Below are positions 1 through 36,903 of a DNA stretch of 36,903 bases, piece after piece (position 1 is the stretch's first letter; the number at the start of each line of letters is the position of its first letter). Location of the stretch: the NCBI RefSeq assembly GCF_000722635.1, contig NZ_JOKH01000012.1, forward strand, positions 11,047 through 47,949, written 5' to 3'. Below the pieces are notes generated by a model, which saw nothing but the letters and a program-made list of their open reading frames with translations, did not search any database and was not told where the DNA came from. Source of the DNA: Endozoicomonas numazuensis. Its GTDB lineage: Bacteria; Pseudomonadota; Gammaproteobacteria; Pseudomonadales; Endozoicomonadaceae. The position numbers and the translations under genes were made by a program.

Positions 1-305
1 TCCAGCTCTTTTTCTGCATACTTTGCCAGCAGTGCGATCAGACCTGCTCCGGCAATGGAAAAGAGGTAGGGCATGAGCACCGCTAGCCCGTTGGAACCAT
101 TGTGGAAATCATGGCTGTGAGCATGCATCATCGAAAGAATATGAGCGATGATAGCCCCCATGGCAGCAATCTGGGCAATTGCCAGATCCATAAAGACAAT
201 ACCGCGCTCCAGAACCTGCCGCCCCAGAATCAGATGAGTGCTGAAAACAATGATGCCTGCCACGAGGGCAGGCAAAAGTATTGAAAGAAGATCCCATTCC
301 ATCAT
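1..305 (-). CDS. Metal (zinc) ABC transporter permease, ZnuB-like, partial
   Basis: This is the N-terminal ~101 residues of an integral membrane permease; the rest lies beyond the left edge. The protein begins MMEWDLLSILLPALVAG and shows hydrophobic segments typical of the ABC-3 (ZnuB/TroC/MntB) family, including a segment FMDLAIAQIAAMGAIIAHIL and a short His-rich loop (MMHAHSHDFH) that could face the periplasm. The start ATG (303-305) overlaps the stop of the upstream binding-protein gene as ATGA, which suggests translational coupling. Genes for binding protein and permease together imply a zinc importer in the inner membrane. No ATPase gene (znuC) is seen in the window; it may lie further left. 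The metal is inferred from the neighbours and the upstream Zur-like site. Confidence 0.8.
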   Translation of the reverse strand, partial: MMEWDLLSILLPALVAGIIVFSTHLILGRQVLERGIVFMDLAIAQIAAMGAIIAHILSMMHAHSHDFHNGSNGLAVLMPYLFSIAGAGLIALLAKYAEKEL

Positions 306-1216
306 GAATTTTCCGGACGCCTGGTCACCTCCAGCAGCTTTTTAATCAAGTCGTTATAGAGGCTGATCAGATTATTACTCTGTGCACTACCACCTACAGA
401 CATGGGCAACTCTATAGCGGGTACTCCTGCTTTCTGGCTTAGCCAGTCTGCTCCTTTCTTGTCCTGATAGGAGGCATACACGATGGCATCGATATGCGTC
501 TTTTTAGAAAGGTTCAATAATGATGCCAGATGCTGGGTTGAAGGCGGCAGACCGGGTTTGGGTTCCAGATCGCCCACGACATTGACACTCAGCCATTGCA
601 GCAGATAGTCAAAGTTACTGTGGTAGGTCACCAGATTTTTGCCTTTTAGCGGAGCCGCTTCCTTTTCCCAGCGCTTGATGTTGGTTTCCCAGCTTTCCGA
701 GAATTTCTTGGCATTGGCCAGGTATGTGTCCCTGTTTTCTGGATCAAGCTTTGCCATACGCTCTGCCAAAGCCTGAGCGATCTCTACCATCCTATAAGGG
801 TCAAGATGCAGGTGAGGGTTTCCTTCAGGGTGGACATCACCCATGGTCGGGTCCACCTTCTCCAGCTTGCCAATGGTGTCCACCTGGTCTGCAGCAAAGA
901 ATAACCCTTTGTTTCTGGATTGAACGTTAGGGTTGGCTGACTTCATTTGTAGAACGGGCAGCCAGCCGGTTTCCAGTTCAGCACCGGAGCAAACGACTAT
1001 GTCAGCTTTTCTCATTTTCGAGATAAGTCCGGGACGAGCCTGAATATGATGAGGGTCCTGTCTCGCTGTAGTTGCGGTATAAGTCGTTGCTCCTGGTGCA
1101 ATTTCTTCGGCCAAAGCCGCCCATTCTGGTTCACAGGCAAAAACAGTCAACGCTGCGTGACTGGATACAGGAAATACCAGAGCGGATGTTAATAGCAGTT
1201 TAGAAAGTGTGCGCAT
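302..1216 (-). CDS. Zinc ABC transporter substrate-binding protein, ZnuA-like
   Basis: A periplasmic cluster A-I (TroA/ZnuA) metal-binding protein of 304 residues from the chosen start. It begins MRTLSKLLLTSALVFPVSSHA, a clear signal peptide. Probable metal ligands are the His of DPHH (about residues 56-57), PHLHLDP (about 134-140) and the His of TYHSNF (about 199). It lacks the long His-rich insert of classical ZnuA; the His-rich region of this operon is in the upstream outer-membrane protein. The ATG at 1216 is preferred to an upstream in-frame start at 1240 because GGAG lies 6 bases before it and the signal peptide then starts properly. It overlaps the 3' end of the upstream gene by 17 bases and the permease start by 4, so the three genes form one operon. 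Confidence 0.88.
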   Translation of the reverse strand: MRTLSKLLLTSALVFPVSSHAALTVFACEPEWAALAEEIAPGATTYTATTARQDPHHIQARPGLISKMRKADIVVCSGAELETGWLPVLQMKSANPNVQSRNKGLFFAADQVDTIGKLEKVDPTMGDVHPEGNPHLHLDPYRMVEIAQALAERMAKLDPENRDTYLANAKKFSESWETNIKRWEKEAAPLKGKNLVTYHSNFDYLLQWLSVNVVGDLEPKPGLPPSTQHLASLLNLSKKTHIDAIVYASYQDKKGADWLSQKAGVPAIELPMSVGGSAQSNNLISLYNDLIKKLLEVTRRPENS

Positions 1217-2471
1217 CGTGGGCTCCAAGAGACATAACATACTGAAGGGTTACGATGTCATTCTTAATGTTTTCAAAACCATCGCCTGTCTGACGTGTGT
1301 ACTGCAATCTAACGGTAGAGAAATGAGAGTGACTCCAGGAAACCATGAATTCACTTTCTTTCAACTTCTGCTCATGAAAGTGGTCACCGTGCGCTTCGTA
1401 ACCTTTAAATTCTCCATAGCGTGCACCCACTGCCCACTGGGATGTCATCTGGAAAACACTGCTCAGGTAGAAACCTTCGTTTTTCTGATTACCCTTGATG
1501 GTTTCGCTGATGTCTTCTGCTTGCAAGTATTCACCTGAAAGCGTCAGATTTTGATATTTGTAATTGCCGTCAGGTGCCCACTTCCAAACCGCCTCAGCAA
1601 TATAAGTATTCTTGCCCGTAAACTGGGCATCATGGGAGTGGCTGTGAGCGTTGCCGTGGTCATGACTGTGGCTATGGCTGTGGTCATGGCTATGGCTGTG
1701 CTCATCATGGTGGTCATGTTCATCGTGCCCGCTGGTCATACTGGCGCCGTTCTCATTCCTCAGGTAGCTGAGGCCTAGCTGCCAACTGTTCTCTTCATTG
1801 AAGTCACCTCCAATTTTGGTAAATGCGGTGTAGACGCCTACTGATTTCGGGTCATTAAGGCCTTGAGCCCGCATCTTGTTGCCGCCAAAAGCCTCAGTAC
1901 CGATAGTCCAGAAAGTATCTGTTGGCATGACATAGTTCAGGCGAACACCGTCGTCATAGTAGTGAGACCCCAGCATTGCACGGTATACAGCAGGTCTTTC
2001 AACAAATGAATCGGAGTGGGTGTGCTGGCCGTTCAGGTATCCGATATCAGACAGAAAGCGGCCTGCACGAACACTAAAGCCACCAGGCAGAGCCAGAGTC
2101 TGGATGAAAGCTTCTTCAGTCTCAAACTCGGTTTTGTTGTCGTGCTCATGCACCACACCGGTGAACTTTCCATAGAAAAGATCATCAATAGCAGCGCTGA
2201 CACCTAATTCAACATGCCCCAGACCAAAGCCCTTCTCGTATTCGCTCAAGGCACTGTTGGATGATTTGTAGTGGCCATCAAGGATAAGACTGAAGTTAGG
2301 TTTAAAATCTTCAGCGATAGCGGTTGATGAGACAGCAGCCAGAATCAGTGCTTTGACCATTTTGCTGTAGGCCCATCTCTTGAGAGACGGCTTTTTATAA
2401 GCCATAGCGTTCTTACAGAAAGACGCGCATTGGAAGTCAGTGGACATAACCGGCGAGTATACTCCAGGCAC
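1200..2471 (-). CDS. Outer-membrane porin-like protein with His/Asp-rich loop, zinc operon
   Basis: An exported beta-barrel-like protein: after the signal core (VKALILAAVSSTAIA) there are many short amphipathic strands rich in Y, F, G and W, and it ends in a beta-strand-like segment. About two thirds along is a stretch of alternating His, Asp, Ser and Glu (for example HSHSHDHGNAHSHSHD), which would suit a surface loop binding Zn2+. Proteins of this kind occur next to znuA in other gammaproteobacteria; the exact role (zinc capture or passage through the outer membrane) is inference. The start is uncertain. The GTG at 2471 has the best ribosome site (AAGGAG, spacing 6) but leaves about 37 residues before the hydrophobic core. 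ATG at 2405 or 2360 would give ordinary signal peptides with weak ribosome sites. A Zur-like palindrome lies about 76 bases upstream. Confidence 0.75.
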   Translation of the reverse strand: MPGVYSPVMSTDFQCASFCKNAMAYKKPSLKRWAYSKMVKALILAAVSSTAIAEDFKPNFSLILDGHYKSSNSALSEYEKGFGLGHVELGVSAAIDDLFYGKFTGVVHEHDNKTEFETEEAFIQTLALPGGFSVRAGRFLSDIGYLNGQHTHSDSFVERPAVYRAMLGSHYYDDGVRLNYVMPTDTFWTIGTEAFGGNKMRAQGLNDPKSVGVYTAFTKIGGDFNEENSWQLGLSYLRNENGASMTSGHDEHDHHDEHSHSHDHSHSHSHDHGNAHSHSHDAQFTGKNTYIAEAVWKWAPDGNYKYQNLTLSGEYLQAEDISETIKGNQKNEGFYLSSVFQMTSQWAVGARYGEFKGYEAHGDHFHEQKLKESEFMVSWSHSHFSTVRLQYTRQTGDGFENIKNDIVTLQYVMSLGAHDAHTF

Positions 2472-2545
2472 AAAAGGCTCCTTGGTGTGTTGAATAATCA
2501 CTGCGTATGGTGATCTAAATTTAGTCGATATTTGTTATTTTTCTA

Positions 2546-2565
2546 GATGTTATAACATAGCATTT
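2546..2565 (-). promoter_or_regulatory. Candidate Zur operator (zinc uptake regulator box)
   Basis: A perfect 12-bp palindrome ATGTTATAACAT at 2547-2558 sits in AT-rich DNA upstream of the zinc operon. On the minus strand the context reads GAAATGCTATGTTATAAC, close to the known gammaproteobacterial Zur box (GAAATGTTATA-N-TATAACATTTC). A TTGAAA that could be a -35 element overlaps its upstream edge on the minus strand. Seen: the palindrome and its place. Inferred: repression by Zur with zinc. Confidence 0.65.
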
Positions 2566-2640
2566 CTTTCAAGCATTTCTATGCTGATGGCCGGCAGGAT
2601 GAATCGAACTCATTGATGCTTTTACTGGACTACCCAAGAT

Positions 2641-2809
2641 GACTCATCGGAATTCAGGTCTGAAGCCGGGCGTTATCATCTCTATGTTTCCCTGGTTTGC
2701 CCCTGGGCTCCGGACATTGATATTCAGAAAACTCAAACAGTTGGAACCCCTTATCAGTATTTCTGTTGTCGGCCCTGGCATGCTGGAACAGAGCTGGAGT
2801 CTTGATTAG
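2641..2809 (+). pseudogene. Remnant of glutathionyl-hydroquinone reductase (YqjG/Gto-type)
   Basis: No intact frame exists, but two adjacent frames give a recognisable N-terminal part of the glutathionyl-hydroquinone reductase family (Omega-like glutathione transferases such as E. coli YqjG). The first frame reads SEAGRYHLYVSLVCPWA, containing the active-site CPW motif (normally CPWAHRT). After an apparent 2-base loss at about 2710, the next frame reads RTLIFRKLKQLEPLISISVV and ends in a TAG at 2807-2809. The C-terminal domain is absent. The copy is therefore both frameshifted and truncated, a decayed gene fragment. The family match is from memory of the motif, not from a search. Confidence 0.7.
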
Positions 2810-2932
2810 AACTAAGGTTCAGCTCGCGATCATCTCTACCCATCAGGATTATCAAACCGGTGAGTCGATGCCCTATGTCCGACAGGCTCCTGGTCACAAA
2901 ATCATTAATGTCTGCCAGTCAACAGGGTTGTT
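2810..2932. other. Intergenic stretch after the pseudogene, no gene seen
   Basis: Between the YqjG-like remnant and the 3' end of the DMT gene. A short frame crosses it (for example MPYVRQAPGHKIINVCQ) but I cannot connect it to a known family; it may be more decayed coding DNA. Confidence 0.4.
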
Positions 2933-3379
2933 TTATCGGCCCGCGCGGCTACCAAGGTGAAAAAGAAAAATAGCCGCCAGTGCCGCAATTGATGCCAGTA
3001 TATGCCAAAGGTTTAATGATTCACGAAATATAATAATCCCCACAATGATCGATGTGGTAAGAATGGAAAGAACCGCATACAGCGTGTAGTAACTGGCGCC
3101 AAAATTCATGTATAAAATGGTCACCCCCAGCCAGGCTATTGCCATGCCCAGTCCACTGATTGAGGCCCAGACATAACTCTTTTTAAAGCTTAAAAGGTAT
3201 TCCGGGTTTTCTATAAATAGAGAAGCGGCAAAACTGAATATTGTGCAAAAAATAGTCACAAAGACAATGTAAATAAATGGGTTGATCGTGTTGGTGGTTT
3301 CTTTAACACCAAAGGCTAACAGTGCATTGCCAACGGCTGCAATCATTGCGTAGGTCAGAGGGGAGTGGAGAGATGACAT
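2933..3379 (-). CDS. Small EamA/DMT-type membrane protein
   Basis: 148 residues with about four to five transmembrane helices, for example IYIVFVTIFCTIFSFAASLF, LGMAIAWLGVTILYMNFG and LYAVLSILTTSIIVGIIIF, and the pattern ILYMNFGASYYTLYAVLSIL followed by FRESLNLWHILA that is typical of one EamA repeat of the drug/metabolite transporter superfamily. Full EamA proteins have two repeats and about 300 residues. This is a single repeat, like small multidrug-resistance-type or half-size DMT proteins that work as dimers. The ATG at 3379 has only a weak ribosome site. Substrate cannot be read from the sequence. Confidence 0.7.
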   Translation of the reverse strand: MSSLHSPLTYAMIAAVGNALLAFGVKETTNTINPFIYIVFVTIFCTIFSFAASLFIENPEYLLSFKKSYVWASISGLGMAIAWLGVTILYMNFGASYYTLYAVLSILTTSIIVGIIIFRESLNLWHILASIAALAAIFLFHLGSRAGR

Positions 3380-3727
3380 AGAGAAGGTCTGCCTGAAAAA
3401 TAAGGCTTATTATAGACACTGGTTGAATGAACAGGCGGACTTATTCTGATCAATGAATCATTTGTAGTCTGGGTCTGATTCATTGCCAGAAACAAAGCGA
3501 TTCAAATGACCCGAATAACGGTGAGTAGGTTTACCATGGGCACTTTAAATGCAACCTGCAACCTGCAACCTGAAAAATAAAAAGAATCAATAAAAACAAT
3601 AGCGAACAAAGTTTGCTTTTAAGTGACATTAATCAACAAAAGGTGGCGGATAAGTCGTTAATCTTGCCGCCATCAAAAACCAATAAAGATTAATAGGAAT
3701 ATTGCAATTAATACTCTATCTCTTCCG
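3380..3727. other. Divergent intergenic region between the DMT and DASS genes
   Basis: About 350 AT-rich bases without a convincing frame. It must hold the promoters of two divergent genes. It contains a short tandem repeat (3551-3571) and, at 3622-3637, AGTGA-CATTAA-TCAAC, a weak match to the CRP site TGTGA-N6-TCACA. CRP control of a dicarboxylate carrier would make sense but is only suggested. Confidence 0.4.
3551..3571. repeat. Three tandem copies of a 7-bp unit
   Basis: GCAACCT is repeated three times without change in the intergenic region upstream of the DASS gene. Function unknown; a slippage-prone tract that could vary between strains. Confidence 0.8.
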
Positions 3728-5053
3728 TTGAGGCTCGCCTTTATTGGAGTATGGGCCGTAGTCAGTTATTTCCTGGGTCAGGGTCTGGTAGAACAACCGG
3801 ATACCCAGCTGGGTTTGTTCATGTTGCTGTTTTTTGCCGGGTTATGGATGACAGAAATTGTCCCTCTGCCTATCTCGGCGCTTTTAGTCCCCGTTGTCGC
3901 AGCTCTGATACAAGTGCTTGATTTTGCCAAGGGCATGTCAAACTTTTCCTCAACCATTATTTTCCTGTTCATGGGGGGCTTTACCCTTGCCGCTCTATTG
4001 AATAATTACGGTATAGATCGCTGGTTGGCTGAACGTGTGACCTATCTGGCCGGTGGTCGTTTATGGGTTTCAGTCATTCTGTTTTTTTCTGTGGTTTCCT
4101 TCTTGTCGATGTGGATGAGCAACACTTCCACAACAGCAATGATGTTGCCCATTGCTATTGGACTGATTGACAAAAAATACCCAAGAATGCGTACTTTTGT
4201 TGTGCTGGGTACAGCTTATGCGGCCAATATTGGTGGCTTGGCAACAGTCGTTGGCTCACCTCCCAACGGTATTGCGGCTGAAGCGCTCGACCTGGACTTC
4301 CTGACCTGGATGAAAGTGGGTCTGCCCAGTACTGTGATGCTCTTCCCTGCGGTATTGTTCTCCATGTGGCTGATTATTCGCCCTGAGAAAGATGCTCAAG
4401 TAAATCAGAGCCGTGGCAACGGTTTTGAAATGGACTGGAGCCCACAGGCAAAGGGTGCAATTGCCCTGTTTGTGTTCACGGTTGTTTGCTGGATTTTCGC
4501 TAAACCTATCGGCCAATTCCTGGATGTAAAAGGCTTTGATCGTCTGATTGCAGTGGCAATCACCGCTGCTGCACCTGCTCTTGGATTGATTGGCTGGAAA
4601 GAGCTGGAAAAGAAAATCGACTGGGGCATTCTTTTGCTGTTCGGTGGGGGTATCTGCTTGTCCATGATTCTCAAGGACACTGGAACTTCCGCATGGCTGG
4701 CAGGGAATATCATGACATCGCTGAGTGAAGCCCCCAGCTGGCTGCTGATTATTGCTTGTATTGCCTTTATGATTTTCCTGACAGAAATGGCGTCCAATAC
4801 CGGGTCTGCAGCCATTCTTATTCCAGTGATGATTGCACTGGCCGATCAGTTTAACCCTGCCATTACCTATTCATTGGTGTTTGGTGTAGGTGTAGCGGCT
4901 ACCTGTGCCTTCATGTTGCCCGTAGCAACGCCTCCCAATGCTCTAGCATACGGAACCGGTGAAGTTAAACAGGGACAAATGCTGAAAGCAGGTATGGTGT
5001 TGAACATTATCAGTATCTTTGTTGTTTACTTCAGCGTATCTGCCTTTGCCTGA
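3728..5053 (+). CDS. DASS/SLC13-family sodium:dicarboxylate (anion) symporter
   Basis: 441 residues of a polytopic inner-membrane carrier of the divalent anion:Na+ symporter family (like VcINDY), which brings in C4-dicarboxylates or related anions with Na+. Family hallmarks are present: SNTST at 131-135 and SNTGS at 356-360, the paired Ser-Asn-Thr motifs that bind substrate carboxylates; GSPPN at 176-180; and the SLC13 signature LPVATPPNALAYGTGEV at 397-413. About eleven hydrophobic segments are spread along the protein. No ATG start is available: the frame can begin at TTG 3728, or at ATT 3701, which has AGGA just before it and would add MAINTLSLP. The gene appears to stand alone. The exact substrate (succinate, sulfate or other) is not determined. 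Confidence 0.88.
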   Translation: MRLAFIGVWAVVSYFLGQGLVEQPDTQLGLFMLLFFAGLWMTEIVPLPISALLVPVVAALIQVLDFAKGMSNFSSTIIFLFMGGFTLAALLNNYGIDRWLAERVTYLAGGRLWVSVILFFSVVSFLSMWMSNTSTTAMMLPIAIGLIDKKYPRMRTFVVLGTAYAANIGGLATVVGSPPNGIAAEALDLDFLTWMKVGLPSTVMLFPAVLFSMWLIIRPEKDAQVNQSRGNGFEMDWSPQAKGAIALFVFTVVCWIFAKPIGQFLDVKGFDRLIAVAITAAAPALGLIGWKELEKKIDWGILLLFGGGICLSMILKDTGTSAWLAGNIMTSLSEAPSWLLIIACIAFMIFLTEMASNTGSAAILIPVMIALADQFNPAITYSLVFGVGVAATCAFMLPVATPPNALAYGTGEVKQGQMLKAGMVLNIISIFVVYFSVSAFA

Positions 5054-5242
5054 TAGCCCAAGACGTTTCCCTTGCTGGTATCAGCACGAATCAGTGAGGG
5101 GGTTTAGAGTAATGAAAATTAAAAATAATGTTATTTATTTCAATTGCTTCTAATTACAGCTGTCAGTAGCCTATCGAGAGCCTGCTTTTCATTCTGTTGA
5201 AGCAGTGACAGTGAACTATTTATAAAAGACTGGGATGCATCG

Positions 5243-6967
5243 ATGCTCACTTGGCTCTGGCACTACATTCGTCCTTACCGTCTCCGACTCCTGGCAGCTC
5301 TTGTTGCGTTGGTGTTTACTGCGGGAATGACATTGAGCCTGGGTCAGGGTCTGAAGCTGATGATTGATCAGGGCTTTGTTGAAGGTTCTGTAGATGGACT
5401 TTGGCAGTCTCTGCAGATCTTTCTGGTGCTGGTCGTCGCCATGTCATTAGGTGCCTACTGTCGTTTTTACCTCGTATCCTGGTTGGGAGAACGTGTCGTT
5501 GCGGATATCCGTAAAGATCTTTATCTCAATCTGGTCAAACTGCACCCCGGTTTTTTTGACGACAATCATTCGGGTGAAATCCAGAGTCGTGTAACCACAG
5601 ATACGACTCTGCTTCAGTCGGTTATTGGTTCAGAAATCTCTTTTGCTCTTCGAAACTCTCTTATTTTTCTGGGCGGTTTGGTTCTGATGCTACTTAGTAA
5701 CCTGAAGCTATCGCTGATGGTGCTGGTGGCAGTTCCTCTGATTATCTTCCCTTTGATTCACATTGGCCGACGAATTCGCAAGCTTTCCAGTGAAAGTCAG
5801 GAGAAAGTAGCGGATGCTGGAGCCTGGGTGGGCGAAAGTTTGCAAAACCTCAAAGTGGTTCAAGCCTTCAACCGGGAAGACGTGGTAGTCAGACGGTTTA
5901 ATGGAGCGGCTGAAACAGCCTTTGATGTTGCTATCCAGAGAATCAAGAAACGCGCTCTGCTGATTTGTCTCGTGATGCTCCTGGTGCTCAGCGCAGTAGG
6001 TGGTATGTTGTATGTCGGTGGTAGTGATGTTGTCGAAGGGCACCTCAGTGGTGGCGATCTGGCGGCATTTGTCTTCTACGCCATCATGGTGGCGGGTTCT
6101 CTGGCCGCTGTAACGGAAGTGTATGGTGAGTTGCAAAGAGCGGCAGGAGCGGTTGATCGTATCCGTGAACTGATGGCCTGGAAGTCCGATATCACCGAGC
6201 CTGAGGCTCCTTCTGCCCCGGAAAAAGTGGGTGGTAGTCTGGAGTTTAATCAGGTGACCTATGCCTACCCATCAAGATTAAATGAGCCTGCCATTGAAGC
6301 GTTGTCTCTGAATATAAAGCCTGGCGAAAGAGTTGCCCTGGTGGGACCTTCTGGAGCGGGTAAGTCTACTATTTTTGAGTTGCTACTGCGCTTTCGGGAC
6401 CCGTTATCTGGACAGATAATGTTGGATGGTGTGCCCATTCATCAAATGAAACCGTCACGGTTACGCAGCTATTATGCGTTGGTGCCTCAGCATCCTGTTT
6501 TGTTCTCTGCCAACGTCTGGGAGAACTTGCGCTATGGCGATCCCGATGCAACAGATGAAGCAGTGATTGCTGCAGCAAAAGCTGCTCATGCGGATGAGTT
6601 TATTCAGCAACTGCCACAGGGTTACAGCAGCTATCTGGGTGAGCGTGGTGTAAAACTCTCTGGTGGTCAGCAGCAAAGACTGGCTATTGCCAGAGCGATT
6701 CTGCGAGACCCTGAAATACTGTTGTTGGACGAAGCCACCAGTGCCCTGGACGCTCAGAGTGAATTTTTGGTGCAACAGGCTCTGGATCGTTTAATGAAAG
6801 ACCGTACAACGCTGATCATTGCCCACCGACTGGCGACGATTACCCACGTAGATCGTATTGCAGTGATGGATAAAGGCAAGCTCGTAGCCACAGGAACGCA
6901 CGAAGAGTTGCTGGAAACTTCTGTGCTATATAGCCGTCTGGCTGAGCTGCAATTCAATGCAGCGTGA
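5243..6967 (+). CDS. MsbA-like ABC exporter (fused permease and ATPase)
   Basis: A 574-residue half-transporter with an N-terminal six-helix ABC exporter domain (about 1-310) and a C-terminal ATPase (about 330-570). Walker A GPSGAGKST is at 368-376, Q-loop VPQHPVLF near 414, signature LSGGQQQR at 472-479, Walker B ILLLDEATSALD at 492-503 and the switch His (AHRL) at 528. All catalytic residues are present. It would work as a homodimer in the inner membrane. Its length and style fit the MsbA-related exporters found beside true MsbA in proteobacteria; the cargo (lipid, drug or peptide) is unknown. ATG 5243 is preceded at some distance by GGGA. A TATAAAA run and an imperfect hairpin just upstream recall the dispersed element described elsewhere, but the box is missing. 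Confidence 0.9.
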   Translation: MLTWLWHYIRPYRLRLLAALVALVFTAGMTLSLGQGLKLMIDQGFVEGSVDGLWQSLQIFLVLVVAMSLGAYCRFYLVSWLGERVVADIRKDLYLNLVKLHPGFFDDNHSGEIQSRVTTDTTLLQSVIGSEISFALRNSLIFLGGLVLMLLSNLKLSLMVLVAVPLIIFPLIHIGRRIRKLSSESQEKVADAGAWVGESLQNLKVVQAFNREDVVVRRFNGAAETAFDVAIQRIKKRALLICLVMLLVLSAVGGMLYVGGSDVVEGHLSGGDLAAFVFYAIMVAGSLAAVTEVYGELQRAAGAVDRIRELMAWKSDITEPEAPSAPEKVGGSLEFNQVTYAYPSRLNEPAIEALSLNIKPGERVALVGPSGAGKSTIFELLLRFRDPLSGQIMLDGVPIHQMKPSRLRSYYALVPQHPVLFSANVWENLRYGDPDATDEAVIAAAKAAHADEFIQQLPQGYSSYLGERGVKLSGGQQQRLAIARAILRDPEILLLDEATSALDAQSEFLVQQALDRLMKDRTTLIIAHRLATITHVDRIAVMDKGKLVATGTHEELLETSVLYSRLAELQFNAA

Positions 6968-7039
6968 TTTATCAAGCTGAATGCACTGCGGCTGCGGATT
7001 GCGGCGGATAAAGGGCGGGACCTGATTTGAGGCAGAATA

Positions 7040-7069
7040 CCTGTCAAACAGGTTAGTCCTGCTGACAGG
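7040..7069 (+). terminator. Possible terminator after the ABC exporter gene
   Basis: CCTGTCA (7040-7046) pairs with TGACAGG (7063-7069) around a 16-base loop, followed by TTGAGGATTTT. The stem is short and the U-run poor, so this is only a possible stop for the exporter transcript. Confidence 0.35.
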
Positions 7070-7089
7070 TTGAGGATTTTATCCGCTAT

Positions 7090-8487
7090 GTGCTTGTCTC
7101 ATATCTATCATGGATTGATGAGGTGTTATGGATGATTTTCCCATTAGCAGCTCTCGCCACCCAGCAAGAGACAGGAAAACTGCCGGGTTTAAGCGAAGTT
7201 AAGGCGTGTGAGTCTGAGCAAAAATGTGTAAGGTATTTTTCGCCATGTCCACCTGCTGACTACTCATTTGATTTCACCGGCTTGGCTAAACTCAATGAAC
7301 GGTTATGCCGCTCTGTAGAAGGTCAAAAATTTTTAACGGTTTGTGGCTTATGGGCTGATAGATTGATTCAGGAAAAAGTCCCTACGCTACAAACGAAGAA
7401 TTTGAGTGACCTGCTAGAACAGTTTGCATTGGAGGCCACTGAAGAGGAAGTCTCGAAGGCAATAAACCTGTACCATTCCATGGGTGTTCTTCGTTGTGTT
7501 CTGGCTGCATTATACGCCAGCTCAGATATTCCCGAAGACCGGGAAGTGCAGTCCCGGACTCTCGACTTGTGGGCATCTCCCGCAATTAAAAAGATGTTTG
7601 AACGTAATGCGGCTGCCATTGGTTATGGTCAGTTTAATACGTTAAATAAGTCACTAAACGTTCTGTATAAAGACGACGATATTCTTATTGTCTGTAAACC
7701 CCCATACCAGCTATCACATCCCTTGTCAGAAGTACCGGGCAATAGTCTTATGAACGTGGTTTTGCACCACTACCCGGAAAACAGGAGTCTGCCCCGGGGT
7801 GGTCTGGCTCATCGCCTGGATAGAGACTCTAGTGGAAATCTTGCCATAGGGCTAAACTACGCATCTTTGGTGCACTTGATAGACATTATCAGTCGTCACG
7901 AGTGTATCAGGGAGTATGAAGCGATCGTTGAAGGGGGGCTCGAATCTGATTCTGGTGTTATCGACTGCAAGGTTGATACACCATTCTGGAGAAAGAGCAA
8001 GCAGTTAAATGGAGTCACCCGATTTACAGTGATAGAGCGATTCAAAAATTTTACCCATGTGCTACTGCGTCTGGAAACTGGCCGTCGTCACCAGATTCGG
8101 GCGCATATGGCAAAGGCCATGAATCATCCACTTGTTGGAGACAGGCTTTATAATCCAAGGTATAAGTCATGCGCCGTATCCAATGAAAAGGGAGCGCTGG
8201 AGTTAGGACGCTATGTAAATAGCTTTTGTCGGCAAGCCTTACATTCAAGGCGCATCAGCTTCAAGCACCCTCGTTATAATCATAGTCTTGATGTAACTTC
8301 CAAGCTCCCTGAAGATTTCCAGTCCCTTTTGTTTTTATTAAGGAAGGATGCTAAACGTCCCTCGCATAAAAATCCTTCTGCGCCGTCGTCACTTTCTTCA
8401 GGTAATTCCTCGACTCCTCCCTTGGATGACGCTGGGTCAGTGCCCGGTAAACCTGCTCCGGACGCATCTTGTTCAGAATTTCCATAG
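7090..8487 (+). CDS. RluA-family pseudouridine synthase with long N-terminal extension
   Basis: 465 residues. The catalytic domain starts near residue 188 (NSLNVLYKDDDILIVCKPP-like opening) and carries HRLDRDSSG at 241-249 with the catalytic Asp at 244, and the RNA-binding segment RRHQIRAHM at 332-340. It should isomerise uridines in rRNA or tRNA; the target is not predictable. The first ~185 residues are an extension not seen in typical RluA/RluC/RluD proteins (about 220-330 residues, often with S4); I do not recognise it. The last ~45 residues, rich in Pro and Ser, are encoded opposite the mltC remnant, so the native C-terminus may have been lost and replaced by read-through of foreign DNA. 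The start is GTG 7090; ATG 7132 with GAGG upstream is an alternative. Confidence 0.82.
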   Translation: MLVSYLSWIDEVLWMIFPLAALATQQETGKLPGLSEVKACESEQKCVRYFSPCPPADYSFDFTGLAKLNERLCRSVEGQKFLTVCGLWADRLIQEKVPTLQTKNLSDLLEQFALEATEEEVSKAINLYHSMGVLRCVLAALYASSDIPEDREVQSRTLDLWASPAIKKMFERNAAAIGYGQFNTLNKSLNVLYKDDDILIVCKPPYQLSHPLSEVPGNSLMNVVLHHYPENRSLPRGGLAHRLDRDSSGNLAIGLNYASLVHLIDIISRHECIREYEAIVEGGLESDSGVIDCKVDTPFWRKSKQLNGVTRFTVIERFKNFTHVLLRLETGRRHQIRAHMAKAMNHPLVGDRLYNPRYKSCAVSNEKGALELGRYVNSFCRQALHSRRISFKHPRYNHSLDVTSKLPEDFQSLLFLLRKDAKRPSHKNPSAPSSLSSGNSSTPPLDDAGSVPGKPAPDASCSEFP

Positions 8488-8563
8488 CCCGTGTCCGGTC
8501 ATTATGGAAGGTTTTCAGCACATTGCCGGTACCACCGTTATAGGCTGATATCACCGCATATAG
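8351..8563 (-). pseudogene. mltC: 3' remnant of mltC (lytic murein transglycosylase C)
   Basis: The minus strand encodes about 70 residues that match the extreme C-terminus of MltC: YAVISAYNGGTGNVLKTF, then EQVYRALTQRHPREESRNYL and KVTTAQKDFY, ending at a TAG (8351-8353). In MltC these follow the SLT domain core; the catalytic Glu and everything before it are missing, so the fragment cannot be an active murein hydrolase. The left end of the homology is at about 8563-8570; upstream DNA does not continue the family. It lies antisense to the last ~45 codons of the RluA-family gene. The match is from recognition of the conserved C-terminal motif. Confidence 0.75.
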
Positions 8564-8782
8564 ACAAGATATCTCTAATATAAACTGAACTGAGAAATTC
8601 TTCTGATGCTCCCAATGACAGGCTCAATAATACCGTTACCAATGGATACTACGTTAGTGTTAAGAACTTCTGTAACGACACCCTTTTCGTTAACGGTAGC
8701 GGCTTTGATAGAGGTATTATCTATAATATCTGCATAATACCAATCACATATTCTAACTACCGTAATGAGCATGCGATTGGTA
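8564..8782. other. Unassigned DNA between mltC remnant and lipase gene
   Basis: About 220 bases. A minus-strand frame continues from inside the lipase gene through this stretch to 8575 (residues such as TVNEKGVVTEVLNTNVVSIG), but it has no own start and no family that I recognise. Its setting, beside a truncated gene, suggests debris from a rearrangement. Confidence 0.4.
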
Positions 8783-9739
8783 CTACTCCATATCCCGCCA
8801 GGCTTCATCGCCAGAGGTTGCCAGTCCGGCCAGTTGGCGAGACAGTAATTCATAAACATCAATGCTGTGATCTTCCAGATCTTCGTCAATTAACAAACGA
8901 GGATGGCCATCGGAAAAGTCGAGAACATCCTCAGCTCTGCCTGCAAAACGATCCCAGAATGTAGCCCAACGAGACAGGTTACCGCTGGTATGGCAATGGC
9001 CATCATGGTCAAAATAAATCAGATGGCCGACATGACGGTAGCCGGTAATTTGAGGCGGTACCCGAGTGACAAGATCGCAGTTGTTGACGCATCGAAAGGT
9101 TCTTTTACCAAGAGATTTTTCGAACAGGTTGGGAGCAGAATTGTGCTCACTATCGTGAAAATTTCGATAGAACTCTCTATTGCCCAAGCGAGGTTGGCCA
9201 AAGGAGTACACGCCTGCAACAGGTAGGTTCTCCTGAAATTCCAGAGTGGCTGCGGCCAGTGTGGCAAGCGCACCCCCCAGGCTGTGACCGGTGATCCAGA
9301 TACTCTGATGATTGTTACGAAGCCTTGTCAGGCGCTCCTTGATCGTTGTCCAGACAGAATCGAGCCCCTCAACAAACCCGCGATGAACTGAGCCGAGGTT
9401 ATTTTCGGGAGTCCAGTCTTCCCGCATGATGTCAAAGTTCAGGCTCCAGTCCTGAAACTTGGACTCTGTTCCCCGGAAACTGATGATAATCTTGTTGCTG
9501 TCACCGACGATAAAACCTTGAATATCCGGGTTCATACTGTCTTTTCGATATTCAAAGAACACATCCTGACCGCTGAGGTTAAACCCCTCAAACTCCAGAA
9601 CCTGTCTGATTTGGTCGGAAGTTCGGTAGGCGATATTGGAACAGCTGGCCAGACAAGCCATATTGACCTTGCTGAAGCCTCGGGCTTTATGATTAAAACG
9701 TCGTGCGATTTTAGAACTTGTTCTGCTTGGTATAGCCAT
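8783..9739 (-). CDS. Class-3 lipase family protein
   Basis: 318 residues of an alpha/beta hydrolase of the lipase class 3 (fungal lipase-like) family. The oxyanion strand IIISFRGTES is at about 84-93, the nucleophile elbow GHSLGG at 151-156 (Ser153), the acid in NNCDLVTRVPP (Asp222), and a C-terminal catalytic His in YRHVGHLIYFD (probably His236). It should hydrolyse acylglycerols or other esters. There is no clear signal peptide: the N-terminus is basic (MAIPSRTSSKIARRFNHKAR), so the protein may stay in the cell or leave by another route. ATG 9739 has GGGGA a few bases before it. It shares strand with asmA upstream but a hairpin separates them. Confidence 0.87.
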   Translation of the reverse strand: MAIPSRTSSKIARRFNHKARGFSKVNMACLASCSNIAYRTSDQIRQVLEFEGFNLSGQDVFFEYRKDSMNPDIQGFIVGDSNKIIISFRGTESKFQDWSLNFDIMREDWTPENNLGSVHRGFVEGLDSVWTTIKERLTRLRNNHQSIWITGHSLGGALATLAAATLEFQENLPVAGVYSFGQPRLGNREFYRNFHDSEHNSAPNLFEKSLGKRTFRCVNNCDLVTRVPPQITGYRHVGHLIYFDHDGHCHTSGNLSRWATFWDRFAGRAEDVLDFSDGHPRLLIDEDLEDHSIDVYELLSRQLAGLATSGDEAWRDME

Positions 9740-9820
9740 GCCATCCCCTGGCGAGATTGTGCTTAAAATTATTATTGCTGTTGATTCTGAAGGGATAAAA
9801 GGCGAGAGGCAACTATAGAA

Positions 9821-9842
9821 GGGCGCAGCGTTCGCTGCGCCC
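9821..9842 (-). terminator. GC-rich hairpin after asmA, probable terminator
   Basis: GGGCGCAGCG and its exact complement CGCTGCGCCC form a 10-bp inverted repeat with almost no loop, 9 bases after the asmA stop. The following U-run on the minus strand is weak (TTCTATAGTT), so it may act as a partial terminator or an mRNA end-protecting hairpin. Confidence 0.55.
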
Positions 9843-9850
9843 GATAGTAT

Positions 9851-11911
9851 TTACTTGAAGAGACCTTTCAGGGCATCTTTCAGAGGCCCGGCTTTTTTCT
9901 CAATCTCTTTTTCCAGACGTTTCTTTACTTCCTGCTTGGCCAGTGAAGCAATAGTGTCGGCCAGACGTTCAGTATCGATACCGCACTCCTGCTGACCCAA
10001 TTGGCCCTGACAACGAACGGGCCAGGTGACATCGGCATAGTCTTCGTTAACCTGGCAGGCGGGATCACTGTCAGGCGCTCGGTCGCCACTGATGTTCAGG
10101 CCAACATGGTAATCCAGAGTCTGTTTGACCAGGTTGATATCCCCGTCGCCTTGCAGTTTCAGGTTGGTCAGAGCGGCAGTCAGGTCTTTGTTGCTGGCTA
10201 CACCATTACGAACAATAAAGCTGCCACCAAGGTTTGTGAACTGAGTGGCGTTACCCCAGTCTTTTTTCTGGAGGTCTTTCTTGCGAATTTTGGCAATTCC
10301 CTCGCACACCATTTTATCGAAGTTAGCCTGGGTAAAGGCTCCTTTGTCTATTTTGAAATCGACTTTGCCGTTCAGGTTACGAGTCAGAACACTCTGCAGC
10401 TGACCATTAGTCGTCAGATTCAGGTCTGCATTCACTTTACCCCCGATAGACTTCAGCGTTGGGATTGGTTGCGCCAAAGCTTCCAGATTAATACCCTTCA
10501 GGTCTGCTGTAGTCTGAACTCTGGGATCGCCTTTTTTGCGAACATCCAGCTTGCCGTCCAGATCAATGGTGCCTTCATAAAAGCCGGAGGTTAGCTTGAT
10601 CTCCTGGCGTCCGTTCAGAGCAGTGAGCTTGACTGTGGGCTTATTAAAGATGAGCTTGGCAACGGTCAGAGAAGCCAGCTCCAGAGAGCCTTTGATATTC
10701 AGAGGACGCAGAACATCCTCTGGAATAAGGGGGAGCTCTTTTGTTGAACCTGAAGCAACAACTGGAGGCTCAGTGCTTTGAACACCTTCAGTCTTGCCTT
10801 CTGACTTTTCTTTGGAGGTACTTTGCTCTGACGCCGGTGGCAGGTAACGGTCAAGATTCAGATCATTACCTTTGAACTGAAAGGTCATGTCCTGCCTTTC
10901 GAGGTCTGCAATTTTGAAGAAACCATCGATATTGAAGTCGTCCAGAGTGAGATCCAGCTTGTCTGCAGAAAAGCTTTTACCATCGGTAGTAAAGCTGCTC
11001 TTGAAAGCCATTTGAGTCATCGCCTTGGGATCAGCCATGGGAGGAAGCTTGATCTTGATCTCATTCAGCAGTTTGCCCGGGTTGAATTGGGTTACATCCA
11101 GATGACCCTTGATCATCAGAGGTTTTTGCTGAACATTCAGATTACCAACAATCTGTAAGGCTTCAGCATTGTCCACTGCTGGATTGGCAGAGATCTTCAG
11201 ATCTTTCAGATCATAAGTACCCTGTTTCAGGTTGAATTTTAAAATACCGCTAATACCGGTCATCAGTGTGAGGTCTGGCTCACTGCTTTTGATACGGGCT
11301 TTCAGGTTAAAGTCAAAAGGCACATTATTACGAACGGCGCCGGTTTCCAGCCCTGCCTGATCAACAAGGTAGGTTTTACCTGTGCTCTTGTCGTCATACC
11401 GAATTACCAGACCTTCAACAGTGACATTGGCGATATCCAGCTCCAGAGGGGCAGAGTCAGTAGTGCCTTCAGGCGTTTCAACCTTTGTTGTTTCGGTAGC
11501 CGTTGGCTGAGTTCCCGGTTTTTTAGGGGCTTCCCAGTTGCCTTTTCCAGACTGGTTCTTAACCAGACTTAGCTCCAGACCTACTAGTTTGGCTGTCTGC
11601 ATCTCCACTTTTTTGCTTAACAGAGGCAGCAGTTTAACGCTGACTTCAGCCGTGCCCAGTTTGGCCAGTTCGGAGTTGTCTGCACCTTTGACATTCACCT
11701 GTTCAAGGGAAAGACCCAGCCATGGGAAAACCGACCAGCCAATAGGGCCATCAATGGTAAGGGTAAGACCGGTGTTGTCGTACACCAGCTTAGAAATATC
11801 GTCCCGGTAGTCATTGGGATCGATTACTTTGGGTAGAATCAGGGCTGCAGCAACGGCAAGAACAATAATGCCAGCCACCACAAAGGCGATGAATTTAATT
11901 AGACGATTCAT
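9851..11911 (-). CDS. AsmA family protein
   Basis: 686 residues with one N-terminal membrane anchor (FIAFVVAGIIVLAVAAALIL), followed at once by the AsmA opening PKVIDPNDYRDDISKLVYDN and later by repeats of beta-strands. The C-terminal part has the AsmA-like segment with NLNGKVDFKIDKGAF, then the Cys-containing region near the end. AsmA-like proteins are inner-membrane-anchored periplasmic bridges of the chorein/VPS13-like group, implicated in glycerophospholipid transport and outer-membrane assembly. Length is near that of E. coli AsmA (about 617). A Ser/Thr/Lys/Glu-rich linker lies at about residues 350-390. ATG 11911 has GAGG 6 bases upstream. The SPOR protein gene lies upstream on the same strand, 167 bases away. 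Confidence 0.88.
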   Translation of the reverse strand: MNRLIKFIAFVVAGIIVLAVAAALILPKVIDPNDYRDDISKLVYDNTGLTLTIDGPIGWSVFPWLGLSLEQVNVKGADNSELAKLGTAEVSVKLLPLLSKKVEMQTAKLVGLELSLVKNQSGKGNWEAPKKPGTQPTATETTKVETPEGTTDSAPLELDIANVTVEGLVIRYDDKSTGKTYLVDQAGLETGAVRNNVPFDFNLKARIKSSEPDLTLMTGISGILKFNLKQGTYDLKDLKISANPAVDNAEALQIVGNLNVQQKPLMIKGHLDVTQFNPGKLLNEIKIKLPPMADPKAMTQMAFKSSFTTDGKSFSADKLDLTLDDFNIDGFFKIADLERQDMTFQFKGNDLNLDRYLPPASEQSTSKEKSEGKTEGVQSTEPPVVASGSTKELPLIPEDVLRPLNIKGSLELASLTVAKLIFNKPTVKLTALNGRQEIKLTSGFYEGTIDLDGKLDVRKKGDPRVQTTADLKGINLEALAQPIPTLKSIGGKVNADLNLTTNGQLQSVLTRNLNGKVDFKIDKGAFTQANFDKMVCEGIAKIRKKDLQKKDWGNATQFTNLGGSFIVRNGVASNKDLTAALTNLKLQGDGDINLVKQTLDYHVGLNISGDRAPDSDPACQVNEDYADVTWPVRCQGQLGQQECGIDTERLADTIASLAKQEVKKRLEKEIEKKAGPLKDALKGLFK

Positions 11912-12078
11912 GGGAGGCCTCGGGGTCTCAGGGCACGTAAGGCATAAAGTGCGTTGTTATTCCTTGTTCAGGATAGTGTATCAGTAAGTTTTGGCAGAAT
12001 GGAGAAATTGTGAATTTGGCTTAAGTGCTGGGAGAGTGAGGAAGGGGTGCATGGGTCAGCTTTGGTATTTTAGTTGGC

Positions 12079-13803
12079 TCAACTTTCCCAGGCCTGAAGC
12101 TTCTTCAAAGATTTAACCGAACGGGTCCAGGGATGAAGTACTCGAGCAGCGTCTTTCAGCTGGGGAGACTTGATCACTGCCAGGGCTTCTTTGCTGTTGG
12201 TGAATTGTCCCTGCAGCAGTACATACCAGTCTTTCTGGTTTTTACGATATCGGGCGGTGACAGCAGACTTTAATTCCGGGAATCTCTTTTTCATCTTTTC
12301 AATGGCTTCAGGCTTATTCGCTGCAAACCACTGGATGGTATAACTTTTACCCGGACCACTGATGATCGTTCCTTGTGGTTTGGCTACGACTTCAGAACGA
12401 ACCTGTCGTGCCTGTTTGGGCTTGCCTGTCACCAGATTCTGCAACTCATTAACAGATCTTACCCTGGGATAAAGGCGTGTCGAAGCACGCGCCAGTTCCG
12501 GGGTCGAAAGGGCTCTGTTGGCCTTGCTTTTGCTTGAGTGAGGAGGGCCTACCAGTAAAAACCAGTCACGGCGGCCTTTTCTGTAGTGAATGATCTGGGC
12601 ATCACTCAGTTCCTTATAGCGCCTGCGGACTCTTTCGAGCGTATCCCTTCTGGGCCCTGCCAGCCACTGGATAGCGTAACTGTTCCGGGAGGCTTCAAGA
12701 ATGCTGCGTTTGGCGGATTTACGGTATTCTCTGGTTTCTCTTGAACGACGATACTCACTGACCTCTTCCTGGGCTGAATAGGCAGAATAACCATCCTGCT
12801 GATAGTGTTTTCTTGCCCCGGATCGATCCACTTCCGGCGTAATCTGAGCATAACGCTGGCGTGGTTCCTGGTAATTAAGGTCTGGCTCTTCTGCATAGGG
12901 ATCAGACTGATAAGAAGATCGGATTTGAGGTTCCGCAACCTGGTAAGGGTCAGTGTTGTAATCCCGATAGGGTTCCTGCGGCTGCACCTGAGGGTAGGCC
13001 GGTGCAATACTGGCAAATAGTCGATTACTGTCGGGTCTGATCGGCGGGTCATAAGCATAGCGCTGACTGTTTGCTGGTTGGGATGGATCGCCGGGTTCTC
13101 TGAGCTCTCCGGGCATAATCAGATTCAGCTTCTGAATGCTGGCGAGAGAACGTGTCCAGGGGTATAGCTTGTCTGTCATCAGTAACCGGGGTGGGCTACT
13201 GAGCGCTGTCATAGCGGACTGTCGATCGAGGAAAGGTCCGTCGAGAAGGACAAACCAGTCTTTATTCTTACGCTGGTAGCGTACAATAGTCGCCTGTTGC
13301 AGCACTGGGAAACGACGCTGCAAATCCCTCAATGGCTCTTCGGTATGAGTTGCTAACCACTGGATAACAAAGCTGCCATGTTCCGCGCTTAACAGTTGTG
13401 TCACTCTTTGCTGAGTCTGCTGTTGCGGAGCCGCTTGTCGATAGGGGTCGGAATAGTTATCTGGTTGCCGAGAAGGCTGTGGTGCTTCTTCTTGTCTGAA
13501 GTAAGGTTCTGGTTCTGCCTCAACAGGACGAGTGCGCTTTTGAGGATTGTAATCCGGGTACTCATTATTTCTCTCTGGAGCTGAGTAAGCAGCGGTTTCC
13601 AGAGGCTTTTCGTACTCGTCTGTCTGACTGCTTCGGCATAGCCAGTCACTGTCTGGTCCAGATCGACAGTCCCAGGTTGAGCTCAGGGCCAGAGGTTTTG
13701 GAGGTAATAGGAGAGCCTCCGCTGAAACAGCAGTGAGTGTTGCCAAGGCTGCAATAACTCCAAGCCTGAGCGGTTTATCCATAAACAACTCTCGAACTGA
13801 CAT
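12079..13803 (-). CDS. Exported protein with three SPOR-like repeats
   Basis: 574 residues: signal peptide or anchor (LGVIAALATLTAVSAEALLL), a WDCRSGPDSDWLCR segment at 44-57, then three repeats at about 144-226, 375-457 and 487-570, separated by Pro/Gln/Tyr/Arg-rich linkers. Each repeat has a core such as SYTIQWFAANKPEAIEKMKK, then a DWxVLLxGxF strand and ends in LxPWTRSVxSLxKL. This is the layout of the C-terminal SPOR domain of DamX. SPOR domains bind denuded peptidoglycan at the division septum, so a role at the cell envelope or septum is likely. Most SPOR proteins have one such domain. The ATG at 13803 is supported by AGAAGGA about 8 bases upstream; ATG 13782 is weaker. Confidence 0.75.
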   Translation of the reverse strand: MSVRELFMDKPLRLGVIAALATLTAVSAEALLLPPKPLALSSTWDCRSGPDSDWLCRSSQTDEYEKPLETAAYSAPERNNEYPDYNPQKRTRPVEAEPEPYFRQEEAPQPSRQPDNYSDPYRQAAPQQQTQQRVTQLLSAEHGSFVIQWLATHTEEPLRDLQRRFPVLQQATIVRYQRKNKDWFVLLDGPFLDRQSAMTALSSPPRLLMTDKLYPWTRSLASIQKLNLIMPGELREPGDPSQPANSQRYAYDPPIRPDSNRLFASIAPAYPQVQPQEPYRDYNTDPYQVAEPQIRSSYQSDPYAEEPDLNYQEPRQRYAQITPEVDRSGARKHYQQDGYSAYSAQEEVSEYRRSRETREYRKSAKRSILEASRNSYAIQWLAGPRRDTLERVRRRYKELSDAQIIHYRKGRRDWFLLVGPPHSSKSKANRALSTPELARASTRLYPRVRSVNELQNLVTGKPKQARQVRSEVVAKPQGTIISGPGKSYTIQWFAANKPEAIEKMKKRFPELKSAVTARYRKNQKDWYVLLQGQFTNSKEALAVIKSPQLKDAARVLHPWTRSVKSLKKLQAWES

Positions 13804-13903
13804 GAATCAGATCCTTCTGACCATTGCTTTTAACAAATCAGATTTGTATGCCAATTGCAAGTGTTGTGTTTAATTTATCAATAAACACTCAATATGGTGT
13901 GGG

Positions 13904-15004
13904 CTATTGATCGGGGTTGACTGAATGCAATAACCATCGGTAAGCAGAGTCAAGTAGGGAGGGGCGTTCCTGGCTCCGTTGAATAAACGTCAATGTTTTC
14001 TGCATGACAGACTGTTTGCTCTGGACACTATAGGTATCAGGATATTCTTCCATATCAAAAGCATGTCCCTCATCGAATGTTTCCACATAATAGGGCTTCC
14101 AGAAAGAGTGATGGTTTACATGTCTGGCAATATCTGAGCAGATTTCCGGCTTCACATCGGTATCTTTTTTAGCAAGCACCAACAGAGTAGGAATGGTGGT
14201 AGGGGTGGACATAAAGTGCTGGTAATAAGTGCCCGGTGCGCAGTTGGGGTAATAGGCAGTGACCGACCGGACACCTTTAAAAGCGTCTGCAGGCAGAGAG
14301 CCCGTTGCAGGAACAGAAAGGTTGTTATTGGACATGGTCATGGCATCCAGTACAACAGAGCCACCGTGAGAGTATCCGATGATGTGGAGGTTGTTGCTAT
14401 CCACTTTTTGGTAACCCCGGATGTTTTTGAGCGCAATGACAAGGTCTGCCATTCGTTCGGCTGGCAGTAGAAAGTAGCCCTTTGTCACCGTGTCTATCAT
14501 CTCCTTTCGGATCTCGGTCAATAGATCGCTTTCCGGGAGATCCAGCGTTATAGCCTGATCATGGGAAGCCCCTCCCTTTTGCTGGTAGGCATGACAAGGC
14601 TGATCCTTGTCAAAGCAAAATTTAAGAGCACGTATACGAGTAAAACTGTTAACAATCATCACGGCATAGCCATGGGAAAGAAAAAAATCTCGCCGTTCTT
14701 GCATGCTTTTTGAGAAAGCCGGAGAGCTACCGTGTAGCAAAATGACCGTAGAGTAAGGTGGCGAGCCGACTTTGGGAAACCAGATAGGGTGACTGACTTC
14801 TCTTTCAATTTCTTCCCAACTCCTTCTCCGTATACAGGCTGCTTCCTGAAACTCAGGGAATGTATTTTGTGCAGTCATACAACCAACTTCCATGAAATTA
14901 CATTGAAAGCAGAACAGGCTGGCAATACTCAATGCCAGGGAGTGTTGATGGTGAGGTGCTATCAGGCTATTAATTAATGAAAATAAAGGGCTTGTAGTAT
15001 TCAC
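13904..15004 (-). CDS. Alpha/beta hydrolase, dienelactone hydrolase-like
   Basis: 366 residues from a GTG start. The core has the oxyanion strand VILLHGSSP (about 87-95), the nucleophile GYSHGG at 210-215 (Ser212), an acid in LVLAKKDTDV (about 275-284) and the His in DEGHAFD (His314), which together match the dienelactone hydrolase superfamily. The N-terminus has a hydrophobic run SLALSIASLFCFQC that may be a signal or lipoprotein peptide. A start at an internal ATG (residue 43) would remove it and make the protein cytoplasmic. The substrate is unknown. It is a single gene, divergent from the gene at 15253. Confidence 0.75.
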   Translation of the reverse strand: MNTTSPLFSLINSLIAPHHQHSLALSIASLFCFQCNFMEVGCMTAQNTFPEFQEAACIRRRSWEEIEREVSHPIWFPKVGSPPYSTVILLHGSSPAFSKSMQERRDFFLSHGYAVMIVNSFTRIRALKFCFDKDQPCHAYQQKGGASHDQAITLDLPESDLLTEIRKEMIDTVTKGYFLLPAERMADLVIALKNIRGYQKVDSNNLHIIGYSHGGSVVLDAMTMSNNNLSVPATGSLPADAFKGVRSVTAYYPNCAPGTYYQHFMSTPTTIPTLLVLAKKDTDVKPEICSDIARHVNHHSFWKPYYVETFDEGHAFDMEEYPDTYSVQSKQSVMQKTLTFIQRSQERPSLLDSAYRWLLHSVNPDQ

Positions 15005-15252
15005 GCAGGAACTCTCAAGAAATTAAATCAGTCTTAAGGAATAGGCAACCACTCACTATGGCATGCTTTTCAGCGACTATTATGGATGTGTGGTTTTTTT
15101 CAGACAGCCATGGGCACTAAAGTCGCCTTTCGTCGACCTGGGTATGACAGTTTTTGCGTTGAAACGTTTCAGCTCAAGCGAAGTGGCTGTTTGTATGACT
15201 CTGACTGGAGATGTTTGCCACCTCTGTCATTTGAATATCTGAGGAGCAGGTT
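15005..15252. other. Divergent intergenic region, no gene seen
   Basis: About 250 bases between the hydrolase gene (-) and the exported-protein gene (+). A 65-codon frame crosses it but has no ribosome site and an unlikely composition, so I leave it out. Promoters for both genes must be here; I see none with a strong match. Confidence 0.4.
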
Positions 15253-15996
15253 ATGGAGAAATTTGGACGTTTGGGGGTACTGACCATTAAGCAATGGCTG
15301 ATAGTGGCATTGAGTCTGGGATTGTCGGGTCAGTTATGGGCTTTGGATTCAACGTGTTTCCCCAAAGTGGATACCAGTCAGCCTCAGTACCTGGTGGCCT
15401 CGGGAACATTGATGCTGGAAGCTTCGAGAGAAAAAAAACTGAATAAGGCTGAGGTTGAGTTGCCAGTGTGGGTCAGTGGTTATGAGCGTGGCTGGTTTGT
15501 CCGGGTTGTTGAAAAAGCCCCCAAAAGAACTGTTCTGGGGGTCAGCAAGGATGAGGGTAAGCTGTTTAATGGCCTCTTGCTGGCTTCTTCAGATCGTCAG
15601 ATCAGCAGCCTGGATCGCAATGAACACCGGACGTGCAGAACGCTGATTGATGTTAAACAGCTCAATAGTATGGCTGGCGGTCAACTGCCTGAGAAAGGGC
15701 AAATCTGGATATATGTCGTCAAGCCCAAGAATAAAGCAAAGCCTGCTGGCAAGTACCCCATTCAGCAGTCCGATGTGGATAATTTCCTGACTGGCTGTTT
15801 AGAACAATCCAAAACTTTTTCGCTTCCCCAGTTTGCTGAGCAGTGTGTAGATACTACGGTCGGCTGGTCAGAAAACTGGACCAATGACCGGGAAAGGCCT
15901 TCCGGCGGCGAGTTAGTTCAGAATAAGCGAGTGCAGATTAACAAGCTGCTTGAAAGGCTGGAAGGAGGACTTTTCGAGAAAGTACGGGATGAATAG
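15253..15996 (+). CDS. Exported protein of unknown function
   Basis: 247 residues with a signal peptide (KQWLIVALSLGLSGQLWA). The mature part starts LDSTCFPKVDTSQPQYLVAS and has five Cys that could form disulfides, strands with WVSGYERGWFVRVV, and a charged C-terminus. I do not recognise the family. ATG 15253 has AGGAG at good spacing. It precedes hisB on the same strand, but a good -10 box lies between them, so it need not be part of the his operon. Confidence 0.7.
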   Translation: MEKFGRLGVLTIKQWLIVALSLGLSGQLWALDSTCFPKVDTSQPQYLVASGTLMLEASREKKLNKAEVELPVWVSGYERGWFVRVVEKAPKRTVLGVSKDEGKLFNGLLLASSDRQISSLDRNEHRTCRTLIDVKQLNSMAGGQLPEKGQIWIYVVKPKNKAKPAGKYPIQQSDVDNFLTGCLEQSKTFSLPQFAEQCVDTTVGWSENWTNDRERPSGGELVQNKRVQINKLLERLEGGLFEKVRDE

Positions 15997-15997
15997 C

Positions 15998-16026
15998 TCG
16001 CCTGCTTTAAGGCAGCTCCGTATAAT
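15998..16026 (+). promoter_or_regulatory. Possible promoter for hisB
   Basis: A perfect TATAAT at 16021-16026 lies about 110 bases upstream of hisB; the -35 region 17 bases before it (TCGCCT) is poor. The call rests mainly on the -10 box. Confidence 0.4.
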
Positions 16027-16138
16027 GGCTGGGTTATGGTCGAGGAGCTCGTTGAACATATGTCCGACTGGCTCTTGGAGTCTGGCAATAATGTCTCGTC
16101 AGACTCCATGCTTAGAATAGAAATAATCGGAGATCATC

Positions 16139-16732
16139 ATGGTTGAGCGCAAGGCCAGTGTTGAAAGGAATACGCTGGAAACCCAGATTAGGGTTGATAT
16201 CAATCTGGACGGTACTGGCAAGAGTCAGTTCGATACAGGCGTTCCATTTCTTGATCATATGATGGACCAGATCGCCCGTCATGGTTTGATTGATCTGGAC
16301 ATAAAGGCTGTGGGCGACAACGAAATTGATGATCATCATACAGTAGAAGATATCGGTATTACTTTAGGTCAGGCTGTTACCAAAGCTCTGGGTGACAAGA
16401 AAGGGCTGACCCGATATGGCCATTCTTATGTGCCGCTGGATGAAGCCCTTTCCAGAGTGGTCATCGACTTTTCCGGACGTCCGGGACTCGAATTTAATGT
16501 TGATTTTACCCGGGCCATGATTGGCAAGTTCGATGTCGATCTGTTTTATGAGTTCTTCCAGGGCTTTGTTAATCACGCTAATGTGTCGCTGCATATTGAT
16601 AACCTTCGTGGCCGCAACGCTCACCACCAGATAGAAACAGTCTTCAAAGCTTTTGGTCGGGCGTTGAGAATGGCTCTGGAACTGGATCCCCGTATGGCTG
16701 GCCAGATGCCCTCCACCAAAGGGGCTCTGTAA
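16139..16732 (+). CDS. hisB: Imidazoleglycerol-phosphate dehydratase HisB
   Basis: 197 residues, the normal size for the monofunctional enzyme, which dehydrates imidazole glycerol phosphate to imidazole acetol phosphate in histidine synthesis. Mn-binding motifs are intact: [13 protein letters not shown] (about 38-50), [10 protein letters not shown] (about 64-73) and [18 protein letters not shown] (about 160-177). There is no fused HisB phosphatase domain as in E. coli, which fits Pseudomonas/Oceanospirillales-type his genes. ATG 16139 has GGAG 8 bases upstream. It is followed by hisH after a 155-base gap that holds a dispersed hairpin element. Confidence 0.97.
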
Positions 16733-16785
16733 ATAGCCTCAAACCCGAAAGTGATCTCTTCACAAACAGGGAGATCGTTTTCACG

Positions 16786-16873
16786 GTAAACAGCCATGAG
16801 CATCGAAAAATAGTTTGCGTCATTGTCAAAAATGAAAAGCGACGCAATCAATATTTTTCCCTATAAACTGTCC
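16786..16873 (+). repeat. Dispersed box-hairpin element, copy A (before hisH)
   Basis: The box TAAACAGCCATGAGC (16787-16801) is followed by GAAAAATA (16805-16812) and TTGCGTC (16815-16821), which pair with GACGCAA (16841-16847) and TATTTTTC (16852-16859). Two bases later comes TATAAA (16862-16867). The hisH TTG start follows at 16888. Arms differ from those of copies B, C and D but pair with each other. Confidence 0.65.
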
Positions 16874-16887
16874 GGGGAGTAAAGAGA

Positions 16888-17532
16888 TTGAAGACGGTTG
16901 CAGTCATCGACTATGGAATGGGAAATCTTCACTCTGCCAGTAAGGCACTGGAGCACGTGGCCAGCAGTGATACCCGTGTGAAAGTGACTTCTGATCCAAA
17001 AGTTATTCAGCAGGCTGATCATGTAGTGCTGCCAGGTGTTGGTGCTATCCGTGATTGCATGGCCGAAATTCGAGCCAAGGGTGTTGATGATGTGGTGCGG
17101 GAAGTGGTCGAAAGTCAGCGCCCGCTGCTGGGTATTTGTGTCGGCATGCAGGTCATGTTGAATCACAGTGAAGAAAATGGTGGTGTTGATTGTTTGGGTC
17201 TGATGCCTGGTCGGGTCAAGTTTTTTGGCAAGGGGCTGGTGGATGAATCCGGTGAAAAACTGAAAGTTCCTCATATGGGCTGGAGTCCGGTTCAGCAGCA
17301 TCGTGATCACCCCCTCTGGAAAGACATAGAAGACAACTCCCGTTTCTACTTTGTTCACAGCTACCATGCTCATGCCAACGACGATGCAATGGCCGTGGGT
17401 CGTTGTCATTACAATGTGGATTTTGATGTGGCTCTGGCCCGGGACACTATTTTTGCTGTGCAGTTTCACCCTGAGAAAAGCGCTGAAAGCGGCCTGAAGC
17501 TGCTTGAAAACTTTTTGAACTGGAATCCTTAG
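16888..17532 (+). CDS. hisH: Imidazole glycerol phosphate synthase glutaminase subunit HisH
   Basis: 214 residues of a class-I glutamine amidotransferase that supplies ammonia to HisF. Oxyanion segment LPGVGA is at 48-53, nucleophile GICVGMQ at 82-88 (Cys84), and the His/Glu pair in HPEKS at 194-198. All triad residues are present. The start is TTG 16888, with GGGGAG at good spacing and no nearby ATG; the protein then begins [16 protein letters not shown], as in the family. A dispersed hairpin element with TATAAA lies directly upstream and might affect its expression. Its partner hisF lies 676 bases downstream, past a DUF4870 gene and a MITE-like element. Confidence 0.97.
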
Positions 17533-17543
17533 GAACAGAGTTC

Positions 17544-17927
17544 ATGGACAGAGACTCTTTACATCAGCTTATGAAAACGCCTGATTCTGATGAGAAAAAC
17601 TGGGCGATGTTCTCTCATATTCTGACACTGTTTGGCTGTTTTATTCCCGGCATCAACGTGGTCATCCCTCTGTTGATCTGGTATCAGAAAAAGGAAAAGT
17701 CTCCGTTCATAGCATTGCATGCTAAAGAGTCCCTGAATTTCCAGATTACAGTTTTGCTCGTTATTGCGGCATGGGGCTTACTGAGTGCCGTGTTGATTGG
17801 GTTGATTTTTCTTCCCTTGATTCCGTTTGCTGTTGTTTTTGCGCTGGTCTTTGTGATCCGTGCCAGCATAAAAGCCAGTCGTGGTGACGAATATCGTTAT
17901 CCAGTCTGTCTGCGTCTGGTCAATTGA
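17544..17927 (+). CDS. DUF4870 (Tic20-like) membrane protein
   Basis: 127 residues that match the layout of DUF4870: an N-terminal DEKNWAMFSHILTLFGCFIP, then IPLLIWYQKKEKSPFIALHA with the conserved K-E-S-L-N-F-Q stretch, then two hydrophobic helices and a positively charged end. It is a small inner-membrane protein of unknown function. ATG 17544 follows AGGA at 9 bases and starts 11 bases after the hisH stop, so it is probably cotranscribed with hisH. It occupies the position where hisA is normally found. The palindromic MITE-like element begins 5 bases after its stop. Confidence 0.8.
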   Translation: MDRDSLHQLMKTPDSDEKNWAMFSHILTLFGCFIPGINVVIPLLIWYQKKEKSPFIALHAKESLNFQITVLLVIAAWGLLSAVLIGLIFLPLIPFAVVFALVFVIRASIKASRGDEYRYPVCLRLVN

Positions 17928-17932
17928 ACCTT

Positions 17933-18100
17933 CTAGGAGCCTGACCAAGAATAGCGTCCGAGCATAAAATTCAGTAGAACGAGTCAGCTTTTTCACTGAA
18001 TTTGTGCGAATAGTTGACCTATTTAAGCAAATTCATCGGAAAAGATGGCCGTTCTTTCTGGATTTTAGGCCGGGCTGTCTATTCTTGGTCAGGCTCCTAG
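17933..18100. mobile_element. 168-bp palindromic MITE-like element
   Basis: The two ends are perfect 22-bp inverted repeats (17933-17954 and 18079-18100) containing GGAGCCTGACCAAGAATAG, bounded by CTAG on both sides, which could be a 4-bp target duplication. Inside, further pairs (TGAATTTG 17997-18004 with CAAATTCA 18028-18035; AATAG with CTATT near the centre) show that the two halves are diverged mirror copies. No frame is present. This is the structure of a non-autonomous element moved by a transposase elsewhere. The parent family is not identified. Confidence 0.8.
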
Positions 18101-18110
18101 TGGTTCAGTG

Positions 18111-18202
18111 AAATGACAGCATGTGCGAAGAAAAACATTTTGTCTGACCTTCGATGATTAAAAGAGAAGAGACAAAGTGTTTTTCACTATAAATAGAGAG
18201 GC
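18111..18202 (+). repeat. Dispersed box-hairpin element, copy B (before hisF)
   Basis: A diverged box (ATGACAGCATGTGCGAA, 18113-18129) is followed by a 16-base arm GAAAAACATTTTGTCT (18130-18145), which pairs with AGACAAAGTGTTTTTC (18170-18185) with a single G.U. TATAAA starts 2 bases after the right arm (18188-18193). The hisF ATG is at 18209 with GAGAGG between. It lies just after the MITE-like element but is separate from it. Confidence 0.65.
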
Positions 18203-18208
18203 CATTCA

Positions 18209-18982
18209 ATGGGCTTAGCGAAAAGAATTATTCCCTGTCTGGACGTTGATAATGGCAGGGTGGTTAAAGGCGTTCAGTTTGTCGATATTCGTGATGCGGG
18301 TGATCCCGTCGAAGTAGCTCGTCGATATAACGAAGAAGGGGCTGACGAAATCACCTTTCTGGATATCACAGCCAGCCATGAAGATCGCGACACCATGGCA
18401 CATACCGTTGAGCGCATGGCCAGTGAAGTGTTTATACCTCTGACAGTAGGTGGTGGTATTCGCAAGGTGGAAGATATTCGCACTATGCTGAATGCCGGCG
18501 CAGACAAAGTCAGTATCAATACGGCGGCTGTCTTTAATCCAGAGTTTGTTCAGGAAGCAGCAGATCGTTTTGGCTCCCAGTGTATTGTGGTCGCCATCGA
18601 TGCCAAGAAAGTCAGCCTGTCGGGAGAACCTGATCGTTGGGAAATATTCACCCATGGTGGCCGTAAACCCACTGGTTTTGATGCGGTGGGGTGGGCGATT
18701 AAGATGGAACAGCTTGGCGCTGGAGAGATTCTGCTGACCAGCATGGATCAGGATGGTGTAAAAAATGGCTACGATATTGGCGTGACTCGGGCTATTTCTG
18801 AAGCGCTGGACATTCCTGTGATCGCCTCCGGTGGTGCTGGTAACCTGGATCATCTGGTTGAAGGTGTGAAAGAAGGTAAAGCTGATGCCGTTCTGGCTGC
18901 GAGCATTTTCCACTTTGGCGAGTACTCTATCCCTGAAGCCAAAGCGTATATGGCTAAACATGGCATTGAGATGAGACTCTGA
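18209..18982 (+). CDS. hisF: Imidazole glycerol phosphate synthase cyclase subunit HisF
   Basis: 257 residues, the usual size. This TIM-barrel enzyme joins PRFAR with ammonia from HisH to form imidazole glycerol phosphate and AICAR. The protein opens [21 protein letters not shown] with the catalytic Asp of CLDVD (Asp12-type), has [12 protein letters not shown] at about 78-90, VAIDAKK at about 129-135 with the second catalytic Asp, and [10 protein letters not shown] near 206-215. GAGAGG lies 8 bases before ATG 18209. A strong hairpin follows the stop. hisA, which makes its substrate and normally precedes it, is not in this window. Confidence 0.98.
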
Positions 18983-19024
18983 AACGATGGAAGGAAAGAG
19001 ATTAAACTCTTTCCTTCCATCGTT
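18983..19024. terminator. 18-bp perfect hairpin between convergent genes
   Basis: AACGATGGAAGGAAAGAG (18983-19000) is exactly complementary to 19007-19024, with loop ATTAAA. It starts directly after the hisF stop and ends 10 bases before the stop of the convergent AlbA_2 gene. There is no good U-run on either strand, but place and stem strength suggest a two-way transcription stop or mRNA end structure. Confidence 0.65.
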
Positions 19025-19034
19025 CTAAGGTGTT

Positions 19035-20189
19035 CTATTTTTCTTTACGTAAAATGATTACTTTAAAGGTGTTTGAATCTCGATCATCAATAAAATCTAT
19101 ATGTGGATAAGCTTTGATTGCTCGCTTGATTCCACTACCAAGACCACGATATGGCAATAACTTGGGGGCAAATGATGCAAGAATGGGGTTGCGGACATTA
19201 GAGTTCCCCATTTTTATATTGTCTACCGTCAGATTATTCGGTAAGTGTCCTGGACTGATAATTTCAATTCGATCAGCAAACACTAATAGTTTTACAGGCG
19301 CTGAGATAAAGTAATCTCTGTGTATTAGCGCATTGGCAATGAGTTCTTCAAGAACAATTCGTGGTATTTCAGGCTCGCCAGTAGAATTAAACCCTTGTTC
19401 TTTTTGAATATGTTTAAGATTCGATAGCACAAACCCTAGAGATTGCTGAAAAACATCGGTTAGTTTTCCCTTAACATCTTGGCTATCAATATATTGATCA
19501 TCCTCAATATATAATCCCGGAAAGGCAACCGCTTTGACGATGAAAACAGGTAGCCGAATTTGCGGGCGAGAGGAAAATAGCAATGTGCCTGCAATATTCA
19601 GTAAGCCATCTTTCGCCAGGTTCATGTTTTCCAATAATTGTGAGCGTGGAACATGCTGCTGTTCGATAGACTCTCCGTATTCTCGTTCAAAGAAGGCATC
19701 AAAAGATTCTTCATCAATCTCAGCTGTAAAAGAGTTTTGCACCGATGATTCATCAGCGTGCACTAACCCTGCCTCCTGAAACATCCGCTGCAACTCCTCT
19801 CGAGCTGTGACTCTTCTCTTATCAGAACCACTTTTTACCCAAATGTAACCACTTGAGTCCATGTAGGGTTTGACTAAACCGGCTTCTACAGTCAGTACGA
19901 GAACTTTTCCGGCAGGAAGGGAAAAATTCTGGGTCATAGGGTTAATTGATGGCTTCACGTTGTTTGTTGCAGCATTGGCAATATCTTGATTTATTCTTCG
20001 TAACTGATCATCAGAAAGCCCTGTTATAGTGCCATCATCATTGACACCAATGAGAATATGTCCACCTTTTGAGTTGCTAAAGGCAGCCATTTCCGATGCT
20101 AACGAATTAACGTTGTTTATAATTGCTTTAAACTGGTGCCTGGAATCTTCACCATTGGCAATAATGCCTAAAAGTTCTTCGGTTTCCAT
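19035..20189 (-). CDS. AlbA_2 (Schlafen-like) and HATPase domain protein
   Basis: 384 residues. The N-terminal AlbA_2 domain (about 5-130) has the marks E-x-x-x-HQFK, then EMAAFSNSKGGHILIGVND and later GYIWVKSGSDKRRVT. This fold binds nucleic acid and is related to the Schlafen core. A middle region (about 150-260) follows. The C-terminus is a HATPase_c_4 module of the RecG-like/GHKL type: EELIANALIHRDY at 281-293, ISPGHLP at about 311-317 and GLGSGIKRA at 349-357. Such proteins are often called transcriptional regulators or RNA-binding proteins and are common in defence islands. The start overlaps the 3' end of the PHP-ATPase gene by 22 bases, so the two are almost surely coexpressed and probably act together. 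Confidence 0.85.
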   Translation of the reverse strand: METEELLGIIANGEDSRHQFKAIINNVNSLASEMAAFSNSKGGHILIGVNDDGTITGLSDDQLRRINQDIANAATNNVKPSINPMTQNFSLPAGKVLVLTVEAGLVKPYMDSSGYIWVKSGSDKRRVTAREELQRMFQEAGLVHADESSVQNSFTAEIDEESFDAFFEREYGESIEQQHVPRSQLLENMNLAKDGLLNIAGTLLFSSRPQIRLPVFIVKAVAFPGLYIEDDQYIDSQDVKGKLTDVFQQSLGFVLSNLKHIQKEQGFNSTGEPEIPRIVLEELIANALIHRDYFISAPVKLLVFADRIEIISPGHLPNNLTVDNIKMGNSNVRNPILASFAPKLLPYRGLGSGIKRAIKAYPHIDFIDDRDSNTFKVIILRKEK

Positions 20190-22795
20190 GCTTCGTATAC
20201 CTGTTTACGTTTCTCAAAAGCTTCTGCTCCGCCTTCCATGACTCCAACAATTCGTTGCTGTATTTTAGAGCAGTCAATACTTCCATTAATAGACTGGACC
20301 TTATCATCCAAATACTCGCAAGCAATGACTAGTTCTGCATCGCCCAATACCGGAATATTTGCATTGTGTGTCGCAAAGACAAACTGAGTTTCTGGTTTTA
20401 ATTCCTGTATTAACTTGATTACATCATCATAGATAGTTTGGTTATCCAGGTCGTCTTCTGGCTGATCTATGATAACAACATCATTTTCTCTCTGACTTAA
20501 AACAAAGAGCATGAGTGCAGAGGCTCTCTGGCCTAAAGAGTGATGAGACAAGGGCTTATTGTGATATTTAATGGTATAAACATTAGGCACCTGCCACGTG
20601 AGTAGTACATCTAATTTATCCTCAAAGTACTGCCAAAAAGTATCAAACGAGCCACCCAGAATGGATTGTAGTTTATCTTTTTCACGCCACATGGCTCCAA
20701 AGTCGCTAAACTCATCCACTACGCTTTGGAGTGTTGCCTCACGAATACGACTCCCTCGGTACAAGTCCTGAATATGCTTGAGCATAGCAGCTTTGTTGGC
20801 TTTGAAATCTGGTAGTATTTTCAAAGGAGAGTCAACTTGGTTAATTTTATTCAGGATTTGTTCGATAGCACGATACTCGTCTAGCCATAAATTATTGAGA
20901 CTAGCCAATTCCTTCACAAGTATTTGACCAAGATCGGCATATTGTTGCTCACTCTTGGCTAATACTTCTAGCATTTGTTCTGCTTGGTCCAGTAAGGATT
21001 TTAGCTGCTTAAACTCTTGTGGACTGATCGCCTGTGCGCCTGCTTGCTTGAGTTCTCCGGCAAGCTTTCGTTCTATTTCTGCAAACTCTTCTTTAAGGGC
21101 CAGTTTTTGCTCACTGAAGGCAGTAAGTTTGTCTCGCAATTGTTGCAATGTAGCCTGACCATCAGTAGCTACCTGCTTTATGCCATCAAAGTCAGTTAAT
21201 AGTCTTTGGTAGGCGGTAAAAAAGTCATCAAAAAACGGCTGATTCTGTGGTGATTTATACAGAGTCTGATTTTTTATCTCATCTTCAAAATTAGCTATAA
21301 AGCTGTTCAATCTAGATAAGTAATCATCAGCACCCAGAATAACTTGTTGTGCTTTTCGTTCATCACGATCAAAATCAATCTGTTTTTGTAGCTTGGTCTC
21401 GACGCCATGTTGCTGATAAAATTTCAATTTAAACTCAGAATCTTGCTTTTTCTGTGTCCACTCCTGTTTTTGAGATACTGCTCGATTAAGCCTCTTGATC
21501 TGACGAATAGCATCCAGCACATTGTTTTGACCCTGCTCAATTTTTTCACGGACTGGGACAAGTGACTCTCCTACCAGTTTTTCGATCAGGTCTTTTTCAA
21601 ACCCTGCACCGGTACTGGAAAGGTCTTTTTGGCCAAAATAGATGGGCTGGTGGAGGACTGTTTCTCGGATAGAAACTCCTGGCTGTAATTGCCCGTTGAC
21701 ATAAACATCCGGTCTTTCGCCTAGAATCCTGCGAATTTGATAAGGCTGGCCTCGGCGGTCGATGGCATCAATGGTTATTTTTCCACCACTATGTAACAGG
21801 TGCTTAACAAGACCTTCCTTATAATCAATATCGGAGGCTTTTGCTCCAAAGGGAATGTTCAATGCATAGCGAATTCCTTCAAGAACTGATGATTTCCCAC
21901 TACCTCGAATGCCTATTAAAGTATTTAGTTCAGGCGAGAGAAATATTTCAGTACCACCCAAGGTGCCAGCACCTTCAAAGCTGACTTTCTTAATATAGGA
22001 GTGGTGATATTCCGGTCTAACAGAACTAACCCTGGCTTCTTTGTCTCGGAGGGCAAACTTAACAGCTTCGAAACTAAAAGCTCCTAGTTTTAAAAAACTA
22101 GCCTGTTTTCTGGCGGACATATCTGCCAAATGCTTAGCATCACACCCTTCGACTTCTGCTGGGTAGAGAGTGCCCAATGCTTGTTGGATCTTTTCTCGAC
22201 TATCTCGGGTGCTCACCTTTTGAAATGCCAAAGCCCTGCGCTGAACGGCAGTATTGTTAAATAGCTCTTTAATTCGGCCTGGTGATAGTCCGCCCCACAA
22301 ACCATTGGGTGCCTCTACATGGGCAAAAATCAGCAAATAGTCTTTTTGGAGTTTATCCAGTTCCCGGACAGTTTCTACTATATCGTGATTAGAGCGGGCA
22401 TTCTCATCTTCAAAGTTAGCAACTCCTGCAAACGTCAGATTTAAAAAAGTTTGTATATGATTAGTTTGCTCTTTGTTGTCAAACCACTCGTCAGAAAATA
22501 CGACCAGGGTATGTACACCTGATTGCCCATCCTTGACTGACAGCTCGATACCTGGCAATAAGCCAATACCGGACTTTTTGGCTTTCTTTCGCAGAGCCTT
22601 GAACTCAACGAGACCAAATTTGTTATGGTTGGTAATTACCCCAAGACCAATGCCTGCACTCAGCAGAGCTTTCACATATTGATTAAGGTAATCATTATCT
22701 TCACCTGTATAGCGGAACTCTTTATCTGCTCGCGTATGCAGGTGAAAATCTGCCTTCAACCATTGGCTACCATTTTGAAACGGATTTAGACTCAT
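20168..22795 (-). CDS. TrlF-type protein: PHP domain fused to SMC-like ATPase
   Basis: 875 residues. The N-terminal PHP phosphoesterase domain has ADFHLHTRAD at 15-24, ITNHN at 54-58, GIELS at 82-86 and FAHVE at 157-161, the four metal-binding motifs. An ABC/SMC-like ATPase follows: Walker A GIRGSGKSS at 295-303, a long coiled-coil-rich arm (about 400-690), signature SLGQRAS at 753-759, Walker B VVIIDQPEDDLD at 773-784 and switch His in FATHNAN near 810. All key motifs appear intact, so an ATP-gated nuclease or phosphoesterase acting on nucleic acid is likely. PHP-ABC proteins are known from studies of bacterial conflict systems. ATG 22795 has AGGAGG upstream. The AlbA_2 gene overlaps its end. 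Confidence 0.87.
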   Translation of the reverse strand: MSLNPFQNGSQWLKADFHLHTRADKEFRYTGEDNDYLNQYVKALLSAGIGLGVITNHNKFGLVEFKALRKKAKKSGIGLLPGIELSVKDGQSGVHTLVVFSDEWFDNKEQTNHIQTFLNLTFAGVANFEDENARSNHDIVETVRELDKLQKDYLLIFAHVEAPNGLWGGLSPGRIKELFNNTAVQRRALAFQKVSTRDSREKIQQALGTLYPAEVEGCDAKHLADMSARKQASFLKLGAFSFEAVKFALRDKEARVSSVRPEYHHSYIKKVSFEGAGTLGGTEIFLSPELNTLIGIRGSGKSSVLEGIRYALNIPFGAKASDIDYKEGLVKHLLHSGGKITIDAIDRRGQPYQIRRILGERPDVYVNGQLQPGVSIRETVLHQPIYFGQKDLSSTGAGFEKDLIEKLVGESLVPVREKIEQGQNNVLDAIRQIKRLNRAVSQKQEWTQKKQDSEFKLKFYQQHGVETKLQKQIDFDRDERKAQQVILGADDYLSRLNSFIANFEDEIKNQTLYKSPQNQPFFDDFFTAYQRLLTDFDGIKQVATDGQATLQQLRDKLTAFSEQKLALKEEFAEIERKLAGELKQAGAQAISPQEFKQLKSLLDQAEQMLEVLAKSEQQYADLGQILVKELASLNNLWLDEYRAIEQILNKINQVDSPLKILPDFKANKAAMLKHIQDLYRGSRIREATLQSVVDEFSDFGAMWREKDKLQSILGGSFDTFWQYFEDKLDVLLTWQVPNVYTIKYHNKPLSHHSLGQRASALMLFVLSQRENDVVIIDQPEDDLDNQTIYDDVIKLIQELKPETQFVFATHNANIPVLGDAELVIACEYLDDKVQSINGSIDCSKIQQRIVGVMEGGAEAFEKRKQVYEAWKPKNF

Positions 22796-22818
22796 TGACC
22801 ACCCTCCTGAATAGATTT

Positions 22819-22854
22819 TAAACAGCTATGAGTGAAGAGAACAGTCATGAGCGA
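22819..22854 (+). repeat. Two box motifs of the dispersed element (copy E)
   Basis: TAAACAGCTATGAGTGA (22819-22835) and AACAGTCATGAGCGA (22840-22854) are tandem variants of the box seen before hisH, serB and the ynjB-like gene. Here no clear hairpin or TATAAA follows, and both neighbouring genes run on the other strand. Confidence 0.5.
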
Positions 22855-22872
22855 AAATAACAGAATCATCGA

Positions 22873-24183
22873 TTATTGCTCCAGTTCTCGACTGATGGAA
22901 TAAGCCTCCTGTTGTATCGCTTCCTGCTGCTCAGCAGGTATCCCGGTTATTTCCACAATATCTTCACCGTGTTCACTGATCTTTATTTCAGGCTCTCCGG
23001 CTGGCAGCCAGTTGAGTTGATCGCGAAACATGTGAATGTTTTCTGGCCCAGGCAAACTGGCCAGCATCAGTGCACTACTGGCTGCGCTATCAGATTGTGA
23101 AGGGTGCTCTGTACCAGGAAAATCATTGATACCGTCACTGACACAAACACCGACGCCCATTTCCAGTGAAGCAATATTTTGCTCACCAACGACCCGGTTA
23201 AGGCTTTGTATCAACAAGGCACAGCTCAGTGCATCCATGGCAAACGAAGCACTTTCCAGACTGGAAAATCGAATATACGCAGTACCATCCGGGGTATAGC
23301 TCAATTCTCCCTGATACTGTTGAGCCGCACGATCCAGTGCTTCACTGTGAGTCTCAATAATGTGCATCAGGTCATGAGGCGCCAGCAGTTGTCGCAACCG
23401 GGTCATATTTTTATTGCGGACACTGATAATGGCTGAGACTTCCTCTTTTTCTTCTTCCTCGGGCTCCGGTTCAATAGAGCCCATCAGTTTTTCGGTCAGC
23501 TGCTTTTCTACAAAACCAGAGAGCCGAATAATTTCATTACGACAGGAAATCGGGTTCGCAGGTGATTGCAAGATGGAATGCAATTGTCTTTCAATAAGGC
23601 TGAGTCTGAGTGTGACATTGGAGGCAAAGAAGTAGAGTAATAACAATCCACTGATCAGCAAGATGACACTGATGGTAATAATCAGTGTCAGAGCATCACC
23701 AGGGTTTCGAGTCAGTAAACCTTTATCCAGCTGCAAGCGAACATAGCCCGCGATCACATCCTGATAATGGATAGGAGACGAATAGGTTTCACCCTTCTTA
23801 CCCACTCGATCACTTTCTGAAGACGCTATCTCGCGATTGTCGATACTGTAAATAGCAGCTTTGGCAACATAGGGGTTTTGAACCAGTTGCCCCAGCAGAA
23901 CATTGAGACTGAGCCTGTCTCCAGTGACCAGCATATCTGTAGCCGCGCTGGCCGTCTGGGCACTGAGAAGGTTGCCAATAGAGTCTGCCTGATGGCGATT
24001 GGCCGACGCCAGTTCACTGCTGACAAGAAAACCGGTAGACAGAGTCAGAGCAGAGAAAAGGACGCCAAAAAGCAGCAGCAATTGCTGACGAAGAGACAGA
24101 GCTTCTGATTGCCTGGCAAACAGGTTGATTATTTTTTTCGGCAATGACAAGGCCGAACCTCCCGAAGCGTTGTCGAGTATCAT
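22873..24183 (-). CDS. YtjB/AhpA-like membrane protein with cyclase-like domain
   Basis: 436 residues. A membrane helix at about 33-56 (LLLLFGVLFSALTLSTGFLV) is followed by a periplasmic part of about 110 residues with TDMLVTGDRLSLNVLLGQLV and an AIYSIDNREIASSES segment, a second helix at about 168-188, an acidic linker (EPEPEEEEKEE) and a C-terminal domain (about 250-420). The N-terminal half resembles YtjB (Smp) and the AhpA proteins that lie beside serB in gammaproteobacteria. The C-terminal part has the style of a class III nucleotide cyclase fold (a strand with SVRNKNMTRLRQLL, helix, then TPDGTAYIRFSSLESASFAM) but I do not see the metal-binding Asp pair, so it is probably a degenerate sensor domain. 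Role unknown. Confidence 0.6.
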   Translation of the reverse strand: MILDNASGGSALSLPKKIINLFARQSEALSLRQQLLLLFGVLFSALTLSTGFLVSSELASANRHQADSIGNLLSAQTASAATDMLVTGDRLSLNVLLGQLVQNPYVAKAAIYSIDNREIASSESDRVGKKGETYSSPIHYQDVIAGYVRLQLDKGLLTRNPGDALTLIITISVILLISGLLLLYFFASNVTLRLSLIERQLHSILQSPANPISCRNEIIRLSGFVEKQLTEKLMGSIEPEPEEEEKEEVSAIISVRNKNMTRLRQLLAPHDLMHIIETHSEALDRAAQQYQGELSYTPDGTAYIRFSSLESASFAMDALSCALLIQSLNRVVGEQNIASLEMGVGVCVSDGINDFPGTEHPSQSDSAASSALMLASLPGPENIHMFRDQLNWLPAGEPEIKISEHGEDIVEITGIPAEQQEAIQQEAYSISRELEQ

Positions 24184-24430
24184 TCTTCATTTAAATTAAA
24201 TACAGGTAATAGCGGAATCTTAGCGGGAGGCTCTGGCAAATACTACAGACATGTCTGATCTTGAGAGAACGGTTACTTAGTTCAAAAGGACTATAAGCGA
24301 AAAAAATCACAGTGATACGATAATTTTTCGACCACACTTCAGATGGTTTTCAGGAGCTCGTCGCAAGCCGAAAGACTCCCGGCAGTACCCATCGGGAAAT
24401 AATAAAAATAAATACCCGGGACTTACACAC
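24184..24430. other. Divergent intergenic region, no gene seen
   Basis: About 250 AT-rich bases between the YtjB/AhpA-like gene (-) and the TonB receptor gene (+). I see no frame and no strong promoter or Fur-type palindrome. Confidence 0.4.
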
Positions 24431-26572
24431 ATGTTAAAACCCACTGTCAGGACACCTCTTGCTCTGGCTGTTGCCGTTGCTTTGTCTTCAGGACAGGTTT
24501 ATGCAGAAGCAGGGGCGCTGGAAGAAGTGATTGTTACTGCTCAGAAGCGTGAACAAAACCTGCAGGATACCCCTGTTTCTGTTTCAGCCTTTGGTGCAGC
24601 CGCTATTGCTGATCAAAACATTCAGGATGTGGCTGATGTCAGCCAGTATGTTCCCAATGTTGAAATTGCTGAGACACCCGGTGGCAGCACCGGAGCTACG
24701 ATCAGTATTCGGGGTTCTGTTTCCATCAACCCTGCAGTGACCTGGGAGCCTCCGGTCGGCATCTATGTTGATGGTGTCTTTGTTGCCAAGAACGTGGGCG
24801 GATTGTTTGATGTGGCTGAGCTGGAGCGAATCGAAGTCCTTCGTGGACCCCAGGGAACGCTCTATGGAAAAAACACCATTGGTGGTGCGATCAACCTGAT
24901 TTCTAAAAAGCCTGCCGAAGAATTTGGAGGAACTCTGAAAATCTCTGCAGGTAACTACCGCTACAAGGAAGGTTTTTTTAGCCTGAATACCGGCAGGCTT
25001 GCTGATAGAGCGGCTTTTAATGTGGCGTTGAATGTACGAAAACGCGACGGTTTCTATGAAAATACATCCACTGCAGCCGGCGCAGTTGATGACTATAAAA
25101 AACTCGATACTCAAGCTGCCAGAATAGCCGGTTCTTTTGACATTACTGATCGTCTTGAAGCGTATTACATTTTTGATCAGAGCAAAAAAGATAACACCCC
25201 GGCCTTTGGGCAGTTTGATGCAGCAGGCAGTTCATTCGAGAAAAAAGATAAAGGGGCCAATGACGGCTCGATAGAAGACAGCTCGTCAACGAGTGGGCAT
25301 GCCTTACATCTTACTTATGATCTGGCCGACAACATTACGCTTAAATCCATTACGGCCTATCGCTCAATGAGCTTTGAAGATGCGGGGGATTATGACGGAA
25401 CAGGCGTAGCTGGTTTTCATACACGCAGGGATGTCGATTCTGATCAGGTTTCTCAGGAGTTTCAGCTAATAGGCAATGCGGATCGATTCGATTATGTGCT
25501 GGGTGCCTTTTACTTTAAGGAAGAGTCGGGCGCCAAAAACCCCTTTGATATAGGTGGTGTGGAAGGGCTGGTCAAAAATGGCTATGGCGTTGACAGTCAG
25601 TCCTATGCGCTTTACGGGCAGGCTGATTATTATTTGACTGACCAATGGACTCTGACAGGCGGTGCCCGTTGGACTAAAGAAGAGAAAGAAGCCTACATAG
25701 AACGAGTAGATGGAACTGGTGTTGGTTTTGGTGGCAACATTCCCCGAACCAAAGCCAAAGATGACTGGACTAATGTATCACCTATGGCGGTGCTGACTTA
25801 TGCTTTCTCTAATGAAGCCAGTGCTTATTTTAAAGTGTCAAAGGGGTGGAAGGCTGGTGGCTTTAATGGTGAAGCCCAGAATGTAGATATCTTTAAGAAG
25901 TCATACGACGAAGAAACGGTGACAGCCTTTGAGCTGGGTCTGAAATCTCGTTGGATGAAGGATCGTCTGCAGTTGAATGCCGCTGTATTCCAGAACAATG
26001 TCAAAGACATGCAGTTATCTAACTACCTTGGGGCTTATTCATTGATTGAGAATGCCGGTGAAGCCACGGTTAGAGGACTGGAATTGGAAGTGTTGGCGGC
26101 ACTCACGGATAGCCTGACAGCGAACCTGAACTACGGGTATCTGGATCCAAAATACGACAGCTTCAAAGATCAGGCTGGCAATGAACTGAAAGACGTCAAT
26201 AAATTCCCTTATGCACCCAAGACCAAAATCTCTGCAGGTTTGGAATACAAGCAAAGCCTGGGCTTTGCTCATCTTGTTGGCCGGTTGGATTACAGCTGGG
26301 TGGACAAGTACTACGTCTATCATGAGCCTGCCACTGCAGAGCTGACAAAGTCCGGAGATTACCGCCTCTGGAATGCTCGCATCGCTCTGGAGGATATTCA
26401 GGTCGGTACGGATGAGTCTATTGAAGTGGCCATTTGGGGCAAGAACCTGACCAATGAAGAGTACCGGGTTAACGGTGTGCCGGTGGCTGATCAAAACGGT
26501 AACTTTGTAGGAGCTGCCAATTATTATGGTGATCCCAGAAGTTATGGTATTGATGTCGCTTATCGGTTCTAA
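24431..26572 (+). CDS. TonB-dependent outer-membrane receptor
   Basis: 713 residues. The signal peptide ends near VYAEA, the TonB box region is ALEEVIVTAQKREQNLQD (about 29-46), and the plug domain shows SVSAFGAAAIADQNIQDVAD, then VYVDGV-like GIYVDGVF and the classic RIEVLRGPQGTLYGKNTIGG (about 136-155). The remaining ~500 residues alternate beta-strands of a 22-strand barrel and end in YGIDVAYRF with the terminal Phe needed for insertion. It takes up a large or scarce ligand (iron chelate, cobalamin, carbohydrate or other) using TonB energy. The ligand cannot be told: no transport genes are adjacent. No strong ribosome site precedes ATG 24431. A good terminator follows. Confidence 0.93.
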   Translation: MLKPTVRTPLALAVAVALSSGQVYAEAGALEEVIVTAQKREQNLQDTPVSVSAFGAAAIADQNIQDVADVSQYVPNVEIAETPGGSTGATISIRGSVSINPAVTWEPPVGIYVDGVFVAKNVGGLFDVAELERIEVLRGPQGTLYGKNTIGGAINLISKKPAEEFGGTLKISAGNYRYKEGFFSLNTGRLADRAAFNVALNVRKRDGFYENTSTAAGAVDDYKKLDTQAARIAGSFDITDRLEAYYIFDQSKKDNTPAFGQFDAAGSSFEKKDKGANDGSIEDSSSTSGHALHLTYDLADNITLKSITAYRSMSFEDAGDYDGTGVAGFHTRRDVDSDQVSQEFQLIGNADRFDYVLGAFYFKEESGAKNPFDIGGVEGLVKNGYGVDSQSYALYGQADYYLTDQWTLTGGARWTKEEKEAYIERVDGTGVGFGGNIPRTKAKDDWTNVSPMAVLTYAFSNEASAYFKVSKGWKAGGFNGEAQNVDIFKKSYDEETVTAFELGLKSRWMKDRLQLNAAVFQNNVKDMQLSNYLGAYSLIENAGEATVRGLELEVLAALTDSLTANLNYGYLDPKYDSFKDQAGNELKDVNKFPYAPKTKISAGLEYKQSLGFAHLVGRLDYSWVDKYYVYHEPATAELTKSGDYRLWNARIALEDIQVGTDESIEVAIWGKNLTNEEYRVNGVPVADQNGNFVGAANYYGDPRSYGIDVAYRF

Positions 26573-26590
26573 AGCGGTTTAAAGAGTATA

Positions 26591-26623
26591 AAAAAACCGG
26601 CATGGACAGTGCCGGTTTTTTTT
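26591..26623. terminator. Rho-independent terminator, probably bidirectional
   Basis: AAAAAACCGGCA (26591-26602) pairs fully with TGCCGGTTTTTT (26610-26621) across a 7-base loop, with a T-run to 26623 and an A-run on the other side. It can end the TonB receptor transcript (+) and the convergent minus-strand transcript. Confidence 0.92.
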
Positions 26624-26630
26624 GCAGCTG

Positions 26631-27455
26631 TTACCAGCCATTGGGGTCATCGTCGGGCTCTATCTCCCAAACAAATTCTTCTTCGTCTTTCTGCTCGGGA
26701 TCTTTAAGACGATGTATGCCGGGTGCCAAGGCTTGCTCTTCTGGTGACTCGATAATGGAGAGTCCGTCCATAAAGGCCCAGAAAGATCGGAATACTTTTT
26801 TCAGGAGTTCCGGGCAAGGTTCTTTACCCTGTTCCCAGTGGCCTTCAGGTTGAAAGTCAACGGATATTATATGTTCGGGCGTGATTGCTGTACAAAATTC
26901 GTAGCTGCGGCTTCCATTCTTGCCACCGTGAAGGAATTCAAGCCAAATTCGATCTTTTAGATGATGAACTGAAATATCATCCGGGCTTGTTGGGTAAATC
27001 CAATGAGAGTCATCATTCTCATACCCCTTCGGTAGCCAATACAGAAGAGTTTTTTCAAGTTGGTCCGGGTCTCGCAGGTCTGTGATATTTTCCAAACTAT
27101 TTACGTTAATCCAGAAGGGAGTAATCAAAATTTTGCAGCTGCCTACCATAGCCAGCTCCTGTCCATAGGGCACAAGATGTTTCCAATACACAGTAGACAA
27201 GGTCATAGGGTGAAATTGCATATAACCGTCATACAGTTCACCGGGGTAGTCACCGCCGTAATTCATGTAGTATGACCGATCATAAAGATCCACCTTGTGA
27301 GGTGTTTTAGGTGAAGAAGGGAATCCATCGACTTCTAGTTCATATAGACAGCCAGAAAATACCAACTGAAACTGTGACAGTTGGTAGCAATGCAGTGGAT
27401 CATCTTCAAACGCGCACCATTCCAGATGTTCGTGCTGGTCAATCAAGTCTGTCAT
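26631..27455 (-). CDS. Unrecognised cytoplasmic acidic protein, second of a gene pair
   Basis: 274 residues without signal peptide or membrane segment, rich in Trp, Tyr, Asp and Glu. Segments such as YYMNYGGDYPGELYDGYMQF and HWIYPTSPDDISVHHLKDRI suggest a folded globular domain; the tail is strongly acidic (KDEEEFVWEIEPDDD). I know no family for it. ATG 27455 has AAGGAGG 5 bases upstream, and this ribosome site overlaps the stop of the upstream gene, so the two are coupled. An acidic protein right after a larger partner gene is a common layout for immunity proteins or chaperones, but that is only a suggestion. Confidence 0.7.
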   Translation of the reverse strand: MTDLIDQHEHLEWCAFEDDPLHCYQLSQFQLVFSGCLYELEVDGFPSSPKTPHKVDLYDRSYYMNYGGDYPGELYDGYMQFHPMTLSTVYWKHLVPYGQELAMVGSCKILITPFWINVNSLENITDLRDPDQLEKTLLYWLPKGYENDDSHWIYPTSPDDISVHHLKDRIWLEFLHGGKNGSRSYEFCTAITPEHIISVDFQPEGHWEQGKEPCPELLKKVFRSFWAFMDGLSIIESPEEQALAPGIHRLKDPEQKDEEEFVWEIEPDDDPNGW

Positions 27456-27464
27456 AGAGCCTCC

Positions 27465-28616
27465 TTACCAGTCACCTAACACTGTGCTTAGCTTTTTAAT
27501 CAAACCTGTAAAGGGCGGAAGCTGATGAGCCATTCCATTGTTCAAAGAAGCGTTCAGCTTGTCGGTAAGTTGTTTAATCGTATTGGTATCAGCGGTTAGG
27601 GTTGAGCTTGGACTCCACTGCATCGGGTGGGCTCTGACTTGATTGTCCAGTTTTTTATTCATGCCCTGATGCAGTCTCGTTACGAGGCTTGTGCCTTCTG
27701 TCTGGCCCATCTTATTGATAACTTCAGCTTGCAAGCGATCCAGGTTTTCCAGCAACAACCCCAGATCCGTTTTGGGATTAATAAACTCAAATTTTTGATG
27801 TTTCAGTGATTTTTGTCCTGAATTTCTTATCTTCTTGAGAGCATCGGACAACAACTTGGCGCCATTATCGAATACATACCAGTGGTGCTGGTGTTCCCCC
27901 ATATCGGACCAGTAGTGCTTCTCGGTTTCGATTAATACTTGGGCAAGCTCTGAGGCGCCATTACCTTCCTTGATGATCTTCTGCTCCGGAGTTCGCCATG
28001 TGCCAAGGTCATCAATCACAAAACTTGGCGTGTAATAGAGAGAAAATGAATTTCCCATATTTTTAGTATTGGCGTTTTCCAGAAACATATTGCCAAACTT
28101 ATTTGCAGTCGCTTCTACGGAATAAGCACGATGCTTAGGTTCCAGGACAGAGCCTATGGCACCAATGTAGGTAGAGATTTTTTGGTCATTGAATTTCTCG
28201 GCATGCCACTGCCCTCTATTGAGCGAGCGGTTCTTTGCAAGGTAAAGCCCTGGCAAATGCCCCTTTCCCGCATTCAGTGACTCCTGAATATTGGTGATAT
28301 AAACGCCTTCACCATGGCTATCGGGAGAGCCTGACTGTAATACCGAGTACGTTACGATAACAGATCCACAATCTACACGGTGTTGTGTTGACTTGCCCTG
28401 GTTAGACTGGCTGGTGATGCCTGCAGCAGAGTTCTTCAGATCAATCATTTTTTGAAGGCTCTGTTTACCTGGCAGAGTGGTAGGATTAATCAGCTCAACA
28501 AAGCGGGTGGCCAAGCCAGGATCAATGTAAACCTTTCGGCCATCTTCACCTCGGGTCTGTCTGTCAAAAAAGATATACGAACTGAATGTTTTGACGGGAG
28601 TATTGAACGACGTCAC
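27465..28616 (-). CDS. Unrecognised protein, first of a gene pair
   Basis: 383 residues, no signal peptide. The first third has FDRQTRGEDGRKVYIDPGLA and later GEGVYITNIQESLNAGKGHL, GLYLAKNRSLNRGQWHAEKF and a His-rich HYWSDMGEHQHHWYVF; the last third looks helical. I cannot assign a family. The start is GTG 28616, with AGGAAG 7 bases upstream. The next gene starts 9 bases after its stop. It could be an effector or toxin with its partner protein downstream, or a phage-derived or metabolic pair. It is divergent from serB. Confidence 0.68.
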   Translation of the reverse strand: MTSFNTPVKTFSSYIFFDRQTRGEDGRKVYIDPGLATRFVELINPTTLPGKQSLQKMIDLKNSAAGITSQSNQGKSTQHRVDCGSVIVTYSVLQSGSPDSHGEGVYITNIQESLNAGKGHLPGLYLAKNRSLNRGQWHAEKFNDQKISTYIGAIGSVLEPKHRAYSVEATANKFGNMFLENANTKNMGNSFSLYYTPSFVIDDLGTWRTPEQKIIKEGNGASELAQVLIETEKHYWSDMGEHQHHWYVFDNGAKLLSDALKKIRNSGQKSLKHQKFEFINPKTDLGLLLENLDRLQAEVINKMGQTEGTSLVTRLHQGMNKKLDNQVRAHPMQWSPSSTLTADTNTIKQLTDKLNASLNNGMAHQLPPFTGLIKKLSTVLGDW

Positions 28617-28770
28617 TGCTTTCTTCCTTGATACTTCGTTGTTACTTCTTATTACTGCTATGCCTTATGCCAGAGATCCGAGGGCTAAAGCAGATACTTT
28701 GTCCCTGAACTTTATTGAAAAATCATTCAGCTTTCAACGAAAGCCTTTCTCTATGCGTTACAATAGCGCC

Positions 28771-28836
28771 GGTTAACAGCCATGAGCGATAAACCAAGCG
28801 CTTTATCGCTTGAGGCATGAACAACCATGAGCGAAG
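28771..28836 (+). repeat. Dispersed box-hairpin element, copy C (before serB)
   Basis: The box TTAACAGCCATGAGCGA (28773-28789) overlaps a stem AGCGATAAA (28785-28793) paired with TTTATCGCT (28802-28810). A second box, AACAACCATGAGCGA, follows at 28820-28834. Its ATG opens a short frame whose TGA overlaps the serB GTG start. No TATAAA follows in this copy. Confidence 0.6.
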
Positions 28837-28876
28837 TAAAATATTTCAGTCAAAACGATAAGAAGCCAGGTGTACT

Positions 28877-30163
28877 GTGAGCGAGATTCTGCTGATCAAC
28901 GTGACAGGGCGGGACAAACCCGGTCTGACGGCCTCCATAACGTCTATCATGAACGCTTGTTCTCATCAAGAGAGTGGGCTGGAAATTCTTGATATCGGTC
29001 AGTCGGTTATTCATGACACCCTGACTTGGGGGGCTCTTGCATGGAGTATAATGGTTCGGTTACCTGAAGGGCGGGAGGCTGCTCCGGTTCTCAAAGATCT
29101 GCTGTTTCATTTTCATGAGCTTGAGCTTCAGTTCAACTATCAGCCTATTTCCGATACAGACTATGAAAAGTGGGTATCTGAACAGGGTAAGAACCGTTAT
29201 ATCCTGACCCTGCTTTCCAGAAATGTCACTGCAGAACAGATTGCCCGTGCTGCTAATATCACGGCAGATCATGGTTTGAACATAGACCAAATCACACGCC
29301 TTTCGGGTCGTCGATCATTGAAAACGGACAGCCTTGAGTCTGACAAAGTTCAGGAGCAGCGTACATCTTCCTGTCTGGAATTCTCGGTCAGTGGCACTTC
29401 GCCTGATCTGGGCAAACTGAGAGCAGATTTTCTGCACATTTCTTCTGAGCTGGATGTCGATGTCGCCTTTCAGGAAGACAGCATTTATCGCCGTAACCGC
29501 AGGCTGGCGGTGTTTGATATGGACTCAACCCTGATAGAAGCTGAAGTTATTGACCTGTTGGCTGAGGCGGCCGGTGTGGGTAACAAGGTGGCTGAGATCA
29601 CCGAAAGGGCGATGCAGGGCGAACTGGATTTTAACGAAAGTTTTCGTGAAAGACTGGCCATGCTAAAAGGGCTGGATGAGTCTGTTCTGGCAGGTATCGC
29701 AGAAAAGCTGCCCATGACCGAAGGCGCAGAAAAACTGCTTAAAAGTCTGAATGCACTGGGCTATAAAACAGCCATTCTGTCAGGAGGTTTTACCTACTTT
29801 GCCCGATTCCTTCAGGAGCGATTAGGGATCGACTATATCTTTGCCAATGAGTTGGAAATTGTCGATGGCAAAGTAACCGGTGAAGTGAAAGGTGAGGTCG
29901 TCAATGGCGAACGCAAGGCTACCCTGCTCAAACAGATTGCTCAGAGCGAAGGGGTTTCTCTGCAGCAAACCATTGCAGTAGGTGATGGGGCCAACGATTT
30001 GCCCATGTTGAGTGTAGCTGGGCTGGGGATTGCGTTCCGGGCCAAGCCACTGGTCAAACAAAGCGCCAGACAGTCCATCTCAACATTGGGTCTGGATAGC
30101 ATACTCTACCTGCTGGGCTTTAGTGATAAAGACCTGCAAGTATTGAATCAGGATAAAAGTTAA
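28877..30163 (+). CDS. serB: Phosphoserine phosphatase SerB
   Basis: 428 residues: N-terminal ACT-like regions (about 1-190) followed by a HAD phosphatase (about 207-420). It makes L-serine from phosphoserine, the last step of serine synthesis. HAD motif I is FDMDSTLIEAE with Asp214 and Asp216, motif II LSGG at 301-304, and motif IV GDGANDLPML at 369-378. The start is GTG 28877 with CAGG 6 bases upstream; it overlaps the TGA of a 17-codon frame that begins in the dispersed box. The ynjB-like gene follows on the same strand. A YtjB/AhpA-like gene, often its direct divergent neighbour, is here 4.7 kb away. Confidence 0.96.
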   Translation: MSEILLINVTGRDKPGLTASITSIMNACSHQESGLEILDIGQSVIHDTLTWGALAWSIMVRLPEGREAAPVLKDLLFHFHELELQFNYQPISDTDYEKWVSEQGKNRYILTLLSRNVTAEQIARAANITADHGLNIDQITRLSGRRSLKTDSLESDKVQEQRTSSCLEFSVSGTSPDLGKLRADFLHISSELDVDVAFQEDSIYRRNRRLAVFDMDSTLIEAEVIDLLAEAAGVGNKVAEITERAMQGELDFNESFRERLAMLKGLDESVLAGIAEKLPMTEGAEKLLKSLNALGYKTAILSGGFTYFARFLQERLGIDYIFANELEIVDGKVTGEVKGEVVNGERKATLLKQIAQSEGVSLQQTIAVGDGANDLPMLSVAGLGIAFRAKPLVKQSARQSISTLGLDSILYLLGFSDKDLQVLNQDKS

Positions 30164-30196
30164 GGATGTTTCGAGGTTTGAGAGAGCGTTCAATGG

Positions 30197-30263
30197 TTAA
30201 CAGCCATGAGCGATGGAAACAACTTTTCGGTTCTTTTGGAGGCGAAAAGTTGTTCATTATAAA
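30197..30263 (+). repeat. Dispersed box-hairpin element, copy D (at ynjB-like start)
   Basis: The box TTAACAGCCATGAGCGA (30197-30213) is followed by AACAACTTTTCG (30218-30229), exactly complementary to CGAAAAGTTGTT (30243-30254). The 13-base loop contains GGAGG (30238-30242), and the probable TTG start codon (30250-30252) is in the right arm. TATAAA comes 3 bases after the arm (30258-30263). Confidence 0.7.
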
Positions 30264-31503
30264 GAGACGCTTTTTACCGGTCATACACATTCTGGCTGTT
30301 CTGGCATCTCTGTTCTCTTTAAACAGTTATGCCGCTCCTCTCCCAGAATCTTCCCCAATGCCTATAGCGAATAAAGAGTGGCAGAAGATTCTCAAGGAAA
30401 GCAAAGAGCAAACGGTTTATTTCAATGCCTGGGGTGGCAGTCAGCAGATTAATGACTATATCCGCTGGGCGGCCAAACAGGTACGCCAGCGTTATGGCAT
30501 TGAACTGAAGCAGGTAAAAGTCAGTGACACAGCAGATGTTGTGAGTCGTCTATTAGCTGAGAAGCAGGCCGGTCGGGATACCCGGGGAACTGTGGATATG
30601 ATCTGGATCAATGGCGAAAATTTTCGGTCCATGAAAAATCATGGCCTGCTTTTTGGTCCATTTTCTAATCGGCTCCCCAACTATCGTTGGATAGACCCAC
30701 AGGAAAAGCCTACAACAGAGCTTGATTTTGGTGAACCGGTAGAAGGTCTGGAAGCCCCATGGGGAATGGCTCAGCTGGTTTTTATCTATGATCAGTACAG
30801 TGTTCAGGAGCCTCCTAAAAGTGCGGAAGACCTAATGAAGTTTGCCAGAAAGCATCCTGGCCGGGTGACCTATCCGCTCCCCCCTGATTTTGTTGGCACC
30901 ACATTTCTTAAACAACTGCTGCTGGAGTTGACCGATCAAGACCCTGCATTATTCAAGCCGGTTGACAGGGCCCGCTTTGAAAAAATAACAGCCTCTCTAT
31001 GGCGCTATCTTGATGAGCTGCACCCATTGTTGTGGCGTAAGGGAGAAACGTTTCCTCAAAACAATCTGGCATTGACACCGTTGCTTGATGATGGGGAAAT
31101 TATGTTGTCGATGACGTTTAACCCATCTTATGCCAGCTCTGCTATTGCCAATGGTGAGTTGGCAGAGAGTGTCAGAACTTATGTGAATACGGCAGGAACG
31201 GTTGGCAATACCCACTTTCTGGCTATTCCCTATAATGCCCATGCAAAAGCGGCTGCTCAGGTTGTGATTAACTTTTTGATGTCTCCTGAAGCTCAATTAC
31301 ATAAGGCTGACCCGAACGTCTGGGGAGATCCTACGGTATTAAGCATGGGTAAACTCAATACTGTGGATAAACAACGATTCAATGAGCTGCCCCTGGGGAT
31401 CGCTACTCTCAGCCCGGAAGCTTTGGGCAAGGTTTTACCGGAACCACACAGTTCCTGGTCAATGGCGCTGGAAACTGAATGGCAAAAGCGTTACCGACAG
31501 TGA
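30250..31503 (+). CDS. ynjB: ABC transporter substrate-binding protein, YnjB-like
   Basis: About 417 residues from the chosen TTG start. The signal peptide is FLPVIHILAVLASLFSLNSYA, and the mature protein contains QTVYFNAWGGSQQINDYIRW, TVDMIWINGENFRSMKNHGL and EAPWGMAQLVFIYDQ, which match the YnjB family of periplasmic binding proteins. The frame can be extended to ATG 30166, but that would add 28 residues before the signal peptide and has a poor ribosome site. The TTG at 30250 has GGAGG 7 bases upstream, located in a hairpin loop. The gene heads a ynjBCD set; the substrate of this importer is not established even in E. coli. It follows serB closely. Confidence 0.85.
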   Translation: MFIIKRRFLPVIHILAVLASLFSLNSYAAPLPESSPMPIANKEWQKILKESKEQTVYFNAWGGSQQINDYIRWAAKQVRQRYGIELKQVKVSDTADVVSRLLAEKQAGRDTRGTVDMIWINGENFRSMKNHGLLFGPFSNRLPNYRWIDPQEKPTTELDFGEPVEGLEAPWGMAQLVFIYDQYSVQEPPKSAEDLMKFARKHPGRVTYPLPPDFVGTTFLKQLLLELTDQDPALFKPVDRARFEKITASLWRYLDELHPLLWRKGETFPQNNLALTPLLDDGEIMLSMTFNPSYASSAIANGELAESVRTYVNTAGTVGNTHFLAIPYNAHAKAAAQVVINFLMSPEAQLHKADPNVWGDPTVLSMGKLNTVDKQRFNELPLGIATLSPEALGKVLPEPHSSWSMALETEWQKRYRQ

Positions 31504-31513
31504 GTAAACCGGT

Positions 31514-33232
31514 TTGAACTTCAGAAACGGTTTTAGCATGCATCTTGCTGCGACGTTGGTCGCCGTTTTATTTTTTGCTGTCGTATTGTTAGGTACCGTA
31601 AGTGCGGTTCTCCCCGCTTTTGGTTATTTACCGGTATTGGGCATGACAACCCTGTCGTTTGCCCCGTGGCTGCAATTATGGGAAACGCCTGGTCTGGCAG
31701 AGATGCTCTGGTGGTCGTTTTTTTCAGGTGTGGGCGCAACACTCGTTTCTATGCTGCTGGCGCTGGCTTTTGTCAGTGCCGCATGGGGCAGTCGGTTCTG
31801 GCATCAGGCCGAGCGCTGGTTGTCTCCCATCATGGCAACGCCTCACCTGGCGCTATCTGTGGGACTGATCTTCATGATTATGCCCAGTGGCATTCTGGCC
31901 AGGGGACTGTCACCCTTCATGGATTGGCAAGGACCACCTGATTGGCACACTGTACAAGATCCTTGGGCGTTGTCATTAACAGCACTCTTGATCCTGAAAG
32001 AAACGCCCTTTCTGATTCTGATGTTGATGGTCTCTATCCGACAACTACCTGTCAGAGAAATTCTGAGAACAGGATTAGGGCTGGGTTATCAATCCTGGAC
32101 AGTCTGGGTAAAGCTGATCTGGCCTCAGCTGTATTCAAGAACACGCCTGTCCATGCTGACGGTGCTGGTCTTTTCCCTGTCCGTGGTGGATATAGCCATT
32201 GTATTGGGGCCAGCCACTCCTCCCACGTTTGCGGTACAGGTGCTGAACTGGTTTCAGAATCCTGATCTTGAATTTCAGGCACTGGCTTCTGCGGGGAGCG
32301 TTCTGTTATTGCTTCTGGTGCTGGCTGCTATTGCATTGATCATTGTGCTCGAAAAGTTAGCCTCTTCTTTGCTCAGGGGCTGGCTAACTTCGGGTTACAG
32401 AGGCGCTGGGGGGTGTTTTTGGAGCGCTCTGTCCATTATCAGCTGGAAGACGCTTCTGGTCGTATTTACAGGCAGCTCCATAATGTTGCTGATCTGGTCG
32501 TTTGTCTGGCGGTGGCGGTTTCCTGCTTTCTTCCCACAAAGCTGGTCTCTCAAGGGTTGGGAAAGGGCTTGGCCAAGACTTCTGGAGCCTCTGGAAATGG
32601 CTTTGCTGATCGGTGTCGTGTCGGCCTTTCTCGCTTTGATATTTTCGGTACTGATATTAGAGGCGGGCAGGAAAAGTCAGACCGAATCACCTTTTCTGAG
32701 AAAGATGCACAGACTAATAGGCAGAGCGATGTATCTGCCATTATTGTTGCCTCAACTGACATTTCTTTTTGGTATCCAGGTCTGGCTGATACGCTCAAAT
32801 GCTGAAGGTCATTGGTTATCAGTGGCCTTGATGCATCTGCTTTTTGTTTTGCCTTACTGTTATCTCAGTCTTTCAGGTCCTTGGCGGCATTATGATGACC
32901 GTCATACAGCGCAGGCTCTCATGCTGTCGGGCTCTTCTGTCCGTGCTTTCTTTCAAGTGAAGTGTTTGATTCTGCTGAAGCCGTTACTGGCCAGCTTTGC
33001 TCTGGGTTTTGCTGTCAGTATTGCTCAGTATTTGCCAACACTGTTTGCAGGTGCAGGAAGAATAACGACGGTCACGACAGAAACGGTAGCACTGGCTTCC
33101 GGCGGAAATAGAAAAATTATGGCGGTATACGCACTGGTGCAAATGCTACTGCCAATGTTGATGTACGGGCTGATGGTTTTGCTGAGTGCCTGGAGGATCA
33201 AAAGCTGGCGGCCAATCAGGAGATGGGTATGA
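31514..33232 (+). CDS. ynjC: ABC transporter permease, YnjC-like, two fused domains
   Basis: Up to 572 residues, an inner-membrane permease with two binding-protein-dependent transport domains in tandem, as in E. coli YnjC (about 510). Each half has an EAA-like loop: GLGYQSWTVWVKLIWPQL (about 188-205) and LSGSSVRAFFQVKCLILLKP (about 473-492). About twelve hydrophobic helices are visible. The start may be TTG 31514 or ATG 31538; neither has a strong ribosome site. It follows the ynjB-like gene by 10 bases. Its stop TGA overlaps the ATG of the ATPase gene, so the three are one operon. Confidence 0.87.
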   Translation: MNFRNGFSMHLAATLVAVLFFAVVLLGTVSAVLPAFGYLPVLGMTTLSFAPWLQLWETPGLAEMLWWSFFSGVGATLVSMLLALAFVSAAWGSRFWHQAERWLSPIMATPHLALSVGLIFMIMPSGILARGLSPFMDWQGPPDWHTVQDPWALSLTALLILKETPFLILMLMVSIRQLPVREILRTGLGLGYQSWTVWVKLIWPQLYSRTRLSMLTVLVFSLSVVDIAIVLGPATPPTFAVQVLNWFQNPDLEFQALASAGSVLLLLLVLAAIALIIVLEKLASSLLRGWLTSGYRGAGGCFWSALSIISWKTLLVVFTGSSIMLLIWSFVWRWRFPAFFPQSWSLKGWERAWPRLLEPLEMALLIGVVSAFLALIFSVLILEAGRKSQTESPFLRKMHRLIGRAMYLPLLLPQLTFLFGIQVWLIRSNAEGHWLSVALMHLLFVLPYCYLSLSGPWRHYDDRHTAQALMLSGSSVRAFFQVKCLILLKPLLASFALGFAVSIAQYLPTLFAGAGRITTVTTETVALASGGNRKIMAVYALVQMLLPMLMYGLMVLLSAWRIKSWRPIRRWV

Positions 33233-33852
33233 AACTGGAAGTCAGAAATCTTGCTTTATCGGTTGCAGGAAAGCGTCTGGTTTCTGATCTGAGCTTTATT
33301 GCCAGAGCAGGTCGGGTATTGGCTATCACGGGGCCGAGTGGCTGTGGGAAATCCTCTATTCTTGATTTTCTTTGTGGCACTCTGCCCGGCAGCTTTCAGG
33401 GTTCAGGGACGATCATGCTGAATGACAGGGATATAACCAGTAGGCCGTCTCATGAACGTGGTATTGGGCTGCAATTACAAGATCATTTGTTGTTTCCTCA
33501 TCTGTCCGTCAGTGAGAATCTGGCTTTTGGAATCCCCTCTTTTTATAGCCGAAGTGAACGAAAGCAAAAGATTGAAAAAGCCTTGAGTGAATGTCAGCTT
33601 CCCAATTTTGGCAGGAATAACCCATTGACCTTGTCAGGAGGACAAAGAGCCAGAATCAGTTTAATGAGAACGTTGCTTTCAGAGCCGAAAGTCTTGTTAC
33701 TGGATGAGCCTTTTTCAAAACTGGACCCAGAGTTGCGTCAGCAGTTCAGAGAGTTTGTCTTCAATCGGGTTTCGGAATTATCGATTCCTGTCATTATGGT
33801 CACTCACGATCAGGCAGATATTCCAGAGGCCAGTGAAACGATCAAGTTATGA
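33229..33852 (+). CDS. ynjD: ABC transporter ATPase, YnjD-like
   Basis: 207 residues from ATG 33229, an ATP-binding subunit of the YnjD type (E. coli about 217). Walker A GPSGCGKSS is at 35-43, Q-loop LQLQDHLLF near 82, signature LSGGQRARIS at about 135-144, Walker B VLLLDEPFSKLD at about 155-166, and the switch His in MVTHDQ near 193. The ATG at 33229 is chosen over 33223 because AGGAG lies 7 bases upstream and the start then overlaps the permease stop as ATGA. It powers the YnjB/YnjC importer. Confidence 0.9.
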   Translation: MKLEVRNLALSVAGKRLVSDLSFIARAGRVLAITGPSGCGKSSILDFLCGTLPGSFQGSGTIMLNDRDITSRPSHERGIGLQLQDHLLFPHLSVSENLAFGIPSFYSRSERKQKIEKALSECQLPNFGRNNPLTLSGGQRARISLMRTLLSEPKVLLLDEPFSKLDPELRQQFREFVFNRVSELSIPVIMVTHDQADIPEASETIKL

Positions 33853-33957
33853 TTAATTGTTTCCAGAAGCCAAGCGTTATTACCATAACGATCTTCGTTC
33901 ATCCTGAGCTGCTGGTAATGCATTGCGACTGCTCAGTGCACAGGTGTGGGGGTTGCG
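33853..33957. other. Convergent intergenic region
   Basis: About 105 bases between ynjD (+) and the minus-strand unknown gene. A small inverted repeat CGTTAT-TACC-ATAACG is present but lacks a U-run, so it is a poor terminator candidate. Confidence 0.4.
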
Positions 33958-34962
33958 CTAAGGGCAATCTTGTTTGGCTTGCAGTACTTCGCTGGCTAGC
34001 TCTGGGCAGCCTGCTTCCCGAAAATATTCTGCTTGACTGTCCGCATCCTGTTTATTGATCCAGGCCGGTCTGTTGCCTGTGTTATTGCGGAATTTATTGG
34101 ATATCTCCTGAATACTCGGTTTGACTTCCTCATCGTACTTATCTGAGTTGGCCAAAGCCCGGAATCGACCTGCCCAGTACATTCTGGGAGCAGCCATACG
34201 ATTGTCGAACTGGTCCTGACAGCGATCGAACTTCATTAGCTGCCTGGATCTGGCGTTAACAACGTGCTTCTGTCTGGAGGCGTCAAAGGTCAGTAGTCCT
34301 GAGATCTGAAGATCATTGAGTCTTCGATGTTCTACATTTCTCAACATACTTCTGAGTTGCAGAGTACCGTCTTTCCCTAGTTGCGCTGGCATTAGTTCGC
34401 TGAGTTTTCTTGCCGTTTCAGATTGAACCTTTAGCTTTCGGGGCCTGAGCATTTTTACTGTCACTTCTCCGGAGGGAGAGGGTGCCATTTTCAGCAAACC
34501 TACCTCTGCCAGCCATGCGCAGGCAGCATGCACCGGGCTTCCTTTATCAATGGTTGCGGAGCGATCTTTGAAAGTCATTGGCGCCGAGAGGTCGTCTGAT
34601 TTGGAAGACAGCGCTTCAATCAGTTCCTGGGTGCGATGTATTTCAGCCGGTTCCGGGCGTCGTAGAATAAAGGCCTTTAGCCGGGCAAAAGCCCCATTGG
34701 GCACAGCGATAACTTCGGTGTCCCGATCTTTCACCGATTTCTTATGATGATGTTCTTTGCTGGACTCAGTGATTAACTTTCTTGCGGGATGACTGGCAAT
34801 GCCCTTGGGTTTATCCGACGGCCCCTGGGGCTTCAGGTCAACGTATTGATTGGGAACCGACTGTCCGGGTTTGCCGATGCTCATGATAATGTGCTCTTTT
34901 CCGCTCATGGCTGCTTGGCTGATAAACCTTCTATCGGCGAACTTTGCCCTACCTCCAAACAT
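33958..34962 (-). CDS. Unrecognised basic protein
   Basis: 334 residues, no signal peptide or membrane segment, rich in Lys, Arg and Ser. The N-terminal third looks disordered (PKGIASHPARKLITESSKEH, then HHHKKS); the middle has helical segments such as VHAACAWLAEVGLLKM and TARKLSELMPAQL that recall winged-helix-like folds, with FRNNTGNRPAWINKQDADSQ near the end. I know no family. The start is unclear: ATG 34962 has no good ribosome site, and internal ATGs at residues 19 and 27 are possible. The residue-19 ATG is inside a match to the dispersed box. It is divergent from the long frame at 35006. Confidence 0.6.
   Translation of the reverse strand: MFGGRAKFADRRFISQAAMSGKEHIIMSIGKPGQSVPNQYVDLKPQGPSDKPKGIASHPARKLITESSKEHHHKKSVKDRDTEVIAVPNGAFARLKAFILRRPEPAEIHRTQELIEALSSKSDDLSAPMTFKDRSATIDKGSPVHAACAWLAEVGLLKMAPSPSGEVTVKMLRPRKLKVQSETARKLSELMPAQLGKDGTLQLRSMLRNVEHRRLNDLQISGLLTFDASRQKHVVNARSRQLMKFDRCQDQFDNRMAAPRMYWAGRFRALANSDKYDEEVKPSIQEISNKFRNNTGNRPAWINKQDADSQAEYFREAGCPELASEVLQAKQDCP
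34901..34916 (-). repeat. Box motif of the dispersed element (copy F), inside a gene
   Basis: On the minus strand AAGCAGCCATGAGCGG matches the core CAGCCATGAGCG in full. It lies near the 5' end of the gene at 33958-34962, and its ATG is in frame with that gene. There is no clear hairpin. It could be chance or a copy that became a start region. Confidence 0.35.
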
Positions 34963-35005
34963 TATCTACTTTAAAAAACTCATTTCCTGACCAAGCTGTA
35001 AGTGG

Positions 35006-36903
35006 ATGATGTTGCCCAGAGTTCGATGTGTGCTGTTTTTCTTGCTTTGGATCGTGGCCCCGGTCTTATCCGCTGCCCCAATCCCCTGGCTGTCTCTGAC
35101 AGTAGCCGACAGCCGGGAATCCATGCTGAGGCTGGCAGAACAGGAAAACGTTGATTGGGCAAACGAACTCAGCCGTATTATTGTTCTTGAACAAAATGAT
35201 GCCATAGAACTGGCCATCCAGGGTTACGAACAACTCATTGCCAGCCAATCCACTGACGTTGCATCGCTTAACAAACTAGTACCACTGTACTGGCGATTAA
35301 TGGAAAAGCATGAGGCCTTTGAACAACGAGCCGGTTTTTTCCTCAGCCTGAGCGATACACCCGAAACCGGTCATGTCTATCAAACCCTGTATTGGCTGGA
35401 TCAGTTACTGACGTTTCATGCCGGGCATCTGCTTAAAGGATCTGATAGAACCATTGGACAAACCGTAAGCGGTGTTCAACAACAGTATGAACAGCTACTG
35501 GCCTCTATTGGGGATATCCCTGTCGTCCTGAAACACTGGATCGCATCGTTGCTTTATTTCCACATGCCAGAAGGTGGTCTGGCTACCGCTGACCATTATC
35601 TGCTGCGAGAAAAACAGAGCCTTCAGCCTACTGAGAGCCTTCAGCCTACTGAGAGCCTTCAGCCTACTGAGAGTCTTCAGCCTACTGAGAGCCTTCAGAC
35701 TTTAGAAGACGATGAACAGGTTTTTCTGGCTGACCTGCTCACGGTTTATAGAAAAATACTCTTTGAACGGTATGATCAAGAACTGCCCGAATCACTGCCG
35801 TCTGGTAGCTGGCTACTGCCCGGCGCCAGCGCCGACATGACCACGCAAGACATAATAGACAGGCAAAACTGGGCTTACCAACGCTTCCAGGGCAAAGCGG
35901 CCAGCACCATCAGCTCTACCTGGCAAGCGCTGGCAGTCACCATTAATTGTTTTTACAAAGCTCGCAGTAACCCCCAAATGTTCCGGTTTCGCCTCTGCCT
36001 GGTCCCTTTTGAGGCCGCCCGACAGAATATAGTCACCCTGTACGACCTGCTCTATGTGGGCGAAAATGCCAAGCGTCGCGCGCCCTGGCGAGACATGTGG
36101 GAGTGGAATGCAGGCAGTGACGAATACCAGCTGCTGACGGCTGAATTTAATGAAGTAGCGGGCTTTAAAGAACAAGTGGTAGGCTCCCTGCAACAGGATT
36201 TCTTAGACCAATTGAACCAGGTAGAAAGCATAACGGACCCTGAAGTTCGGGAATCAAACAAGCTGAACCTATTCCAGAGCCACCTGACCGACTTTGCCAG
36301 CGAGCAAACCGTCCAGAATGCCGTCCAGCATTCCGCTCAGAGACTCAACCAGATACAGACCGTCAAAACACAAGACAATCAGTCACAACAAGCCTTCGAA
36401 CGCTTCAAGACACAACAGCAAACATTCACTGCCCGGATTGAACAAGCCCCCAATGATGAAGTTTTGATCTCTCAATATCTGTCGTTGATTGACGGTCAGG
36501 ATGCCCGCACCGGCCTCACCGAACAGAGCAGACTGAACCTGAGAGTCACAGTAGTTCATTGGCTCGAGAAGGCACAACACAATAACCGGTTAGACAGGCT
36601 GTACAAAACCTATACCCAGCAGAAAGAAGCCATTCTCCGCCGTTTTCATGACAACCCCATAACGGCCCTTGAAGACCTGCTTACCCTGGTTAACAGCGAG
36701 GCCGGAGAGTCCCTGGCGGCAGAAAGCCGAACAGCCCAGAGAAACTATTTTCTTTCAGAATTAAATGAACTCAGAGCAGAGAAACAAGCAAAGCAGGAAA
36801 GGCGCGACAAGGAAGGGCACTATAAAAAGAGACTGGACGAACTGAATCAACAAGAACAACTGACCGGCAACACAGAGGCCTGGTTTACGGGGTTTATTGA
36901 TCT
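35006..36903 (+). CDS. Large exported protein, unrecognised, partial (runs off right edge)
   Basis: An open frame of 632 codons with no stop before the window ends. It begins MMLPRVRCVLFFLLWIVAP and then VLSAAP, a clear signal peptide, at ATG 35006 or 35009; the ribosome site is weak (TAAGTGG). The mature part is mostly helical and rich in Gln, Glu and Leu, with tandem SLQPTE repeats at residues 205-231 and likely coiled-coil stretches towards the visible end (for example FLSELNELRAEKQAKQERRD-like charged helices). I do not recognise a family. Codon use and the lack of stops over 1.9 kb make it a real gene. It is divergent from the gene at 33958-34962. Confidence 0.85.
   Translation, partial: MMLPRVRCVLFFLLWIVAPVLSAAPIPWLSLTVADSRESMLRLAEQENVDWANELSRIIVLEQNDAIELAIQGYEQLIASQSTDVASLNKLVPLYWRLMEKHEAFEQRAGFFLSLSDTPETGHVYQTLYWLDQLLTFHAGHLLKGSDRTIGQTVSGVQQQYEQLLASIGDIPVVLKHWIASLLYFHMPEGGLATADHYLLREKQSLQPTESLQPTESLQPTESLQPTESLQTLEDDEQVFLADLLTVYRKILFERYDQELPESLPSGSWLLPGASADMTTQDIIDRQNWAYQRFQGKAASTISSTWQALAVTINCFYKARSNPQMFRFRLCLVPFEAARQNIVTLYDLLYVGENAKRRAPWRDMWEWNAGSDEYQLLTAEFNEVAGFKEQVVGSLQQDFLDQLNQVESITDPEVRESNKLNLFQSHLTDFASEQTVQNAVQHSAQRLNQIQTVKTQDNQSQQAFERFKTQQQTFTARIEQAPNDEVLISQYLSLIDGQDARTGLTEQSRLNLRVTVVHWLEKAQHNNRLDRLYKTYTQQKEAILRRFHDNPITALEDLLTLVNSEAGESLAAESRTAQRNYFLSELNELRAEKQAKQERRDKEGHYKKRLDELNQQEQLTGNTEAWFTGFID
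35618..35698 (+). repeat. In-frame 18-bp tandem repeat (SLQPTE)
   Basis: The unit AGCCTTCAGCCTACTGAG occurs four times in full (one copy has AGT for AGC) plus a half copy, in frame in the large exported protein. The near identity suggests recent slippage and possible length variation between strains. Confidence 0.92.

What the first reader, a model, noticed from the sequence alone, without database searches (positions are those of the whole stretch)
19035..22795. Two-gene PHP-SMC ATPase (TrlF-type) and AlbA_2/HATPase unit: candidate defence system
Seen: two minus-strand genes overlap by 22 bases, between the end of hisF and the YtjB/AhpA-like gene. The first has all four PHP metal motifs and full Walker A, signature and Walker B motifs around a long coiled-coil arm. 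The second has a Schlafen-related AlbA_2 nucleic-acid-binding domain plus a HATPase module. Known: PHP-ABC proteins and AlbA_2 proteins are recurrent in bacterial conflict systems. Inferred: together they form a sensor (SMC-like ATPase), an effector (PHP nuclease or phosphoesterase) and an RNA- or DNA-binding partner. The pair as a unit is, to my knowledge, little studied.
Basis: partly seen in the sequence, partly recalled or inferred. Interest (0 to 1): 0.75.

Follow-up and report, generated by a model that had tools for sequence, protein, structure and literature searches.

The report
TrlF-TrlG growth-arrest gene pair
Two overlapping bacterial genes form a known, mobile pair that stops growth when an insect bacterium is warmed; relatives sit inside DNA-restriction operons and on plasmids, so it is probably an anti-virus switch rather than a new kind of system.

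Summary
Window 20168-22795(-) encodes an 875-aa PHP + SMC/Rad50-like ATPase and 19035-20189(-) a 384-aa Schlafen-AlbA_2 + HATPase protein, overlapping by 22 nt. The first passes the curated "TrlF family" model (572 bits, cut-off 350). The pair is in print as trlF-trlG of the Temperature Restricting Locus (TRL) of Photorhabdus laumondii (PMC7554251), where trlG mutations abolish growth arrest at 36 C. So it is a new member of a known kind.

New here: (1) the pair lies between hisF and ahpA in 2 of 11 genomes of the genus; the other nine hold nothing or another gene. (2) Close relatives sit inside type I restriction-modification operons and on plasmids; TRL itself looks like a stripped restriction operon. 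(3) TrlF and TrlG co-diverge (r = 0.94). (4) TrlF keeps the PHP ligands of anti-phage Ppl, while TrlG has Gln where Schlafen RNases need Glu. So the likely nuclease is TrlF, yet published genetics puts arrest on TrlG.

Defence is the best reading, but I found no phage test.

The parts
20168..22795 (-). trlF: 875-aa PHP phosphoesterase + SMC/Rad50-like ATPase with coiled coil
   Evidence: NF045780 572 bits, cut-off 350; ORF
22046..22765 (-). PHP domain (aa 11-250); ligands D16 H18 H20 H57 E84 H95 H159 D219
   Evidence: fold match to PHP of DNA polymerase III alpha and RNase AM
21890..21913 (-). Walker A GIRGSGKS (aa 295-302)
   Evidence: invariant in 20 rows, coordinates
20597..21601 (-). long helical coiled-coil arm (about aa 399-733)
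   Evidence: predicted helices H399 to H728-733, coordinates
20519..20539 (-). ABC signature SLGQRAS (aa 753-759)
   Evidence: invariant in 20 rows
20444..20482 (-). Walker B and D-loop DVVIIDQPEDDLD (aa 772-784)
   Evidence: D772 and I776-D784 largely invariant in 20 rows
19035..20189 (-). trlG: 384-aa Schlafen AlbA_2 + HATPase protein
   Evidence: 73-74% identical to copies in four Photorhabdus species
19809..20150 (-). AlbA_2 (Schlafen) domain, aa 14-127; E14, Q19, K21, D51
   Evidence: triad mapping
19107..19301 (-). HATPase_c_4 (GHKL-type) domain, aa 297-361; N-box NALIHRDY lies just upstream at 19311-19334
20168..20189 (-). 22-nt overlap of trlF end and trlG start
   Evidence: the same overlap in e.g. 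L008, L009, L013
18983..19024 (.). perfect 18-bp inverted repeat with 6-nt loop between convergent hisF and trlG, possible shared terminator; the terminator scan did not list it (no T run)

Best explanation
A horizontally acquired accessory module of the TrlF-TrlG (TRL) kind that most likely acts in anti-phage or anti-plasmid defence by stopping growth. TrlF is a Ppl-like enzyme: its SMC-like ATPase head and arm read nucleotide state and DNA or RNA ends, and its PHP site is the one nuclease site of the pair with all ligands present. TrlG is a Schlafen-type nucleic-acid-binding GHKL ATPase, translated coupled to TrlF, whose action is needed to arrest growth; TrlF senses and probably controls it. 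The module is typical cargo of type I restriction operons; the window copy and the Photorhabdus TRL are two stand-alone derivatives. Shown here: domains, residues, patchy site, plasmid and restriction context, co-divergence. Shown in print for Photorhabdus: growth arrest needs trlG. Inferred: defence, PHP exonuclease activity of TrlF, control of TrlG by TrlF, and any activity of the window copy.
For: TrlF model 572 bits over a cut-off of 350 and partial homology to Ppl. All eight PHP positions equal Ppl's. Ppl is described in a review as a 3'-5' ssDNA exonuclease held back by NTPs and released by nucleotide depletion plus 3' ends (PMC12904381, section 5 read). Present in 2 of 11 congeners at hisF-ahpA. 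41% G+C against 47% for the window and synonymous divergence from G003 lower than that of hisF (0.56-0.65 against 1.00, one core gene only). Type I restriction genes beside the pair: by tblastn with a few query lineages, HsdM or HsdR at 100 bits or more in 7 of 22 paired loci, many on short contigs; complete operons in L009, L021 and plasmid L123; IncC plasmid L088. TrlG tree: the window groups with restriction-embedded L008, L009, L016 (6 rows, 98/97) and Photorhabdus with restriction-embedded L010, L011, L012, L021 (8 rows, 100/97). TrlF and TrlG distances correlate at r = 0.94 over 22 distinct pairs of the window's clade and 0.98 over all 45, 0 of 2000 permutations reaching either. In print: trlG suppressors, none in trlF, arrest with most cells viable (PMC7554251). 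All 14 distinct alleles from the sequenced clones in trlG has probability 6e-8 if both genes were equal targets per base; 7 of 11 missense positions are invariant in my alignment, p = 0.005.
Against: I found no phage or plasmid assay of any TrlF-TrlG pair: the TRL paper does not contain the word phage. The window pair has no restriction genes and no trlR beside it. TrlG of this clade has Gln at the second Schlafen glutamate, so how it arrests growth is unexplained. Many TrlG homologues lack TrlF (28 of 50 loci) and many plasmid TrlF lack TrlG, so the two are not an obligate unit. The TrlF model is of modest quality (pLDDT 71, pTM 0.41).
Confidence: 0.55

Rival explanations
1. One reading: TrlF is both sensor and killing effector (PHP nuclease), and TrlG is only a loader or targeting partner that binds nucleic acid.
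For: PHP ligands intact and equal to Ppl's while the Schlafen triad of TrlG is broken at Q19. TrlF occurs without TrlG on conjugative plasmids, so it can act alone, as single-gene Ppl does (review PMC12904381).
Against: In Photorhabdus, loss-of-function suppressors of arrest hit trlG and not the 2.3-fold larger trlF (6e-8 under equal per-base targets). If TrlF were the arresting effector its loss should also suppress.
Confidence: 0.25
2. A host-physiology device: a temperature or stress response that sets a growth limit, not a defence system. This is the authors' reading of TRL.
For: Operon induced on shift from 28 to 36 C and in stationary phase; arrest depends on it (PMC7554251).
Against: Patchy, mobile and restriction-linked distribution; 2 of 369 sampled genomes of the class carry a close TrlF, the own genome included. 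Heat may merely trip a defence switch.
Confidence: 0.12
3. An accessory of restriction-modification itself, for example a control that stops self-restriction or arrests the cell when restriction goes wrong.
For: Complete HsdM-(YhcG)-HsdS-TrlF-TrlG-HsdR-YgjP operons and trlR upstream of hsdM.
Against: Stand-alone copies in the window, in G003 and in Photorhabdus keep the coding frames without any Hsd gene beside them; window against G003 dN/dS about 0.1.
Confidence: 0.08

Closest known systems
Temperature Restricting Locus (trlR-trlF-trlG) of Photorhabdus laumondii, PMC7554251
   Same: Same two proteins in the same order: AlbA_2 14-128 and HATPase 298-365 in print against 14-127 and 297-361 here. 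TrlF 80% and TrlG 73-74% identical to copies in other Photorhabdus species. All 13 published TrlG positions carry the stated residue in L013.
   Different: No trlR in the window, and the site is hisF-ahpA instead of polA-dsbA. P. laumondii's own sequence was not compared.
Ppl anti-phage protein (NF042955)
   Same: PHP + coiled-coil ATPase of similar length; same eight PHP positions; partial match 1.7e-49.
   Different: Score 169 against a cut-off of 1000; Ppl is single-gene (review).
Schlafen-histidine-kinase-like backup effectors of BREX and related systems (PMC12839542, passages)
   Same: AlbA_2 + GHKL module placed as an extra gene inside a defence operon.
   Different: Those are described with a C-terminal wHTH and as RNases. 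Window TrlG has no C-terminal extension and has Gln at the second catalytic Glu.
TrlG homologues with a Fic-like_C extension (L028-L056 group)
   Same: About 50% identical, same Q19; restriction genes beside 8 of 19.
   Different: About 100 aa longer; TrlF adjacent in 0 of 19.

Membership tests
TrlF family (NCBIfam NF045780) | Whole-protein score over the curated cut-off of 350 bits | tested here: met
   572 bits
TRL (TrlF-TrlG) pair | Adjacent co-oriented trlF and trlG with the published TrlG domain layout | tested here: met
TRL (TrlF-TrlG) pair | trlR regulator upstream | tested here: not met
   tblastn with TrlR at E 0.01 found nothing in window 18001-25000; ahpA ends 77 nt upstream of trlF
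TRL (TrlF-TrlG) pair | Causes growth arrest on temperature up-shift | not testable with these tools
   published for P. laumondii only
Ppl | Ppl equivalog score over the cut-off of 1000 bits | tested here: not met
   169 bits
Ppl | PHP metal-ligand set | tested here: met
   same eight letters as L129
Ppl | NTP-inhibited 3'-5' exonuclease | not testable with these tools
   known to me for Ppl from review text only
Schlafen RNase | AlbA_2 fold | tested here: met
   Pfam 2.3e-21; Foldseek matches to SLFN14, SLFN13, SLFN12, SLFN11 and SLFN5 at E 1e-3 or better
Schlafen RNase | Carboxylate triad E205/E210/D248 of rat SLFN13 | tested here: not met
   E14 present, second Glu is Q19, Asp present as D51
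Known anti-phage system in PADLOC-DB | Full-length match of both proteins to one system's models | tested here: not met
   TrlF: partial Ppl and PDC-M49A matches; TrlG: partial pAgo match

The most novel reading that the evidence does not exclude
TrlF-TrlG is a two-layer abortive module of type I restriction operons in which the working nuclease site can lie in either subunit. The window's clade keeps the PHP site and has lost the second Schlafen glutamate, another clade has lost the PHP H-x-H and keeps both Schlafen glutamates, and a third keeps both. Of 47 pair rows where both motifs could be read, 25 are PHP+/Gln, 15 PHP+/Glu, 7 PHP-/Glu and none lacks both. Arrest by TrlG in the Gln clade, Photorhabdus included, would then not be Schlafen RNase action, and the 'temperature restriction' of Photorhabdus would be a misfiring phage or plasmid alarm left over from a lost restriction operon. 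Limits: the rows are related, each loss may have happened once, and L113 also has Asn at the third Schlafen residue.
Probability: 0.3. Interest if true: 0.7.

Novelty: new member of a known kind. Interest (0 to 1): 0.45.

Why it matters
It joins two things that I did not find joined in the library searched: a growth-arrest locus studied as a temperature device, and a Ppl-like PHP-ATPase module carried by type I restriction operons and conjugative plasmids. If right, the puzzling arrest phenotype becomes testable as abortive defence, and a family that NCBI names after temperature restriction gains a plausible general function.

Tried and rejected
Housekeeping operon: rejected, 2 of 11 congeners have the pair at this site.

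Obligate pair: rejected. TrlF is adjacent in 22 of 50 TrlG loci, one of them judged from a TrlF end of 46 residues at a contig edge (L025). Of the 28 others, 19 carry a C-terminal extension or are broken forms of that group, and 9 do not. In 14 genomes of the unpaired kind plus L025's, no TrlF was found elsewhere at E 1e-20. That call warns that an empty answer without a ringing genome shows nothing; the same query rang in the own genome, where at most two candidates a genome were scored.

Strict reciprocal loss of the two nuclease sites: rejected as a rule, because 15 of 47 readable pair rows keep both. Six of the 53 pair rows were dropped because H18/H20 could not be read (L014, L063, L080, L084, L085, L086). 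L040 and L117 are pairs by position but fell outside the script's gap limit and are not in the 47.

Schlafen Asp in clade C: the script's pattern missed most of the L098-L112 rows, so no count is given for them; six of the seven clade-C rows it read have Lys there.

PADLOC: no system matched both proteins. Phage records: 7 with a TrlF match, 2 covering at least 80% of the query. Viral contigs: 11 relatives of TrlF, not examined for TrlG. Promoter scan: fewer sites than in shuffles and none between ahpA and trlF on the minus strand. The ahpA row of the substitution-rate script was out of frame and is dropped.

Literature: searches were (the ten allowed), in an open-access library only. One search listed 20 of 38 papers. 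The primary Ppl paper and the 2025 preprint on bacterial Schlafens were not seen; the latter is cited inside PMC12839542.
Full report
WHAT IS THERE. The two minus-strand ORFs are as reported. trlF (20168-22795, 875 aa) scores 572 bits with NCBIfam NF045780, cut-off 350, and only partly with Ppl and Spaf_1101 models. trlG (19035-20189, 384 aa) has SLFN_AlbA_2 and HATPase_c_4. No solved structure matched TrlF by sequence. A profile of 20 TrlF rows reached only SMC heads. The predicted TrlF model (pLDDT 71, pTM 0.41) matches SMC/MukB/Wadjet-type heads and the PHP domain of DNA polymerase III alpha and of RNase AM. The TrlG model (pLDDT 80) matches the RecG-like protein 3lmm best and then Schlafens.

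IT IS A KNOWN PAIR. Hapeshi et al. 2020 (PMC7554251; abstract and outline, passages, section 7) found that spontaneous P. laumondii mutants able to grow at 36 C carry changes in trlG, part of a trlR-trlF-trlG operon between polA and dsbA. Their TrlG domain limits equal those here. Copies from four other Photorhabdus species are 73-74% (TrlG) identical to the window's, and TrlF from three of them 80%. The residues at all 13 published substitution and stop positions are as stated in the L013 copy, and 7 of 11 missense positions are invariant in 21 rows (hypergeometric p 0.005). The authors saw no mutation in trlF. For the 14 distinct alleles of the sequenced clones (the two separately isolated clones left out, since only trlG was tested in them), chance gives 6e-8 if both genes were equal targets per base, lengths taken from the window. 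They suggested that TrlF plays no role or that intact TrlG compensates; a TrlF that restrains TrlG would explain it too.

SITE. In 11 genomes of the genus, own included, hisF is followed by trlG in two (own and G003, TrlF 87% identical) and by ahpA in nine. Three of the nine have a short gap (G001, G006, G009), two a 332-340-aa ORF without Pfam match (G002, G004), and four a 245-aa ORF of the nitroreductase kind (G005, G007, G008, G010; two of the four checked by Pfam). G003 has a 344-aa ORF like that of G002 plus the pair, with ahpA beyond it. The nearest genome by hisF, G006, is empty. The pair has 41% G+C against 47% for the window; between the window and G003 dN/dS is about 0.10 (trlF) and 0.09 (trlG), and dS is 0.65 and 0.56 against 1.00 for hisF (one core gene, so a hint of recent exchange only).

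DISTRIBUTION. A close TrlF occurs in 2 of 369 sampled genomes of the class, own included, and a weaker match in 7 more. TrlF over the family cut-off occurs in 28 of 398 genomes of the phylum, own included. Of the 29 loci other than the own one that one search returned (three further matches came without a locus), 18 have a TrlG-like gene beside TrlF within about 1.5 kb. On plasmids 230 records hold a TrlF over at least 80% of the query and 85 hold a TrlG to that extent. In E. coli, 160 of 5426 genomes have DNA similar to the pair, with 125 of 177 places on plasmids; none covers 80% of the pair. The annotated examples include TrlF without TrlG (L089, L092, L093) and the pair on Y. ruckeri, IncC and P. 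avellanae plasmids.

RESTRICTION OPERONS. The order HsdM-(YhcG)-HsdS-TrlF-TrlG-HsdR-YgjP is seen in L009 (Pfam), L021 (tblastn) and, with a PHP-degenerate TrlF, in plasmid L123. IncC plasmid L088 has HsdR-TrlF-TrlG-HsdS-ATPase-HsdM beside Tn7-like transposition genes. By tblastn with a few query lineages, HsdM or HsdR at 100 bits or more lies beside 7 of 22 paired loci, 8 of 19 of the extended TrlG group and 1 of 9 other unpaired loci. These are lower bounds, since many contigs are short and other restriction lineages would be missed. A TrlR homologue stands before hsdM in L021 and L123, and the Y. ruckeri plasmid has TrlR, a remnant of the first 153 HsdM residues, TrlF and TrlG. So the Photorhabdus TRL reads as a restriction operon that lost hsdM, hsdS and hsdR. 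In the TrlG tree the window sits with restriction-embedded L008, L009 and L016 (6 rows, 98/97), and Photorhabdus with restriction-embedded L010, L011, L012 and L021 (8 rows, 100/97), which suggests two separate exits. The fork that joins these two groups is weakly supported (92/68). The TRL paper notes the methylase fragments on pYR3 but does not draw this conclusion in the passages I saw.

CO-INHERITANCE. TrlF and TrlG distances correlate at r = 0.94 over 22 distinct pairs of the window's clade and 0.98 over 45 pairs (0 of 2000 permutations). The organisms range over Gammaproteobacteria, Bacillota, Planctomycetota and Verrucomicrobiota by contig title, some of them metagenome bins where misassignment is possible.

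CATALYTIC SITES. E205, E210 and D248 form the triad of rat SLFN13, and E205A and E210A are fully inactive (PMC5862951, passages). A profile of Glu-type TrlG aligns these to TrlG positions 14, 19 and 51: the SLFN14 E211A chain shows Ala exactly at position 19's place, while D51 rests on counting along the alignment. The window has E14, Q19, D51. Every row of its clade, the solo and extended forms included, in which the motif could be read has Gln at 19; the one Glu row in that list is the second, distant TrlG copy of L016. Photorhabdus has Asn at 51 as well. The PHP positions read DHHHEHHD in the window and in Ppl, but AQNHEHHD in 7 distant pairs. So in this clade the intact nuclease site is TrlF's.

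MECHANISM. Best model: a Ppl-like nuclease and sensor (TrlF) coupled to a Schlafen-fold GHKL protein (TrlG) that is needed for growth arrest. A 2026 survey (PMC12839542, passages) describes Schlafen + minimal histidine kinase proteins as backup suicidal effectors inside BREX operons, which fits TrlG's place beside restriction genes. What is not explained is how TrlG arrests growth without the full triad.

NOVELTY. New member of a known kind. The link from TRL to restriction operons and defence, and the alternation of nuclease sites, are the new points.

Noticed in passing
between hisF and ahpA in congeners (L066-L075): Variable slot: empty, a 332-344-aa ORF without Pfam match, a nitroreductase-family gene, or TrlF-TrlG.
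   Followed up: partly
L016:8001-10438: Two TrlG paralogues side by side (Gln-type and Glu-type) inside a type I restriction operon with no TrlF beside them.
   Followed up: partly
L090:7297-8012: Y. ruckeri plasmid: TrlR followed by a decayed start of HsdM before TrlF, an intermediate between the restriction operon and TRL.
   Followed up: partly
L026:3257-6058: Endozoicomonas bin with three tandem copies of the same frame in front of a TrlG; N-terminus replaced, possibly an assembly or repeat effect.
   Followed up: no
L124:4474-8960: TrlF on a haloarchaeal plasmid, followed by a DUF262 gene and flanked by DUF1156 and DUF499 genes, not by TrlG.
   Followed up: no
window 17544-17927: A DUF4870 gene lies between the ORF just downstream of the hisB-like gene (16888-17532) and a gap before hisF, within the his gene cluster; also present beside hisF in the congeners.
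   Followed up: no
PDB 9ylu: A bacterial AlbA_2 structure labelled CbCash matches the mixed TrlG profile (2.8e-5); its paper was not seen.
   Followed up: no
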